From positions 1-55,032 of the forward strand of contig JAWXAX010000236.1 of the NCBI GenBank assembly GCA_034439735.1: DNA of 55,032 nt. Reading direction: 5' to 3'. Source of the stretch: Rhodothermales bacterium (lineage in GTDB: Bacteria; Bacteroidota; Rhodothermia; Rhodothermales; JAHQVL01). The position numbers and the translations under genes are program-made. How positions within the stretch are numbered: the stretch's first letter is position 1; each line of letters starts with the position of its first letter. This document shows positions 1 through 55,032 of the stretch, piece by piece. The notes beneath the pieces were generated by a model, which saw only the letters and a program-made list of their open reading frames with translations, had not been told where the DNA came from and did not search any database.

Positions 1-1
1 C

Positions 2-1933
2 CTCGACGAACTCCGCGACGACAAAACGGCAAACCTCGTCAGACCAGCCATGCCCGGCGCCATCGAAGGTGACCGAGAGAAACCGCCCTCCGTTGTCGAA
101 GGCCGCTTCGGAAAAGCTCTCGAACTCACCGGCGACAGCTGGGTCGAGCTAAAAAATGAAGCCTACCACTTCGAACGCAACCAGCCGTTTTCGCTCAGCA
201 TCTGGTTCAAGATCGTCGGCGATAGCGCCGTAGGGCCTCTGGTGGGTAAAAGCGGTGGTTACTTCAACGGTAACCGCGGCTATGTCACTATGCTCAACGA
301 AGACCGCACGCTGTCGGCCAGCCTGAACCACGTCTTCCCCGATCACTCCATCGAGGTCAAGACCCGCCTGCCCGTGCCCGCCGGCGACTGGGTGCACTAC
401 GCCCTCACCTACGACGGATCCAGCCGCGCCGCCGGCATTCGCCTCTACCTCAACGGCGAGGCGATGCCGACGGATGTGGTGGTGGATAATCTCCACAAGA
501 GCATCAAGTACACCTACAACCACTACAAAAACGAACGGGAGAACTGGGGCGGCGCCGGCGAATTACGGATCGGGATGATCGACGCCAACCAGACCCGTCT
601 CGAAGGGGTTGCGTTTGATGAATGGCAGATCTTCGCGGGCCGGCTTACCCTCCCGGAAATCCGCGAACTGTACGGCGCTGCGGGGGCACTCGGCGCTCTG
701 GCCGCGATGCCGGCGGCATCCCGGACGTCTGACGAACGCACCGCCCTCCGCACCTATTATCTCGAACGCCACGAACCCCGCTACCAGCGCGCCATCGCTG
801 CCGTCGAGACCCTCCGCGGCGATGAAAACGAGATCATGACCGACCAGAACGAGGTGATGATCATGCGCGACCTGGCCGAGCCCCGGCCCACCTTTATCCT
901 CAACCGCGGCATGTACGACGCGCCAACCGAACAGGTCTGGCCCGGCACACTCGCCGCCCTGCCTCCCCTCCCCGCCGACGCCCCGAAAAACCGCCTCGGC
1001 CTCGCGCAGTGGCTGACCTCGCCGGAGCACCCGCTGCTCGCCCGCGTCACGGTCAACCGCTTCTGGCAACAATACTTCGGGCGCGGCATCGTGGTCACGC
1101 CGGATGATTTCGGGAGCCAGGGCGAATTGCCTACCCATCCCGAATTGCTGGACTGGCTGGCCGTCACCTTCCGCGAGTCCGGGTGGGATGTAAAGGCCTT
1201 CCAGAGGCTGATCGTGACCTCGGCCACCTACCGGCAGTCGTCCGTCGCCGGCCCCGAACTCCAGGAGCGCGACCCGGCCAACGAACTCCTCGCCCGCGGC
1301 CCCAGCTACCGGATGTCCGCCGAGATGATTCGTGACAACGCCCTTGCCGTCAGCGGCCTACTGGTGCAAACCGTCGGCGGGCCCAGCGTCCACCCCTACC
1401 AGCCCGAAGGCCTCTGGGAAGAACTGGCCACTCGCAACGAAACGACCTACAAGCAGGATACAGGCGACAAGCTCTACCGGCGGGGCATGTACACCGTCTG
1501 GAAACGCTCTACGCCGCCGCCGTCCATGATCAGCTTCGACGCCGCCGAGCGCAGCTTCTGCACAGTTACTCGCCAGAAGACGAGCACCCCGCTTCAGGCG
1601 CTCGTTCTGATGAACGACCCGCAGTACGTCGAAGCCGCCCGGATGCTCGCCGAACGCATGATGAAGGAAGGGGGATCGACGCCCGAAGAGCAGATCGTGT
1701 TCGCCTTCCGGCTCCTCACCAGCCGGCGCCCCGAGCCGGCCGAACAGGTGATGCTCGCGGACCTGCTCGAAGCAGAGCGCGCCACCTTCAGCGCCGCGCC
1801 GGCCGACGCCCGCGATCTGCTCGCCATCGGCGAACACCCCCGCGACGTGAACCTGCCGGCCCCCGAAGTCGCCGCCCGCACCCTCCTCGCCAGCACCCTC
1901 ATGAACTACGACGAGGCGTTCATGAAGCGATAA
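2..1933 (+). CDS. LamG and DUF1553 (PSD1) protein, 5' end missing
   Basis: The reading frame is open to the window edge, so this is the last 643 residues of a larger protein. The visible part has a LamG/concanavalin A-like beta-sandwich (about residues 30-225) followed by a DUF1553/PSD1 domain (about 325-630) with the family hallmarks NRFWQQYFGRG and SATYRQSS. Full-length relatives usually carry a cytochrome-like PSCyt1 and a DUF1549 domain in front, which would lie outside the window. Such proteins are exported and usually sit beside a DUF1501 gene, as here (52 nt downstream), so the two probably form one operon. Biochemical role is unproven in the family; polysaccharide or sulfated-glycan handling is often proposed. 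Family call is firm, function is not. Confidence 0.88.
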   Translation, partial: LDELRDDKTANLVRPAMPGAIEGDREKPPSVVEGRFGKALELTGDSWVELKNEAYHFERNQPFSLSIWFKIVGDSAVGPLVGKSGGYFNGNRGYVTMLNEDRTLSASLNHVFPDHSIEVKTRLPVPAGDWVHYALTYDGSSRAAGIRLYLNGEAMPTDVVVDNLHKSIKYTYNHYKNERENWGGAGELRIGMIDANQTRLEGVAFDEWQIFAGRLTLPEIRELYGAAGALGALAAMPAASRTSDERTALRTYYLERHEPRYQRAIAAVETLRGDENEIMTDQNEVMIMRDLAEPRPTFILNRGMYDAPTEQVWPGTLAALPPLPADAPKNRLGLAQWLTSPEHPLLARVTVNRFWQQYFGRGIVVTPDDFGSQGELPTHPELLDWLAVTFRESGWDVKAFQRLIVTSATYRQSSVAGPELQERDPANELLARGPSYRMSAEMIRDNALAVSGLLVQTVGGPSVHPYQPEGLWEELATRNETTYKQDTGDKLYRRGMYTVWKRSTPPPSMISFDAAERSFCTVTRQKTSTPLQALVLMNDPQYVEAARMLAERMMKEGGSTPEEQIVFAFRLLTSRRPEPAEQVMLADLLEAERATFSAAPADARDLLAIGEHPRDVNLPAPEVAARTLLASTLMNYDEAFMKR

Positions 1934-1985
1934 TGACGATCAACGTCCAATACTTTGCATTTTACACTTTGCATGTTGCACCGCT

Positions 1986-3428
<1,443 letters not shown>

Positions 3429-3442
3429 ATCTCATTGATCAT

Positions 3443-4624
3443 TCACCCCAGAATCCGAACCGGCTCCCACTGCATGGCCGTGGTGACGATGGGCCCCTGT
3501 TCTGGGTCGACGTACACATCCACCTCCGACCGCACCCCGAACTCGGGCAGGTAGATGCCCGGCTCCACCGAAAACCCGATGCCGGGAAGCACGGCGCGGG
3601 TATCGTGAGTTTCAATGTTGTCCAGGTTCATGCCCAGCGCGTGCGGGGTCGGGCTCACGCCCATGCTGTGGCCGGTGCGGTGGGTGAAATACGCGCCATA
3701 GCCGGCATCCACAATCACCTTACGCGCCACATCGTCGAGTTGCCAGCCCTGGAGCGGGTTGCCGGCCTTCCAGTCGGCCTGCAGCCTCTCGATCACGGCA
3801 TCGCGCGCGGCGTTGACGGCGCGGTAGACTTCCAGGTGTTTCGCCGGGATGTCGTGGCCGGCGAAACCGGTCCAGGTGATGTCGCAATACACGGCGTGCG
3901 GCTCGGGCTCCTTCGCCCACAGGTCGATCAACACCCAATCGCCTTTCACAATGGACGCATGTTCGGTGGCCGAAGGTTCGTAATGCGGGTCGCCGCTGTG
4001 GGCGTTGACGGCCACGATCGGTCCGTGGTCGATATAAAGCCCATGCGCGTCGAAGCCGCGGCGGATGAACTGCTGCACATCATATTCGGTAACACTCCGC
4101 CCCGAACGCAGCTGTTCGCCGATGTACGCGAATGCTTCATCCTTCACCATATTAACGAGCCGGCAGGCGCGCATATGGGAGTCTACCGATTTCTTCGACC
4201 AGGCGGTGGCGGCCGCCTGAAACAGGTCGGCGGACGAGACGATGCCGGGCCCCATCGACCGGATGAGTTCGAGGGTGCCGCCGTCGACAAACGAGCTCAT
4301 CGGAATTTCGCCGCCCGGGGAGTATTCCATGGCCACCGTACGCGCGCCTCCGAGCAGCCCGCGCAGGTTCGACTGCATGTCGGCCCAGCCGGAGTAGAGC
4401 GTCATCGGGTAGCCGGCGTCGCGGAAGAGCTGTTTGTCGAGCCCGTTGGCCAGCATCCGCGCCGATCCTTCGGCCGGGATCCAGAGGTAGTTGCGGCGCG
4501 ACGTGGCCTGCGGCCCGCCGAGAAGATGGGCAAAAACCGGGTTGCTGCCTCGGAAATCAAACAACAACCAGCCATCGATGGCATGTGCCTTCATGAAGGC
4601 GCGCGCCTTATCGAGAACGTCCAT
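3443..4624 (-). CDS. M24 family metallopeptidase (Xaa-Pro peptidase-like)
   Basis: 393 residues: a creatinase/prolidase-type N-terminal domain (about 1-140) and the pita-bread M24 catalytic domain (about 150-385). The five metal ligands expected for the family are visible: D234 (LIDLW), D248 (CDITW), H319 (TGHSMG), E354 (SVEPG) and E367 (RSEVD), so it should be an active dinuclear metallopeptidase, probably cleaving dipeptides or oligopeptides with a prolyl bond. No signal peptide is seen, so it is probably cytoplasmic. It is divergently arranged with the amidohydrolase gene starting at 4807 and converges on the DUF1501 gene. Exact specificity cannot be read from sequence. Confidence 0.9.
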   Translation of the reverse strand: MDVLDKARAFMKAHAIDGWLLFDFRGSNPVFAHLLGGPQATSRRNYLWIPAEGSARMLANGLDKQLFRDAGYPMTLYSGWADMQSNLRGLLGGARTVAMEYSPGGEIPMSSFVDGGTLELIRSMGPGIVSSADLFQAAATAWSKKSVDSHMRACRLVNMVKDEAFAYIGEQLRSGRSVTEYDVQQFIRRGFDAHGLYIDHGPIVAVNAHSGDPHYEPSATEHASIVKGDWVLIDLWAKEPEPHAVYCDITWTGFAGHDIPAKHLEVYRAVNAARDAVIERLQADWKAGNPLQGWQLDDVARKVIVDAGYGAYFTHRTGHSMGVSPTPHALGMNLDNIETHDTRAVLPGIGFSVEPGIYLPEFGVRSEVDVYVDPEQGPIVTTAMQWEPVRILG

Positions 4625-4663
4625 AAAAACCAGAACCTGAAGGGTGAATGAAGCGGCCGGCTG

Positions 4664-4678
4664 GTTAGCGTCGCTAAC
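4664..4678. promoter_or_regulatory. Dyad in divergent promoter region
   Basis: GTTAGCG T CGCTAAC, a 15-bp near-perfect dyad with 7-bp arms. It lies between the divergent M24 peptidase (start 4624) and amidohydrolase (start 4807) genes, so it is placed like an operator controlling one or both. No regulator gene is adjacent. An arm of this length can occur by chance. Confidence 0.25.
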
Positions 4679-4806
4679 TGCTACGCCAGCGCAGAGGTAT
4701 GGAGGTGGAATTGCGTTGCTTGCGGCGTTGAACGTAAGGACAAAAAGGAGTAACGTACAACCCTCTTTGACGCGTCTTCGTCACGTAGTCCTAACCCTTC
4801 GCCCTC

Positions 4807-6123
4807 ATGATCCGTCGAACCCTTCTCCTCGGGTGCCTGCTCGCGGTAGCCTCCATCGCCGTCGTCTCGCCGGCCCGTGCCCAGCGCACGCTCATCCACG
4901 CCGGCACCCTGCTCGACCCCGGCGTTTCGATGACCCCCATGACGCAGCGGACCATCGTCGTCGAAGGGGATCGGGTGATCGCTGTCGCGGAAGGTTACCT
5001 GACGGCCGGCGCCGGCGATACGGTGATCGATCTAAAGAACCACTTCGTGATGCCCGGCTGGATTGACTCCCACACGCACCTCGACGGTGAGTCCCGTAAA
5101 AACGACTATATGGACGCACTCCGGCTCTCACCGCCCTACAAGGCCCTGATGGCGACACGGTACGCTAAAACGACGCTGTTGTCCGGTTTCACGACGGTCC
5201 GCAACGTGGGTGGAAGCGATGGGGTCGACTTCGCGCTGCGCGACGCCATCAACGCCGGCGTCATCATTGGCCCCCGCATGTTCGTGGCCGAAGGGCTTTC
5301 CGTCACAGGCGGCCATGGGGATCCTTCAAACGGGCTTCGTGAGGACATCTTCGGCATACCGGGTATCGAGCACGGTGTGGTGGATGGAATTGACTCGGCC
5401 ATGCGGGGCACGCGGCTGGGCATCAAGCGCGGGGCCGATCTGATCAAGATAACGGCCACTGGCGGGGTGCTTTCCGTGGCGCGGGACGGCTCCGCCCCAT
5501 CGTTTCTTGAAGATGAAATCGCCGCCATTGTCGAGGTGGCGCGGGGGTATGGCCTCAAAGTGGCCGCACATGCGCATGGTGACGAGGGCATGCAACGGGC
5601 CGTCCGCGCCGGGGTGGCCTCGATCGAACACGGGACCCTGATGAGCGACGAAACGATGCGGCTGATGCGCGAGCGCGGCACCTACCTCGTGCCCACCATC
5701 ATCGCCGGCCGTAGCACGGCGGATTCGGCAAAAATCGAGGGGTACTACGCCCCCCTCGTCCAGAAAAAAGCGCTCGAGATCGGGCCCATGATCCAGGCCA
5801 CGTTCGGCCGCGCCTACCGCGCCGGCGTACCCATTGCCTTTGGCACCGACGCGGGAGTATTCAAACACGGCCGCAACGCCATGGAGTTCGCCTACATGGC
5901 CGAAGCTGGCATGCCGGCGATGGAGATCCTCCGAACAGCCACGTACAACGCCGCCGACCTCCTCGGCCAGCGCGCCAACCTGGGCACCCTCGAAGTGGGC
6001 AAATACGCCGACATCGTCGCCGTGGCCACGAACCCTCTCGAGGACATCACCAGCCTGCAACGCGTGGCGTTTGTGATGAAGGGCGGCGCTGTTTATCTCA
6101 GGCCAGGGGACGGTTCAAGGTGA
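4807..6123 (+). CDS. Secreted amidohydrolase family protein
   Basis: 438 residues with a signal peptide (about 1-26, ending ARA-Q). It belongs to the metal-dependent amidohydrolase superfamily, imidazolonepropionase/Xaa-Pro dipeptidase-like branch. Metal-site residues are visible: H89 and H91 in the DSHTH motif, K214 in the strand-4 KITATGG motif, H255 and H257 in AAHAHG, H275 in SIEHGT and D348 in FGTDAG. All are intact, so it should be an active hydrolase of a cyclic amide or peptide-like bond outside the cytoplasm. It is divergent from the M24 peptidase, which suggests joint use in peptide breakdown, an inference from position. Substrate not determinable. Confidence 0.88.
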   Translation: MIRRTLLLGCLLAVASIAVVSPARAQRTLIHAGTLLDPGVSMTPMTQRTIVVEGDRVIAVAEGYLTAGAGDTVIDLKNHFVMPGWIDSHTHLDGESRKNDYMDALRLSPPYKALMATRYAKTTLLSGFTTVRNVGGSDGVDFALRDAINAGVIIGPRMFVAEGLSVTGGHGDPSNGLREDIFGIPGIEHGVVDGIDSAMRGTRLGIKRGADLIKITATGGVLSVARDGSAPSFLEDEIAAIVEVARGYGLKVAAHAHGDEGMQRAVRAGVASIEHGTLMSDETMRLMRERGTYLVPTIIAGRSTADSAKIEGYYAPLVQKKALEIGPMIQATFGRAYRAGVPIAFGTDAGVFKHGRNAMEFAYMAEAGMPAMEILRTATYNAADLLGQRANLGTLEVGKYADIVAVATNPLEDITSLQRVAFVMKGGAVYLRPGDGSR

Positions 6124-6178
6124 CATGTACAAGGTTTAATGAAGACACCTTATACCTTAAACCCCGAACCTTAAACCT
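6124..6178. repeat. Short repeats/possible bidirectional terminator
   Basis: The gap between two convergent genes has the direct repeat ACCTTAAACC twice (6154-6163 and 6168-6177, 14-bp period) and an inverted copy GGTTTAA at 6133-6139, so either strand can fold a 7-8 bp hairpin. This could serve as a weak terminator for both genes; there is no clear U tract. Confidence 0.3.
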
Positions 6179-6842
6179 CGAGATACCGCATGAACTCTTG
6201 CAGCCGGTACTTGAACTCGTCGTCGTTCTGATCATCGCTGAAATAGGCGACGACGTGGTACCCGTAATGTTCAAGCAGGTGGCGCACGCGCGCCGTGTCC
6301 ATGACGTTGAGCTTAAGCGTCACCCGCATGGTGTCGCCTTCCTGGTCAACGGCCGTGTGCTCGGCCGCGGAGGAGAGGATCTTCACCCGGTCCTGCTCGA
6401 CGATGTGGGCCAACTGCGCGAGGGAATAGTCGCGAGGGTTGACTTCAAGCGCGATGATCGCCCCGCTTTCCTGCGTCGCGAGCATCCGAGCGAACTGATC
6501 GAACAGGTTGTGACGCTTGACGAGACCCACGTACTCTCCATCTGCGCGGGCGACGGGTAGCGCCGTCAGTTCATGATCAACGATGATCTTGGTGGCGTCG
6601 AAGATGTGGGCGTCCGGCCGAACGCTGATGGGTTCGAGGCCGAGCAACGACGAGACGGGAGCGTCCGGGCCGAAGGCGTCGAGCAGCATGTTTTCGGAAA
6701 TCATGCCCACCAGCATGCCGTGCTCGTCGACCACCGGCATGTGCCGAACCCGCATTTCCAGCAACAGCCCCAGCGCGTGCTCTACCGAATCGGTGGGGAG
6801 GAGCGGAGGGGTATCTTCACTGATCAAGGTCTGGATGGTCAT
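6171..6842 (-). CDS. CBS-pair protein with ACT-like tail (AcuB-like)
   Basis: 223 residues. Two CBS motifs make a Bateman module (about 1-125), with the typical VRHMPVVDEHGMLVGMIS and LTALPVARADGEYVGLVKR stretches; the C-terminal part (about 135-215) looks like an ACT domain, as in AcuB-type proteins. Such modules bind adenine nucleotides or other small ligands and regulate a partner enzyme. The frame is open further upstream, but the ATG at 6842 is chosen because it has an excellent AGGAGG seven bases ahead and because upstream residues show no homology. The gene converges with the amidohydrolase. No catalytic domain is present, so it is regulatory; the partner is unknown. Confidence 0.85.
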   Translation of the reverse strand: MTIQTLISEDTPPLLPTDSVEHALGLLLEMRVRHMPVVDEHGMLVGMISENMLLDAFGPDAPVSSLLGLEPISVRPDAHIFDATKIIVDHELTALPVARADGEYVGLVKRHNLFDQFARMLATQESGAIIALEVNPRDYSLAQLAHIVEQDRVKILSSAAEHTAVDQEGDTMRVTLKLNVMDTARVRHLLEHYGYHVVAYFSDDQNDDEFKYRLQEFMRYLEV

Positions 6843-7229
6843 GTCGGAGCCTCCTGTAGCGTGATCGACGCGTGCCTGGCACGTCGTCGTAAAAGCGGTT
6901 AATCGCGGAGCGATCGCGAAGGTGTATGCATCCTGGGGGCAATACACTGCCGCGTCGAAGGAACCACTACATACCGATAAACAATCGGCATGCCACGGTG
7001 TCGACGCGAAGGGACTGTCTTCGCCAGTATGTACGCAACGGACCGCGCCGGGGGCCGTCTGGTTTAATGGCACTTACGCGTATCGAGGGGTTGAACTCCG
7101 GCCGAAAGCTTAATGATTTCTTCAGGTACAGGCAACTCTCGTTAGCGACAAAATAATTGCCCTGTGGAGCACACGTCATGCGCCGGCAGGCATCGGGTGG
7201 TACTCCGGCCGGACGCGCCAAAACCTCGC
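6843..7229. other. 387-bp intergenic region upstream of CBS gene
   Basis: No convincing coding region or RNA gene is seen between hflX and the CBS-protein gene. Near the CBS start is an inverted repeat CGTGCC T GGCACG (6871-6883), extendable to GACG/CGTC with one bulge, which could be an operator or leader hairpin. A smaller stem CCGAT AAACA ATCGG lies near 6977. The promoter of the CBS gene must be in this region or upstream. Confidence 0.4.
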
Positions 7230-8552
7230 TTACGTAGGTATCGGCGCAAATCCAGCAAACTTATCGACCATCCGGTGCACATCGCCGGCAAGTTCGCGCG
7301 CCACCCGGAACCGCAAACAGGCGATGGCTACTGGGGGTTCATCCTCCCCATTCGGTGTGGTGTAGAGATATTCTTCGGACGTTACATCGGCCAACTGGTG
7401 GAGCTGCGCGATCGTGCGAGACTCTGCCACGGGCACGTACGCGATGTGCTCCTCGAAATCGTCCTGGATAAGGCTCAACAGGGCCTCTTTCAGCCCATCC
7501 ATGCCGATCCCGCGAAGCGCCGAGACAAATACTGCATGGTGGTACTCTTCGCGAAGCGCCATCAATAGCCCGCGCTCCTCGAGTCTGTCCACTTTATTAA
7601 ACACCATGAGCGTCGGACTGTCCTGAGCGTCCAGTTCCTTCAGCGTCTGGTTGACCACCTGGATGTGGTCCTCGAAACACGGGTGCGTCACGTCGACCAC
7701 ATGGAGCAACACGTCGCTTTCACGGACTTCGTCCAGCGTGCTCTTGAAGCTCTCAATGAGACCATGCGGCAACTTGCGGATAAAGCCGACAGTATCGGAA
7801 AGCAGAATCTCTTTCCCGGGCTCCAGCTCGACCTGGCGTGTCGTCGGGTCGAGCGTGGCGAACAGACGATCCTCCGCGAACACACCGGCATCCGCCAGCA
7901 CGTTCATCAGGGTCGACTTGCCGGCGTTCGTATACCCTACCAACGAGACGCGCGTAAACGCCTGTCGGCCCTTACGCTGCGTCGTCCGCTGTTTGTCGAT
8001 CTTATTCAGCCGCTCCTTCAGCGTCGCGATCCGGTTGGAGATCAGCCGGCGGTCCGTTTCGATCTGCGTCTCACCCGGACCCTTTGTCCCGATGCCGCCT
8101 TTCTGACGGGAGAGGTGCGTCCACTGGCGGGTCAGGCGCGTGCGAAGGTACTCGAGCTGGGCGAGTTCGACCTGGGTCTTGGCCGTGGCCGTCTTGGCCC
8201 TGCGTGCAAAAATGTCGAGGATGAGCGCCGACCGATCGAGCAGCTTGCACTTGACCTGCTTCTCGATATTGCGCAACTGTTTCGGCGACAGATCGTCGTC
8301 GAATATCACCAGATCGGACTCCCGCTCGGCCACGAGTGCGGCGAGCTCCTCCACCTTCCCACTGCCAATGTAGGTGGATGCGTGGATTCGCTGGGCGACC
8401 TGTACGATCCGATCCGTCACGCGTGCGCCAGCGGTGTCGGCCAGCAACTCCAACTCATCAAGCGAATCGTCCATTTCTTCACGCGTATGGCCTGAATGAA
8501 CGACGCCGACGACGATGGCTGTTTCCTGTTTCTGCGGTGTGCTTTCTGTCAA
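7230..8552 (-). CDS. hflX: GTPase HflX
   Basis: 440 residues, normal for HflX, a ribosome-associated GTPase that splits or rescues stalled ribosomes, notably after heat or antibiotic stress. The N-terminal HflX domain (about 10-190) contains the signature GGIGTKGPGETQIETD at 152-167. The G domain has G1 GYTNAGKST (206-214), G2 DPTTR (235-239), G3 DTVGF (253-257), G4 NKVD (319-322) and a G5-like SAL. The first codon is TTG, preceded by a purine-rich AGAGGG six bases upstream; no in-frame ATG nearby fits the family start better. The C-terminal extension (about 365-440) is typical of Bacteroidota-like homologues. Cytoplasmic housekeeping gene. Confidence 0.96.
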   Translation of the reverse strand: MTESTPQKQETAIVVGVVHSGHTREEMDDSLDELELLADTAGARVTDRIVQVAQRIHASTYIGSGKVEELAALVAERESDLVIFDDDLSPKQLRNIEKQVKCKLLDRSALILDIFARRAKTATAKTQVELAQLEYLRTRLTRQWTHLSRQKGGIGTKGPGETQIETDRRLISNRIATLKERLNKIDKQRTTQRKGRQAFTRVSLVGYTNAGKSTLMNVLADAGVFAEDRLFATLDPTTRQVELEPGKEILLSDTVGFIRKLPHGLIESFKSTLDEVRESDVLLHVVDVTHPCFEDHIQVVNQTLKELDAQDSPTLMVFNKVDRLEERGLLMALREEYHHAVFVSALRGIGMDGLKEALLSLIQDDFEEHIAYVPVAESRTIAQLHQLADVTSEEYLYTTPNGEDEPPVAIACLRFRVARELAGDVHRMVDKFAGFAPIPT

Positions 8553-8676
8553 CGATTCCCTCTACAGTCCCATGCGATCCCTGCCAGCGGCCCGTTGCCG
8601 GCGGCCAGGAGGCTTTCGGGAGAATGTGCCCTTATTATACCGGACGTGATGGTGTGGGTTGCACCGGCCCACCACC

Positions 8677-9240
8677 TCACCCGAATGCGCGCTCGATGGG
8701 CTGGATGTCCCTATTTTCGACCAGGCGCGAAACGAGTTTCCGGAAACGGTCCTCGTGCGCCCGGGGAACGACCAACTCGAAGCGCGACCGCCGGCCATCA
8801 TCGTCCCGATAAAAGAATACATAGTGATTCAAACGCCGGCCCGGGGTGACGAAGAAGTCCTCCACACGCCCCCACTCCAGCGTGTCCCGAGGGTCGTGAA
8901 TCGACCGGATAAGCCGGTAATCGGTCACAAGTACTGCCCGCGACATCCGAACCGCCAGACACCAGCACAGCGCGCCCAGGGTGTAGCCCGATCCGAGCCC
9001 CATCAACCGATAATCCTCCTCGAACGCGGCATACACCGTAAGCACGAGGACGACAAACAGAAACCCACCCGGCCAGAAAAAAAACGACCGACCGCTATAC
9101 CACGAAAAGCGGATCGGACGGACCCGTAACCGATTCAGGATCGAAATCGCCATCAGCGCCCCGGTGGCTACGAGAAAGGCGACGAGCAGCGTCACCTGAA
9201 GGACCGCCAACACATTCGGGATGAAAGTAGACGGGGTCAT
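8677..9240 (-). CDS. Small membrane protein, unknown function
   Basis: 187 residues. Three hydrophobic segments are visible: about 10-32, 48-70 and 80-97. They are followed by a charged, beta-rich soluble tail (about 100-187) with residues resembling a PH-like bPH module (SRAVLVTDYRLIRSIHDPRDTLEWGRVEDF). I do not recognise a named family. It follows the BatA-like gene by 120 nt on the same strand and precedes hflX, which may share transcription. ATG at 9240 gives a sensible topology with a short periplasmic or cytoplasmic N-terminus. Function unknown. Confidence 0.7.
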   Translation of the reverse strand: MTPSTFIPNVLAVLQVTLLVAFLVATGALMAISILNRLRVRPIRFSWYSGRSFFFWPGGFLFVVLVLTVYAAFEEDYRLMGLGSGYTLGALCWCLAVRMSRAVLVTDYRLIRSIHDPRDTLEWGRVEDFFVTPGRRLNHYVFFYRDDDGRRSRFELVVPRAHEDRFRKLVSRLVENRDIQPIERAFG

Positions 9241-9360
9241 ACGTTTGGGTTCGCGAGTCGCCGGCCTTGGAAGCCCGGAGCCAGAGGATATGGGCCGGGA
9301 GGGGAGTGGGCCGTGGGCACCATCTAGTACTGTAGAACGGTTACACCATACAAGAACCGC

Positions 9361-11490
9361 TTACGCTGCAACAGCTTCGGGACGCCATTGGCGCGCCAGC
9401 AGCATTTCCGCAACCAGAAAAACCAACGCAAGCAGTAGGAAGACGTTCCATAACTCTATTCCGCTCCGCTCTTCATCCAGCTGCTCGAATACACCTTCGA
9501 TCCCCTCTCCGGCTGCCACATCGAGCAGACGTACGGGAGCATCCGCTCCCGCGTCCAACCGTTCGATCGCCTCGTCCGCCGGCCAAACGGCCAGATCGGA
9601 CTCCTCCGTTTGAAGGTTCAGAGCCACCCGGCGCACAAGCGTCTGGCCGGCATACACATCATATAAACCCGGCGCGGTGAGCGAGGGATCGTTTTCTACC
9701 AACACAGCGCCGAGCAGGCTCCGCTGCTCCGGCGTGAACTCCTCGCCGTCCGGCGCCCGCAGCACGATGGGCTCCACACCCACCACACCCGTCAGTCGCC
9801 ACTCGCCCGGCTCGCCAATGACCAGGGGTTCGCCGGCGCCCGAGTCATCGGCCGTCAGATAAAACATGGAGCGGTACACGAGGGGGATGAACAGGCCCCG
9901 CCGCGGAAGATCGCTCCACTGGATGTTGGGGGCGACGGCCATCAAAAACACGATGCCTTCGCCGTGACGCACCTCCTGCAAGAAAGGGAAGCCGTTCGAG
10001 AGCTGGATGAGGGTCTGCTCGTTGCCAGCGCCAGCGGTGTAGTTCATGGCGTGCGTAATGAGCGGGCGCTCGACTACCACCCGCGCGGGGTCACCAGCGT
10101 CTTCAAACACGCCCTCGAACAAGGGATGCTCTAGATCCACCCGATCAAACGAGGCGATCGACGTCTCCCCTCCCAACGCGCCGCTGAATCCGCTGAATTG
10201 CCCCGCGCCAACGGCCTCGAACAGGGCGTTATAATCCGCCGCCTGGCCGGCTTCACCCGGATAAAACAGGAGCCCGCCCCCATCGTTCACATACTGGGCC
10301 AGGGCCCCCACCTCGCCGCTGGACAGGGTGCGGACGCCGACCAGCGCCACGGCATCGTACGAGCCGAGGGTCCGAGTGGCCAACGCCGTTTCGGAAATCG
10401 TCTCCAGGTTAAAGATGGACCGGCCACGCGTCAGTTCGGGCGAAAGCGCCAGCGTGATGAAATCGGTGGCGTGCCCCTCGCCGGCTACCACCAGCAGACG
10501 GCGCTGTTCGGGAACGTTGAGGGTGAAATACCGCACGTTGTCGCTCTCGAACGCGTCATCTTCGATCCGCACTTCACCCGGCAGCCACCCCCGCTGTTGG
10601 GGCGACACCGTAAACGAGACGTCGGTCGGCACTCGCGGCGGCAGGTCAGCCGCCGCCTGCGCCACCCGCTCGCCCTCCAGAAACACACTCGCTACGTATC
10701 CCTCCATCGCCGCCTCCCCATAGTTGACCAGCGTAGCCTCGATACGAACCGGCTGCCCCGCCTCGACGATCCGGCTCACCACGTGGGCCCGGGTGATCGC
10801 GACATTGGGCTCCACCCGACCGCCAACCGGCACCACATACGTGCGCACCGGTTCAGCCCCCGCTCCGAGCACCGTGTCGGCCAGCATGTGGCGCTGCAGG
10901 TCGGACACCACGTATAATTCGCGATTGAGGTGGGACGCGCCAGCCAGCACCGTCCGGGCGCGGTCCATCGCCTCGAACAGGGTGGCGGACGCCGGCTCAA
11001 TCCCGATCTCACTCACCACATCCTGCGCCAGCGCCCGCGTGGTGATCGGCTCCTCTCCGTTGCCCAGCGACCCCGTGGGCAGGATAAATACCTCGTCGCC
11101 GGTCTGCGTATACTGGATGACGCCGGCGGCCAGCGCCTTCGCCTGATCGATGTACGCGCCCTGGGCATCGCGCACGGCCATCGATCGCGAATTGTCGATC
11201 ACCACGGCGATGGATGTACGCGCCCGGCCACCCATCACGCCGGACAGGGCCCCGGTGATGGTGGGGCGCGCGAACGCCATGGCCAGACACGCGAGCGCCA
11301 GCATCCTAAGCGCCAGCAGCAACAACTGTTTGATGCGCACACGCTGCATCGTGCTCTTCTGGAGCTCTTTCAGAAAGGCCAGCGAGCTAAAATCCACCCG
11401 GCGCGGCCGCCGGAAGTTAAACAGGTGGATGATCAGGGGGATGGCGGCGACAAGAAGCCCCAGCAGCAGGAGCGGGTTGAGAAAGGTCAT
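9361..11490 (-). CDS. BatA/VWA domain membrane protein
   Basis: 709 residues from the ATG at 11490. The N-terminus is the BatA/aerotolerance-regulator type: a first membrane helix (about 4-24), the LFNFRRPRRVDFSSLAFL block, and a second helix (about 55-75). A von Willebrand factor A domain follows with a metal-adhesion DxSxS site (D99, S101, S103). The middle is a long beta-rich and glutamine-amidotransferase-like region typical of these proteins, and a final helix lies near 685-703. The frame remains open to 11553, but residues before the chosen Met have no family similarity. Bacteroidota relatives are often near MoxR/Bat operons; no MoxR ATPase is in this window. Envelope role inferred, mechanism unknown. 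Confidence 0.85.
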   Translation of the reverse strand: MTFLNPLLLLGLLVAAIPLIIHLFNFRRPRRVDFSSLAFLKELQKSTMQRVRIKQLLLLALRMLALACLAMAFARPTITGALSGVMGGRARTSIAVVIDNSRSMAVRDAQGAYIDQAKALAAGVIQYTQTGDEVFILPTGSLGNGEEPITTRALAQDVVSEIGIEPASATLFEAMDRARTVLAGASHLNRELYVVSDLQRHMLADTVLGAGAEPVRTYVVPVGGRVEPNVAITRAHVVSRIVEAGQPVRIEATLVNYGEAAMEGYVASVFLEGERVAQAAADLPPRVPTDVSFTVSPQQRGWLPGEVRIEDDAFESDNVRYFTLNVPEQRRLLVVAGEGHATDFITLALSPELTRGRSIFNLETISETALATRTLGSYDAVALVGVRTLSSGEVGALAQYVNDGGGLLFYPGEAGQAADYNALFEAVGAGQFSGFSGALGGETSIASFDRVDLEHPLFEGVFEDAGDPARVVVERPLITHAMNYTAGAGNEQTLIQLSNGFPFLQEVRHGEGIVFLMAVAPNIQWSDLPRRGLFIPLVYRSMFYLTADDSGAGEPLVIGEPGEWRLTGVVGVEPIVLRAPDGEEFTPEQRSLLGAVLVENDPSLTAPGLYDVYAGQTLVRRVALNLQTEESDLAVWPADEAIERLDAGADAPVRLLDVAAGEGIEGVFEQLDEERSGIELWNVFLLLALVFLVAEMLLARQWRPEAVAA

Positions 11491-11620
11491 GGATGCGTTT
11501 GCGCGTGAGATATATCCCCCGTACACGCGGAAGACGTATCGCGTTCCATTCAACCAATGGATGGATCGAGCAAGCGATGGATCCTTGTATGCCTTGTCGA
11601 AAAACGCCCTCGCCGCATAA

Positions 11621-11660
11621 CAAAAGAAAGACCTTTGGGGTTTTTAAACCCCAAAGGTCT
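11621..11660 (-). terminator. Strong rho-independent terminator
   Basis: A 12-bp perfect stem AGACCTTTGGGG (11629-11640) / CCCCAAAGGTCT (11649-11660), extendable through TTT/AAA, followed on the minus strand by a T-rich stretch (TTCTTTTG). It sits 27 nt past the stop of the sorting-domain gene, separating it from the BatA-like gene. Confidence 0.88.
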
Positions 11661-11687
11661 CTTCCCAACACAGGCCGTGGCGAGGTC

Positions 11688-13121
11688 TCAGCGAATGAGC
11701 GCCACCGTATGCGTCATCGTCTTGCCGCCAGCCTCGAGGCGGACGAGGTACAGGCCGGCCGGCTTGCCGTCGGCATCCCAGCGCAGCTGCTGCATGCCGG
11801 CGGGGACGCTCGCGTCCACGAGCGTGGCCACGCGGCGCCCAAGCAGGTCGTATACCTCCACACGGAGGTATCCCGGCGCGTCAAGCGTCACGTCCACCGT
11901 GAGGCGGTCGCGTACCGGGTTCGGGAACAGGTCGACCGCCGAGACGGCGAACCCGCGGGGCGCGTCCTCAAGGGCCGTCGAGGTGCCGTAGTTGAAGAGA
12001 CTGCGCGCGACATCCTCCCAGCCGGCGCCGTTCCATGACTGCGTGAGTGAGACCGTGATGTCGTTATCGCCGTCGAACGTATTGACATCGCGATCCTCAT
12101 TCACCCATTCCGAACCGCTCCACGACTCGAACAGGATCTGCGTATCGTTGCCGGCTCCGTCGTAGGTGTACGTTTCGCGTGCGATCGGCGAGAAGTCGCC
12201 CGAAAGAACATCGGCCGTTTCCTGTACCCCCTGGATCACGCGACCCTGGTCGTCATAGGTCGTCACGTCGCGCGAAATGGAAAACCAGTCTTCGCCGGCC
12301 CAGAATTGGCTCGTGCTCGTCGATGTATCGCCCGACCAGACAGTTTCGATCCGGGTGCCGTTTGTCCAGACCTCCTCGGTCTCATCATAGATTTCCGTCA
12401 ACGATTCCGTCTCGCGATCCTGATCGTCGAACGACGTCGTGATGCGGGATGAGTTCACCCAGGCTTCGTTCTCCCACGACTGAGTTAACGAAGTCGATTC
12501 GTTGCCACCGTCGTCGTAGGTGTACGTCGTTAATGTGGCATTTACCCACGTTTCGTTTTCCCAGCTTTGCGACAGACTGGTCGAAAGATTGCCCCCGTCG
12601 TAGGTAAACTCGGAACGCGATTCGTTGACCCACTGCGTCCCATCCCATTCTTGAAACAGGGAGCTAGCCTGGTCGCCTTCGACGTATTCGAACTGGATCC
12701 GGAAATCATTAACCCATTCCGTGCCGTTCCATTCTTGGCTGATGATCTCGGAAGGGAACTCAGCATCGGAATAGGTCAGCAGAAAACGGGAGCTGTCCGA
12801 CCAGGCCTCGGCGACCCAGTACTGCTCGACGACGCTGGTGAGCCGTCCATCCGCCGACGCCAGGCGCAGGTCGGGCAGCAAATTCAGGCCGGCAAGCATG
12901 AGGCAGCGCGCCGGGCCGTCGGCCGGGAGTACGCTGTCCAGCGCCGCCACGCGCTGCTCGCGCGACGCCTTCGAGTACGGCGCGGCCGGGGTGATGTGGG
13001 CGTCGATGCCGGCCCGGAAGGCCGCGGCGGCAACGGACGTCTCGCAGGATTGCGCGCTCGACGGGCGAACCGCGACAAGCGCAAGAAATACCAACAGGAG
13101 TGCGGTAGCGATGCGTTTCAT
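11688..13121 (-). CDS. T9SS sorting-domain protein with about ten Trp-rich repeats
   Basis: 477 residues. Signal peptide 1-24 (cleavage after SSAQ). Residues about 99-378 are a tandem array of roughly ten 26-31-residue units, each with a pattern like S-W-x-G/N-x-x-W-V-N followed by a beta strand ending in Y/F and a turn DDGGN or DDQGR; the units resemble RHS/YD-type beta repeats. Residues about 398-477 form a Por-secretion C-terminal sorting domain (LFPNPVRDRLTV, VYDLLGRRV, GLYLVRL), which marks export through the type IX secretion system. It is a stand-alone gene bounded by a terminator. Probably a cell-surface or released binding protein; ligand unknown. The family call rests on the sorting domain. 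Confidence 0.9.
   Translation of the reverse strand: MKRIATALLLVFLALVAVRPSSAQSCETSVAAAAFRAGIDAHITPAAPYSKASREQRVAALDSVLPADGPARCLMLAGLNLLPDLRLASADGRLTSVVEQYWVAEAWSDSSRFLLTYSDAEFPSEIISQEWNGTEWVNDFRIQFEYVEGDQASSLFQEWDGTQWVNESRSEFTYDGGNLSTSLSQSWENETWVNATLTTYTYDDGGNESTSLTQSWENEAWVNSSRITTSFDDQDRETESLTEIYDETEEVWTNGTRIETVWSGDTSTSTSQFWAGEDWFSISRDVTTYDDQGRVIQGVQETADVLSGDFSPIARETYTYDGAGNDTQILFESWSGSEWVNEDRDVNTFDGDNDITVSLTQSWNGAGWEDVARSLFNYGTSTALEDAPRGFAVSAVDLFPNPVRDRLTVDVTLDAPGYLRVEVYDLLGRRVATLVDASVPAGMQQLRWDADGKPAGLYLVRLEAGGKTMTHTVALIR
11988..12827 (-). repeat. In-gene tandem repeat array (about ten units)
   Basis: Encodes residues about 99-378 of the sorting-domain protein. Units are 78-93 bp and diverged at the DNA level; adjacent units coding QSWENETWVN and QSWENEAWVN are the closest pair, pointing to a recent duplication of that unit. 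Confidence 0.75.
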
Positions 13122-13240
13122 AGGGGTGTGGGATTAGCTGTGCGTGAGCGGATTTGCCAGAGCGCTCTTTCTCTCGATGTAGAGGATTTCCAATACGATC
13201 CCCCCATCGGGATAGTACCGCTAAAAGCCGAGAGAGACAA

Positions 13241-13275
13241 GTGTGTGATGGCGCATGCCCTGTTACATCACACAC
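13241..13275. promoter_or_regulatory. Perfect 10-bp inverted repeat in divergent promoter region
   Basis: GTGTGTGATG (13241-13250) and its exact complement CATCACACAC (13266-13275) with a 15-nt spacer. It lies between the divergent sorting-domain (start 13121) and AbgT (start 13352) genes, 77 nt before the AbgT ATG. It could be an operator for a dimeric regulator or a leader hairpin. No U tract follows, so it is not a classical terminator. Confidence 0.45.
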
Positions 13276-13351
13276 CCAACGCCCTAGTTTGGATTTGCCG
13301 GGGAAGAATCTTAAGCTAGCACGCCCTCCTTCCAGGTTCCGAGAGATCCTC

Positions 13352-14911
13352 ATGGCCGACACCGACACCACGAAGAAAGCCCCATCGGGCCTTCTCAATC
13401 GCTTCTTGACCGGCATCGAGGTCGTAGGCAACAAGCTGCCCGACCCCTCGATGTTGTTCCTCATCGCCTTGCTGATCGTGTGGGTGCTCTCTGCCCTGCT
13501 TTCACCGATTGCGTTCACCGACATCGACCCGCGCTCGGGCGAGGGTATCCGGGTGAACAACCTGCTGACGGGGTCCGCGCTAACAACCTTCATGGCCAGC
13601 ATGGTGACCATCTTCACCAGCTTCGCGCCGCTGGGGGTCGTGCTGGTGGCCATGCTGGGAGTCGGCGTGGCGGATCAGGCCGGCTTTTTTAACACCAGTA
13701 TCAAGCTGCTCCTGCAGCGCACATCCGTGAACCTGCTCACGCCGATGGTGGTGTTTGTGGGCCTGTTGAGCCACAGCGCCATCGATGCCGGCTATGTGCT
13801 CGTCATCCCCCTCGGGGGCATCATCTTTTACGCCGCCGGCCGGCATCCGGTGGCCGGCATCGCGGCGGCCTTCGCCGGGGTTTCGGGGGGATTCAGCGCC
13901 AACCCGGTGCCGGGCGCGTTGGACCCGCTCCTCCAGGGCTTTACCCAGCCGGCCGCGCAGATCATCGACCCCACCGTGCTCGTGAATCCCCTCGGCAACT
14001 ACTTCTTCACGTCCATCTCCAGCCTGCTCATCGTGGGCCTTGCCTGGTATGTGACGGATCGTATCGTGGAGCCCCGGCTGAACCGGACGAGCCCGGTCGA
14101 TGCGGACGCGGAGCGGGCGCCGGCGATGGACGTGATCGCGCCGCGCGAACGCAAAGCCTTCTGGTGGGCGGTCGCGACAATGGGGATCGGCCTCGCCGGC
14201 CTCGCGCTGGCGATGTGGCCAACGGGCTCCCCGTTCCGCGACGCCAGCGGATCGCTGAACTCGTTCCAGGCGCCGATCATGCAGTCGATCGTCCCCCTCA
14301 TCTTCCTCCTTTTTCTTATCCCCGGAGTGGTGTACGGGTACGTCGCCGGCGTCTTCACGAAGTCGAAAGACATGGTCGATGCCATGACGAAGTCGATGAA
14401 CGGGATGTCCTACTACATTGTGATGGCCTTCTTCTGTTCGCTGTTCGTGTACGCCTTCGGCCAGTCGAACATCGGCGCGCTGCTGGCGCTCAAGGGGGCG
14501 TCGCTGCTGAAAGCACTGGCGATGCCGGGCTGGGTGACGATCCTCGGCATCATCCTGCTGACGGCCTTCGTGAACCTGTTCGTCGGTTCCGCCTCGGCCA
14601 AGTGGGCGCTCCTCGCGCCCATCTTTGTCCCGATGCTGATGCAGGTGGGCATCTCACCCGAGCTCACACAGGCCGCCTACCGCGTCGGCGACTCGTCCTC
14701 CAACATCATCACCCCACTGATGCCCTACTTCCCGCTCGTGGTGGTGTACTGCCAGCGATACGTAAAAGCCTCCGGCATCGGCACGCTGACGGCGATGATG
14801 CTGCCCTATACGGTCGTATTCCTGGTGTGCTGGACGGCCTTCCTGATCCTCTACTGGACACTCGGCATCCCGCTCGGCCTCGGGGCATTTTATACGTACC
14901 CGGCGCCGTGA
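13352..14911 (+). CDS. AbgT family transporter
   Basis: 519 residues from the ATG at 13352. Around a dozen hydrophobic segments cover the chain, and the overall order matches AbgT/MtrF-type inner-membrane transporters (first helix near 36-56, a large loop with DPRSGEGIRVNNLLTG near 65-80, hairpin and helix repeats further on). The SSNIITPLMPYFPLV block near residues 449-463 is a family hallmark. Members import p-aminobenzoyl-glutamate or export sulfonamide-like compounds, driven by an ion gradient. The frame is open further upstream, but there is no homology before this Met. Substrate is inferred only at family level; neighbours give no folate genes. Confidence 0.9.
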   Translation: MADTDTTKKAPSGLLNRFLTGIEVVGNKLPDPSMLFLIALLIVWVLSALLSPIAFTDIDPRSGEGIRVNNLLTGSALTTFMASMVTIFTSFAPLGVVLVAMLGVGVADQAGFFNTSIKLLLQRTSVNLLTPMVVFVGLLSHSAIDAGYVLVIPLGGIIFYAAGRHPVAGIAAAFAGVSGGFSANPVPGALDPLLQGFTQPAAQIIDPTVLVNPLGNYFFTSISSLLIVGLAWYVTDRIVEPRLNRTSPVDADAERAPAMDVIAPRERKAFWWAVATMGIGLAGLALAMWPTGSPFRDASGSLNSFQAPIMQSIVPLIFLLFLIPGVVYGYVAGVFTKSKDMVDAMTKSMNGMSYYIVMAFFCSLFVYAFGQSNIGALLALKGASLLKALAMPGWVTILGIILLTAFVNLFVGSASAKWALLAPIFVPMLMQVGISPELTQAAYRVGDSSSNIITPLMPYFPLVVVYCQRYVKASGIGTLTAMMLPYTVVFLVCWTAFLILYWTLGIPLGLGAFYTYPAP

Positions 14912-14918
14912 GGGGGTG

Positions 14919-15680
14919 TCACTGCTGCTTCAGCTCCTCCAGCCACTCCTTCAGCCGGCCGTTGTTCGGGTTGAGCTCGATCGCCTTTTCGACGCTCTGG
15001 ATCGCCGCCGGCGTGTCCTCCTTGGCGACGTAGGCTTCGCCCATGACCGCGTACGTCTGGCTTGAGGTCGGGAAGAGCTCGGCGTTCATCGCCAGGAAGC
15101 GCAGCGCCGCGTCCGGGTTTTCGGCGTCGAGCAATTGCTGGGCAAGGCGGACGAGGGTCGGCTCCTGGAAGTTGTACGAGAACCCGCCGAGGTACTGTTC
15201 GCGTAGCCGCTGGTATTCAACGACCGCTTCTTCGACGCCTTTCTCCGACACATAATCGGCCAGCATGTCCTCCAGCAAGGCCGGCCGCGTCACGCCGCGG
15301 TGGCAGGTTTCGCAGGTCACGTTCAGCTTCTCGCCCTCACCCGGCGCCTCCGCGATGAAGTCGGTATTGACACTGTGCACCATCCGCATCATCACGCGGG
15401 AGACCTCCTTCACCTCCTTGTCGTCCGAGGCGAAGTCGAACGTCGAGGGGGGCTTGCCTTCTTCGCCGACATGGCAATACAGGCAGCGAACGCCCAGCGC
15501 CCGCGTGAACCCTTGCATGACACGGCGGACCTCGGGAAGCGGCATGTCTTCGGGCAATACCTTCAAGTTTTCAGCTTTCTCATCCTGCCCGCCAGGACCC
15601 GGCTGAGCCTGGACGACGGTAACGAGGGCGGCGAACACAAGGCTCATGAGAACGATGCGCTGTATCAGACGATGGAGCAT
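14919..15680 (-). CDS. Di-haem c-type cytochrome with TPR tail
   Basis: 253 residues from the ATG at 15680. Signal peptide about 1-25 (VVQA-Q). Two haem c attachment motifs are present: CLYCH (66-70) and CETCH (123-127); the spacing and surrounding VMRGFT-like helix match the photosynthetic reaction-centre cytochrome c-like family found in many non-phototrophs. Residues about 195-250 form TPR-like helices ending in AIELNPNNGRLKEWL. It should be periplasmic and act in electron transfer, but the partner is not visible. It converges with the AbgT gene (7 nt between stops) and is divergent from the symporter gene. Confidence 0.86.
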   Translation of the reverse strand: MLHRLIQRIVLMSLVFAALVTVVQAQPGPGGQDEKAENLKVLPEDMPLPEVRRVMQGFTRALGVRCLYCHVGEEGKPPSTFDFASDDKEVKEVSRVMMRMVHSVNTDFIAEAPGEGEKLNVTCETCHRGVTRPALLEDMLADYVSEKGVEEAVVEYQRLREQYLGGFSYNFQEPTLVRLAQQLLDAENPDAALRFLAMNAELFPTSSQTYAVMGEAYVAKEDTPAAIQSVEKAIELNPNNGRLKEWLEELKQQ

Positions 15681-15863
15681 GGACGTGTGCGTGATGGGCG
15701 TGACGATGGGTAAGACGTAGTACAAACACTCAAGGTAAGCCCTCTCCCGCTCCCATTCAAGGCACGCACGGATGCCCCATCCCACGAAAAGCCCCGCCGG
15801 CGGATGGCAACTATCCCGCGGCTTCATTTTATTCCGGCACATTCCCGTCAAGCCGTGTTGTCT

Positions 15864-17252
15864 ATGGATTTCATGCTGCTAGCCATCCTGGGTTACGTTC
15901 TGATGCAACTGGGCATCGGGGCCTATATTTCTCGCCGCATCAAGACAGAGGAGGATTACCTCGTCGCCGGCCGGAGCCTCGGCTACGGGCTCACCACCTT
16001 CACGCTTTTCGCCACCTGGTTCGGGGCCGAAACCTGCATCGGCGCCGCCGGCGCTATCTACACCGACGGCCTCTCCGGCGGCAGCGCGGACCCATTCGGC
16101 TACGCCCTGTGCATCCTACTCATGGGTCTGGTCTTCGCCGTCCCGATCTGGAAGCGCAAGCTGACGACCCTCGCCGACTTGTTCAGGCAGCGCTATTCGA
16201 CCACCGTCGAACGCACGGCGATCGCGCTCATGATTCCTGGATCGATGTTCTGGGCCGCCGCGCAGATCCGCGCCTTTGGTCAGGTGCTTTCGGCGACATC
16301 GGGGATAGACGTGACGTTGACGATCACCATCGCCGCCGGCATTGTCATCGTTTACACGATGTTTGGCGGCCTGCTGGCGGATGCCTGGACGGACCTCGTG
16401 CAGGGCATCGTGCTCATCGCCGGCCTGGTGACGCTTTTTGTGATTGTCGCCGGCAACCAGAGCGCCGGCATCGGCGCGTTGATCCAACCGGAACAGCTGC
16501 AGCTCTTTGGCGGGCCAGAGGTGGGTTGGCTGGAGGTGCTCGAAACCTGGGCGATTCCCGTGATCGGATCAGTCACGGCGGCTGAATTGCTCACCCGCGC
16601 TATCGCGGCGCGGTCTCCACAGGTCGCCCAACGGTCGGCCTTCATGGCCGGCGGGGTCTACCTGCTCATCGGGCTGATTCCGGTCACGATCGGACTGATC
16701 GGCGCTTCGCTTATGCCCGGCCTCGAAGATCCGGAACAGCTTCTCCCCCTTGTCGCCCGGCAGTACCTTCCGCCAGTCCTGTATGCTCTGTTTAACGGCG
16801 CGCTGATTTCTGCCATCTTATCCACCGTGGATAGCGTACTGCTGGTGGCCGCTTCCCTCCTGTCGCACAACATCATCGTCCCTCTGCGTCCGGGGTTGAC
16901 CGAGCGCCAGAAAGTGATCATCGCGCGGGCGTCGGTGGCTGGATTCGGTGTGCTGGCGTACATCATGGCGATCCACGCGGAAGGCGTCTACGCGCTGGTG
17001 GAGGAGGCTTCCGCGTTCGGCAGCGCCGGGCTGTTCGTGATCATCGTGTGCAGCCTGTTTATCCCCTGGGGCGGGGTCTACAGCGCGATGAAGGCGCTTC
17101 TGCTGGGAATCAGTGCGTGGGTGCTGGGGGCCTACGTCCTCGATACGTCGTATCCCTATATAGTATCCCTGCTGGCAGCCGGCGGTGGGTATGCGGCGGC
17201 GGCCTTCGTAGAGACACAAGTAACCGCCCGGTGGGCAAAGGCCCCGGGGTGA
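15864..17252 (+). CDS. Sodium/solute symporter (SSS) family protein
   Basis: 462 residues from ATG 15864; the open frame begins earlier but the first membrane helix starts at this Met. About thirteen hydrophobic segments are seen. Family features include the EEDYLVAGRSLGYG motif near residues 31-44, the TWFGAETCIGAA stretch near 50-62 and the STVDSVLL sodium-site-like segment near 319-326. Such proteins take up sugars, amino acids or organic acids with sodium. No substrate-specific gene is adjacent. It runs tail-to-tail with the pentapeptide gene, one base between the stops. Confidence 0.9.
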   Translation: MDFMLLAILGYVLMQLGIGAYISRRIKTEEDYLVAGRSLGYGLTTFTLFATWFGAETCIGAAGAIYTDGLSGGSADPFGYALCILLMGLVFAVPIWKRKLTTLADLFRQRYSTTVERTAIALMIPGSMFWAAAQIRAFGQVLSATSGIDVTLTITIAAGIVIVYTMFGGLLADAWTDLVQGIVLIAGLVTLFVIVAGNQSAGIGALIQPEQLQLFGGPEVGWLEVLETWAIPVIGSVTAAELLTRAIAARSPQVAQRSAFMAGGVYLLIGLIPVTIGLIGASLMPGLEDPEQLLPLVARQYLPPVLYALFNGALISAILSTVDSVLLVAASLLSHNIIVPLRPGLTERQKVIIARASVAGFGVLAYIMAIHAEGVYALVEEASAFGSAGLFVIIVCSLFIPWGGVYSAMKALLLGISAWVLGAYVLDTSYPYIVSLLAAGGGYAAAAFVETQVTARWAKAPG

Positions 17253-17253
17253 A

Positions 17254-17598
17254 TCAACGGTACCGCATGCGAGTGCCGTGAGTGAGTGAGAGTAGGATCT
17301 CGTCGGCGGAGAGCCCCTCGGGGAAGTACACACCCGAAATCTTGGCCGTGTGGATGCTGGCCCCTTCGAGGTTGCAGGTGCGCAGATCCAGGCCTCGCAG
17401 GTCGGCCTGGCGGAAGTAGCCGTTTCCGAAGTCGATATTCTCGGCATCGATCCCCCGCAGGTCGAGCCCGCGGAAGTCCATACCGGTGAAGTCGTAGCTC
17501 GGAAACCCGGCACGCTGGGTGTTAAACTCTTTGATCAGCCGAAGCCGGATAAGCTGATAGAGCCGATCCTCGGCAATGGCAGGTTCGACATGTGTCAT
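17254..17598 (-). CDS. Small pentapeptide-repeat protein
   Basis: 114 residues. Residues about 34-92 are in five-residue steps with central Phe/Leu/Ile (YDFTG MDFRG LDLRG and onward), the A(D/N)Lxx-type pattern of pentapeptide repeats, giving roughly eleven coils of a right-handed quadrilateral beta-helix. The ends are non-repetitive helical caps. Too short for a Qnr-like gyrase-protection dimer to be assumed. No signal peptide, so probably cytoplasmic. It is downstream of MaoC on the same strand but separated by a strong hairpin. Confidence 0.78.
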   Translation of the reverse strand: MTHVEPAIAEDRLYQLIRLRLIKEFNTQRAGFPSYDFTGMDFRGLDLRGIDAENIDFGNGYFRQADLRGLDLRTCNLEGASIHTAKISGVYFPEGLSADEILLSLTHGTRMRYR

Positions 17599-17599
17599 A

Positions 17600-17677
17600 C
17601 CGTACCTCTCGCGTTGATGGAAGGAAAGCGACGGCGCCGGCCCCGAGGGCCGCGCCCGTCACGCGCAACAGGTACGG
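17600..17677 (-). terminator. Nested inverted repeat/terminator-like hairpin
   Basis: Inner hairpin 17630-17660: GAC GGCGC (C) GGCCC CGA GGGCC GCGCC (C) GTC, thirteen pairs with a bulged C on each side. On the minus strand it is followed by pyrimidine-rich GCTTTCCTTCC, so it may end the MaoC transcript. It is enclosed by an exact 8-bp outer inverted repeat CCGTACCT/AGGTACGG (17600-17607 and 17670-17677). Confidence 0.5.
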
Positions 17678-17704
17678 AAGGACAACAGGCGTGCCATGGC
17701 GGCC

Positions 17705-18121
17705 TCAGCCGGCGGTAGAGGGCGGAATCAGCGTCGCCTCGCCTCCCACGCACATCTTGCCTCCGCTGTATACGTATAGCTTGGCGCGGATGTGTTTTCG
17801 ATTCTCCACCTTTTCGGCAATCTTTACCTCCACGGTAATTTCGGAATCAACGACGACGGGGCGCAGAAACTTGGCGGACAGGGCCACGGCCACGCTGCCG
17901 GCGCCCGGAAAATCACGGCCCAGCACTTTTGATACGATGCCGAGCAAAAAGACCCCGTGGACGATCGGCTTGCCGAATGTCGTCGTCGCGGCAAACGCCG
18001 GGTCGATGTGCAGCGGATTGTCATCCCCCGACACGTCGGCGAAGGCCTGGACATCGGCCTGGGAGATGGTGCGGGTAAAGGAGAAGGTATCGCCGACCTT
18101 GAGGCTTTCGTAGGTGTGCAT
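17705..18121 (-). CDS. MaoC-like (R)-hydratase
   Basis: 138 residues, a single hot-dog domain of the MaoC/PhaJ type. The hydratase motif is visible near residues 30-52 (AFADVSGDDNPLHIDPAFAA), with the catalytic Asp and His pair in DDNPLH, then FGKPIVHGV. It is expected to hydrate trans-2-enoyl-CoA to (R)-3-hydroxyacyl-CoA. The ATG at 18121 is chosen; a TTG two codons upstream (18127) would overlap the preceding glycosyltransferase stop. The two genes are therefore tightly coupled, though the metabolic link is not obvious. Confidence 0.88.
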   Translation of the reverse strand: MHTYESLKVGDTFSFTRTISQADVQAFADVSGDDNPLHIDPAFAATTTFGKPIVHGVFLLGIVSKVLGRDFPGAGSVAVALSAKFLRPVVVDSEITVEVKIAEKVENRKHIRAKLYVYSGGKMCVGGEATLIPPSTAG

Positions 18122-18123
18122 TA

Positions 18124-19281
18124 TCAATGGGTATCGATTCGGGTGGGGGTGGTCATCTGGCTGAATATGCGCTCGGCGACGGCGTCCCAGGTCGACTCCT
18201 TCACGACGCGCTCGCGCCCCTGCCGGCCCAGCCGGCGGGCGAGGTCCGTGTCCTTCAACAGACGGAGGATGCCGGCCGTCAGCGCCTCGACGTCGCCGGG
18301 CTCGACGAGCAGGCCCGTCTCCCCGTGGCGTACCGCATCCGGAATGCCGCCCGAATACGTGCCAATTACGGGTTTTTCGCAGGCATTGGCTTCGAGGAAT
18401 ACGATGCCGAAGCCTTCGACCTCGGGCGGTTCGCCGCGGCAGGGCATGGTGACGACATCGGCCGCGTTATAATACTGTACGATGGCGGCATAGTCGACCC
18501 CCGCCAGAAACCGCACGTGCGACTCGATGCCGAGAGATACGGCGAGCGCTTCGAGCCGGGCGAGGTCGGGGCCGTCGCCTACCACCAGATAGATCAGATC
18601 CGGCACTTCGTGCAAGACACCCGGCAGCGCCCGAAGGGTGGTATCGACCCCTTTACGAGCGACGAGGCGGCAGACGGTCAGCAGCACCACTTTGCCGTTG
18701 AGCCCGAGCCGATCGCGAAGGGCGGTAGGATCGAGTGGGGCGAACAGTGCCGGGTCGGTGCCGTTGTTCACGACCGTGATGCGGCCGGCATCGACCCCCG
18801 CTTCGCGCAGGAGATCGCCCGTATAGCCACTGACCGGAAAGAGGCGCTCGGCTTCGGCGAAGACGCGCCGGCGTAGCCCGTTGTAGCCGGCCCGCACAAA
18901 TCCGGGTGCCCGGTTCGGCTCAAAAAGAATCTCGCGGCCATGTACCGCGACGAAAAGGCGCTTCGGCGTCCCAAAGGGGTGCATCAGCACCACCGGCAGG
19001 GCCGAAAACCACTGCGCGCAAAACGCCGTGTCGAGCCGGCGCCGACGCGCGAGGCGCGCCGCATGGCGGGCTGCGTGGAAGGGAAACCAATCGCTGCTGG
19101 AGGATACTCGGTGCACATCGAAGGGCAGTAGGGCGTCGAGTTCCCGGGCGCGGGGGTAGTCCGGGGCAAGGACGACAAAGTCGTCCGTCCAGCCGGCGAA
19201 CCGTCGCGCCAGCTCACCGGCATACGTCTGGATCCCCCCCAGCGCCGGGGGGAAATCCTGTGTGACAAACAACAACCGCAT
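18124..19281 (-). CDS. Glycosyltransferase family 4 protein
   Basis: 385 residues with the GT-B fold. The N-terminal half starts with the acceptor-side motif QDFPPALGGIQTY (8-20); the C-terminal half has LLTVCRLVARKG (200-211), VVGDGP (233-238) and the donor-site EGFGIVFLE (289-297) with both glutamates of the EX7E motif. Retaining transferase using a nucleotide sugar, probably in surface polysaccharide or glycolipid synthesis. A good AGGAGG precedes the ATG. It lies 10 nt after the HTTM-like gene and 2 nt before MaoC, so one transcript is likely. Confidence 0.9.
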   Translation of the reverse strand: MRLLFVTQDFPPALGGIQTYAGELARRFAGWTDDFVVLAPDYPRARELDALLPFDVHRVSSSSDWFPFHAARHAARLARRRRLDTAFCAQWFSALPVVLMHPFGTPKRLFVAVHGREILFEPNRAPGFVRAGYNGLRRRVFAEAERLFPVSGYTGDLLREAGVDAGRITVVNNGTDPALFAPLDPTALRDRLGLNGKVVLLTVCRLVARKGVDTTLRALPGVLHEVPDLIYLVVGDGPDLARLEALAVSLGIESHVRFLAGVDYAAIVQYYNAADVVTMPCRGEPPEVEGFGIVFLEANACEKPVIGTYSGGIPDAVRHGETGLLVEPGDVEALTAGILRLLKDTDLARRLGRQGRERVVKESTWDAVAERIFSQMTTPTRIDTH

Positions 19282-19291
19282 CAGGTCCTCC

Positions 19292-20197
19292 TCATCCTTC
19301 CTGCGACTCCAGGCCGCCGGTCAAGCGAAGCGGCTGCGCGAGGCCCGGGATCCCCCGCATAGCCGCGTTCGCCCAGCGGTCCCACGGGAATCCCAACACC
19401 AGGATCGCCACATTATTGGCCGGAAAATTGATGTTCATGGTGAGGAGGATGCCTACATGCATCGAAAATAGAAGCGCGGCAATGTAGGGACGCGCGCGTG
19501 GAAACCAGGTCAGAAATCCAAACAATTCCGTGAGCAGACCGAATGCCAGGATGGCGGTAGCCAGCGAATGAGAAGCCAGCGCCAGTTCCTGCAACATACC
19601 AAATTCCACGGCCCCCGTCATTGAAAAAGTGTCCACCGTACGTTCTGCGATCCACATCCACAGGTGACTGCCATCGACCCAGTGGGGCCCGGTGCCGATC
19701 AGCTTGCACAACGCCGCCGACGTATACCCCAGCCCGAGCGTGAAATAGCCGAAGCCCATCGCAAAACGTAAGGACCGTGTGCGGGTTTCGAAGGCGAGTG
19801 CCCCGAGCGCCAGACCCAGCAGGCAGATGCCGGCGATGTTCGAACCATGCGAAATCTCCCCGAGGCAAAAACGCGCCACGTACTGGACATGCATGAACAA
19901 CAGGCTGGCGAGATAACCGTACCTCCAGATGCCAAAAAACCCCATCAGCACGGTCCCGGTCATCAGGCCGGCGTTCACCAACGCCGCCGGCCCGTTGAAC
20001 ATAAAGGAGATGTCGATATATTCAGCGATGCCCAGCGGAAGCACCACGTCGCTGATCTTGTCGATGTACAGACCCCAGCTCCAGGCGAAATAGATGACCC
20101 AATATACCACAAAGGCCTCGAACGCCCGGTGGTGGAGGGATTCCCCGGAGGTGAGCGGGCGATCGAAGCCAAACAGGTTCTCTGAGAAGGCAGCCAT
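19292..20197 (-). CDS. HTTM-like integral membrane protein
   Basis: 301 residues from ATG 20197, with about eight hydrophobic helices. It resembles HTTM proteins (horizontally transferred transmembrane domain, related to vitamin K-dependent gamma-carboxylase): a first conserved helix with WVIYFAWSWGLY, then a FMHVQYVARF segment and a C-terminal NINFPANNVAILVLGF. A TTG at 20206 would overlap the upstream stop as TTGA, an alternative coupled start. The upstream gene encodes a small protein typically found beside HTTM proteins. Enzymatic activity is not established. Confidence 0.65.
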   Translation of the reverse strand: MAAFSENLFGFDRPLTSGESLHHRAFEAFVVYWVIYFAWSWGLYIDKISDVVLPLGIAEYIDISFMFNGPAALVNAGLMTGTVLMGFFGIWRYGYLASLLFMHVQYVARFCLGEISHGSNIAGICLLGLALGALAFETRTRSLRFAMGFGYFTLGLGYTSAALCKLIGTGPHWVDGSHLWMWIAERTVDTFSMTGAVEFGMLQELALASHSLATAILAFGLLTELFGFLTWFPRARPYIAALLFSMHVGILLTMNINFPANNVAILVLGFPWDRWANAAMRGIPGLAQPLRLTGGLESQEG

Positions 20198-20202
20198 GGC
20201 GT

Positions 20203-20688
20203 TCAATTGGAAGCAAGCTCGAGGGACAGGTTAAACCGAGTCGTGTCGGGAGCCAGCAAGATGAACGGCGTATAGTGGACCTCGACTTCGTCCTGGTCGA
20301 CCAGCCGGCCCTGCACCCGCATCACCAGGAGGGATCGCTCCTGCGTCGCCTCTCCGAAGATGGTGCGCAACGCAGCGACCCGATCGGCGTTCCAGGTGCT
20401 CGATTTGGCGACGAAGTTGGCGACGTCGTTCTGATTTACTCCCGTCGGATTGATCGGGAACGCCTCGCCAGGCAGGTCGTCAATCGAGACCGTGTGCCAG
20501 AGCAGCGAATCCGGTACGGCGGAGACATCTCGCACGATGGCGCGAGTCCACGTCCGCCCTCCCTGCGAAAACATGGGGTAAATACTAAACGGCCAGAACT
20601 CACCCAGGTGCGTGGCGACCAGCAGGGCGTAAACGACAATCGTTCCTCCCAGCAGCCGGCGCGCTCTTACAAGTGGTGCGGGGCGCAT
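20203..20688 (-). CDS. HTTM-associated small membrane-anchored protein
   Basis: 161 residues. One N-terminal membrane helix (about 13-33) is followed by the WPFSIYPMFSQ stretch that recurs in proteins next to HTTM genes, and then a soluble beta-rich domain, probably periplasmic. No catalytic motif is recognised. Its stop overlaps the possible TTG start of the HTTM-like gene, so translation is coupled and the two products probably work as a complex. Confidence 0.65.
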   Translation of the reverse strand: MRPAPLVRARRLLGGTIVVYALLVATHLGEFWPFSIYPMFSQGGRTWTRAIVRDVSAVPDSLLWHTVSIDDLPGEAFPINPTGVNQNDVANFVAKSSTWNADRVAALRTIFGEATQERSLLVMRVQGRLVDQDEVEVHYTPFILLAPDTTRFNLSLELASN

Positions 20689-20802
20689 ATGGATAAGGGG
20701 GTTCGGTGATACGTGATGTACCGCCTTTCTTCCGGCCGGATCCCTGGCGAATACATCAGATTTCTGTAAACAGCGCCCGCGGAGGCGAAGGAGTCAATCA
20801 GC

Positions 20803-21750
20803 ATGCAACAACCCACGCTTCGCGACCGATGGTCCGCCCTCGCCGCCACGCGCGCAGGGCGCCACACCATCCGCGCCGTTCGTGTGGTGTTCACGCTGGG
20901 CATCTTTATTTACCTGATCAAGACGCTCCGCGACATCGGCTGGGGCCATATCACAGCGGCGATGCCCACCCACCCGCTGTTTTACCTCTGCGGCCTGCTG
21001 GTCTACCTCTCCATCCCCCTCACCGATGTGTTAACCTATAGCCAGGCCTGGGGCCGATCCCTCTGGTTCGGGATGCCGGCGTTTATTCAGAAGCGCATCT
21101 ACAACCAGGATGTACTGGGCTACTCGGGGGAGGTGTTTTTCGCCGGCTGGGCGCAGAAACAGCTCCGACTACCGCTGGCGGACGTCCTGCGCACCGTCCG
21201 CGACCACAACATTCTCTCGTCCGTCGCCTCCACTCTCGTCGCCATCGGCCTCGTCGCGCTCTACCTTTCCGCCGGTGAAATCCGCCTGAAGGACCTCTTC
21301 GGTCAGCGGACACTATCCATTACGCTTGCTGCCGGCGTGGGACTGCTGGTCATCATTCCTCTCGCCATCCGGTTTCGCCACTACCTCTTTGCCATGCCCC
21401 GCCGGCTGGCACTCACCGTGTTCACCATCCAGTGCGCGCGTCTGCTCGCCGGCCAGGCGCTGCGTATCGCCCAGTGGAGCCTCGCGATGCCGGATGTACC
21501 GCTGCAGGTCTGGTTCTCGCTGGCCGCTGCCGCCCTCGTCCTCAGCCGTATTCCCATCGTACCCAGCCAGGATCTCCTCTTTCTGGGTATCGGCGTGGAA
21601 ATGTCCACCATGCTGGGCATTTCCCAGGCCGCCATGTTCAGCATGCTGGCCGTTTCGAGCGCTGTCGACAAGCTGCTCAACCTGAGCCTCTTTACCTACT
21701 TCTCGATGCGTAGAATCGGCCAAAAACCTGCCGAAAAAGAGCCTTTTTAG
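20803..21750 (+). CDS. Membrane protein of the LPG-synthase TM-domain (UPF0104) type
   Basis: 315 residues with about seven hydrophobic segments (for example 27-43, 58-78, 140-160, 175-192, 228-250). The order and the LSRIPIVPSQDLLFLGIGVEMS segment near 248-269 resemble the flippase-like membrane domain of lysylphosphatidylglycerol synthases (UPF0104), without the soluble synthase domain. Such stand-alone domains are usually found with lipid or glycan biosynthesis genes. AAGGAG lies nine bases ahead of the ATG. It is divergent from the HTTM pair and is followed by the DUF3047 and MMPL genes, which may be co-transcribed. Function inferred at fold level only. Confidence 0.62.
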   Translation: MQQPTLRDRWSALAATRAGRHTIRAVRVVFTLGIFIYLIKTLRDIGWGHITAAMPTHPLFYLCGLLVYLSIPLTDVLTYSQAWGRSLWFGMPAFIQKRIYNQDVLGYSGEVFFAGWAQKQLRLPLADVLRTVRDHNILSSVASTLVAIGLVALYLSAGEIRLKDLFGQRTLSITLAAGVGLLVIIPLAIRFRHYLFAMPRRLALTVFTIQCARLLAGQALRIAQWSLAMPDVPLQVWFSLAAAALVLSRIPIVPSQDLLFLGIGVEMSTMLGISQAAMFSMLAVSSAVDKLLNLSLFTYFSMRRIGQKPAEKEPF

Positions 21751-21862
21751 AAGGTCCGGAAACAACGGTGGACCCTTCGCCCTAGAACCAGCACACCACC
21801 ACCACATGATTGGTCCCTCAGTTGCGCGTCCGTTCCCCGATTGAACGAGAAGACAACACACC

Positions 21863-22588
21863 ATGGTTGGAAAGTTACTTACGCCGGTCAGCCTCGTGCT
21901 TGCGCTTGCCGGCTTAATCCCCCGATCCGCTGCGCCGTCAGCTCAAGAGGCCATCACTATCGACGACTTCGAGTCCTACTCCGACGGAAGCCTGCCCACC
22001 CGCTGGAAATACCTCCAGGAACAAGAACTGGTATGGCTCGATCCGAGCCATATGCGGCCGAACGAGCAGTTTTATGTGACCCAGGATCCTGGCAACAACT
22101 TTCTGCGGGCCTATACCCACGACGAGGCCGTTCACCTTACCATGGCGAACGAAAAGGATGGGTTCGACTGGGACCTGCGTACCCATCCCGTGCTCCGGTG
22201 GGATTGGCGCGCCCTCCAACTCCCGAAAAACGCCCGTGAGGATTCCGAGCAAACGAACGATACCGGCATCGCCCTATACGTGTATTTCTCGTTCGAAGGG
22301 TTTATCATCAAACGGCCGAAAGGGATCAAGTACACCTACAGCTCTTCACTGCCGGTTGGCACGGTGCTCAAACAAGACAAGTTACGCGTCATCGTCGTAG
22401 CCAATGGCGCCGAAGGCTTCGGTCACTGGATGCGCATGGAACGCAACATGATCGACGATTACCGCGCTGTATTTGGCGATGATCCACCCCACCGGCCGCT
22501 TTCGATCCGCCTCTGGAGCGATTCGGACAACACCGGGGATTTCGGCGAAGGCGATTTCGACAACATCACGCTCGTGCCGGGCTCGTGA
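21863..22588 (+). CDS. DUF3047 secreted protein
   Basis: 241 residues with a signal peptide (about 1-28). The body matches DUF3047: DFESYSDGSLPTRW (33-46), LRWDWRALQLPKNA (111-124), ALYVYFSFEG, KYTYSSSLPVGTV (160-172), RNMIDDYRAVFG (204-215) and LWSDSDNTG (226-234). The fold is probably a beta-sandwich. No enzymatic residues are known for the family, which is often found near envelope lipid genes. It sits between the UPF0104-like and MMPL genes on the same strand. Confidence 0.82.
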   Translation: MVGKLLTPVSLVLALAGLIPRSAAPSAQEAITIDDFESYSDGSLPTRWKYLQEQELVWLDPSHMRPNEQFYVTQDPGNNFLRAYTHDEAVHLTMANEKDGFDWDLRTHPVLRWDWRALQLPKNAREDSEQTNDTGIALYVYFSFEGFIIKRPKGIKYTYSSSLPVGTVLKQDKLRVIVVANGAEGFGHWMRMERNMIDDYRAVFGDDPPHRPLSIRLWSDSDNTGDFGEGDFDNITLVPGS

Positions 22589-22677
22589 CAGCCACGGCGC
22601 CCGTTCCCGGCGTCCCGCATCCTCCCACAACGGGTTGGATGTAATCCATCATACCGCCGGCAACGACCAGGAGGACT

Positions 22678-25173
22678 ATGCACCGATTTTTTGAAGCGCT
22701 CCGACCGCTCATTCGATTCACCGTCCAGCATCCGCTCTGGATCCTCGCAATCGCCGGCCTTTTTACCGTGTTGGGTCTGTACAACGCCCGGCTACTCCGC
22801 GTCGATACCGATTTTGCCAACCTTCTCCCACACGATTACCCCAGCGTACAGGCCCTGGAGCGCCTCCGCGACACCGTAGGCAGCGAAAGCGGAGTCGATG
22901 TCGCCATCGTCAGCCCCTCGTTCGAAGCCAACCGACAATTCGCGGAGCAGTTCATCCCCCGCGCCCTCGCGCTTCGTGACGAGGAAGGCGGAGAGCCGGA
23001 CTTCTCGCGAGTCGACTATCGCCATGAAACGGATTTCCTGAAGGACAACGCGCTCTACTTTGCCACGGACGCTGAACTCGATCAGCTCGAATCGTTCATC
23101 GACGATAAGATCGAGGAATCGCGCCTCGCAGCCAATCCCTTCTTCTTCGACCTGGAAGATGAAGAGGAAGAACCCGAGCCCGACTCGACGGCCCAGGCCA
23201 TGGAGAAGGTGTACGACGACCTCGTCGGGAATGACTACCCGATTTCGGACGACAGCACGACGCTGGTCCTCCGCTTCATCCCTACGGGCTCCGCCACCAA
23301 CATCCGGTTCATCGAACGCGTCTATGCCGACCTCGATGGGGTCATCGCCGAACTCGACCCGTCCCGCTTCCACCCGGACATGGAGGTCGTCACCGCCGGC
23401 CGACTCCTCCGTCAATACACCGAAATCTCGGCCATCACGAATGACGTGCGGCGCTCGTTCGGCGCTGGCGTGTTCACGGTGTTATTCGTCGTCGTGCTTT
23501 ATTTTCTCTACAAAGGCTATCGTGCCCAGAAACACGGCGGATTTTCATGGTCCATCCTGCTTCGCCAGGCCGCCCGTATACCGGTCCTCGCCCTCCTCAT
23601 CGCCATCCCGCTGCTGATGAGCCTCTCCTGGACGTTCGGTATCGCCTATGTCGCCTTCGAAACGCTCAACCTGATGACGTCCACCCTCGGGTTGGTTCTG
23701 TTCGGCCTTGGGATCGATTTCGGCATCCACTTCTACGCCCGGTACACCGAGGAACGCGGTAAGGGCAAATCCATGCCCCACGCGGCCGAGGATACCTTCG
23801 CCAGCACCGGGCAGGCCATAACGGTAGGCGCCCTTACGACCGCTGCGGCCATGTATGCACTTACGCTGGCCGATTTCCGCGGCTTCAGCGAGTTTGGCTT
23901 CATCGCCGGCACGGGGATCATTCTGGCGCTGCTGGCCATGCTGCTGGTGATGCCGGCACTCATCTCGGTCTTCGAACGCACCGGCCTGCTTCACTTCGGC
24001 GCGGTCGAAGCAGCCACAATTTCTACCCGCTATGCGCCCTTTCCCGCTGTAAAAACGATCCTGGCCGTCAGTGTTTCAGCCGTCGTCCTCGCACTCCTCT
24101 TCTTACCGCGTGTTGCCTTTGAATACGATTTCGGCACGCTCGAACCCACGTACGAAGCCTATAACGCCCGTCGCGATTACATCAACCGCGTGTACAATGA
24201 CGGCGAGCGCCGCAATCCGGCCTATATCGTCGTAGACCGCCCCGAAGAAGTCCTGCCGCTCGTCCAGACTATCCGGGAGAGCGCCGCAGCGGATACCATA
24301 TCACCCACCGTGCGCGAGGTGGAAAGCCTGCAGGAACGATTCCCCACGCTCCCCGCAGGACAACAGCGCAAGCTCAGCCGCATCGAAGCTATGCGGGAGC
24401 GCCTGGAAGACCCTTTCCTGAGCGCGGATTCATCGGAAGGCATCACCAGGCTCCGGCGCTCGGCCCAGACCAGCGCGCCGATCGACTTGAGCGTCGTGCC
24501 GGGCTACCTGAAGGACCGCTTCACGTCTCGCAATGGGGAAATCGGCAACTTCATCATCATCTACCCCTCCGTTGGCCTGTCCGACGGCCGGCAATCGATC
24601 GCTTTCTCGGACGACATCGGCCGCGTGGAAACGTCGGATGGCAAGGAGTATTACGCCAGCTCCTCCTCGCTCGTCGCGGCGGACATGCTCCGGCTCATGC
24701 GCTCCGAGGCGCCATGGATGGTCCTCGCCACCTTCGTGATCGTCCTCTGCCTCATGTACGTGAACTTCCGTTCGATCCGCTGGGCAGCCCTCGCTACCGT
24801 CCCCCTCTTAGTCGGCGTCCTCTGGATGCTGCTGGCGATGGAGTTTTTTGGGCTGAAGCTCAACTTCTACAACCTGATCGTCCTGCCGGCTGTGCTGGGT
24901 ATCGGTAACGATGCGGGCGTCCACATTGTGCACCGTTACCGCGAGGAAGGCCGGCGCAGCATCATGCACGTGCTTCGCTCGACCGGCGAACATGTCTCAA
25001 TGGCGTCGCTGACGACGATGATTGGCTTCTCCGGATTGCTGCTCAGCTTCCATCCAGGGCTGCACTCGATCGGCCAGCTCGCGGTGGTTGGCATCGGCGC
25101 CACGCTCCTCTCCTCCATGATCTTCCTCCCGGCCCTCCTCCAGTGGATGGAAAACCGGCAGCCGGCTGCCTGA
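22678..25173 (+). CDS. MMPL/RND family exporter
   Basis: 831 residues with the duplicated RND layout: a first helix (about 18-38), a large periplasmic loop, helices 2-6 (about 258-440), a second loop and helices 8-12 (about 680-825). The proton-relay motif is present in both halves: GxxxDxGIHFYARYxEE near 344 and GxxxDxGVHIVHRYREE near 740. An acidic run (about 160-170) lies in the first loop. Similar to HpnN-type hopanoid or other lipid transporters, so export of a hydrophobic compound to the outer membrane is likely. A GGAGG is three bases before the ATG. No squalene or hopanoid genes are in the window, so the cargo is open. Confidence 0.88.
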   Translation: MHRFFEALRPLIRFTVQHPLWILAIAGLFTVLGLYNARLLRVDTDFANLLPHDYPSVQALERLRDTVGSESGVDVAIVSPSFEANRQFAEQFIPRALALRDEEGGEPDFSRVDYRHETDFLKDNALYFATDAELDQLESFIDDKIEESRLAANPFFFDLEDEEEEPEPDSTAQAMEKVYDDLVGNDYPISDDSTTLVLRFIPTGSATNIRFIERVYADLDGVIAELDPSRFHPDMEVVTAGRLLRQYTEISAITNDVRRSFGAGVFTVLFVVVLYFLYKGYRAQKHGGFSWSILLRQAARIPVLALLIAIPLLMSLSWTFGIAYVAFETLNLMTSTLGLVLFGLGIDFGIHFYARYTEERGKGKSMPHAAEDTFASTGQAITVGALTTAAAMYALTLADFRGFSEFGFIAGTGIILALLAMLLVMPALISVFERTGLLHFGAVEAATISTRYAPFPAVKTILAVSVSAVVLALLFLPRVAFEYDFGTLEPTYEAYNARRDYINRVYNDGERRNPAYIVVDRPEEVLPLVQTIRESAAADTISPTVREVESLQERFPTLPAGQQRKLSRIEAMRERLEDPFLSADSSEGITRLRRSAQTSAPIDLSVVPGYLKDRFTSRNGEIGNFIIIYPSVGLSDGRQSIAFSDDIGRVETSDGKEYYASSSSLVAADMLRLMRSEAPWMVLATFVIVLCLMYVNFRSIRWAALATVPLLVGVLWMLLAMEFFGLKLNFYNLIVLPAVLGIGNDAGVHIVHRYREEGRRSIMHVLRSTGEHVSMASLTTMIGFSGLLLSFHPGLHSIGQLAVVGIGATLLSSMIFLPALLQWMENRQPAA

Positions 25174-25186
25174 TCCATCCATGTCG

Positions 25187-25957
25187 TTAACGCGTGGCTT
25201 CGGACGCCTCCACCGCGCCCAGCAGCGTGAGCAGCGCATCGTCCAACGCCGCCTGCTGCACCTCCCGCGTGATCGACGCCCGCCCATCCCCCAGCTGGCG
25301 CCCGTACCAGGCAAACTGGGCGTGGTTGGCGCCAGCGACGCGCACCCACTGCGTGTGCGCCGGCAGATTTATCCCGAACGTGTCGATTTCATCTTCAGAA
25401 GCGAGGCCATCCTCCGAGCCATATACTTTCATGACCGGAATGGTCAGCGAACGCATGTCCTCTTCGCGGGGATGTGAGGTGGCGACAAGAAAGAGCCCGT
25501 CGAGCGCCCCCGCCTCCTGGCGCGCGAACGCCAGCGCAAACTTCCCGCCCAGCGAGTGACCGCCGGCGACCCACCGGCGATCCGCATCCGCCGCCATAAA
25601 CGCCCTGGCCCGCCCATAGATCTTTTCTTGTGCTCGTTCAAACCACGACGCCATCAGCGGCACGTCTATCAGCACCACCTTGTAGCCGGCTTCAGCCGCC
25701 GCCCGCGCCATGGGCACATAGGCCTCGGTTTCGACCATCGAGCCCGGGAAAAACACCAGCGCCGTCCGGTGGGTGTCGGGCGCCGGCGTAAAGGAGTAGC
25801 CGGCATCCGTGGCTTCGACCGTCACACGAGCGTTGGTATGAAACATCGCCGGCGAAACGCCACGCGCCTGCATGTTATAAAACAACCAGCCCAGCACGGC
25901 GCCCCAGATCCCAAGTAGGGTGAAACGGAAGATGCGGCGCATGGAAGTCAGGGTCAT
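25187..25957 (-). CDS. Alpha/beta hydrolase, membrane-anchored
   Basis: 256 residues. One N-terminal hydrophobic helix (about 10-27) anchors or exports it. The alpha/beta hydrolase fold follows: VFFPGSMVE near 69-77 (oxyanion region), the nucleophile elbow GHSLGG with S135, an acidic residue in YGSEDGLAS and the His in GANHAQF. These match the AlphaBeta_hydrolase_5 type of carboxylesterase-like enzymes. The gene starts 2 nt after the DUF5916 gene stop, as the third member of a tight operon with GH29 fucosidase. Removal of acetyl or other ester groups from a glycan is a guess from this context. Confidence 0.85.
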   Translation of the reverse strand: MTLTSMRRIFRFTLLGIWGAVLGWLFYNMQARGVSPAMFHTNARVTVEATDAGYSFTPAPDTHRTALVFFPGSMVETEAYVPMARAAAEAGYKVVLIDVPLMASWFERAQEKIYGRARAFMAADADRRWVAGGHSLGGKFALAFARQEAGALDGLFLVATSHPREEDMRSLTIPVMKVYGSEDGLASEDEIDTFGINLPAHTQWVRVAGANHAQFAWYGRQLGDGRASITREVQQAALDDALLTLLGAVEASEATR

Positions 25958-25959
25958 CG

Positions 25960-28203
25960 TTACAACATCACCAGATACGTGAGCTTGAATACCCCGACCC
26001 GGTCGTTCAGGAGCAGGTCTCGCCGGGGATCAAACAGGACGTCGCCCCCCCGGGCAAAGTGGGACGACGTGTTGAACACCAGAAAGAGGTCGCTGCCCGG
26101 TGTGTGGATCCAGTTGATGCGGATGTTCGCCTGCAGATCGTGCGAGAAGTTATCATATTGAACCAATGCGCGGGCAAACAGCTTGCGATTGAGCGCTCCC
26201 AGGATCGACATCGACACCGTTGTCGCCTCGAAGGCGCCCTTCGCCACTGGAAGCCTGATGATCGAATGTTCGAGGAACGACTCAAGCGTCAGATGCCGCG
26301 ACTGGCGGAATCCGATCGATCCTCCAAAGTCGGTGCGTGTACCGCTGTAAAAATCGCCCCGCGATGCCGACGCGACCGCGAACAACCGCCGGCTCGAATC
26401 CGTGTTGCCGACGATGCCGAATTCCCCGAACGCATAGTCCCCCGCCGAGATTTCGGCGTCGGGCGTGATCAAAAAAGGCTCTTCAAGCCGCTCGAACTGC
26501 CGGTTGTAAAACACCCGGACGAAGTCGCGACGCTGCAAATCGAACCGTACCCAGTACTCGCCTTCCGTAGACTGTTTTCGACCATCCTGCCCTTCGATAT
26601 ACGCGAAGTCGGCGTTCAAATACAGACGTCGCAGAAAAGGCAGCCCGTTGATGGCGACCAGAGGCGCATAATTCAGGTTACTGGCATACTGCCGCATATC
26701 CCGCCGGCGGACGAAGCCAAGCGCCGGATTATAGGTTTCACCGACGCTCGTGAATGCGGCCTCAGCCCCGTATAGATCGTTCTGCAACCGCAGACTCGCA
26801 TGACCGGCCGCGTCGTCCAGTGCCCCGTTGCTCTCCCACACCTTCGTGTACCAGGCATTCACCGCGCTTGAGCTCCAGAACCGGTACTGCGCGTCGAAGC
26901 CGGCGGCGCGGTTGTAGTAGCCGGCCTCCTCGAAGTTGGTGACAATGGCGCCGGCCGTGCCACGCGTCAGAAAATCCGTTCGAACGCGCGCCACGGTGTT
27001 ATTAGCGGAGCTCGTCCCCAGGAAGTCCCTCATCTCCTCACCGGTCTCGATATTGAGCAGACCGACAGAGAAACGCCCGACCTGTCCCGTCAACCGGCCA
27101 CCGCCCAGGATCTGGTTAGTAAGCCCGATGCGCCGGGAAAAGAAGGTCTGGGTAGATCGCGGATTCCCGTGGTCGAAGAGGCCGGACCGCTCGAGGAAGA
27201 ACTCACGTTTCTCGGGGAAAAAGAGGTTAAAGCGGGTCAGGTTGATCTGCACATTGTCGTCCTCGACCTGGGCAAAATCGGTGTTGACCGTAAGATCGAG
27301 CGTCAGATTGGAGGTGATGCCGTACTTGAAGTCGACCCCCAGGTCGCGCGTGAGGTCGACATCCGTGGCCTCTACCGCCAGGTCAGGACGGACTTCCTGG
27401 ACGCCGGCGATGATATAGGGCTTGATCTCGATATTCTTTCCACGACGGATATCCTTCAGCCCCGTGAGGGTGCCGTACTGCGAAACGGCGGCGAGCGCCG
27501 TGAAGCTGGTGCCGAATTCGAGCCCGATATGCGGCCAGACAACGCGTTCATTCTTCCGATTCACCATCCGCGAGAGCATCAGCCCAAATTCGACCTCATC
27601 CCCCTTCGGAAACCGAAGCTGCCGGAAGGGAATCGATACCTCGAGGGTCCATCCGTTCTCGTTGATCACGGTCTCGCTGCGGTAGACGGCGTCCCACGAA
27701 AAACTGTCGAGCGTGAGACCTTCGTCGGAGATGGTGGCATCGTCCTGAGTACCCAGCGCGTTCATCTCGAACAGATAGGCATTCCGGTTATCGTTAAACG
27801 TATCTAACCCGATATAGGCGTGGTCGTCGCGGTCGTTTCGGCCGCCGCGCTCCAGATTCTTGGCCCGGATGAGTTCGGGGCTGCCGTCGTAAAAGGTGAA
27901 GGCGACATACAGGTTGTCCCGGTCGTAGGCGATCCGTGCCTCGGAGTGTTCGGTCCCCACGGCGCCATCCTCCGGCCAGATCTGAAAAAACCCGGTCACC
28001 GGCTCGATCGTCTGCCAGTAGGGTTCGTCCAGATGCCCGTCGATTTGGGGCGGGGTATCGACGAAGAAGGCGACCACCTCGCGGGGCGTGGTATCGGGTG
28101 TGCGGAGGCTGTCAACCGCTGGCAGATCGGCGGACTGCGGTTGAGCCAGAACGGCCAGGGGCGAAGCAAGAGCAAGCAACGCGCTTGCGAGGAGGATACG
28201 CAT
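25960..28203 (-). CDS. DUF5916 protein (CBM9-like plus outer-membrane barrel)
   Basis: 747 residues from the ATG at 28203, which begins a good signal peptide (about 1-21, VLA-Q). A CBM9-like carbohydrate-binding domain occupies about 45-210 (PPQIDGHLDEPYW and later LYVAFTFYDGSP). The rest is DUF5916, a beta-rich region with many alternating strands expected to form an outer-membrane barrel, including the family-typical DFAQVEDDNVQINLTRFNLFFPEKREFFLE segment. The frame is open further upstream but without homology. Two nt separate it from both neighbours, GH29 and the hydrolase. Function in the family is unproven; glycan binding or uptake is plausible. Confidence 0.9.
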   Translation of the reverse strand: MRILLASALLALASPLAVLAQPQSADLPAVDSLRTPDTTPREVVAFFVDTPPQIDGHLDEPYWQTIEPVTGFFQIWPEDGAVGTEHSEARIAYDRDNLYVAFTFYDGSPELIRAKNLERGGRNDRDDHAYIGLDTFNDNRNAYLFEMNALGTQDDATISDEGLTLDSFSWDAVYRSETVINENGWTLEVSIPFRQLRFPKGDEVEFGLMLSRMVNRKNERVVWPHIGLEFGTSFTALAAVSQYGTLTGLKDIRRGKNIEIKPYIIAGVQEVRPDLAVEATDVDLTRDLGVDFKYGITSNLTLDLTVNTDFAQVEDDNVQINLTRFNLFFPEKREFFLERSGLFDHGNPRSTQTFFSRRIGLTNQILGGGRLTGQVGRFSVGLLNIETGEEMRDFLGTSSANNTVARVRTDFLTRGTAGAIVTNFEEAGYYNRAAGFDAQYRFWSSSAVNAWYTKVWESNGALDDAAGHASLRLQNDLYGAEAAFTSVGETYNPALGFVRRRDMRQYASNLNYAPLVAINGLPFLRRLYLNADFAYIEGQDGRKQSTEGEYWVRFDLQRRDFVRVFYNRQFERLEEPFLITPDAEISAGDYAFGEFGIVGNTDSSRRLFAVASASRGDFYSGTRTDFGGSIGFRQSRHLTLESFLEHSIIRLPVAKGAFEATTVSMSILGALNRKLFARALVQYDNFSHDLQANIRINWIHTPGSDLFLVFNTSSHFARGGDVLFDPRRDLLLNDRVGVFKLTYLVML

Positions 28204-28205
28204 GA

Positions 28206-29639
28206 TTACAGAGCAGTGTCGAGATATAAACCAAAACCAGCCAGCAGTGGACAGCCGCGGGCGTCGAGGAGGGTGATGCGGAGTCGGCCGGCGGTTGTCG
28301 TCGCAATCCGATCCAGCTTCCGGTAACCGATGGTAGTACCTTCCACGAGGGTCGACCATTGCCCGTCGCCTTCGGCTTCCACCCGGTACGCCCGTACGCG
28401 CTGACCGAGGTGGATGGGTTCGTTGAGGCGGATGACGTTAAACGTCTGACCGGCCGGTAAATCGACGATCACGGAGGCGGAGCGCACGGTATCGTCCGTC
28501 GCCCAGTAGGTCTCCATGTGATCGTCAAACAGGCCCGCCGGCCCAAACGCGTCGTCGCCGCCGCGCTGATTGGACACCATGGCCGTCGCGCCTCGTGCGA
28601 GGTCGTTCGTGAACACGGCCTCCCGCGCGGCCTTGAATTCCTGGAGCCGACGCACGTCCGCGTCATCCAGCAACCCCGCGCGGTTGGGGGGAATATTGAG
28701 GAGGAGTACGCAGTTTCGGCCTTCGGATTTGTAGTAGATATCCATCAGGTCGGCCACGGACTTGGGCTCCTGGTCCGCATGAAAGAACCAGCCGCGCCGG
28801 ATGGACACGTCGCATTCGCCCCCCACCCAGTCCGGTCCGTCGGCGTCGCCTTCGTTGAGGTATTTCTCGATGCCGGTCGCGCCGATGCTCACCTTGGAGC
28901 GGTCGAAGGTCGACCAGCTGGACTCGCCGGCGAATCCCCGTTCGTTGCCGATCCAGCGCACATCGGGGCCGGCGTCGGAAAACAGGACGGCGCCGGGCTG
29001 GAGTTGCCGCACAGTCGCCCAGAAGGCGTGGAAGTGGTAGTTCATCGCCTTTGCGTTTTCACCCTTGGCGCCATCGAACCACATTTCAGTGATCGGCCCG
29101 TACTGCGTGAGGAGTTCGCGAAGCTGGGCCAGATAAAAGGCATTATAGCCGGCCTCGTCGCCATAGGACGGCTCGTGCTGGTCCCACGGTGAAAGATAGA
29201 GCCCGAGCCCGAGTCCTTCCTCCCGAACCGCCTCAGCCAGTGCGCCGACGACGTCGCCCCCTCCGCCCATCCACGAACTGGACGCGACGTCATGATCGGT
29301 ATACCGACTATTCCAGAGTGCAAAGCCATCGTGATGCTTGGCAGTCAGAATGACGGTCGAGAACCCGGTCTCGCGTGCCACACGCGCCCACTGGCGGGCA
29401 TCAAAACCCGCCGGCTGAAACAGGTCTGGCGACTCCGTGCCGTCGCCCCATTCTCGATCCGTAAACGTATTCACCCCAAAATGCACGAACATCCGCATGC
29501 CGCCCTCCTGCCAGGCAAGCTGGCGAGCCGTGGGGATGGGCAGGATCGGCGCGGGCGGTGACACCTGCTGCGCGCTTACCGGCGCAGCGCACAGGAGCAA
29601 GGCCAGAAGGCAATAAACGACGAGCGGGCTGGTCGACAT
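28206..29639 (-). CDS. GH29 alpha-L-fucosidase
   Basis: 477 residues from ATG 29639, with a signal peptide (about 1-24, VSA-Q). The GH29 catalytic barrel is clear: RMFVHFGVNTFT (49-60), LTAKHHDGFALW (98-109), LYLSPWDQHEPSYG (147-160) and the nucleophile D189 in MWFDG. The C-terminal quarter is a galactose-binding-like beta-sandwich (discoidin type). Expected reaction: hydrolysis of alpha-L-fucosyl residues, periplasmic or surface. First gene of the tight three-gene operon with DUF5916 and a hydrolase, consistent with fucosylated polysaccharide (for example algal) use. The general acid/base residue is not assigned. Confidence 0.93.
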   Translation of the reverse strand: MSTSPLVVYCLLALLLCAAPVSAQQVSPPAPILPIPTARQLAWQEGGMRMFVHFGVNTFTDREWGDGTESPDLFQPAGFDARQWARVARETGFSTVILTAKHHDGFALWNSRYTDHDVASSSWMGGGGDVVGALAEAVREEGLGLGLYLSPWDQHEPSYGDEAGYNAFYLAQLRELLTQYGPITEMWFDGAKGENAKAMNYHFHAFWATVRQLQPGAVLFSDAGPDVRWIGNERGFAGESSWSTFDRSKVSIGATGIEKYLNEGDADGPDWVGGECDVSIRRGWFFHADQEPKSVADLMDIYYKSEGRNCVLLLNIPPNRAGLLDDADVRRLQEFKAAREAVFTNDLARGATAMVSNQRGGDDAFGPAGLFDDHMETYWATDDTVRSASVIVDLPAGQTFNVIRLNEPIHLGQRVRAYRVEAEGDGQWSTLVEGTTIGYRKLDRIATTTAGRLRITLLDARGCPLLAGFGLYLDTAL

Positions 29640-29754
29640 GATCGGTCCGATTACTGGAATAGAGGTCACCAAAAGTACTAAACGATTCGGTAGGATGTGT
29701 ACCCTTGCCCGCCAATTCTGCCGGCGGTCTATGCCAACCCCATGGCCGGGGACG

Positions 29755-30915
29755 TCAGCAACTGCATCGCAGCACGTCCACATATCTCCGCGCGACCGCC
29801 TCCCAACTATACGTTTGCCGTGTATATAATGCCGCCCGTTCAGACGCCAGTTCCAGGGCTCCACGATCCCGATCATAGCGCAGGATGGCCCGGACAAATC
29901 CGGCGGCATCACCGCTCTCGACAAAATGGCCGTTTTCCCCTTCGGCGATCACGTCCTGGATGCCCTCGAGCCGAGAGGCGACGGCCGGCAGCCCGCTAAT
30001 TCCGGCCTCTAGCATCACCACGCCGAACCCCTCCATGGTCCCTGGAACCGGTATGTTAGGCATGATAAAGAGGTCAGCGCCCCGGTAGAGGCGCATGAGG
30101 TCGTTATCGGACACGCGGCCGAGCAGTCGTACGCGATCCGCCACCCCGAGCCGTTGAGCGGCGGCCTGGATGATGGGCGTCTCGGGCCCCTCGCCGGCGA
30201 GCCAGACGTGTACATTGGCCGGCAACAGCGGCATGACGTGTTCGACAAACCACGCAAACCCTTTTCGTTTCACCTGCCGGCCCACACTACACAGCAGCAG
30301 TGCGTTTTCGGGCAACATACGGGCCGGGTCGCCGAGGGCCTGCACCAACTCCCGGCGCATCGTCGGACGGGCCCCGAGCGGCGCAAACCGATCAAGCTTG
30401 ACGCCGTTTGGCACCACGTGCAGCTTCTCCGGGGACAACCCTCGATCCGTACACTGGGCGCCCGTTGCCCGGCTGACGGGCAAGACGGCGTCGAGGGCGT
30501 CAAACACCTTCGGCACAAAACGCTGATAGGGTCCGAACGGCGTGGTTACATCCTGCCCGTGTACGATCGCCGCCGTTCGGATCCCGGCCTGACGCAGCGC
30601 CGGCTGCACCCGCGTGGCGACAGAAGCCGTGACCATGGACGAAAACAGGACCACATCCACGCTCCGTTCTCGCGCCACACGCGCCAGGTGATGTCGGACT
30701 CGCCACAGGAAAACGGGGATCCGCGCATGGGTCATCCGCCAGGACGTACGCAACAGCAGCCCGCTCAGCTCCAGGCCGTCCATTGACGCAAACGCATCGA
30801 ACAACTCAGTCGCCACACGCTGCATCCCCCCAATGTTGGCGAGGGGGCGATCCATGGGTGGGAAGGAATGGGAGACAAACAGGAGGCGCAAGAACTGTCC
30901 GGATCGAAGGTTCAC
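29755..30915 (-). CDS. Glycosyltransferase family 4 protein
   Basis: 386 residues, GT-B fold. N-terminal FVSHSFPPMDRPLANIGGMQR (14-34), PNGVKLDRFAPLG in the linker, LLCSVGRQVKRKG near 208-220 and the EGFGVVMLEAGISGLP donor motif near 318-333. Family retaining transferase, probably in lipopolysaccharide or exopolysaccharide assembly. The annotated first codon is GTG; a TTG eight codons later (30891) would start at LRLLFVSHSFPP, the common start of this family, and may be the real one. A second GT4 gene lies 67 nt upstream on the same strand. Confidence 0.88.
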   Translation of the reverse strand: MNLRSGQFLRLLFVSHSFPPMDRPLANIGGMQRVATELFDAFASMDGLELSGLLLRTSWRMTHARIPVFLWRVRHHLARVARERSVDVVLFSSMVTASVATRVQPALRQAGIRTAAIVHGQDVTTPFGPYQRFVPKVFDALDAVLPVSRATGAQCTDRGLSPEKLHVVPNGVKLDRFAPLGARPTMRRELVQALGDPARMLPENALLLCSVGRQVKRKGFAWFVEHVMPLLPANVHVWLAGEGPETPIIQAAAQRLGVADRVRLLGRVSDNDLMRLYRGADLFIMPNIPVPGTMEGFGVVMLEAGISGLPAVASRLEGIQDVIAEGENGHFVESGDAAGFVRAILRYDRDRGALELASERAALYTRQTYSWEAVARRYVDVLRCSC

Positions 30916-30982
30916 GATTCATCAAACGGCAACATACGGCGGCCGGCGGATACCAGGAACGGTTGAATCGTGAAAGCGCGTC

Positions 30983-32185
30983 TCAAACGCTGCCGGCCAT
31001 GGCGGCGGCAGGCGCCAGATCCAGCGTACGCGTCGGGATTTCCGGATGCAGCAGCGCCTCGTAATAGCTCTCGATTTTCGCGAGAATGAGGGGCCAGGCA
31101 TATCCCCGTGCGCGATCCAGAGCCTGGTGCCCCATGTGCGTGCGCAGGAGCGGGTTCTGGACAAGCTTGCTGACGCGATCCAGAAATGCCGCCGCGTTGA
31201 GTGGCTCGGCCAGGTATCCCGTAACGCCGTTTTTCACCAGCGAGCGGCTTCCGGTAGCGTCCGCACAAACCGTTGGCAATCCCGACGCCATCGCCTCAAG
31301 GGTGACATTGCCGAACGTCTCGGTATGGCTGGGGAAGAGGAACATATCCGACGACGCGTAGGCACGTCCAAGTTCTTCTCCGCGGAGAACACCCGCAAAT
31401 ACGGTATCCGGGAGGCGCTGCTGGAATTCGGCCCGGGCGGGGCCGTCACCCACGACCAGGCTTTTGTGCGGAATGCCGCGCGCTTTCAGGCCTTCTATGA
31501 CCGCAGCGAATGTATCGAGCCCCTTTTCGACCACCAGCCGGCTCACGAACGAAACCACCACGTCCTCGTCGGCAAACCCCATCTGCCGACGCCAATCCAG
31601 CGAACGGCGCGATGGATTAAAGATACGGGTGTCGACCCCGCGTTCCCACAGATACAGCCGCTCGGATATTCCGTGCCCACGTAATACATCCGCCATCGAT
31701 TGGGACGGCACATACACTTGCCGGCACTGCGCGTAAAACCAGCGCAGGTACTGCCAGACGGCGGGTTCGAGCCACGTCATCCGGTAATAATCGAAATACG
31801 ACGTGAAGTGGGTATGGTACGAAGCGACCAGCGGTACATTCATCCGCTTCGCCATCCGAATCGCGCCGATGGCCGGCAGATCGGGCGAGGCCAGATGAAT
31901 AATCGAAGGCTTGAAGGCTTTTAGCTCAGCCCGCATGTGTCGGGTCAGGCCGCGCGAAATCAAATACTCGGGCCGGCCGGGCATCGGGAAGGAGCGGGTC
32001 GGGATAATGCGTCCAGGCGCCGAGGGGAGCGCAGGGGTGTCTTTGGCCGGCGCGAAAACGAGCACCTCGTTACCGCGCGCCTCAAGATGGGAGACCAGAC
32101 GGTTGAGCGTCAGCGAAACGCCGTCCGCGATGTGGTTGTAGGCGCCTGAAAAAAGGGCGATGCGCTTGGGTGTCAGGGGAGTCAC
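30983..32185 (-). CDS. Glycosyltransferase family 4 protein (MgtA-like)
   Basis: 400 residues. The N-terminal half has RIALFSGAYNHIADGVSLTL (8-27) and SPDLPAIGAIRMAKRMNVPLVASYHTHF, the pattern of alpha-mannosyltransferase/MgtA and diglycosyl-diacylglycerol synthases; the C-terminal half has VSFVSRLVVEKGLD, VVGDGPA and ETFGNVTLEAMASGLP with both donor-site glutamates. Likely a glycolipid or glycan mannosyl/glucosyltransferase at the inner membrane. The start is GTG; no in-frame ATG precedes the conserved first strand. It sits downstream of uvrA with 256 bp between, and upstream of another GT4 gene. Confidence 0.9.
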   Translation of the reverse strand: MTPLTPKRIALFSGAYNHIADGVSLTLNRLVSHLEARGNEVLVFAPAKDTPALPSAPGRIIPTRSFPMPGRPEYLISRGLTRHMRAELKAFKPSIIHLASPDLPAIGAIRMAKRMNVPLVASYHTHFTSYFDYYRMTWLEPAVWQYLRWFYAQCRQVYVPSQSMADVLRGHGISERLYLWERGVDTRIFNPSRRSLDWRRQMGFADEDVVVSFVSRLVVEKGLDTFAAVIEGLKARGIPHKSLVVGDGPARAEFQQRLPDTVFAGVLRGEELGRAYASSDMFLFPSHTETFGNVTLEAMASGLPTVCADATGSRSLVKNGVTGYLAEPLNAAAFLDRVSKLVQNPLLRTHMGHQALDRARGYAWPLILAKIESYYEALLHPEIPTRTLDLAPAAAMAGSV

Positions 32186-32441
32186 CGGGTTCGTTGCACA
32201 GAAACTCTTCAGTACCGGGTACGCACGTGGTGATGCATGGACATTCGGCGCAGGGATCGAAGTGGCCTATGCCGGAAGCCTGTAAACGTTCCAGTAGACT
32301 ACGAGATCATCGAACGTCTATATCCTATTAGACGCATACGACGACCGCTACGTACCCTCTCGAACGATGTTTCTTTACGGCGTTGCACGTATACGGCGTC
32401 TCGTCCCGTTCAGATGCGCCGCAGGTCCTCCCTGTTACACG

Positions 32442-35324
32442 TCACAACAACGGCTTCAGGAATACTCCGGTTACGCTGTTCGGGTTTTCGGCGATGGCCT
32501 CTGGCGTGCCTTCGGCGGACACAAACCCGCCCCGTATGCCGCCCTCCGGGCCCAGTTCGATCAACCAGTCGGCACTCTTGATGACATCCAGGTTGTGTTC
32601 GATGATGATCACCGAGTGGCCGGCTTCCACCAGCGCCTGAAACGCCCCGAGCAGCTTCCGGATGTCGTCGAAATGCAACCCGGTAGTCGGTTCGTCGAAT
32701 AGATACAGCGTCCGCTCATGTGTCGTTTTTCCCAGGTGAGCCGCCAGTTTGATACGCTGCGCCTCGCCGCCTGAAAGGGTATTCGCCGGCTGCCCCAGCG
32801 TCAGATAGCCAAGCCCGATCTGGCGTAACACGGTCAACTTTTCAACCAGCCCGGTGTGGCCGGCGAAAAACGCCACGGCCTCGTCGACCGTCATGTCCAG
32901 GATATCCGCTACGTTTTTCCCCTTAAACGTGATCTCGAGGGTGTCCTGTTTGTACCGCTTCCCTTTGCACGCTTCACACTCCAGGTACAGATCCGCCAGG
33001 AACTGCATCTCGATCTTGACGATGCCCTCCCCCTGGCAGGTTTCGCAGCGTCCACCCGGGACGTTGAACGAAAAGTAGCCCGGACGCAGGCCGCGGATCC
33101 GCGCCTGGGACGTCGCCGCCAGCAACTCCCGAATCGCGTCGAACGCCTTGATATACGTCACCGGGTTCGACCGCGGCGAGCGGCCGATCGGGCTCTGGTC
33201 GACCATCTCGACATGCGTCACCAGGTGGTGCCCCTCGATGATATCGTGTTTTCCGATCCCGGACTCGCCATCGTGCTCGCCCTTGATCCGCCGCAGCCCC
33301 TGGTACAGGGTGTCGTGAACGAGGGTAGACTTGCCCGACCCGCTCACGCCGGTCACGCACGTCACGATTCCGAGCGGAAAGGTCGCGTCGACCCGCTTCA
33401 AGTTGTGCTGCCGCGCGTTGCGTACGACGATCACGTCCTCTGGATTCACAGGCCGGCGGTCGGTCGGAGGCTCGATCCGCTTACGCCCGCTCAGGTACGC
33501 TCCGGTCAACGACACCTCATCCACCAGGATCTCGGGATACGTGCCCTGAAACATCACGGCGCCTCCCAGTTTCCCCGAACCCGGGCCCAGGTCCACGATC
33601 TGATCCGAACGCCGCATCATCTCGGCCTCGTGCTCGACGACGATCACGGTATTCCCGATGTCGCGCAGGTGCTCGAGGATCTTGATCAACCGGCCGGTAT
33701 CCCGCGGATGCAACCCGATCGAGGGCTCGTCGAGTACATAGAGCGATCCGACCAGCGACGAGCCGAGCGAAGTCGCGAGATTAATGCGCTGGCTCTCGCC
33801 GCCCGATAGCGTCTGCGAGAGACGGTCGAGCGTAAGGTAATCCAGCCCGACCTCCACCAGGTATTTCAGCCGTTTCCGGATTTCTTCCAGCAACCGGCCG
33901 GCAACTTCCTCCTCGTACGGCGAAAGGGTCAGGCCCTCGAAAAAAACGGAGGCGTCTCTGGTCGTCAGCTCACACAGCTCGCCGATGTGGTGGCCGGCGA
34001 GTTTGACGTATAACGCCTCCTTACGCAAGCGGTACCCGTTACATTCCGGGCACCGCATATAGCCCCGGTAACGTGAGTGGAAGATGCGGTAGTGCATCTT
34101 ATAGGCGTTTTTCTCCAGATACTGAAAAAAGCCATTGATCCCAACATAACCTCCCTTGCCCGCCCATACCAGGAGTTTGGCCTGTGGCGAAAGCAAGGTG
34201 TACGGCATGTCCAGGTCGATCTTCTCCTCGGAGGCCATGCGGACCAGGTCCTTGAAATACGTGCCCCACTTGGCCGAGCGAAAGGGCGCCACCGCCTGCT
34301 GTCGGATCGACAATTCCGGATTGGGGATGATGAGGTCCTCGTCCAGCCCCTGCACTCGACTGAATCCCTGACATTTCTTGCACGCCCCAACGGGATTGTT
34401 GAACGAAAATAGATGCGGCGTAGGCTCGTCGAACCGGATCCCATCGCGGTCGAAGGTCTCGCTGAATGTCAACGTCGAGCCGTCCCTGGCCTTCACCACG
34501 CATCGCCCGCCGCCTTCGCGAAACGCCAGCTCGATGGAGTCGGCCATGCGCGATAGCGTCGGCTCGTCCCCTTTCTTCACCGCGAGCCGATCCACCAGTA
34601 CCAGCAGCCGCTCGCGTGCCGTACGCACCGAGTCCGTCGCAGTCTCATTGAGATCGATGATGGTTTCTTCTCCGCCAGACTGGGCCTTTTTGTCCGTCGG
34701 CAATGCCAGAATCCGGAAAAAGCCGCGCTGTTTAAGGGCCTCCAGTTCTTTCTTCGCCGGCACCCCTTTGCGATCTGGAATCGGAAAGCAGAGGTAAAAC
34801 CGAGCCCCATCTTCCAGTTGACGATCAATGGTCTCGGCGGCAGAACGGGGTGAATCCTTGGTCACTTCCTGACCGCTCACCGGGGAGATTGTCTTACCGA
34901 TCCGGGCAAAAAGCAACCGCAGATGATCGTAGATCTCCGTCTGCGTCGCCACGGTCGATCGCGGGTTACGTGAGGTGGTTTTCTGCTCAATGGCGATCGC
35001 CGGAGCCAATCCCGTGATCAGGTCCACATCCGGCTTGTCCATCCGCTCCAGAAACTGCCGAGCATACGCACTCAGGCTCTCCACATACCGCCGCTGCCCC
35101 TCCGCATAGATGGTGTCGAACGCCAGGGACGACTTCCCCGAACCGGATGGTCCCGTAAATACGATCAACTTGCCGCGCGGCAACTCGATATCGATGTTCT
35201 TGAGATTGTGCTGACGCGCACCGCGAATGACGATGCTGCGTCTGGACCGCTCGCGATCCTCGTTCGACGCCCGGGAAGCAGCCGGCGCTTCAGGAAATGG
35301 GATGAGGGCGGACGCTTCGGACAT
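32442..35324 (-). CDS. uvrA: Excinuclease ABC subunit UvrA
   Basis: 960 residues, the normal length for UvrA, the DNA-damage sensor of nucleotide excision repair. Two ABC ATPase modules are seen: Walker [10 protein letters not shown] (58-66) in the first and GVSGSGKST in the second, each with an LSGGE/ABC signature ([20 protein letters not shown]). Zinc-binding cysteine pairs occur in [23 protein letters not shown] and CEACKGKRY. All catalytic and zinc motifs are intact, so a functional ATPase is expected. The ATG at 35324 fits. No LexA-type box was identified upstream. A single-gene unit, divergent from the SecA remnant. Confidence 0.97.
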
Positions 35325-35500
35325 GCATGTTGAATGACTGGCCTTAAAAACAACCCTCTTGTATGCCGGGAGTGACGATAAGATGCCGGCCGACTATCCT
35401 ATTTCGGGCGAAACGGCAGTTAAGGTAAAAAATATGTGCGATATATGACATTCCTATCCATCTTGACACCCAGGATCCTTCTCCTCTCCCAGGTCGTGCA

Positions 35501-36091
35501 ATGCGGATAACTTTATCCCCGGCACCCATGAGTCGATGGCGACACCTCCATTTCGTGCATAGTGGGGCCGGCTCGGTCGTGGGTGATCTTTCCTCTTTTC
35601 GCGAACGCATGACCGCGACGGCCCGGCCGGCTGCTGCTGAATTGGCACGCGTTTACGGCCTTCGCGTTGTCCCCATCCCACCCCATCGGCCCTGCCAGCG
35701 CATCGATCAGCCCGATCTCATCTTTACTACCCGTGCGGCGAAGCAACGCGCATTGATCCATGATATCGCCGCTCACCACTCACAGAGTCGGCCGGTCCTC
35801 GTTGGTACGGCCAGTGTTGCCGAGTCGGAGGCGTTGGCCGAATCCTTGCGCGAAGCCGGGATCGCCTGCCGGGTGCTCAACGCCCGAAACGACGAGGAGG
35901 AAGCGGAAATCATTTCGAACGCTGGCCTCCCCGGCGCTATCACCATCTCGACGAACATGGCAGGACGCGGGACGGACATACGGCCTGGCGGCGCCGACGA
36001 GCGGGAACGAGCACGTGTTATTGCCGCCGGGGGCTTGTATGTTATCGGTTCGGACAGGGTAACTCGGCGTTTGCTGCTGGCGCCGTACTGA
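35501..36091 (+). pseudogene. Truncated SecA-like ATPase remnant (motif V, no motif VI)
   Basis: 196 codons whose residues about 33-185 align to the second nucleotide-binding fold of SecA: RMTATARPAAAELARVYGL (SecA MTGTA...YGL), PHRPCQRIDQPDLIF, RPVLVGTASVAESE, and motif V TISTNMAGRGTDI. It then has GGLYVIGSDR but ends eleven residues later, before motif VI (QLRGRxGRQGD). The Walker A half, preprotein cross-linking and wing/scaffold domains are all absent. The short link between motif V and GGLYVIG is more like accessory SecA than housekeeping SecA. It cannot work as an ATPase; I read it as a remnant, though the frame has stayed open. Confidence 0.75.
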
Positions 36092-36204
36092 TGACCTGGC
36101 CCATCCTGCTCCTTTGGGGCGCCGCCCGCTGGCTAAAACGGTGGCGAGCGCTCCGCGCCTATCGTTTACTTGTACCCGGCGCCGAACAGCGACGTATCTT
36201 ATAG
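36091..36204 (+). CDS. Possible 37-residue small ORF overlapping the SecA remnant
   Basis: The SecA-remnant stop and this ATG overlap as TGATG (36089-36093), the classic arrangement for re-initiation. The 37-residue product starts MTWPILLLWGAARW and is rich in Trp, Leu and Arg, so it could be a short amphipathic or membrane-associated helix. No homology is recognised and it may be chance; listed because the overlap is exact and the stretch is otherwise unexplained. Confidence 0.2.
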   Translation: MTWPILLLWGAARWLKRWRALRAYRLLVPGAEQRRIL

Positions 36205-36230
36205 CCCTGCGCACGCTACCGGAATCAACT

Positions 36231-36701
36231 ATGGAACGCCACATCGCCGATTTCCATCTAGATGACGAGGGCGACTGGGTCGCCGAGCTCGATTGCGGGC
36301 ACCACCAACATGTCCGTCACAATCCGCCGTTTTTCGAGCGACCCTGGGCCGTTACCTCGGAAGGCCGTGCTTCGATGATCGGCGCCCCACTCTCCTGCAT
36401 CCTCTGCGACCGGATGGAGCTGCCCGATCAGTTCGTACTCCATCACCACTCGCCGTTGTTCGATCAGGACACGGTGCCGCCGGCGTTGCTCAAGGCACAC
36501 CAGCTCAAATCCGGCGTGTGGGCACGCATCCATGTGATGGAGGGCTCGCTCCGATACTGCATCGACTCACCTTCACCGCAGACAATTCTGGTAGACCCCG
36601 AGCATCCGGGTGTGGTCGTCCCGGATGTGCCGCACCACGTGGAGCCGATCGGCAAGGTCCAGTTCTTTCTCGCTCTATACTCCAGCGCACCGGCCGGCTG
36701 A
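36231..36701 (+). CDS. DUF3565-DUF1971 fusion protein
   Basis: 156 residues in two parts. Residues about 1-60 match DUF3565: EGDWVAELDCGHHQHVRH (12-29), PPFFERPWAVTSEGR and a CILC pair (55-58), which with the HHQHVRH and Cys could bind a metal. Residues about 62-150 match DUF1971, the TehB/YeaR-type cupin: LPDQFVLHHHSPLF, LLKAHQLKSGVWARIHVMEGSLRY and VPDVPHHVEPIGKVQFFLALY. The cupin-like part could bind a metal or small oxyanion. DUF1971 proteins in enterobacteria respond to nitrate/nitric oxide or occur with tellurite resistance. The ATG at 36231 is chosen; no homology precedes it. It converges on the TIR-STING gene with one base between stops. Confidence 0.8.
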   Translation: MERHIADFHLDDEGDWVAELDCGHHQHVRHNPPFFERPWAVTSEGRASMIGAPLSCILCDRMELPDQFVLHHHSPLFDQDTVPPALLKAHQLKSGVWARIHVMEGSLRYCIDSPSPQTILVDPEHPGVVVPDVPHHVEPIGKVQFFLALYSSAPAG

Positions 36702-36702
36702 A

Positions 36703-37707
36703 TCACGGCGCCGCATCGTCCAGTTCGTTGAGGTACAGGATGTGCACGTTGTCCCGGAAGTCTGCGGCCGCCGGCCGGCGCAGGAGCATGCGCAATGTCC
36801 GCTCAAAGTTCACAATCTCCCGCTGCTCCAGTTCCTGAATCTCCTCGTCCGTCGCGTTCTCGGGCACTGCCAGCAGAATCGCCTCCCGCGCCGCTCGCAG
36901 CGTCGTCGGATAGTCGTATAATGCCGCCCGGCCATTTCTCAGGGTTGAGTCGACGAAAAACGGGAAGGTGCGGGACTTCGACTCGCCCTCCAGTTCGACG
37001 CGGGTCAACCGATTCAGCCGGACGAACTTCGCGAAGCCCTCGTGCGAGGCATCGGAGCCTTCGTTGGGCAACACGATGTGGAAATCGAACATGTCCCCGG
37101 TGAGATCCACCACCTGATCGGCGATCCTGAAATCCTTCAGACCATATAACTTCCGGCACACCTGCAGCACGAAGTTATTGAAGTAACCAATGGCAAGGGA
37201 CGTCGACGGCAGGAGCGTGATCTCCAGTGTCTTCGAGGCGCGTTCGATCGCCTGGACGAGTTGCGTGGCCACGCGACTGAGCGACTCGTCGTACTCCAAC
37301 CCGCGCTCCAGGGTCGCGCGTAACTGGGTGATGCTATTCAGATCCGAGGGTAGCAGCACCTCGCGTCGTTCGCCCCCCCGGTTGTCGGTTATGACAAGCA
37401 TCAGGCTCTTGCTCCGCCCAAGCGCACCCATGAAGAGGCCCAGTTCGAACAAGATGTTCGTCCGAGCCGAATACCCGACCTGTTGTCGCAATTCGATCAC
37501 GTCATCCGGCGTCGCGACCATCAGTGCAAAGTCCGACCGGAGCACCTCGCGTCGCAAGCCATCCAGCGGATGATCGCCAGGGAAAAAGGCGTCTTCCCAC
37601 ACTTTCACATCCAACCGATCCTCCACGAGCCGGCCGATGGCGCGTGCGACGGGTAGCCCCTCCGTCGACGAACCGATGAACAGGTTGGGCTTTTTGTCGA
37701 TCGCCAT
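36703..37707 (-). CDS. TIR-STING effector protein
   Basis: 334 residues. Residues 7-130 are a TIR-like nucleotide-binding domain of the bacterial PF10137 type: NLFIGSSTEGLPVAR (8-22), VKVWEDAFFPGD (34-45), ATPDDV (65-70) and NILFELGLFMG (84-94), where E88 is at the position of the NADase glutamate. Residues about 168-330 match the STING cyclic-dinucleotide domain order: SLAIGYFNNFVLQVCRKLY helix (170-188), FDFHIVLPNEG strand, an arginine-rich SKSRTF, ALYDYPTTL strand, a long helix ending RTLRMLLRR and the last strand NVHILYLNE. Known TIR-STINGs are CBASS effectors that destroy NAD+ when cyclic di-GMP binds. ATG 37707 has AAGGAG eight bases ahead; a GTG at 37716 would overlap the previous stop. 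No CD-NTase is present. Confidence 0.82.
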   Translation of the reverse strand: MAIDKKPNLFIGSSTEGLPVARAIGRLVEDRLDVKVWEDAFFPGDHPLDGLRREVLRSDFALMVATPDDVIELRQQVGYSARTNILFELGLFMGALGRSKSLMLVITDNRGGERREVLLPSDLNSITQLRATLERGLEYDESLSRVATQLVQAIERASKTLEITLLPSTSLAIGYFNNFVLQVCRKLYGLKDFRIADQVVDLTGDMFDFHIVLPNEGSDASHEGFAKFVRLNRLTRVELEGESKSRTFPFFVDSTLRNGRAALYDYPTTLRAAREAILLAVPENATDEEIQELEQREIVNFERTLRMLLRRPAAADFRDNVHILYLNELDDAAP

Positions 37708-37712
37708 ACGGG

Positions 37713-38879
37713 TCACTCCTTCATGTCTATCAGATGCAGGAACACCAGGTCGCTGTAGCTTCGCAGCGCGCCGGCGTCGAAAGATGCCAGCGTCGGCAGA
37801 ATGGGTTGCATCAACTGCGTACTGATATGGCCGGAGACGCTCTGCGGATGTTCGTAACTAAATCGATTAAAGAGACTGCGAACGAACACGCTGGTAGAAT
37901 CGAGCGGCAGGGCGCGCACATTCTCCAGGTACGTGCTGAAGATCCCATCCGATACCAGGTAGAACTCGACATTCGATGTGTAAAACAAACGAACGGTTTC
38001 GTTCTGCTCCCTCAAATACGCCCCGATCTCCCGCAGAGCATGCGGCCCTGCAAAATTCCCTACCACCGGGACGATCCGGTCCTGGCGCTGCATGTCCCGA
38101 AGAAACGCGTAATCCTCTTCGCTCGCGAGGTAGTGCTCCTGCCGGCCGTCGAGGTCCTGCCCCAGCATAAGCTGGCGATAGGTGGGATAATAGGATCGCG
38201 GCGATCGGTTGTGACTTGTAAACCGTAACTGGAGGCCTGCGGCTATAAACTGCCGGTGAAACCGCTCGATGGTATCAAGGGACGCCTCGTCCAGGGGAAC
38301 ACCAAACGACCGGACGGCATCAAGCACCCGGCGGATCGCCTCGTCCTCCACCGCTACCTCTCGGGGCTGGGCTTCGATCGCGTCGAGCAGGGCTTCCAGG
38401 GTGACGGGCGGCCGCTCGGGTACGGTGCGCCCCACATGAAGCGCCAGATAGGTTGCGCGATCATCCGACAATTCGAAGAGCGCTTTGTATAGAAGATGAA
38501 GTAGCAGGTTGTCGCGCCGGATATCCAGGATGATCGCGATGCTCGGCCGCTGTCGTGCGATGTACGAAAAATTCTGCCCCGGCCCTACACCCAGGTAGGC
38601 CCCCCCCTCAATGCCCTGCCGGCGCATCGCTCCAAGTACATGGAGGTAAGAGGTCTCATTCGATATCAGGTTGTCCGTGTCGAAGTACCCGCTCTCCTCG
38701 GAAAGCCGGGCAACCAGGCCGGCAAAGTCAACCGTCCCGCTCCCCCCCTGCGCCGCGGCTACGTCCGATGGCGCCGGCGCGTCCTGTCCCCGACACGCCT
38801 GCGGCACAACAGCCAGTACCAGCCACACCATCTGGCACAAGACCCAACTTGTTCGAGCGCGCGTCTTTCGGTATCGCAT
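37713..38879 (-). CDS. Secreted SAM-methyltransferase-fold protein (LIC_10091-like)
   Basis: 388 residues, with an N-terminal hydrophobic segment (about 12-30) that is either a signal peptide or anchor; a cysteine at about 29 is not a clear lipobox. The centre holds YLGVGPGQNFSYIA near 94-107 and IILDIRRDNLLLHLLYKALFELSDDR near 115-140, resembling the GxGxG and acidic-strand parts of a Rossmann methyltransferase. This pattern is typical of LIC_10091-family proteins of unknown function. The stop lies just ahead of the TIR-STING ATG and the last codons AAG GAG form its ribosome-binding site, so the two are translationally coupled. Link to immunity is inference. Confidence 0.6.
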   Translation of the reverse strand: MRYRKTRARTSWVLCQMVWLVLAVVPQACRGQDAPAPSDVAAAQGGSGTVDFAGLVARLSEESGYFDTDNLISNETSYLHVLGAMRRQGIEGGAYLGVGPGQNFSYIARQRPSIAIILDIRRDNLLLHLLYKALFELSDDRATYLALHVGRTVPERPPVTLEALLDAIEAQPREVAVEDEAIRRVLDAVRSFGVPLDEASLDTIERFHRQFIAAGLQLRFTSHNRSPRSYYPTYRQLMLGQDLDGRQEHYLASEEDYAFLRDMQRQDRIVPVVGNFAGPHALREIGAYLREQNETVRLFYTSNVEFYLVSDGIFSTYLENVRALPLDSTSVFVRSLFNRFSYEHPQSVSGHISTQLMQPILPTLASFDAGALRSYSDLVFLHLIDMKE

Positions 38880-39182
38880 CGATTCCTGTGTTGTGCTCCG
38901 TCAACGACACCCCCGGGACCGTATTTCAGGCACCGAACAGCTCACATAACGGGCTATAAAAAAGATGGAAATAAATCCTGGTCATCCCTTAAAAAATGAG
39001 GCTCATAAAATCGATCAAACCGTGTACGTATACAGCGCGGGATGCTCAGGAACGTTTTATCGGGCTATCTTTCCCATAAGTATCACAAAAACAAAGCATT
39101 ATACCTACTGCATTTCATGCCCGGGAACAGTGCCTAATTTGTGACCCTAAACTGTTTATTTACAAGTACTTAAACCGCTTCG
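38880..39182. other. AT-rich intergenic region upstream of the TIR-STING operon
   Basis: About 300 bp clearly richer in A+T than the flanking genes, with several A/T runs (ataaaaaagatggaaataaa, cacaaaaacaaagcatta). It must hold the promoter of the STING operon. No coding frame, RNA gene or long repeat was seen. The composition contrast is a weak hint of transfer. Confidence 0.5.
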
Positions 39183-40421
39183 CTACCGCGTGATAGCCTG
39201 AATGGCTTCGATGAGCCGATCGATTTCCTCGTCGGTCGTGTAGCAGGCACAGCCGATGCGCACCAGACCATCGGGCGCCAGTCCTAATTTTTCAATAACG
39301 GTCATGGCGTAGAAGTCTCCATGGGATGCAAACAGCGCGGAGTCCACAAGCCGGCGGGCGACCTCCTCGGCGGGAAGGCCCCGCACGGTAAAGACGACCG
39401 TGGAGGTGCGCGACCCATCTGGCGGTTGTCCGTACAGCCGGACCTCGGAGATCCGACCCAGTCCTTCCCACAACCGGCGTACCTGCTCGATACCGCGGTG
39501 ATGAAGGACCTCAAGCGCACCAGCGAGACGTTCGCGTCGCCCACCGGCGTCCGGAGCGAGGCCGGCCAGAAAATTCACCGCTGCAGCCGCGCCAACGATC
39601 CCTTCGTGGTTTTGAGTGCCGGTCTCAATCCGGTCCGGCGCCGTGTTCGGAGCGGGGAGCAACTTGGGGACATCGAGCCCCTGCAGCAGTTCCATGCGGC
39701 CATACATCACGCCGACATGTGGGCCATAAAATTTGTAGGCCGAGCACACCAGAAAGTCGCAATCGAACGCGCCTACGTCCACCAGCTTGTGAGCCGCATA
39801 ATGGACAGCATCCACATAATACAACGCGCCGGCCGCATGAGCGATTTCCCCAATGCGGGCGACCGGATTCACCGTGCCCAACGCATTTGACGCCGCGCCG
39901 ACGGCAACGAGTCGAGTGCGGGAGCCGATCTTGGCCGCGAGATCGTCCATGTCCAGGACGCCGGCCTCGGGGTTCATACGGACGGTCTGGATGGTCACGC
40001 CTCGCTCGCGCGCAAGCGCTTTCCACGGATCCACGTTCGCGTGGTGATCCAACTCCGTAACCACGATCTCATCTCCCGGACCCCACATCCGGCCAAGTGC
40101 GCGCGACACGTGGAAGGTGAGCGAGGTCATGTTGTTACCAAACACCACCTCGTCGGGACGCGCATTGAGGAAATCGCCCAGTGTCTGCCGGGCCCATGCC
40201 AGCGCCGCGTCGGTTTCGACGCTTGTCGGGTAACACCAGTGGGTATTGGCGTTATGATGGCAAAGGTACTCCACCATCGCTTCAGCGACCTGGCGGGGGA
40301 CTTGCGTGCCTCCCGGACCATCGAAATAGGCCACAGGTCGACCGGCGTGATGGCGCTGAAGTGCCGGAAATTGCGATCGGATAACCTCGACTGAGGCTAC
40401 GTCGGGCAGGGATTCGGTCAT
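39183..40421 (-). CDS. Cysteine desulfurase-like aminotransferase class V
   Basis: 412 residues, fold-type I PLP enzyme. The PLP lysine is K230 in the CSAYKFYGPHVG motif; other cofactor residues include H126 (ELDHHAN), D204 (YYVDAVHYAAH) and the GNNMTSLTFH loop. The sequence matches the cysteine desulfurase-like group (TIGR01976/VC1184) rather than IscS or SufS proper, and the C-terminal active-site Cys loop of SufS is not obvious. Therefore a desulfurase or lyase activity is likely but the sulfur acceptor is unknown. ATG 40421 is chosen; upstream codons show no homology. Confidence 0.85.
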   Translation of the reverse strand: MTESLPDVASVEVIRSQFPALQRHHAGRPVAYFDGPGGTQVPRQVAEAMVEYLCHHNANTHWCYPTSVETDAALAWARQTLGDFLNARPDEVVFGNNMTSLTFHVSRALGRMWGPGDEIVVTELDHHANVDPWKALARERGVTIQTVRMNPEAGVLDMDDLAAKIGSRTRLVAVGAASNALGTVNPVARIGEIAHAAGALYYVDAVHYAAHKLVDVGAFDCDFLVCSAYKFYGPHVGVMYGRMELLQGLDVPKLLPAPNTAPDRIETGTQNHEGIVGAAAAVNFLAGLAPDAGGRRERLAGALEVLHHRGIEQVRRLWEGLGRISEVRLYGQPPDGSRTSTVVFTVRGLPAEEVARRLVDSALFASHGDFYAMTVIEKLGLAPDGLVRIGCACYTTDEEIDRLIEAIQAITR

Positions 40422-40570
40422 GGCGTCGGTTTCGTTCGTAGACTTCGTCGGGAAGATACGAACGAAAGCGCCGTTGGGCATGCTCTGGCGCCAGCGCCGC
40501 AGAAACGATTACGTTCCAATTGGCGACGTCAGAACCCTGCTCCCAGCCTCACCGACGCTAGGCCTACTGC

Positions 40571-40984
40571 TTACCCGGCCAGCGCACGGGCCTCTGCCTG
40601 GTCCCGCTCGCGCATCTTTCGCTCCAGCAGGAGCCCCATGCCCACGATTACGATCGGGTACATGAGGAACGTCATGCCCGTTTCTGTCAGAAAGCCAAAA
40701 AACGACAGAGGCGCCGGTCCCAATAGAGCGATCGCGAGGTCAATCGAAAAACTAACCGAGAAACACAGCATCCCAAAGATGACGCCCTCACGGGCGAACG
40801 CTTCTTCGGTGGACCCCAGGTACAGCAAGCTAAAGAATACGCCGCATAACCCCATGCTGAGTGGCATGACGGTATCGAAGAGTGGATGCCCCTGCTCGCG
40901 CAAAGGGTGGATGGCGGATGAAGTGATGTAGGGGATAAGCCAGCCCATGAATGCATATAGCAGGGCTTTAGGACGTGCGTGCAT
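40571..40984 (-). CDS. Small four-helix membrane protein, unknown function
   Basis: 137 residues from the ATG at 40984, which has TGGAGG six bases upstream. About four hydrophobic helices are visible (about 7-23, 36-56, 65-88 and 95-120), with a charged C-terminal tail. No family is recognised. It lies 149 nt downstream of the aminotransferase gene start and is divergent from the class I aminotransferase gene. Confidence 0.7.
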   Translation of the reverse strand: MHARPKALLYAFMGWLIPYITSSAIHPLREQGHPLFDTVMPLSMGLCGVFFSLLYLGSTEEAFAREGVIFGMLCFSVSFSIDLAIALLGPAPLSFFGFLTETGMTFLMYPIVIVGMGLLLERKMRERDQAEARALAG

Positions 40985-41208
40985 GGTATACCTCCAGCGC
41001 TTGTAGCGCATTTGAGAACTGATACCGATTGTGAGACGATACACTATGTCGAGACAGAGGTGCCATGGATGCTGACGCTCTACAGGTGGATTCAACAATA
41101 ACACACAGAGTTGCGGGTCATTTCCAGTCAGACGTGTAGGTGTTTTTTCCCACCATTTTATGCGCCTTGTAGGGTATTTCGCCTCCTCGAAAGGTATCTT
41201 CCCCTTAC

Positions 41209-42396
41209 ATGAACACCCTCGGCAGACCCATGGCGCACACCCAGTCGACGCGCATGCAGCGCGTTCAGGATCCCATTATACCCATCGTCGCCCGTCTCAT
41301 TCGAGACAACGCGGGAACGATTTCACTGGGCCAGGGAGTAGTCCATTACGGCCCGCCCCCACAGGCGCGTGAGGCGCTGGCCGGCTTCTGGGAGTCGCCC
41401 GCTAACCATCTCTACAACAGTGTGCAGGGGATGCCGGCGCTCCGGGCGCGCATCACGGAAAAGTTGGCGCATGAGAATCAGATCGTGGTGGAGGACGAGC
41501 GGCAGCTATTTGTCACCGCCGGCGGCAACATGGCGTTTATGAATGCGCTTGCTGCCATCGCCAGTGCCGGCGATGAGGTGATCCTGGTGGCGCCGTATTA
41601 TTTCAACCACGAGATGGCGATCACGATGTTGGATTGCCAGCCCGTGATCGTTCCGTCCGATGAGCGCTATCAGCTGGACCTGGAACGGATCGAACAGGCC
41701 ATCACCCCCCGCACCCGGGCCATCGTGACGGTTTCACCCAACAACCCCTCGGGCGCCGTGTATCCCGAGGCAGATCTTCGCGCTGTGAATGCCGTCTGCG
41801 CCCGGCGGGGCATATACCACATCAGCGACGAAGCCTACGAGTACTTTACCTTCGGAAACACGGTCCATTTTTCACCCGGTAGTGTACCCGAGGCCGGCAA
41901 TCATACGATTTCGTTATTCTCCCTCTCGAAAGCCTACGGGTTCGCCGGCTGGCGCATCGGCTACATGTGCGCTCCGGCGCCACTCCATATGGCCATCGCG
42001 AAAGCACAGGACACGATGCTCATCTGCGCACCCATCGTCTGCCAGCTCGCGGCCGCTGGCGCCCTGGAAGCCGGCCGGGCTTACTGCACGCCCTTTATCG
42101 CCGAGATGGGCCGGCTACGCGACCGGGTGCTGAACGCTCTGACCCCTTTGGGTGGGCGGGTGCGTATCCCCTCGCCGGATGGGGCCTTTTATGCGCTTCT
42201 GCGCCTGGATACCCCGCTGGCTCCGCTGGTCCTGGTGGAGCGCCTCATTCGCGAGCATCGGGTCGCGGTCATTCCCGGCACGGCCTTCGGTATGATGGAC
42301 GGGTGTTATATCCGGGTAGCCTTCGGAGCGCTCCTAAGCGAGACGGTAGAAGAAGGCGTAGGCCGGCTCGTAGAAGGACTACAGCGGCTGATATAG
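41209..42396 (+). CDS. Aminotransferase class I/II
   Basis: 395 residues, fold-type I PLP aminotransferase. The PLP lysine is K241 in SLSKAYGFAGWRIGY; the substrate/cofactor residues N178-N179, D207, Y210 and R249 are in place, as is the SPNNPSGAV block. It resembles aspartate/alanine-type or MalY-like aminotransferases; the exact amino-acid pair cannot be read. ATG 41209 is used; MAHTQS at 41230 is an alternative. Cytoplasmic; converges on the HAD gene. Confidence 0.9.
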   Translation: MNTLGRPMAHTQSTRMQRVQDPIIPIVARLIRDNAGTISLGQGVVHYGPPPQAREALAGFWESPANHLYNSVQGMPALRARITEKLAHENQIVVEDERQLFVTAGGNMAFMNALAAIASAGDEVILVAPYYFNHEMAITMLDCQPVIVPSDERYQLDLERIEQAITPRTRAIVTVSPNNPSGAVYPEADLRAVNAVCARRGIYHISDEAYEYFTFGNTVHFSPGSVPEAGNHTISLFSLSKAYGFAGWRIGYMCAPAPLHMAIAKAQDTMLICAPIVCQLAAAGALEAGRAYCTPFIAEMGRLRDRVLNALTPLGGRVRIPSPDGAFYALLRLDTPLAPLVLVERLIREHRVAVIPGTAFGMMDGCYIRVAFGALLSETVEEGVGRLVEGLQRLI

Positions 42397-42401
42397 ACCC
42401 G

Positions 42402-43031
42402 TTAGAGCACTCCCATCAATTGCAATCCGCCCTCCAGCTGCTCCGGGGATTCATAAAGCAGCGTTTGAAATCCGAGCTGCTCGGCCACTTCGATATTGGC
42501 CGCCTTGTCATCGACAAACAGGCATTGCTGCGGTTTGCGTTTTATGCGGCGCAACAGGATATGGAAGATCGCCGGATCAGGCTTGGCTACCTTTTCTTCC
42601 CCGGATACAACCAGCTCCTCGAACCAAGACAGAAACGAGAACCGACGCTTCATGATTGGAAAGGTCTCGGCGGACCAGTTGGTTAGCGCGCACAGGTAAC
42701 TATCGCCCGCGTGAAGCCTGGATAAAATGCGTACGGTTTCGTCAATCGGGCCCCCCACCATCTCATCCCACTGCGCATAATAGGCCCGAATGAAGGGATC
42801 GTAGGCGGGATATTCTTTAATACGCTCGGCGATGGCCCGCTCGAACGTGATGCCCCGATCCATCTGCTCGTTCCATTCCGCTGAGCAGATATGCCTCAGG
42901 AAGTACTCCATTTCTTCGAGATCGGACCCGAATAGCCGGCGATAGAGATACCGCGGGTTCCAGTCGATCAGAACCCCACCCACGTCGAAGACAATCACTC
43001 GTTTGTCCCGGGAGATAAGACGGCTTTCCAT
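42402..43031 (-). CDS. HAD family phosphatase (YihX-like)
   Basis: 209 residues. Motif I is FDVGGVLIDWNP (15-26), motif II Ser/Thr is in ALTNWS, motif III Lys is in EEKVAKPDP and motif IV is FVDDKAANI. The cap is the small helical type, as in YihX-like glucose-1-phosphate or related phosphatases. The second acid of the usual DxD is replaced by Gly as in that subfamily, where it is normal. Substrate unknown. Tail-to-tail with the aminotransferase gene. Confidence 0.85.
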   Translation of the reverse strand: MESRLISRDKRVIVFDVGGVLIDWNPRYLYRRLFGSDLEEMEYFLRHICSAEWNEQMDRGITFERAIAERIKEYPAYDPFIRAYYAQWDEMVGGPIDETVRILSRLHAGDSYLCALTNWSAETFPIMKRRFSFLSWFEELVVSGEEKVAKPDPAIFHILLRRIKRKPQQCLFVDDKAANIEVAEQLGFQTLLYESPEQLEGGLQLMGVL

Positions 43032-43125
43032 GATTTGCTGGCTGTCGAACAGAGTTTACGGGCCGGGGCCCGCTGTATCTGTTGAAGTATCGGCCGCCGC
43101 CAACTGGACGATAATGCCGAGTGGT

Positions 43126-44049
43126 TCACGTGAGATGCGTCTTTACAAACGCGGCCGCGCACTCCATCATGGTGCCAAAATCCGGATTCCGCGCCTCCAG
43201 CACGAGCGGTTCACCCGCTGGCCCGTGCGGCGCGAGTACATCCTTCTCCAAAACAAGCGAAGCATGCCGCACACCTCGCTCCTTTGGGATTCGGTAGAAG
43301 CAGGTGGTGGCCTCGCCACCGGTGTGATGAGAAACCAGTAGTTCCACTTCGCCTATATCCGTGACCGTATCGGCTTCCGAGTGGGCGACAAACAGGGGCT
43401 GCGCGATGTCCGCGTACTTCTCCCGGTCCGGATACCGGTCTTCGATATACCCTATGAGGCGGGCCAGCGCCGCCGCGCCTTCATAGTCGTGGCGCGAATA
43501 ACGATAGGGATTGATCCCGATGAGCGGATGCTCGCGATCCTGGCGATCAGCCATGTACTTGACGAGGGGCGTAAACCGGAGGAGCGTTTCCGTGAAGTTT
43601 CCCAACGGGCCGGCCAAGTCCAGTGCGGCCGAGAACAAAAACAGTCCTCCTGTGATCATCTCGGGCGCCGTGATCGCCTTGTACACGCCGAGGGTGGCGC
43701 CGGTTGAAAGCCCTCCGATCGATACACGCGGAGCCAGGCGTACGGCCAGTTCGGTGATGAGGTCCACTTCCCGCATCCACTGCTCGGGAGTTACGCCTTT
43801 CATCCCATCCGGTGCTTTGAGTCCGTGCGCCGGCAGGAGCGGCAGGAGGACGTCGAAACCCATTGCATGCAATTGACGGCCAACGGCATCCACGTAGTAT
43901 GGCGAGTCGGTCAAACCATGCACGAGAACGACCGCATTTCCTACCTGGCGTTCGTGCAGGTACAGGCGCGGTTCGCAGCCCGGCCGAAGTTTACCTTCAA
44001 GCGGTTCGTAGTGGCGATTCCACAGATCGCGAATTACGCGTTTCGGCAT
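43126..44049 (-). CDS. Alpha/beta hydrolase (carboxylesterase-like)
   Basis: 307 residues, no signal peptide. Alpha/beta hydrolase fold: VLVHGLTDSPYYVD (42-55, oxyanion), the nucleophile elbow GLSTG with S115, an acid in AHSEADTVTD, and the catalytic His in GVRHASLV near the C-terminus. The arrangement resembles monoacylglycerol lipase/thermostable carboxylesterase families. Substrate unknown. It lies 94 nt upstream of the HAD gene on the same strand and is divergent from the DUF1905 gene. Confidence 0.85.
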   Translation of the reverse strand: MPKRVIRDLWNRHYEPLEGKLRPGCEPRLYLHERQVGNAVVLVHGLTDSPYYVDAVGRQLHAMGFDVLLPLLPAHGLKAPDGMKGVTPEQWMREVDLITELAVRLAPRVSIGGLSTGATLGVYKAITAPEMITGGLFLFSAALDLAGPLGNFTETLLRFTPLVKYMADRQDREHPLIGINPYRYSRHDYEGAAALARLIGYIEDRYPDREKYADIAQPLFVAHSEADTVTDIGEVELLVSHHTGGEATTCFYRIPKERGVRHASLVLEKDVLAPHGPAGEPLVLEARNPDFGTMMECAAAFVKTHLT

Positions 44050-44244
44050 AGGTGATATCTCGGGGGACTATCAGACAACGAGTAGTACAGTGGACTCCGC
44101 GCAAGCGTGTCTCCTACAACGCATGCCGAGTGCGCACGTTCACGGCGTCTACGCCGCGTTTCGCGGTGAAACGAAATCTAGTGCGGCCGGGTTAATTTAG
44201 GCCCATTCCACATAGTGTCCACCTATCCACCGAGTCGATTTCCC

Positions 44245-44742
44245 ATGGCTCCGCCGTCCAATGAACCCTTTGCCGCGGCTGTATTACGGCAAATCGGGGG
44301 ATACAACTCCCACTACCTCCTGATCCCGCCGGAGATCGCGGATGGATATCGAAGCGCCGGAGTTAAACGCGTCATCGCCACGTTGAATGGCCGACCGTTT
44401 AACCGCGCCATCCTGGGTAATGCCGATGGGGAACGGTTCCTGGTCGTGGGATTACCCATCCTGCGTGACATCAAAGCCCGGCCTGGCGATATCGTCATGA
44501 TCGAACTCATGCCGGACCCCGAACCCGACCGCATCGAACTGGGCATCGAGTTTACCGAAGTGCTGGAACTGGACGACGAGGCCGCGGAACGTTTTTACAG
44601 CTTCACCCCCGGCCGTCAGCGCTCGATGGCCTATTACGTCACCAGCGCCAGGAGAGAGGAAACCCGCATCAAGCGATCGCTCGATCTCGCACACAAACTC
44701 AGAACGCGTACGCTGTACGGAGACCGCGAACAGGAGCTATGA
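44245..44742 (+). CDS. DUF1905/YdeI (OmpD-associated) protein
   Basis: 165 residues from ATG 44245. Residues about 15-85 match DUF1905 (LIPPEIADGYRSAGVKRVIATLNGRPFNRAIL) and the C-terminal part (about 105-160) matches the YdeI/OmdA, bacteriocin-protection-like domain ending in RREETRIKRSLDLA. The family is small, cytoplasmic and poorly characterised; stress and polymyxin-resistance links have been proposed in enterobacteria. A GTG 30 nt upstream (44215) is an alternative start. It converges with the GCS2-family gene and shows no link to it. Confidence 0.78.
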   Translation: MAPPSNEPFAAAVLRQIGGYNSHYLLIPPEIADGYRSAGVKRVIATLNGRPFNRAILGNADGERFLVVGLPILRDIKARPGDIVMIELMPDPEPDRIELGIEFTEVLELDDEAAERFYSFTPGRQRSMAYYVTSARREETRIKRSLDLAHKLRTRTLYGDREQEL

Positions 44743-44768
44743 ACAGTGTTTGACTCCTTTGCCTGGCC

Positions 44769-46001
44769 TCAGGCATCGAACAGCCTATTCTCCGCCAGGC
44801 ACATCGCAAGTTCTCGGTACGTCTCGCGGATGGCCGCCGGCGTCGGTTTTGCGCCCAGCCGACGTATGATGCGACTCGAAAGTGAGCCTCGGGCCAGCAC
44901 GGCCTCCAGCACATCAACCAGCTCGGGTTCCACATCAGCCCGGACCTGCTCGAAGAGGTGCTGCCACACGCTGCCGGCATCGGCCGAGAGGGCCGATAGG
45001 CCCATTGTCGCCAGATACGCTTGGTCGCGGATGATGGTGCGTTCGCCGGTGCAGATCACGTCGAGGAAGAGGGCCGCAAGATCGTCCTCATGCCAGCGCT
45101 TCTGCGCCTCGTAGCCACACCAGCGCTGATCCACGAGCGCCCTGGTGACCGCCGCGATCCCGGCGGTAATGGCCAGATCGGCGGCCGGGCACTCCTGAAT
45201 GTCGACGATGCGGATTTCGATCGCGCTGCGGTCAAATCGAGCAATCGCTCCACGCGAGTTCATGAACGTGGATTGCAGGATGCCCTGGCCGTCAAAGGGC
45301 GCGATACCTTCCTGGATCGGGAGGTAGATTCGCTGGTGGTAGTCGGCCTGCGTGAAAACCGCCTCCGGGACCACCTTGCCGGCGATTGCAGGAATCCGTT
45401 TCTGGTTATGCCGATAGGTCTCGAGCCGGCTATCTAAGAATCCGGTATACGCCCCATCCAGCAGGGGTGTGCTGGCACTTAGCGCCGGGATGATGGGGAG
45501 CAGGAGGCGAATGGCCGCGTGTAGCCGACCGAACTCGTCGTCTCCATCAAACGGCAGGTTGATGTGAGTGCTCTGGAGGTTCGCCCATCCGTGTCCCCGG
45601 CAATCGAATATCTCGTTGTAGAGTTGGTAGACCTCGTTGAATTCGTGCGGCCAGAGCTGTGTCTCCTTGAACGGATCCATGAACGGATGGGCTCCGGTCG
45701 GCATCAGCATGGCGCCAAACGGCGCCAGATGGTCGTTCACGGCCTGGACGTTAGCGGCAAACAGCGCCGATAAGCCGGCAAGGGTGGGTGCTGGCCCGTT
45801 GGTTTTAAGCTCGATGACATGATTCACGAGCTCGTTCGACCAGCCGATGGCGCCATTTTCGATGTCATCATACGTGCCCGACACCGCAAATAACATGGCA
45901 TCGACAATCGGGCGGATCGCGAGGGTATCGCGGTCCACCACCATGTATTCGAGTTCGACCCCGAAGGCCTCAAACAGGCCGTGACGACGGTTGAGCGGCA
46001 T
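44769..46001 (-). CDS. GCS2-family glutamate-cysteine ligase-like amidoligase
   Basis: 410 residues from the ATG at 46001. The sequence begins with RRHGLFEAFGVELEYMVVDRDT, the GCS2/YbdK-type opening with the metal- and glutamate-binding acids (FGVELEYM), and continues with the QLWPHEFNEVYQLYNEIFDCRGHGWANLQSTHINLPFDGDDE core typical of the glutamine-synthetase-like amidoligase fold. It is predicted to join a glutamate-like acid to an amine using ATP. It overlaps the ATP-grasp gene by 32 bp and is the last of the three-gene cassette, so it acts in the same pathway. Product unknown. Confidence 0.82.
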   Translation of the reverse strand: MPLNRRHGLFEAFGVELEYMVVDRDTLAIRPIVDAMLFAVSGTYDDIENGAIGWSNELVNHVIELKTNGPAPTLAGLSALFAANVQAVNDHLAPFGAMLMPTGAHPFMDPFKETQLWPHEFNEVYQLYNEIFDCRGHGWANLQSTHINLPFDGDDEFGRLHAAIRLLLPIIPALSASTPLLDGAYTGFLDSRLETYRHNQKRIPAIAGKVVPEAVFTQADYHQRIYLPIQEGIAPFDGQGILQSTFMNSRGAIARFDRSAIEIRIVDIQECPAADLAITAGIAAVTRALVDQRWCGYEAQKRWHEDDLAALFLDVICTGERTIIRDQAYLATMGLSALSADAGSVWQHLFEQVRADVEPELVDVLEAVLARGSLSSRIIRRLGAKPTPAAIRETYRELAMCLAENRLFDA

Positions 46002-47469
46002 GCGCAATACCGAGTTTGGCTTCTATGCGCGTTTTTAAGGCCTGGATGATACGGACATAAAGCTCGTCTTTCAGCACATTGTCTTCGACCCCGACATCGA
46101 TATTCGGGTTGTCGTTTACCTCAATCAAATAGGGCTTGCCATCAATTTCCTTCAGATCCACCCCGAACAGGCCATCGCCTATCAGGTTCGTGGCTTTTAA
46201 TGCGGCCTCTACGATAGCCGGCGGAGCGTGTTCTACCGGGATCGTTGCATATTCGCCCATGATATCCTCCTTCTCCCCATGCCAGTTATAAATCTGCCAG
46301 TGCCCCTTCGCCATGAAGTACTGGCAGGCGAACAACGGCTTGCCGTCCAGGATGCCAATCCGCCAGTCAAAAGTAGTCGGTAAATACTCCTGAGCGATCA
46401 CCAGCTCGGATTCACTGAGCATCCGGTCCACTTCCGCTTTGAGCTCCGCCGACGTTTGTACCTTTTTCACACCCACCGAAAACGACGAATCCGGCAGCTT
46501 CAGGACGCACGGAAGCCCCAATTCTTTCTCTAACGTATCCAGATTGTCCGCATGTACGATGACTGTTTTCGGCGTGAGGATCTTGGCCAATTGGAGCACT
46601 TCCGCCAGATAGACCTTGTTCGCGCAACGAAGAATGGCCTTCGGCGTGTCGATCACGGCCATCCCTTCGGACGAAGCCCGGCTCGCAAACCGGTACGTGT
46701 GATGATCGACCGCTGTGGTTTCACGGATAAACAGGGCGTCGAACTCGCCGATTCGGCTGTAGTCCTCTCGCGTAATCAATTCGACGCTGAAACCCAGTTT
46801 TTCCGCGGCGTCGACGAATTTCTGGATGGCCTTGGGGTCCGACGGCGGCGATTTCTCCTCGGGGTTCACCAGTATCGCGAGGTCGTACAGGAATTCGCTC
46901 GCCTTCGTTTTATCGTACCGTTTCTTGGCAAAGTACTGCCGCGCCGTCTGTTGGACGAAATCCACATGACTATCTGGAATCTCACTGCGGTCGATCGCGC
47001 GAATGCTCTGTAAGATCCATTTTTTCAAGCTCTTACTCCACGTAAAACGAGCCCTCAGCAACGGCGCCTGGAACAGTTTGTATAGCTCGAGGCTGAGCCG
47101 GTCGTGTTGCGTCGCAATGTTTTTACCGAAGTAGATACTCAGCACGAACTCCTCCCCCTTGATCCGTCGGAGGCTCCGTTGAATGAGATCGTCCAGCTCG
47201 TCGGACTCAACACGTACCACCGACGGGTTCTTCAGGTCCTGAATGGTCTTCACATTTGGGATTACCTTGTGGCCGCGCGCTTCGGCGAGAAGCGAGACAT
47301 AATAGCCGCGCGACTGGTAGCTGTAGCTCCGGCACAGGTTAAACACCCGTACGTTCTTGAGCGCGGCGAATTCGGGATTGGTCAGGTATTGCTTGGCGGA
47401 CACGACCTCGACGCCTGGCACATCGAGCGTCCAGAGTTTAGGGTAGTGTACTACGACGAGCTTTTTCAT
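45970..47469 (-). CDS. RLAN-domain RimK-like ATP-grasp ligase
   Basis: 499 residues. Residues about 1-160 match the RLAN domain found in front of certain RimK-like ligases (KLVVVHYPKLW, NLCRSYSYQSRGYYVSLLAEARGHKVIP). The ATP-grasp domain (about 260-490) has CVLKLPDSSFSVGVKKV, ELVIAQEYLPTTFDWRIGILDGKP and DGLFGVDLKEIDGKPYLIEVNDNPNID, with ATP/Mg ligands in the last block. It should form an amide or peptide bond from ATP, as RimK does on a protein tail. Its ATG overlaps the C39 gene stop (ATGA), and its 3' end overlaps the GCS2 gene. Confidence 0.88.
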   Translation of the reverse strand: MKKLVVVHYPKLWTLDVPGVEVVSAKQYLTNPEFAALKNVRVFNLCRSYSYQSRGYYVSLLAEARGHKVIPNVKTIQDLKNPSVVRVESDELDDLIQRSLRRIKGEEFVLSIYFGKNIATQHDRLSLELYKLFQAPLLRARFTWSKSLKKWILQSIRAIDRSEIPDSHVDFVQQTARQYFAKKRYDKTKASEFLYDLAILVNPEEKSPPSDPKAIQKFVDAAEKLGFSVELITREDYSRIGEFDALFIRETTAVDHHTYRFASRASSEGMAVIDTPKAILRCANKVYLAEVLQLAKILTPKTVIVHADNLDTLEKELGLPCVLKLPDSSFSVGVKKVQTSAELKAEVDRMLSESELVIAQEYLPTTFDWRIGILDGKPLFACQYFMAKGHWQIYNWHGEKEDIMGEYATIPVEHAPPAIVEAALKATNLIGDGLFGVDLKEIDGKPYLIEVNDNPNIDVGVEDNVLKDELYVRIIQALKTRIEAKLGIAHAAQPSSRPV

Positions 47470-48185
47470 GGAGACGAGAGTGGGGATATCATCAACAGAT
47501 TGGCATCGTACGTCACGACGCCCAGCATGATGGCATTCACGAGACGATTCAGGCCGACCTTGTAGTAACTCTGGCCTGTAAGCGGATTACGCTTGTAGGG
47601 ATCGGCAACGATCACGGAGCCGTTTTCGAAACCACAGAGCACCACGAAGTGCCCCATCGGCTCTCCTTTGAGATCATCGTATACAGACTGATCCAGATGG
47701 TTGGTGTACTCTCGAGTGCAGGCGTACAGGTAGGTGGCGCTGAGTCCGGCGAGGATTGGAAGCCGACGGTCGAAATACCGTCGCAGCAGTTCATGGGTCA
47801 GATCCTCGAAGAGAAAGCTGCCTCCGGCTTCGAGGAAAGCGATGTAGGCATCCGTCGTTGCTTTAAACTTCTTTCCCGTTTTATAACGGAGTTGATCTTT
47901 CAGCTTTAGAATCAGCGTTTCATTAGGCAACAAATCCCAGCTCGGGTCCAGAATCTTGAGGTTGTATGAGTAGATCTGCGCCTGAAACCCGCGACGGAGT
48001 GCATCCAACCCGAGAAAAACCGCCAGCGTCCCCCCCTCCTCCAGATTTTCCACCGAGCCGATCACTTCCTCAAGCTGGACTGGGTCGCCGAAGTACTGAT
48101 AGACCGCCTGAAGACTCGTCGGACCGCACGTGACATCGTCGGGCTGTTCGAGCATCTTGATGTCAAGTACCGGAGAGAAGGGCAT
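47466..48185 (-). CDS. C39-like cysteine peptidase
   Basis: 239 residues from the ATG at 48185; no signal peptide. Papain/C39-like peptidase: the nucleophile C20 in DDVTCGPTSLQAVYQY, a His in PMGHFVVLCGF and Asp in VIVADPYKRNP, all in order. The middle (about 60-170) is helical and unrelated to ABC exporters. No transporter domain is fused, so this is a stand-alone enzyme that could release a leader or cleave an amide made by the two ligases downstream. Its stop overlaps the ATP-grasp start as ATGA. First gene of the cassette. Confidence 0.82.
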   Translation of the reverse strand: MPFSPVLDIKMLEQPDDVTCGPTSLQAVYQYFGDPVQLEEVIGSVENLEEGGTLAVFLGLDALRRGFQAQIYSYNLKILDPSWDLLPNETLILKLKDQLRYKTGKKFKATTDAYIAFLEAGGSFLFEDLTHELLRRYFDRRLPILAGLSATYLYACTREYTNHLDQSVYDDLKGEPMGHFVVLCGFENGSVIVADPYKRNPLTGQSYYKVGLNRLVNAIMLGVVTYDANLLMISPLSSP

Positions 48186-48321
48186 GGCGGAGGAGCAGGG
48201 CTGGGTATGGTGCGGATCAATCGAAGTTGTGCGCCAATGTTCCAGCCGTCCGTGAGGAGCTGGCGATACATGGCGTGGAAGCGGTCCCTGATTCCGGCCC
48301 TCCGCTAACGAACAATTCCTA

Positions 48322-51300
48322 TCAACCCTTCCTCGCTTCACGCAAACGCCCCGCAAGATGCAGGAAAAGCAATAGTAAGCCTACCATGAATACAAACTTG
48401 AGCCAGAGGGGCATCGGCTCCACCAGGCGCGATCCTTCACTCGGCCTGGTTTGGTCCTGCTGGACCTCTTGCCCGTGCGCCACGGGCACTACCTCGGAGC
48501 AGGTGGCCATCTGAACAAAAAGGTAGTTCTCTTTGGTCTCTCTCGGGGAGACGATTGCGCAGAGACCTGACTGATCGGGGGTGGAAGCTCCCCTCGCTTC
48601 CTGGACAAAGCGCCGGCGTGCTTCGTTATCGTGACGCAAGCCGTAGGGCAACACCATCAGATGGACCAGCGTTCCATCCTCCGCATCAAATGCCGTATAC
48701 ACCTCCCCTACGCCTCGAGTGCCCGCCTTGTCCAAAATACGGTATTCCAGAAAGAGCTGGCCAACAGGCCATTCTGTCCGCTCTTCGGGCCTTTTCATAA
48801 GTGGTAGCCCGTTCTGGCCTCCCTCTTCGCCGGCCGTCGGTGCAATCACACGACCCGCTGAGGGTGGTGCGACCGGTTTTAATTCGAGCACGCCCGTTTG
48901 CACAATCTGAATTGGTTTCCGTTTTGGAAGGACTTTAATATCAACATGCTGATTGGCACCTGGCGCCAGGTCGTACTCGTTTTTTTTGAGTTCTATATAA
49001 TGATTAAGTGGAAGTGAGGCCGGCTCTATCGTCAGGGTCCAGCGACCCGGACGCAGATCGGTGTACGAGAATTGGCCTCTCCGATCCGTCGTCTGGACGA
49101 AGTGTTCGGGTCCGTTGCTGATCTCGACACGGATGCCAGCCAATCCTCCTGACTGCTGAATGCCATTACCCCCCTCTGGCCCTTCGACAAAGAAATACTG
49201 CCGGACTCGACCTGATATGGATACGCTGCGGACTATCATTATATCAAGTTCCGTCACTTTGTCGCTTATGGCCAGCTCAATCGGGAGCGCTTGTGTCGGG
49301 AGGCGATCCAGACCTATGGTGGAGCGGTCGATAAACAGGTAGTGTGTGCCCGCACTCGGGTAAAGGAACTGATATTTCCCCTCCGTGTCGGTGAGCGTGT
49401 GGTTTTTTCCAAGCCTCAGCAACACGTCGGATATCCCTAAGCCGGTCTCTCCATCGATGACGCGCCCTGAAATCATTTTAGGCGAAGCTTCCCTCCAAGT
49501 GGGCACATCCAGCGGAACCGTATAGCTCAACGCATAGTCGCTGCTACCATGCTTGATGCCGCCGCCGAATGTGTTGTAGCGTGTTTTAAACGAAATGATA
49601 TGACCAAAGGGTAGGCGATGGTCGTAACCAATCGTTGCCTGGGTGTATTCGGGCAGACGTGAGTTCTTTTCTATACTCGTGTACAAGCTCACATCCATAC
49701 GCGACCGCCCTGAAAGGGTGACATTAGCGCTTATGTTCGCCAGCCAGCGCTGCTGCTGGCGAGCGCTGTAGCGTGTTTGACCGTCGAGATGTTCTACGGA
49801 CAAGTTATAGGCAATCCGGGGCATTTCGATGCGGGAGCGCAGTTCGATGCGTTGGTACGTGCCCGTGTTATCAATGCCCGAGCTTTTTAATCGATTTTGC
49901 CCTTGCTCGAATACGCCTGTCAAACCAAAGCCCTGCGCCGTGAAGCCGGACGAGACACGTATGGCCGTGTAGGTGCGATCTTGTTGGGCTACATGCTGAA
50001 CCTGGTCGTCATAATACACGTCAAAAAATGCCGATCGCTGAGCAACCCGGCGCCATAACCCACCTCCGAATCGATAGGCTCGAGTCGTTCGATTCGCCGG
50101 GTCCGCGATGGATTCGCTTTCAAAGCCTCGCGACTCGGCCCGCCAACTGCCCTCGAAACGCAACCAGCGCACGGGTCTGAAGATGAGATTCGCTGAACCG
50201 AGGTCAAGATCGCTGTAGTAGCCCGGGTATAGTGGATCGGCATGGACCAGACGGGCTCCGTACGCAATCAGGGACTGGTTGCCGACTAGTTCAAATGAGG
50301 CGGCTTTGGTCAACTTCCCCAGTCGACGTCCGACCCCCACTTCGGTGTCGATCTGTGTGTTGAGTGCCGGCCTGACTACGCCGCGTAGTGTAACGGCCTG
50401 CCCTTCCACATAACCTGTCCGACGAAGGGCGTTAGCGCTCAATTCTGTTATCGAATTGAGCCTGTAACGCACAAAAGCGGTCTGTTGGCCTTGTTCCCCG
50501 ACCGTTTGCCGGCCCTGACCGTGGAAGGCGCCAATCCCAAAGCGCCCGACACTCGTTTCTCCGCCTGCACCGAACAGATACCGGCCCCATTCGGTTAGTG
50601 GCGACAGTACATGCGTTTGATCACCAAGTCGTAGGGAGCCTTTATCTCCTGAAAATGCCAGCCGATATTCATCACGTAGCCCAAAGGACGAGCGGTCACG
50701 CCGATCGGGTGCGCGCAATAAAATATCCATTGTAGTCCCCCCTGGGCTCCGGCTCCGACCGGTCACTTCCAACTGCGTTCCGGCTCCGCGTTGATCCCCG
50801 GTCGTTCGCAGGGTGGTCGCCAGTGGGTATTCGCGAGCGACTCGCGGGACGTGCGGGGCTCGGGGAATCACGTCAATACGTGTAGACGCGTCCACCGTAT
50901 GCTCGGGGGCATCCCGTACCGAGGCCTCGACTCGCAACGCATAGTGTGTCGTGACAGGAATTAGACGTGGCGTTTCAACGACCAGAGCAAGTTGACGTGA
51001 TCCCCCGACAGGAAGCTCGATCGAGGAGGCCTCGAGGGTTGATTTCCAGTTTAAATTCCCCCTGGCGCTTAGCAGGACGGTGATCTCTCTGTTACCGCGA
51101 TTATGGAGGAGAATGGTGGCCCGGATGGGTTCGCCGGCGCGCACATGACGCGGGAATTCAGTAATCTGAATATCAGCGAGGCTCGACGGACGGACGGACA
51201 CCTCTACTTCCGCCTCGGCGGAAGATTCAGCGTCTCCGTCATACCATACGGTAAGCCGTATCACATAAGGCGTCGGTTCCGCCTTTTCTGGCACTTTGAA

Positions 51301-51606
51301 ACTGATCAGGCGAGAGATGGAATCCCGGGCGGCGACCATGAACTCGGAGGGGGGGATGATGGCGCGCCAGCCATCTGGCACTTCGACCGCGGAAACAACA
51401 AGGCGCTTTTCCGGATCGGTGCTACTGACTCGAAAAACGGCGGTGTATACCTCTCCGGGCACCGCCTCCACGAACGTAGCGCCGGCGACATCTACCCGCA
51501 CCCCGCGACTCATCTGTCCAGTCGCTGTTGACCCCACCGCCACGCTGATCGACAGGAATGAAAGGAGGAAGATACGGGACGCGATATATCCTTGGCAGTT
51601 TCCCAC
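48322..51606 (-). CDS. Usher-like envelope protein with C-terminal pseudokinase N-lobe
   Basis: 1094 residues. Signal peptide about 1-31. Residues about 32-250 are NEW3/COG1470-like beta-sandwiches; about 255-705 alternate short strands and resemble an outer-membrane barrel; about 710-770 and 796-897 are carboxypeptidase-regulatory-like beta domains. Residues about 955-1038 read like the N-lobe of a Ser/Thr kinase, and a membrane helix (about 1066-1086) ends the chain. The kinase part has GVGEVYTAFD and RRFVQEARGAS, but the ATP lysine is Met (VHLMVLP) and the whole C-lobe is absent. The start is GTG two bases past the chaperone gene stop. Last gene of the surface cluster; assembly role is inferred. 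Confidence 0.6.
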   Translation of the reverse strand: MGNCQGYIASRIFLLSFLSISVAVGSTATGQMSRGVRVDVAGATFVEAVPGEVYTAVFRVSSTDPEKRLVVSAVEVPDGWRAIIPPSEFMVAARDSISRLISFKVPEKAEPTPYVIRLTVWYDGDAESSAEAEVEVSVRPSSLADIQITEFPRHVRAGEPIRATILLHNRGNREITVLLSARGNLNWKSTLEASSIELPVGGSRQLALVVETPRLIPVTTHYALRVEASVRDAPEHTVDASTRIDVIPRAPHVPRVAREYPLATTLRTTGDQRGAGTQLEVTGRSRSPGGTTMDILLRAPDRRDRSSFGLRDEYRLAFSGDKGSLRLGDQTHVLSPLTEWGRYLFGAGGETSVGRFGIGAFHGQGRQTVGEQGQQTAFVRYRLNSITELSANALRRTGYVEGQAVTLRGVVRPALNTQIDTEVGVGRRLGKLTKAASFELVGNQSLIAYGARLVHADPLYPGYYSDLDLGSANLIFRPVRWLRFEGSWRAESRGFESESIADPANRTTRAYRFGGGLWRRVAQRSAFFDVYYDDQVQHVAQQDRTYTAIRVSSGFTAQGFGLTGVFEQGQNRLKSSGIDNTGTYQRIELRSRIEMPRIAYNLSVEHLDGQTRYSARQQQRWLANISANVTLSGRSRMDVSLYTSIEKNSRLPEYTQATIGYDHRLPFGHIISFKTRYNTFGGGIKHGSSDYALSYTVPLDVPTWREASPKMISGRVIDGETGLGISDVLLRLGKNHTLTDTEGKYQFLYPSAGTHYLFIDRSTIGLDRLPTQALPIELAISDKVTELDIMIVRSVSISGRVRQYFFVEGPEGGNGIQQSGGLAGIRVEISNGPEHFVQTTDRRGQFSYTDLRPGRWTLTIEPASLPLNHYIELKKNEYDLAPGANQHVDIKVLPKRKPIQIVQTGVLELKPVAPPSAGRVIAPTAGEEGGQNGLPLMKRPEERTEWPVGQLFLEYRILDKAGTRGVGEVYTAFDAEDGTLVHLMVLPYGLRHDNEARRRFVQEARGASTPDQSGLCAIVSPRETKENYLFVQMATCSEVVPVAHGQEVQQDQTRPSEGSRLVEPMPLWLKFVFMVGLLLLFLHLAGRLREARKG
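48493..48744 (-). other. Degenerate protein-kinase N-lobe inside the usher-like gene
   Basis: Codes residues about 955-1038. It matches the bacterial PknB-like N-lobe order: YRILDKAG, GVGEVYTAFDAEDG, VHLMVLP (normally VALKVLP), EARRRFVQEARGAS (alphaC glutamate kept), then YLFVQM (normally LFIAME). The ATP-binding lysine is replaced and there is no HRD or DFG, so no phosphotransfer is possible. Confidence 0.65.
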
Positions 51607-51608
51607 TG

Positions 51609-52427
51609 TTATAAGACGAGCGTATACTGAGCTCCAACGATGTAGTCGCCAGCGGCCTCGACAACAATGAGTGCCTCATAGTTGCCCTTCGCGAGGTGGT
51701 TTAACTCCATGCGCTGCATGACCGATGTGCCTGGATATAACCGGAAAGAACTCCCCATGAGGCGCTCCTTCTCGCTGCCGGCCGCATCGTAGATCTCTAC
51801 CCAGACGGACGGACTGATCATCGCGTCTCCGGTGTTTTCAATTATGACTTCCAACACCTTGCGGCCATCCGCCTCGGCGATCAAATCAACCCCCGTAAAT
51901 GAGACATCATAGCGCGCCTGTTCCTCGATGTGCGTGGCCACTTGAACCCCATAACGCATTACCTGGCGTACACCATATTCAACCGCTTGAGGCTTCCTGG
52001 GCAGACGCGATTCGGAGTCTCCAGCCTGTATAGGCTCTACCATCAACATGCTCCAATACGTGCCAGACAAGGGCTCCCCACCCACCGACTCGGGTACCGT
52101 CACCGAATAGTTGACGGGTATGGTTTCGCCCGGGGGAATAAGGAGGAGGGCAGGGCTGAAGTCGATCCAGGTAGCATTCGAGCGCAGCGTCGATCCAGGT
52201 TCACCGTATTCATTGGTGCCATCGGCGTAAAACAGATAGTCGGTCTGATATATCTTCGCTTCTTGCGGCTGTGCCGTATCGTTTCTGATGAGGATCTCAG
52301 CGTGGTAGATCATTCCTGGCTTCACCGGTTTATCCTGAGCGAGTCCGGTTCGAAGCGAGATCTGACCACGCGCATCGGCTGCCATACAGAAGAGAAGCAA
52401 GAGAAGGCTGCGTCGCATCGTCGACAT
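51609..52427 (-). CDS. Fimbrial-chaperone/DUF916-like secreted protein
   Basis: 272 residues with a signal peptide (about 1-22). The body is two beta-sandwiches: ISLRTGLAQDKPVKPGMIYHAEILIRNDTAQPQEAKIY and SPALLLIPPGETIPVNYSVTVPES follow the pattern of pilus-chaperone and DUF916 (WxL-interacting) immunoglobulin-like domains, and a second sandwich covers about 175-272. This would make it a periplasmic chaperone or a surface-linker protein. It starts 13 nt after the second subunit gene and ends 2 nt before the usher-like gene, so it should act on products of that cluster. The chaperone label is analogy; no donor-strand motif can be proved. Confidence 0.62.
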   Translation of the reverse strand: MSTMRRSLLLLLFCMAADARGQISLRTGLAQDKPVKPGMIYHAEILIRNDTAQPQEAKIYQTDYLFYADGTNEYGEPGSTLRSNATWIDFSPALLLIPPGETIPVNYSVTVPESVGGEPLSGTYWSMLMVEPIQAGDSESRLPRKPQAVEYGVRQVMRYGVQVATHIEEQARYDVSFTGVDLIAEADGRKVLEVIIENTGDAMISPSVWVEIYDAAGSEKERLMGSSFRLYPGTSVMQRMELNHLAKGNYEALIVVEAAGDYIVGAQYTLVL

Positions 52428-52440
52428 AGGGTTTTAATGC

Positions 52441-52920
52441 TTATTGTGCCGTCAGTGTAAATGTAATCGTATGAACGTCATCCCCATTGGCTGCACTCGT
52501 TCCCTGCGCAGCCGTGGCTTCAGCACGGTACTGAAGCGTCCCGCTTCCTATTACACTCTTGCCAATCGATTGTATGAGATCAATGGCGGCCATCCCGTCT
52601 GCAAGCGACCGTTCTGGTTGGGCAGTCCCCTCCACCACGCCTGTCGCTACCAGGTACAAGGAAAAGGACTGACCGGGACAGGCCGTGGAAACCGTTATTT
52701 TGAAGGCGTTCTGGGTGCCGTTGGTCGACCAATCGAGCCTGGTTGCGGTATTCGTTACCGATTGAGGTTGTGATCCCGCAATGGCCGAAACGATAGTGAG
52801 TGTGGGGTTGCCTCCCACCACGGTAAGCGACAACGGGGGTGTTTCGTTCATCCAACCCACCCCCAGCAACAAGGCCAACACACCGGGCCCCGCGGCGGCG
52901 AAAGCCAGCTTTCGATTCAT
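52441..52920 (-). CDS. Small secreted beta-rich subunit (paralogue 2)
   Basis: 159 residues; an N-terminal hydrophobic segment (about 8-24) is a signal peptide or anchor. The rest is beta-rich and Thr/Ala/Ser-rich. It is a paralogue of the next gene: NPTLTIVSAIAGSQPQSV aligns with AATLTITINSATAGSAPDD, and the end TAAQGTSAANGDDVHTITFTLTAQ aligns with TAAAVPNEPAGETHTVTLTITNI. Unnamed family. Such Ig-like proteins are good candidates for fibre subunits handled by the chaperone-like gene 13 nt downstream. Only the first has a clean cleavable signal sequence. Confidence 0.68.
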   Translation of the reverse strand: MNRKLAFAAAGPGVLALLLGVGWMNETPPLSLTVVGGNPTLTIVSAIAGSQPQSVTNTATRLDWSTNGTQNAFKITVSTACPGQSFSLYLVATGVVEGTAQPERSLADGMAAIDLIQSIGKSVIGSGTLQYRAEATAAQGTSAANGDDVHTITFTLTAQ

Positions 52921-52943
52921 TCAGTTTGTGTGAACTTGGCTCG

Positions 52944-52959
52944 GCGGGATTCATCCCGC
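52944..52959. promoter_or_regulatory. 7-bp hairpin in the gap between the two subunit genes
   Basis: GCGGGAT TC ATCCCGC, a perfect dyad 23 nt upstream of the second subunit gene. No T tract follows, so it may attenuate, process or stabilise the mRNA rather than terminate it, and could set different levels of the two subunits. The rest of the 240-bp gap shows no gene. Confidence 0.3.
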
Positions 52960-53160
52960 GGTATGCAGAAGAAATGCGATCAAGACGCTGATGTGAATGC
53001 GCCCATACTACGCAGTCAGTTTATGGCTGCGGAGTCTACGTGAAATGAAAACCCGTTATTCTGAAAATCAAGGCCGCTTTATTACCAGGAAGCGTATTGA
53101 AGAGCGGATAACATACCTCGACGGGCATCGTGGTTGAAGTGAAGAGCAGCAGGATGCGGC

Positions 53161-53655
53161 TCAAATATTTGTAATCGTAAGGGTGACCGTATGCGTCTCG
53201 CCGGCAGGCTCATTGGGCACGGCGGCAGCGGTTGCCGCTGCCGTGTATTTGATTTGCAGTGCCATTCCGGTGACACGCGTAATGCCTGTAACAAGGTCTG
53301 ATGCACTCCCCGACGTCAGGGTGACTTCTCCGGCTGATGTGGCACCAGCTGGTTCCGTCAATTCGATAGCGAGGCTGATGCCGGCTGCATAGTCTACATC
53401 CAGCTGCCCGGTGATCTTCTTGTTCGCCCCATTACTCGTGATGTTGTACGTTGTCGTGAGGTCGGTCGCATCGTCGGGCGCGCTGCCGGCCGTCGCTGAA
53501 TTGATCGTGATGGTCAGGGTCGCAGCTGAAACGGTGATCTCATTAATCTCCTGAACGACCACTGTCACGTTTTGTGTCTCGCTCTGAGCAACAACCAGCG
53601 GCGCTAGCCACAGGCTAGCAATCAGAAGAGTTATGACAAGTTTGAAGCTACGCAT
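53161..53655 (-). CDS. Small secreted beta-rich subunit (paralogue 1)
   Basis: 164 residues from ATG 53655, with a clear signal peptide (about 1-23, VVA-Q). The mature part begins QNVTVVVQEINEITVSAATLTITINSATAGSAPDDATDLTTTYNITSNGANKKITG and continues in alternating strands to the last residue, with no cysteines. It is paralogous to the gene at 52441-52920. A single-domain, Thr/Ala-rich beta-sandwich of this kind fits a major surface or fibre subunit. It is first in a minus-strand cluster of four genes and has a 602-nt gene-free leader. Named family not recognised. Confidence 0.72.
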   Translation of the reverse strand: MRSFKLVITLLIASLWLAPLVVAQSETQNVTVVVQEINEITVSAATLTITINSATAGSAPDDATDLTTTYNITSNGANKKITGQLDVDYAAGISLAIELTEPAGATSAGEVTLTSGSASDLVTGITRVTGMALQIKYTAAATAAAVPNEPAGETHTVTLTITNI

Positions 53656-54257
53656 CTTGGCTACGGTAAGGCTTTGATACTGTCGGGCACGTCTGATCAC
53701 CCACTCTCCCAGGGATCGGCCATCGCGATTCAGCCTTTAAGTGTTTTCACTTACGACATTAATGATCGGGTTTTCTGTGGATTTCATGCGGACGGGGGCG
53801 GTTTTCGAGGCGCGATGCGGCGGTTCCCACGAGCAAAAGAGCGAAGAGGACCGCTGAATCGACACATAAGGCAGGCGGCGTCTATCAAAAACATCCTGAC
53901 GCTACTTCGCACGAAAATGCAAATCGGATACCATCACTCCGTCCGCAGCCCCTGGCCGTCTTTTGTCGATCGCGGGTGCTTAATCGAGCTGGCAGAAGGA
54001 AAATCCTGCCGATGGAAGGTGCGACTGACTCCCTCCCGTAGGGCTCCCCGAAGGGCGGAAGCAGACGTCTTCTCCGGGTGTTGCATCGTAGCGCTGCCCT
54101 CAACCCATCAACCAGGTAACGTGTGTGACGTCACGGTGCAATTATTAAAACACATATGTAATGACATATGATTATTTTGGACAAGGGCTCCCCGACACAG
54201 CGGGTGTGTGGCCGTTGAATCCAACGTCATGCTCCTCCTGAAGGATGTGACCGTGTG
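53656..54257 (-). promoter_or_regulatory. 602-bp gene-free leader of the surface cluster
   Basis: No supported gene. An AT-rich block (about 54141-54180) with two CATATG palindromes (54153-54158, 54165-54170) and a TAATAAT-like element on the minus strand looks like a promoter; the palindrome GTGACGTCAC (54125-54134) is just downstream of it. The predicted minus-strand leader holds two UNCG-type loops (CCC UUCG GGG at 54046-54055; CC UACG GG at 54035-54042) enclosed by CUUCC/GGGAG, and a GGCAG/CTGCC stem at 53991-54010. No known riboswitch was recognised. Confidence 0.4.
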
Positions 54258-54758
54258 TCAGGAGGTAATCTCGGCGAGGGTCTTCTCGAAGTACAGCAGG
54301 GCTGGCGTAGAATCAGCCGTGAGGGGTGGTTCTATCGCCTGAAATCCGAGCGACTCATACAGTGCGATGGCCGATGTCATCGTCGGCAGGGTATTCAGGC
54401 GTATTTCGCTGTAGCCCAACACTTTTGCGCGTTCTATGAAGCGTTCGACGAGTAGTTTGCCCAGTTGTTTACCTCTGTACGCCGGCCGCACATAGACGCG
54501 TTTGAGTTCGCAAGCGCCATCGGAAAGTGGTCGAAGCGCCGCGCACGCCGCCGGGTTACCTTCCCATTCTACCAGAACCAACACCCCTTCCGGCGGTGCG
54601 TACCGTCCCGGTAGTGAGTCGAGTTCGGCCTCGAAGGTTTGAAAGCAGGCCTCTGCGTCTACCTCCGCCCGATATTCGAGAAACAGAGTCCGAACAACGT
54701 CCAGATACGGAGAGAGGTGAGCGGGTATGAACTCGGCTTGCTCGGGTTGTGGCTTCAT
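54258..54758 (-). CDS. GNAT family N-acetyltransferase
   Basis: 166 residues, one GNAT domain. The acetyl-CoA loop is visible as VRPAYRGKQLGKLLVERF (about 101-118, R/QxxGxG/A type), followed by the SEIRLNTLPTMTSAIALYESLGFQ segment typical of the C-terminal half. Predicted to acetylate an amine of a small molecule or protein; substrate unknown. It lies between the M48 gene and the surface-cluster leader on the same strand, with 13 nt from the M48 stop, so it is probably co-transcribed with that gene. ATG 54758. Confidence 0.88.
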   Translation of the reverse strand: MKPQPEQAEFIPAHLSPYLDVVRTLFLEYRAEVDAEACFQTFEAELDSLPGRYAPPEGVLVLVEWEGNPAACAALRPLSDGACELKRVYVRPAYRGKQLGKLLVERFIERAKVLGYSEIRLNTLPTMTSAIALYESLGFQAIEPPLTADSTPALLYFEKTLAEITS

Positions 54759-54771
54759 GGGTTGGAACGGG

Positions 54772-55032
54772 TTAACGGGGAATCTTCAGCTTCACACCCG
54801 GGCCGATCGGAGTATCGAGGTTTACCTGATTCATGATAGCGATATCAAGATCGCTGAAACCGCGGGGGAGGGGACTGGGCAGAAACGTGCTGAATGCCCC
54901 GCTGCGTGTCGTTGTGGTGATGTCGATGCGGGTTGGCTGGACATTGATTTTTTTCTGATCCGTCAGGGCCTTGAAGCCGCCAAAGGTGGTCTGGAAGGCC
55001 GGCGCATACGTGTCATAGTCCGCCGCCGCGGC
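54772..55032 (-). CDS. M48-like metalloprotease, C-terminal end only
   Basis: 86 codons plus stop, open at the window edge. The tail has FQTTFGGFKALTDQKKINVQPTRIDI and later DLDIAIMNQVNLDTPIGPGVKLKIPR, resembling the C-terminal non-catalytic region of secreted M48 (Ste24/BepA-like) proteases. The HExxH catalytic part would be upstream, outside the window. BepA-type enzymes act in outer-membrane protein quality control. Call rests on the tail alone. Confidence 0.6.
   Translation of the reverse strand, partial: AAAADYDTYAPAFQTTFGGFKALTDQKKINVQPTRIDITTTTRSGAFSTFLPSPLPRGFSDLDIAIMNQVNLDTPIGPGVKLKIPR

Follow-up and report, generated by a model that had tools for sequence, protein, structure and literature searches.

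The minus-strand block of four genes analysed here raises the question of what its products build. An earlier note on the window, a 55,032-nucleotide stretch from a Rhodothermales bacterium, had described two paralogous small secreted proteins (S179 and S159), a chaperone/DUF916-like protein (D272) and a 1094-residue barrel-like protein (B1094) in an FCB-group genome. All four open reading frames were confirmed where it had placed them, as were the gaps read from the sequence, 13 nt between S159 and D272 and 2 nt between D272 and B1094 (Table 1). S159 is a homologue of S179, as had been claimed, at phmmer values of 2e-7 to 8e-7 and 28% identity, and placement in the FCB group fits because the relatives are titled Rhodothermales or Bacteroidota. 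An Rfam scan of the window and the upstream region gave no useful match. The best reading of the S-D-B cluster, set out below, is an uncatalogued branch of chaperone-usher-like fibre assembly that is related to the WxL/WxLIP system of Gram-positive bacteria.

Table 1. Genes of the cluster and the features assigned within them (window coordinates)
Feature	Position	Strand	Basis
S179, S1-type subunit	ORF 53161-53700; likelier ATG start 53655, giving 53161..53655	minus	ORF list
Putative N-terminal donor strand of S179, SETQNVTVVVQEINEITVS	53527..53583	minus	alternating hydrophobic residues; in S1-type, missing from D-adjacent S2-type
S159, S2-type subunit	52441..52920	minus	ORF list; homology to S179
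D272, two-Ig-domain secreted chaperone, predicted WxLIP/PapD-like fold	51609..52427	minus	homologue model
F1-G1 loop and G1 strand of D272, residues 131-166	51930..52037	minus	invariant columns; L059 model
B1094, usher-like outer-membrane protein	48322..51606	minus	AlphaFold2 model; fold searches; conserved position after D
Two Ig-like domains of B1094, residues 36-247, NEW3/NPCBM_assoc in the first	50866..51501	minus	Pfam PF10633; model; profile similarity to D
Beta barrel of B1094, residues 259-702, about 26 strands listed	49501..50832	minus	model; fold searches
Two CarboxypepD_reg-like sandwiches of B1094, residues 711-894	48925..49476	minus	Pfam; usher structure matches; profile alignment
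Degenerate Ser/Thr kinase N-lobe of B1094, residues 947-1035	48502..48768	minus	NCBIfam 4e-6
C-terminal hydrophobic helix of B1094, residues 1067-1093	48328..48408	minus	model helix; hydrophobic sequence

The gene set is conserved across phyla

We collected 80 loci, from more than 12 phylum-level groups, by the D gene alone. The B gene lies directly downstream of D, within 700 nt, in 79 of them; the sole exception, L092, has B upstream of D. S genes lie upstream of D in 77 loci, and the other three are at contig ends. Because these loci were fetched by D only, such regular neighbours point to clustering beyond chance. The S(n)-D-B cluster is real and conserved, and the co-occurrence check proposed in the earlier note finds the set kept together in related and distant genomes alike. 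A short S2-type gene adjoins D in other loci too, including 19 overlooked by our first S profile. Those titled host groups that could be placed are double-membraned, which fits the cluster, since an outer-membrane barrel requires such an envelope. Several Rhodothermales loci have a large protein next to the cluster, and the one examined carries a Por_Secre_tail domain. The literature that we covered, mainly freely accessible texts, contains no description of the S-D-B cluster, though an earlier one is possible, and none that unites WxL and chaperone-usher proteins in one system.

D272 resembles both WxLIP and pilus chaperones

The fold of D was taken from the structure model of a homologue (locus L059) that is about 47% identical to D272. 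The best solved match to this model is WxLIP of Enterococcus, aligned through both domains over 230 residues (Z 16.8). Chaperones of chaperone-usher systems also match over both domains (CfaA, Z 13.2; FimC, 12.8; CsuC, 12.4, the last over 181 residues at 4.3 A), and the match list consists of chaperones almost throughout. Both halves of the label 'chaperone/DUF916-like' were therefore right, WxLIP being a DUF916-DUF3324 protein. Judged by the homologue model, D272 belongs to the two-domain chaperone family.

Sequence searches are less telling. Pfam gave no PapD_N, PF06030 or PF11797 match on D272 itself, NCBIfam gave none on D, and the D and S profiles, run against PDB sequences, hit nothing credible. 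The D family as a whole shows weak WxLIP_PGBD/HBD matches (4 to 5 members for PF06030, 1 to 2 for PF11797), and divergent relatives match WxLIP_PGBD at 1.8e-6, above the cut-off, and PapD_N at 9e-4; those of the Balneolaceae type are neighbours of DUF4402 proteins. No C-terminal transmembrane helix was found in the 54 family sequences, whose maximum 19-residue hydropathy is 1.63.

The L059 model has a long loop between the F1 and G1 strands, and R158, Q162 and H166 of D272 are invariant columns in the D-family alignment. In position this region corresponds to the WxLIP donor hairpin and the pilus-chaperone G1 strand (PMC10599100, PMC4654587). By analogy, we propose G1 of D272 as a putative donor that would complete the subunit. 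When D was compared by eye with the carboxylate-anchor residues of EcpB, on a low-probability alignment, its motif R-x-Y-P-G-T-S looked similar to the part of EcpB around Tyr169, a likeness that is suggestive only and was left out of the evidence.

B1094 is an usher-like protein with unusual ends

Ushers of chaperone-usher systems consist of a 24-strand barrel with an inserted plug, an N-terminal domain of their own and two C-terminal beta domains. That the 1094-residue protein would form a barrel had been set beforehand as a test in the earlier note, and AlphaFold2 predicts a large one, with pLDDT mostly above 90. Together with the co-occurrence of the genes, this supports the reading given there. 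The description 'barrel-like' holds, however, only for the central part of the protein, as other domains stand at both ends (Table 1). The model has about 26 strands listed, against 24 in ushers, followed by two sandwiches in the right order. Foldseek ranks FimD ushers first to fourth (best E 5e-13), with PapC also among the top matches, and several usher matches span the barrel and the C-terminal domains (257-894). The B profile aligned with nine E. coli K-12 ushers over 402 columns at a probability of 87%, where the reversed control gave 18 columns and 45%. By this alignment and the reach of the usher matches, both sandwiches stand where ushers have their C-terminal domains. In a slower structural alignment of the barrel alone, MtrB (Z 21.8, 407 residues) scored above the ushers, and LptD reached 16.8.

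B1094 departs from ushers in several respects. The Pfam Usher model (PF00577) matched none of the B proteins scanned and nothing in 60 genomes of the order, although the control search did detect E. coli. A PDB sequence search with B returned CarboxypepD-like and LysM proteins only. No plug-sized insertion between barrel strands is visible in the model. The usher-type N-terminal domain is absent by Pfam and model, and two Ig domains with profile similarity to D stand in its place.

The C-terminal part is variable. Compared with kinases of related genomes, the kinase lobe of B1094 has lost the catalytic Lys and has no C-lobe; its pLDDT is low. The helix that follows is, from the model, probably transmembrane, and we propose it as a putative inner-membrane anchor. 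Among the genomes compared, this combination of dead kinase lobe and transmembrane helix is confined to this one; the B protein of L089 ends in a similar hydrophobic helix. Elsewhere B carries a C-terminal peptidoglycan-binding domain, LysM (7 of 17 proteins) or SPOR (2 of 17, and 8 of 46 in another set). Matches to CooC_C, an alternative usher C-terminal domain, in 6 of 46 B proteins were left unused, being weak and unspecific (B. subtilis and Methanosarcina controls also matched). An MscS-like look of the multi-membrane C-termini in L036, L041 and L045 is a likeness by eye, and Pfam found nothing there.

Two kinds of subunit

S proteins fall into two kinds. S1, the S179 type, has an extra N-terminal strand of alternating hydrophobic residues, and S2, the S159 type, lacks it; the distance from signal peptide to aligned core has a median of 48 residues in S1 versus 5 in S2. 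This difference fits donor-strand exchange in which one subunit forms the tip or initiates the fibre. We propose S179 as a putative polymerising subunit, its N-terminal strand as a candidate donor, and S159 as a candidate tip or initiating subunit. No Pfam family was found in the S group and no WxL match in 56 S1 sequences, and the S profile showed no similarity to E. coli pilins outside the N-terminal region. The subunit part of the structure model has pLDDT mostly of 50-90, and the library search, which barely probed it, gave no fold match.

A proposed assembly pathway and its alternatives

We consider it probable that the cluster encodes a surface-fibre assembly line of chaperone-usher-like type. 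The gene set, its order and conservation, the predicted folds of D and B and the two subunit kinds come out of the computation; the fibre itself, strand donation, the sequence of assembly steps, passage through the barrel and tethering are what we infer. S179 and S159 would pass the inner membrane with the help of their signal peptides, each as an incomplete beta-sandwich. In the periplasm D272 would cap every subunit with its own G1 strand and hand it to the outer-membrane barrel B1094, whose Ig and sandwich domains would lie on the periplasmic side. S2, having no N-terminal strand, would come first and form the tip; every following S1 would insert its N-terminal strand into the preceding subunit, displacing the chaperone, and the growing fibre would leave through the barrel. 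The C-terminal additions of the usher (LysM, SPOR or, here, the dead kinase lobe and hydrophobic helix) may tether it to peptidoglycan or to the inner membrane.

We compared the cluster with classical (FimC/FimD), archaic (CsuC/CsuD) and alternative (CfaA/CfaC, EcpB/EcpC) chaperone-usher systems. It shares with them small subunits with and without an N-terminal extension, a two-Ig-domain periplasmic chaperone matched in fold, and a large barrel with C-terminal sandwich domains whose first Foldseek match is an usher. In contrast, the NEW3-type Ig domains replace the usher N-terminal domain, the tails of B are optional, the subunits have no Pfam family, the gene of the tip-like subunit directly adjoins that of the chaperone, and the set is found over many phyla. 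Four Balneolaceae loci (L154, L159, L160 and L167) are likewise arranged as small protein, then chaperone, then large protein, and their chaperones are picked up by the D profile, but their subunits are DUF4402 proteins and the large protein has another N-terminal region and SPOR repeats.

The cluster might instead make a diderm version of the WxL/WxLIP surface coat, in which D would hold the S proteins, WxL-like modules that bind the wall or surface, B would be only their exporter or anchor, and there would be no linear fibre. WxLIP as the nearest solved structure to D, the weak Pfam matches in the family and one above the cut-off in a divergent relative, the LysM and SPOR domains on B, the small beta-rich partners in one operon and the predicted insertion of a WxLIP hairpin strand into WxL (PMC10599100) all agree with this. 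S, however, has no WxL match in Pfam, and the extra strand of S1 suits polymerisation. WxLIP bears a C-terminal transmembrane helix, and D shows none. The S-D-B cluster has an outer-membrane barrel, which WxL clusters are not known to possess. We think such a coat unlikely.

B could also be a large porin or export channel, MtrB- or LptD-like, with D and S as periplasmic or surface accessories and no strand-exchange assembly. Ushers align to the barrel no better than these proteins do; yet Foldseek puts ushers first, with several alignments running on into the C-terminal domains, D is chaperone-like, and the cluster has no cytochrome or LPS genes. This makes the channel decidedly improbable. 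Even less credible is an island of type IX secretion substrates or adhesins, to which S and B would belong as cargo or as accessories. It would account for the large neighbours in several Rhodothermales loci, one of which has the Por_Secre_tail domain; the window cluster has no comparable neighbour, and S-D-B also occurs in phyla not expected to have type IX secretion.

Implications

Most knowledge of chaperone-usher fibres comes from Proteobacteria. The S-D-B set is conserved in more than 12 phylum-level groups and is invisible to the Pfam Usher model. Since D resembles both WxLIP and pilus chaperones in structure, it may connect two systems hitherto studied apart. A wider idea, which we hold tentatively and on balance slightly doubt, is that the cluster represents an ancient, separate strand-donating branch of fibre assembly, spread over diderms and having its chaperone in common with WxL/WxLIP, so that chaperone-usher pili and WxL proteins would be two ends of one family. 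If our proposal is true, surface systems of Gram-positive and Gram-negative bacteria would be joined through one mechanism, strand donation would be predicted in both, and many unannotated genes would gain a testable function.

A conserved cluster of subunit, chaperone and barrel genes

Sequence inspection bears out the earlier note's four minus-strand ORFs, with their lengths and gaps. S179 and S159 are homologous secreted proteins by sequence comparison. The window is the entire contig C236 of its genome (G000), and record titles of relatives read Rhodothermales or Bacteroidota.

Coordinates of the cluster genes and of the parts of B1094
Feature	Window position	Strand	B1094 residues	Basis or remark
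S179	53161-53655 (counted from ATG)	minus		ORF
S159	52441-52920	minus		ORF
D272	51609-52427	minus		ORF, after S genes
B1094	48322-51606	minus		ORF, after D272
Two Ig domains			36-247	AlphaFold2 model
Barrel strands			259-702	AlphaFold2 model, pLDDT mostly >90
Two sandwiches			711-894	AlphaFold2 model
Degenerate Ser/Thr-kinase N-lobe	48502-48768	minus	947-1035	Many kinases match just this part

The earlier note expected these genes to recur together in related genomes, and they do. In 19 neighbourhoods of B homologues within the window's taxonomic order, D lies directly upstream of nearly every intact B, with S preceding D. When the D profile by itself was run independently against genome contigs, 80 loci came back, of which at least 10 duplicate loci already found within the order. 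B is the next gene on the same strand, at most 700 nt from D, in 79 of the 80; the exception, locus L092, has B upstream of S and D. In 77 loci S genes precede D, and the other three have less than 120 nt of upstream sequence. The S-D-B cluster is thus real and conserved. By record titles, which may be wrong for MAGs, the hosts are Bacteroidota/Ignavibacteria/Rhodothermia, Deltaproteobacteria groups, Gammaproteobacteria, Spirochaetales, Planctomycetota, Armatimonadetes, Acidobacteriota, Gemmatimonadetes, KSB1, Zixibacteria, Riflebacteria, Krumholzibacteriota, Halanaerobiales (Orenia) and Acetomicrobium. These groups are double-membraned or plausibly so. Because D is present in 32 of 296 genomes of the window's phylum and in 5 of 149 of the class of another genome, G147, we regard the cluster as widespread but patchy.

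Several other features were seen around these loci. Directly downstream in the window (44769-48284), a single tight block on the same strand encodes a relative of GCS2-type glutamate-cysteine ligase, a RimK of the ATP-grasp type that has an RLAN domain, and a peptidase resembling C39. The block may be an amino-acid ligase operon with no link to the proposed fibre. Between S179 and a GNAT gene, about 550 nt (53701-54257) carry GC-rich, inverted-looking stretches with no Rfam match. The window's own genome holds a second D (L162, G000:C29, 8155-9012) with no S or B nearby, adjoining a Band_7/flotillin-type gene; a same-family genome has a similar orphan (L163). At locus L036 (1608-4685) a large secreted protein with a Por_Secre_tail (type IX sorting) domain adjoins the cluster, as do similar large proteins at several Rhodothermales loci.

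A WxLIP-like chaperone and two subunit types

D was modelled from locus L059, a homologue about 47% identical to the window's, jointly with the upstream subunit and with the intervening stop read as glycine. The D half has pLDDT mostly above 90; the subunit half lies mostly at 50-90, and the fold matches listed cover D only. The best solved match, at Z 16.8 across 230 residues, is a WxL-bound chain of Enterococcus faecium WxLIP, followed by CfaA (13.2), FimC (12.8) and YadV (12.7); CsuC gives 12.4 (4.3 A over 181 residues). The chaperone/DUF916-like call of the earlier note is thereby upheld. D272 itself has no Pfam match over cut-off; the family matches WxLIP_PGBD (5e-4) and WxLIP_HBD (3e-4) weakly. 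Among divergent relatives, that in L153 matches WxLIP_PGBD above cut-off (1.8e-6) and that in L159 matches PapD_N (9e-4); Balneolaceae-type ones adjoin DUF4402 proteins. Balneolaceae loci L154, L159, L160 and L167 combine a small protein of the DUF4402 type (checked in L154 and L159), a PapD-like chaperone and a large protein, with SPOR repeats in L167, and are a parallel version of the S-D-B plan.

In D, the F1-G1 loop is long, and the G1 strand has R158, Q162 and H166 invariant. For WxLIP, insertion of a hairpin strand into WxL has been reported as a prediction (PMC10599100), and the chaperones of chaperone-usher systems lend their G1 strand to the subunits (PMC4654587). By analogy, D would lend its G1 strand to the subunit.

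S proteins matched no Pfam family. With cleavage sites placed by a simple rule, the median distance from signal peptide to aligned core is 48 residues in the S1 type (S179) versus 5 in the S2 type (S159) (Mann-Whitney p about 1e-15, from related, non-independent sequences). The extra S1 stretch includes an alternating-hydrophobic strand, such as QNVTVVVQEINEITVS in S179. S2 adjoins D, and among the 24 loci where the gap preceding D was unexplained, 19 held an ORF aligning with the short S2 type. The tip subunit of a chaperone-usher pilus has no N-terminal extension, whereas the other subunits use theirs for donor-strand exchange; by analogy, this suggests that S2 is a tip or initiator subunit.

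An usher-like barrel with a variable tail

The AlphaFold2 model of B1094 (72 alignment rows; mean pLDDT 81.4, pTM 0.61) agrees with the earlier description of this protein as barrel-like. Foldseek ranks FimD first to fourth (best E 5e-13) and PapC 13th and 16th. For the barrel, a slower structural aligner favours MtrB (Z 21.8) over LptD (16.8), PapC (16.4) and FimD (16.1); several of its usher alignments reach residue 893-894, covering the C-terminal domains, at a high rmsd of 13-14 A. Against nine E. coli K-12 ushers, the B profile aligned over 402 columns (probability 87%), versus 18 columns (45%) for a reversed control. Yet Pfam Usher matched neither the B proteins scanned nor 60 genomes of the order, and no plug-sized insertion is seen in the modelled barrel, so we call it usher-like without placing it in the Usher family. 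The N-terminal Ig pair resembles D by profile (probability 92-97%), which may reflect general Ig similarity.

Beyond residue 894 the model is of low confidence up to 1065, then helical. Many B homologues stop where the second sandwich ends, while others continue into SPOR or LysM domains or a C-terminal hydrophobic helix (as at locus L089). Among the homologues compared, only the window's B carries the kinase lobe (NCBIfam match, 952-1011). The catalytic lysine position reads VHLM instead of VALK and the C-lobe is absent, which rules out an ordinary active kinase. A hydrophobic helix follows it; given this and the signal peptide, a periplasmic location is expected for the lobe, which may belong to an inner-membrane tether.

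Relation to known systems

The MtrB and LptD matches would fit a porin-type reading of B, which we consider weaker, since neither cytochrome nor LPS genes are present in the cluster. The main rival is a diderm WxL-like coat without fibres. WxLIP is indeed the best solved match of D, but the cluster has a barrel, D has no detectable membrane helix and the S1 strand suits polymerisation; we judge such a coat unlikely. The predicted fold of D resembles that of chaperone-usher chaperones; the modelled barrel and sandwiches of B1094 and the subunits with and without an N-terminal strand may be further points of likeness to that pathway, although B differs from ushers in its Pfam result and in the lack of a visible plug in the model. 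We read the cluster as an apparently uncatalogued form of chaperone-usher-like assembly whose chaperone resembles WxLIP, its function being predicted.

Follow-up and report, generated by a model that had tools for sequence, protein, structure and literature searches.

Bacterial pseudokinases such as MviN/ActPs3 and members of other families (PMC12599244) display a degenerate Ser/Thr-kinase fold and are proposed to be non-catalytic. Back-to-back dimerization through the N-lobe is possible both for bacterial kinases and for the MviN pseudokinase (PMC12599244; PMC6333020). The fragment that we describe here likewise shows a degenerate Ser/Thr-kinase fold but, whereas the pseudokinases in PMC12599244 are families of kinase domains common to many genomes, it consists of one lobe in one species. 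Within the open-access papers searched, we found no description of a kinase N-lobe standing alone in the periplasm, and the words periplasm, extracellular, C-lobe, and fragment are absent from the main text of PMC12599244.

Domain architecture of the protein

The window, that is, the whole 55,032-nucleotide stretch that we analyzed (contig JAWXAX010000236.1 of a Rhodothermales bacterium, assembly GCA_034439735.1), encodes a large usher-like protein with the following features.

48322..51606, minus strand: coding sequence of the usher-like outer-membrane protein, 1094 aa, GTG start, frame open throughout
51517..51606, minus strand: N-terminal signal peptide, aa 1-30, called by eye; low-confidence N terminus of the model, ahead of the first Ig strand
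50866..51501, minus strand: two Ig-like domains including NPCBM_assoc/NEW3, aa 36-247 (Pfam PF10633, E 7e-7; strands in the model)
49501..50832, minus strand: predicted β-barrel of ~26 strands, aa 259-702 (AlphaFold2 model)
48922..49476, minus strand: two CarboxypepD_reg/transthyretin-like sandwiches, aa 711-895 (Pfam PF13620, E 2e-9)
48766..48921, minus strand: disordered linker, aa 896-947 (pLDDT <50)
48499..48765, minus strand: kinase N-lobe-like domain, aa 948-1036 (β1-3, αC, β4-5), stopping at the hinge
48655..48657, minus strand: ATG codon of M984, at the position of the invariant VAIK lysine (Lys in 16/16 aligned kinases)
48340..48408 (aa 1067-1089), minus strand: transmembrane helix, about aa 1067-1093 (predicted models)

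The signal peptide was called from a hydrophobic stretch (residues 11-27) recognized by eye in the sequence, together with the outer-membrane barrel that is predicted in the same protein. At the opposite end, only 58 residues are found C-terminal to the hinge of the N-lobe, and these include the membrane helix and a short basic end (RLREARKG) that comes after the helix, overlaps its last part, and by eye follows the positive-inside pattern. The helix displays a pLDDT of ~90-98 in the AlphaFold2 model computed with kinase rows in the alignment, and is also present in the whole-protein model. Hence, both the signal peptide and the single membrane helix after the kinase-like part, which had been put forward in the original prediction, were recovered, the former by eye and the latter in the models.

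A Ser/Thr kinase N-lobe after the linker

The interval 48493-48744 on the minus strand, which corresponds to residues 955-1038, had been read originally as a Ser/Thr kinase N-lobe. This assignment is borne out with a slightly earlier start, since residues 948-1036 show homology to the N-lobe of Rhodothermales Ser/Thr kinases over its full length. A profile of 20 kinase N-lobes from which the sequence under study had been left out gives the tail 54.3 bits (E 2.6e-15 at Z=5000), whereas 2000 shuffled versions of the tail reach 6.5 bits at best. Seven Ser/Thr kinases of the same genome match the segment at E <1e-3, with 28-40% identity (top match E 1.3e-13, 38% identity), and all seven continue to HRD and DFG motifs. 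The NCBIfam StpK7 model matches residues 952-1011 (E 4.2e-6), and StkP and PknB-type PDB chains align to the segment with weak E-values. Pfam Pkinase gives no match anywhere in the 1094-aa protein at E<=1, and a Pfam scan alone would therefore miss the N-lobe. Codon-position GC in the N-lobe is similar to that in the remainder of the gene.

The predicted fold is that of an N-lobe. An AlphaFold2 model of the tail, biased by the kinase rows included in its alignment, exhibits strands 1-3, αC, and strands 4-5, with pLDDT values of 93-96 across the greater part of the domain, and a Foldseek search with the N-lobe model returns PknA, PknI, PknB, and PknE with a probability of 1.00. The whole-protein model, computed without kinase rows, shows with low confidence the same order of elements, with two strands (968-973 and 980-987), then a helix (994-1006), then two more strands (1015-1020 and 1028-1035). 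By homology and by the predicted order of its structural elements, the domain is a Ser/Thr kinase N-lobe.

Catalytic residues are lost and the αC set is retained

Among the 38 columns that are conserved in at least 80% of 16 aligned kinases, 23 are kept in the N-lobe, while real kinases, each left out in turn, keep 32-38. As originally reported, the VAIK lysine is replaced by a methionine (K984M). The other losses affect the middle glycine of the loop (G964R), the VAIK alanine (A982H), and the HPN motif (H1012Q and N1014G). Retained are the R999-F1000-E1003-A1004 set of αC, which includes the αC glutamate E1003, and many strand glycines and hydrophobic residues. None of the 16 aligned kinases exceeds 42% identity to the N-lobe.

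An active Ser/Thr kinase is ruled out by K984M, by the absence of HRD and DFG motifs, and by a frame that ends 58 residues past the hinge, which also confirms that there is no C-lobe. For a bilobal pseudokinase the degenerate catalytic residues would be fitting, but the C-lobe is missing. A further replacement, L977D, places an aspartate where all 16 aligned kinases have a leucine. From the PknB numbering and from the gapless alignment to bacterial kinases, we take position 977 to be equivalent to L33 of PknB. L33D is the PknB mutant named in the PDB titles of 3oro and 3ork. Since the interface leucine is an aspartate here, use of the lobe in PknB-type back-to-back dimerization is unlikely.

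The host is a predicted usher-like barrel in a conserved four-gene module

A Foldseek search with the model of the host protein returns FimD ushers first (E 3e-12), with low TM-scores (0.11-0.35). VIA-align, which tests mostly the barrel, places the barrel of the Mtr complex first (Z 18.5, 409 residues, rmsd 4.7), with porins also scoring high and no usher among its best 50 rows. Pfam Usher (PF00577) does not match the protein, and a PDB profile search with the host returned no usher. From fold and gene neighbors, we infer that the host is an outer-membrane usher-like barrel with a putative role in the secretion or assembly of subunits. Three genes for small exported proteins precede it.

51609..52427, minus strand: 272-aa exported chaperone-like protein; homologues with 40-48% identity precede the usher-like gene in every locus checked
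52441..52920, minus strand: 159-aa exported pilin-like subunit; homologues in the same place in relatives
53161..53700, minus strand: 179-aa exported pilin-like subunit; homologues in the same place in relatives

The chaperone-like gene adjoins the usher-like gene in 11/11 loci of relatives checked, and most of these loci also have the subunit-like genes. At least 80 loci encode the chaperone-like protein, and they span Bacteroidota, Deltaproteobacteria, Spirochaetes, Planctomycetota, Gammaproteobacteria, Armatimonadetes, and others, and 71 of 80 have an identifiable usher-like frame of at least 600 aa. Although PDB searches with the partner proteins gave no meaningful match, fold and neighbors suggest that they are a chaperone and subunits, in a chaperone-usher-like system. 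The module (48322-53700, minus strand) has no Pfam usher, chaperone, or pilin match yet is conserved across many phyla, and may be an undescribed secretion/assembly system. Downstream (44769-48356, minus strand) lie genes for a C39-peptidase-like protein, a RimK-like ATP-grasp protein with a RLAN domain, and a GCS2 glutamate-cysteine-ligase-like enzyme, a cluster that looks like a peptide-ligation/modification set.

Relatives exchange C-terminal tails

Relatives of the usher-like protein, at 24-32% identity, align up to residue ~908, where the conserved core ends, and only a few exceptions extend some tens of residues further. Most relatives outside Bacteroidota end within ~10 residues of the core. 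The others carry tails of different kinds, consisting of one or two LysM domains (L014, L015, L016, L021, and L023-L026), SPOR domains (L019 and L029), membrane helices, alone or along with another domain (L022, L027, L032, L071, and L156), or unassigned stretches. Additional tails were classified by eye from the sequence, as SPOR-like in the Ignavibacteria-type loci L121-L138 and L158 and also in L153, and as LysM in L028/L131. On a quick tree of 47 cores, the class of tail switches at least 12 times. L148 and L153 differ very little in their cores, but L148 has no tail and L153 a double SPOR-like one, which reveals a recent gain or loss. Several membrane helices are present in the tails of L022, L027, L071, and L139, and those of L022 and L027 also match the MscS β-domain weakly (E 0.05-0.07), an arrangement that looks like an outer-membrane barrel fused to a mechanosensitive-channel-like inner-membrane part.

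No kinase N-lobe was found in ~100 other relatives, including all sampled relatives at 24-32% identity and the usher-like genes of the 80 chaperone-module loci. A scan of 84,980 genomes returned no close relative of the protein, the usher-like gene was not seen in two other genomes of the same family, and the segment comprising the post-N-lobe residues and the membrane helix has no homologue among the other genes of the genome. Since the core ends at ~908, tails vary, and no relative has an N-lobe, it looks like a single tail exchange captured the kinase N-lobe together with an inner-membrane anchor. A kinase fragment in such a place had been described originally as unexpected. The fusion holds but is less isolated than it then appeared, because the host C terminus is a hot spot for the exchange of LysM, SPOR, and membrane tails. 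Of the counterindications that the original prediction had named, a different fold did not emerge from structure prediction, absence of the segment from relatives was found, and a frameshift scar was not. LysM and SPOR domains bind peptidoglycan, and the C-terminal end of the protein would therefore lie in the periplasm. Together with the N terminus and the barrel, these tails agree with the earlier placement of the N-lobe outside the cytoplasm or at the periplasmic face.

Drift simulations and truncated kinase genes

When free drift down to 60% identity was simulated, a stop codon was met in 74-88% of the runs, and the tail has for this reason probably been kept in frame. In-frame neutral decay was also simulated from six parent kinases, each run until as many conserved columns had been lost as in the N-lobe, and the resulting profile scores equal or exceed that observed. 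The simulation thus shows no sign of selection on the N-lobe fold, in a test that is weak because the true parent kinase is not known.

Truncated kinase genes occur elsewhere in the order. L040 (reverse complement 1477-1824) encodes a 116-aa N-lobe with an intact VAIK lysine and no C-lobe downstream, and in L110 (reverse complement 1482-1928) the kinase breaks off in the C-lobe. Both look like real truncations in Rhodothermales, and with such free-standing truncated N-lobes in the order, the raw material for a capture is at hand. Other candidates for free N-lobes were discarded, L095/L120 (the same locus) because HRD and DFG are present further on, and L109 and L111 because their frames run into contig ends.

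Discussion

In the explanation that we propose, the protein would belong to a four-gene module for chaperone/subunit secretion, as its usher-like outer-membrane component, with different lineages adding different periplasmic tails past residue ~908. In this Rhodothermales species, the tail would derive from a fragment of a Ser/Thr kinase gene, encompassing the entire N-lobe from its start to the hinge, and would be followed by an inner-membrane helix. After export the N-lobe would be in the periplasm, without ATP, and no phosphorylation would be possible, since the lysine, the adenine-site alanine, and a loop glycine are lost and the C-lobe is absent. The lobe would act as a passive, compact folded spacer in a tether linking the outer-membrane barrel to the inner membrane, in the slot that is occupied in relatives by LysM/SPOR peptidoglycan anchors or other membrane tails. 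That a captured kinase N-lobe serves as such a spacer in a trans-envelope tether is what we consider probable, though not strongly so. The analysis shows the homology, the predicted fold, the loss of catalytic residues, the exchange of tails within the family, and the gene module, and from these we infer the periplasmic side, the tether, and the usher function. A passive role suffices because in-frame neutral decay reproduces the observed profile score. What speaks against it is that the frame is open and the fold order intact, despite stops being expected in about three-quarters to seven-eighths of drift runs; the open frame fits selection on the whole tail, and use of the N-lobe itself could also account for it. 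Moreover, it is unusual for an outer-membrane barrel to carry an inner-membrane anchor, although several relatives have C-terminal membrane helices, and the usher role is read from fold and neighbors.

Both explanations offered by the original prediction, a domesticated binding domain or a fusion scar, are live, with the evidence leaning toward a captured in-frame spacer/anchor more than toward a binding function. As a domesticated domain, the lobe would use the surface formed by its β-sheet and αC to bind a partner in the periplasm, which could be a subunit, a chaperone, peptidoglycan, or some other protein of the envelope, and would gate or dock the pore. This is a tentative possibility, consistent with a fragment that comprises exactly one structural lobe ending at the hinge, with the retained αC set and many strand glycines and hydrophobic residues in a confident model, and with the binding domains found as tails elsewhere in the family, where LysM and SPOR dock to peptidoglycan. 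However, its conservation cannot be shown because no sampled relative shares the N-lobe, the profile score is not above that of in-frame neutral decay, and known N-lobe contacts are damaged, the equivalent of PknB L33 being already an aspartate. We find it rather doubtful that a lone kinase lobe, located beyond the cytoplasm and away from ATP, has been recruited to bind proteins and to dock or gate the usher-like pore from the LysM/SPOR slot. A decaying relic of a joined kinase gene, with no selected role, in a tail that would count for nothing or for its membrane helix alone, is unlikely. Truncated kinase N-lobes elsewhere in the order (L040 and L110), the loss of catalytic, HPN, and dimer-interface positions alike, and the fit of the neutral simulation all argue for such a relic. 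It accords poorly with a tail free of stops and frameshifts, when comparable drift usually hits a stop in simulated runs, and with the intact membrane helix and basic end behind the N-lobe.

Two further readings are weaker still. Kinase lobes normally work in the cytoplasm and, with one transmembrane helix near the C terminus, the C-terminal part might not be exported and the N-lobe might sense nucleotide or a kinase on the cytoplasmic side. This we regard as very improbable in view of the signal-peptide-like N terminus, the Ig domains, and the 26-strand barrel in front, of the LysM/SPOR tails that mark the periplasmic side at the same place in relatives, and of basic residues that come after the helix, not before. 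Scarcely credible is an assembly chimera joining two genes of a draft contig, or a chance similarity. The genome is indeed a draft in 304 contigs, but a single open frame spans both junctions, and the profile score is far above those of shuffles. Nor is the segment a mis-joined working kinase, since it is at most 42% identical to the 16 kinases and invariant residues are already missing. A folded spacer in a tether to the inner membrane is the more economical role, with a binding role as the possible alternative.

Here, half a kinase fold has survived the loss of the other lobe, probably in a compartment other than the one in which kinases usually act. The locus also exposes a family of usher-like outer-membrane proteins with periplasmic tails exchanged between lineages. 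If the lobe does bind a partner, a kinase N-lobe would be usable alone as a domain; if it does not, the protein neatly illustrates how the by-product of a gene fusion can stay in frame.

With the Hanks-type kinases of Rhodothermales (e.g., L002-L006, from the same genome) and the solved PknA, PknB, PknE, PknI, and StkP, the protein shares N-lobe sequence and predicted fold, and residues 948-1036 retain the αC glutamate and the first and last loop glycines. In contrast to these kinases, the C-lobe is absent, and the lysine, the VAIK alanine, the middle loop glycine, and the HPN motif are altered; while a Hanks-type kinase is cytoplasmic, the fragment here forms the C terminus of an exported protein. 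Like the FimD/PapC ushers, the host is predicted to be exported, with N-terminal periplasmic domains, a large barrel, and two C-terminal sandwiches, and it is encoded with chaperone-like and subunit-like proteins. Unlike them, it matches neither Pfam Usher nor the FimD/PapC chains in sequence, its model displays no apparent plug insertion, and it has an extra periplasmic tail. Comparable too are the relatives L014, L019, L022, L032, and L156, which have a homologous core, the same gene module, and a tail attached at the same point, but whose tails are peptidoglycan-binding domains or membrane anchors, where here it is a kinase lobe.
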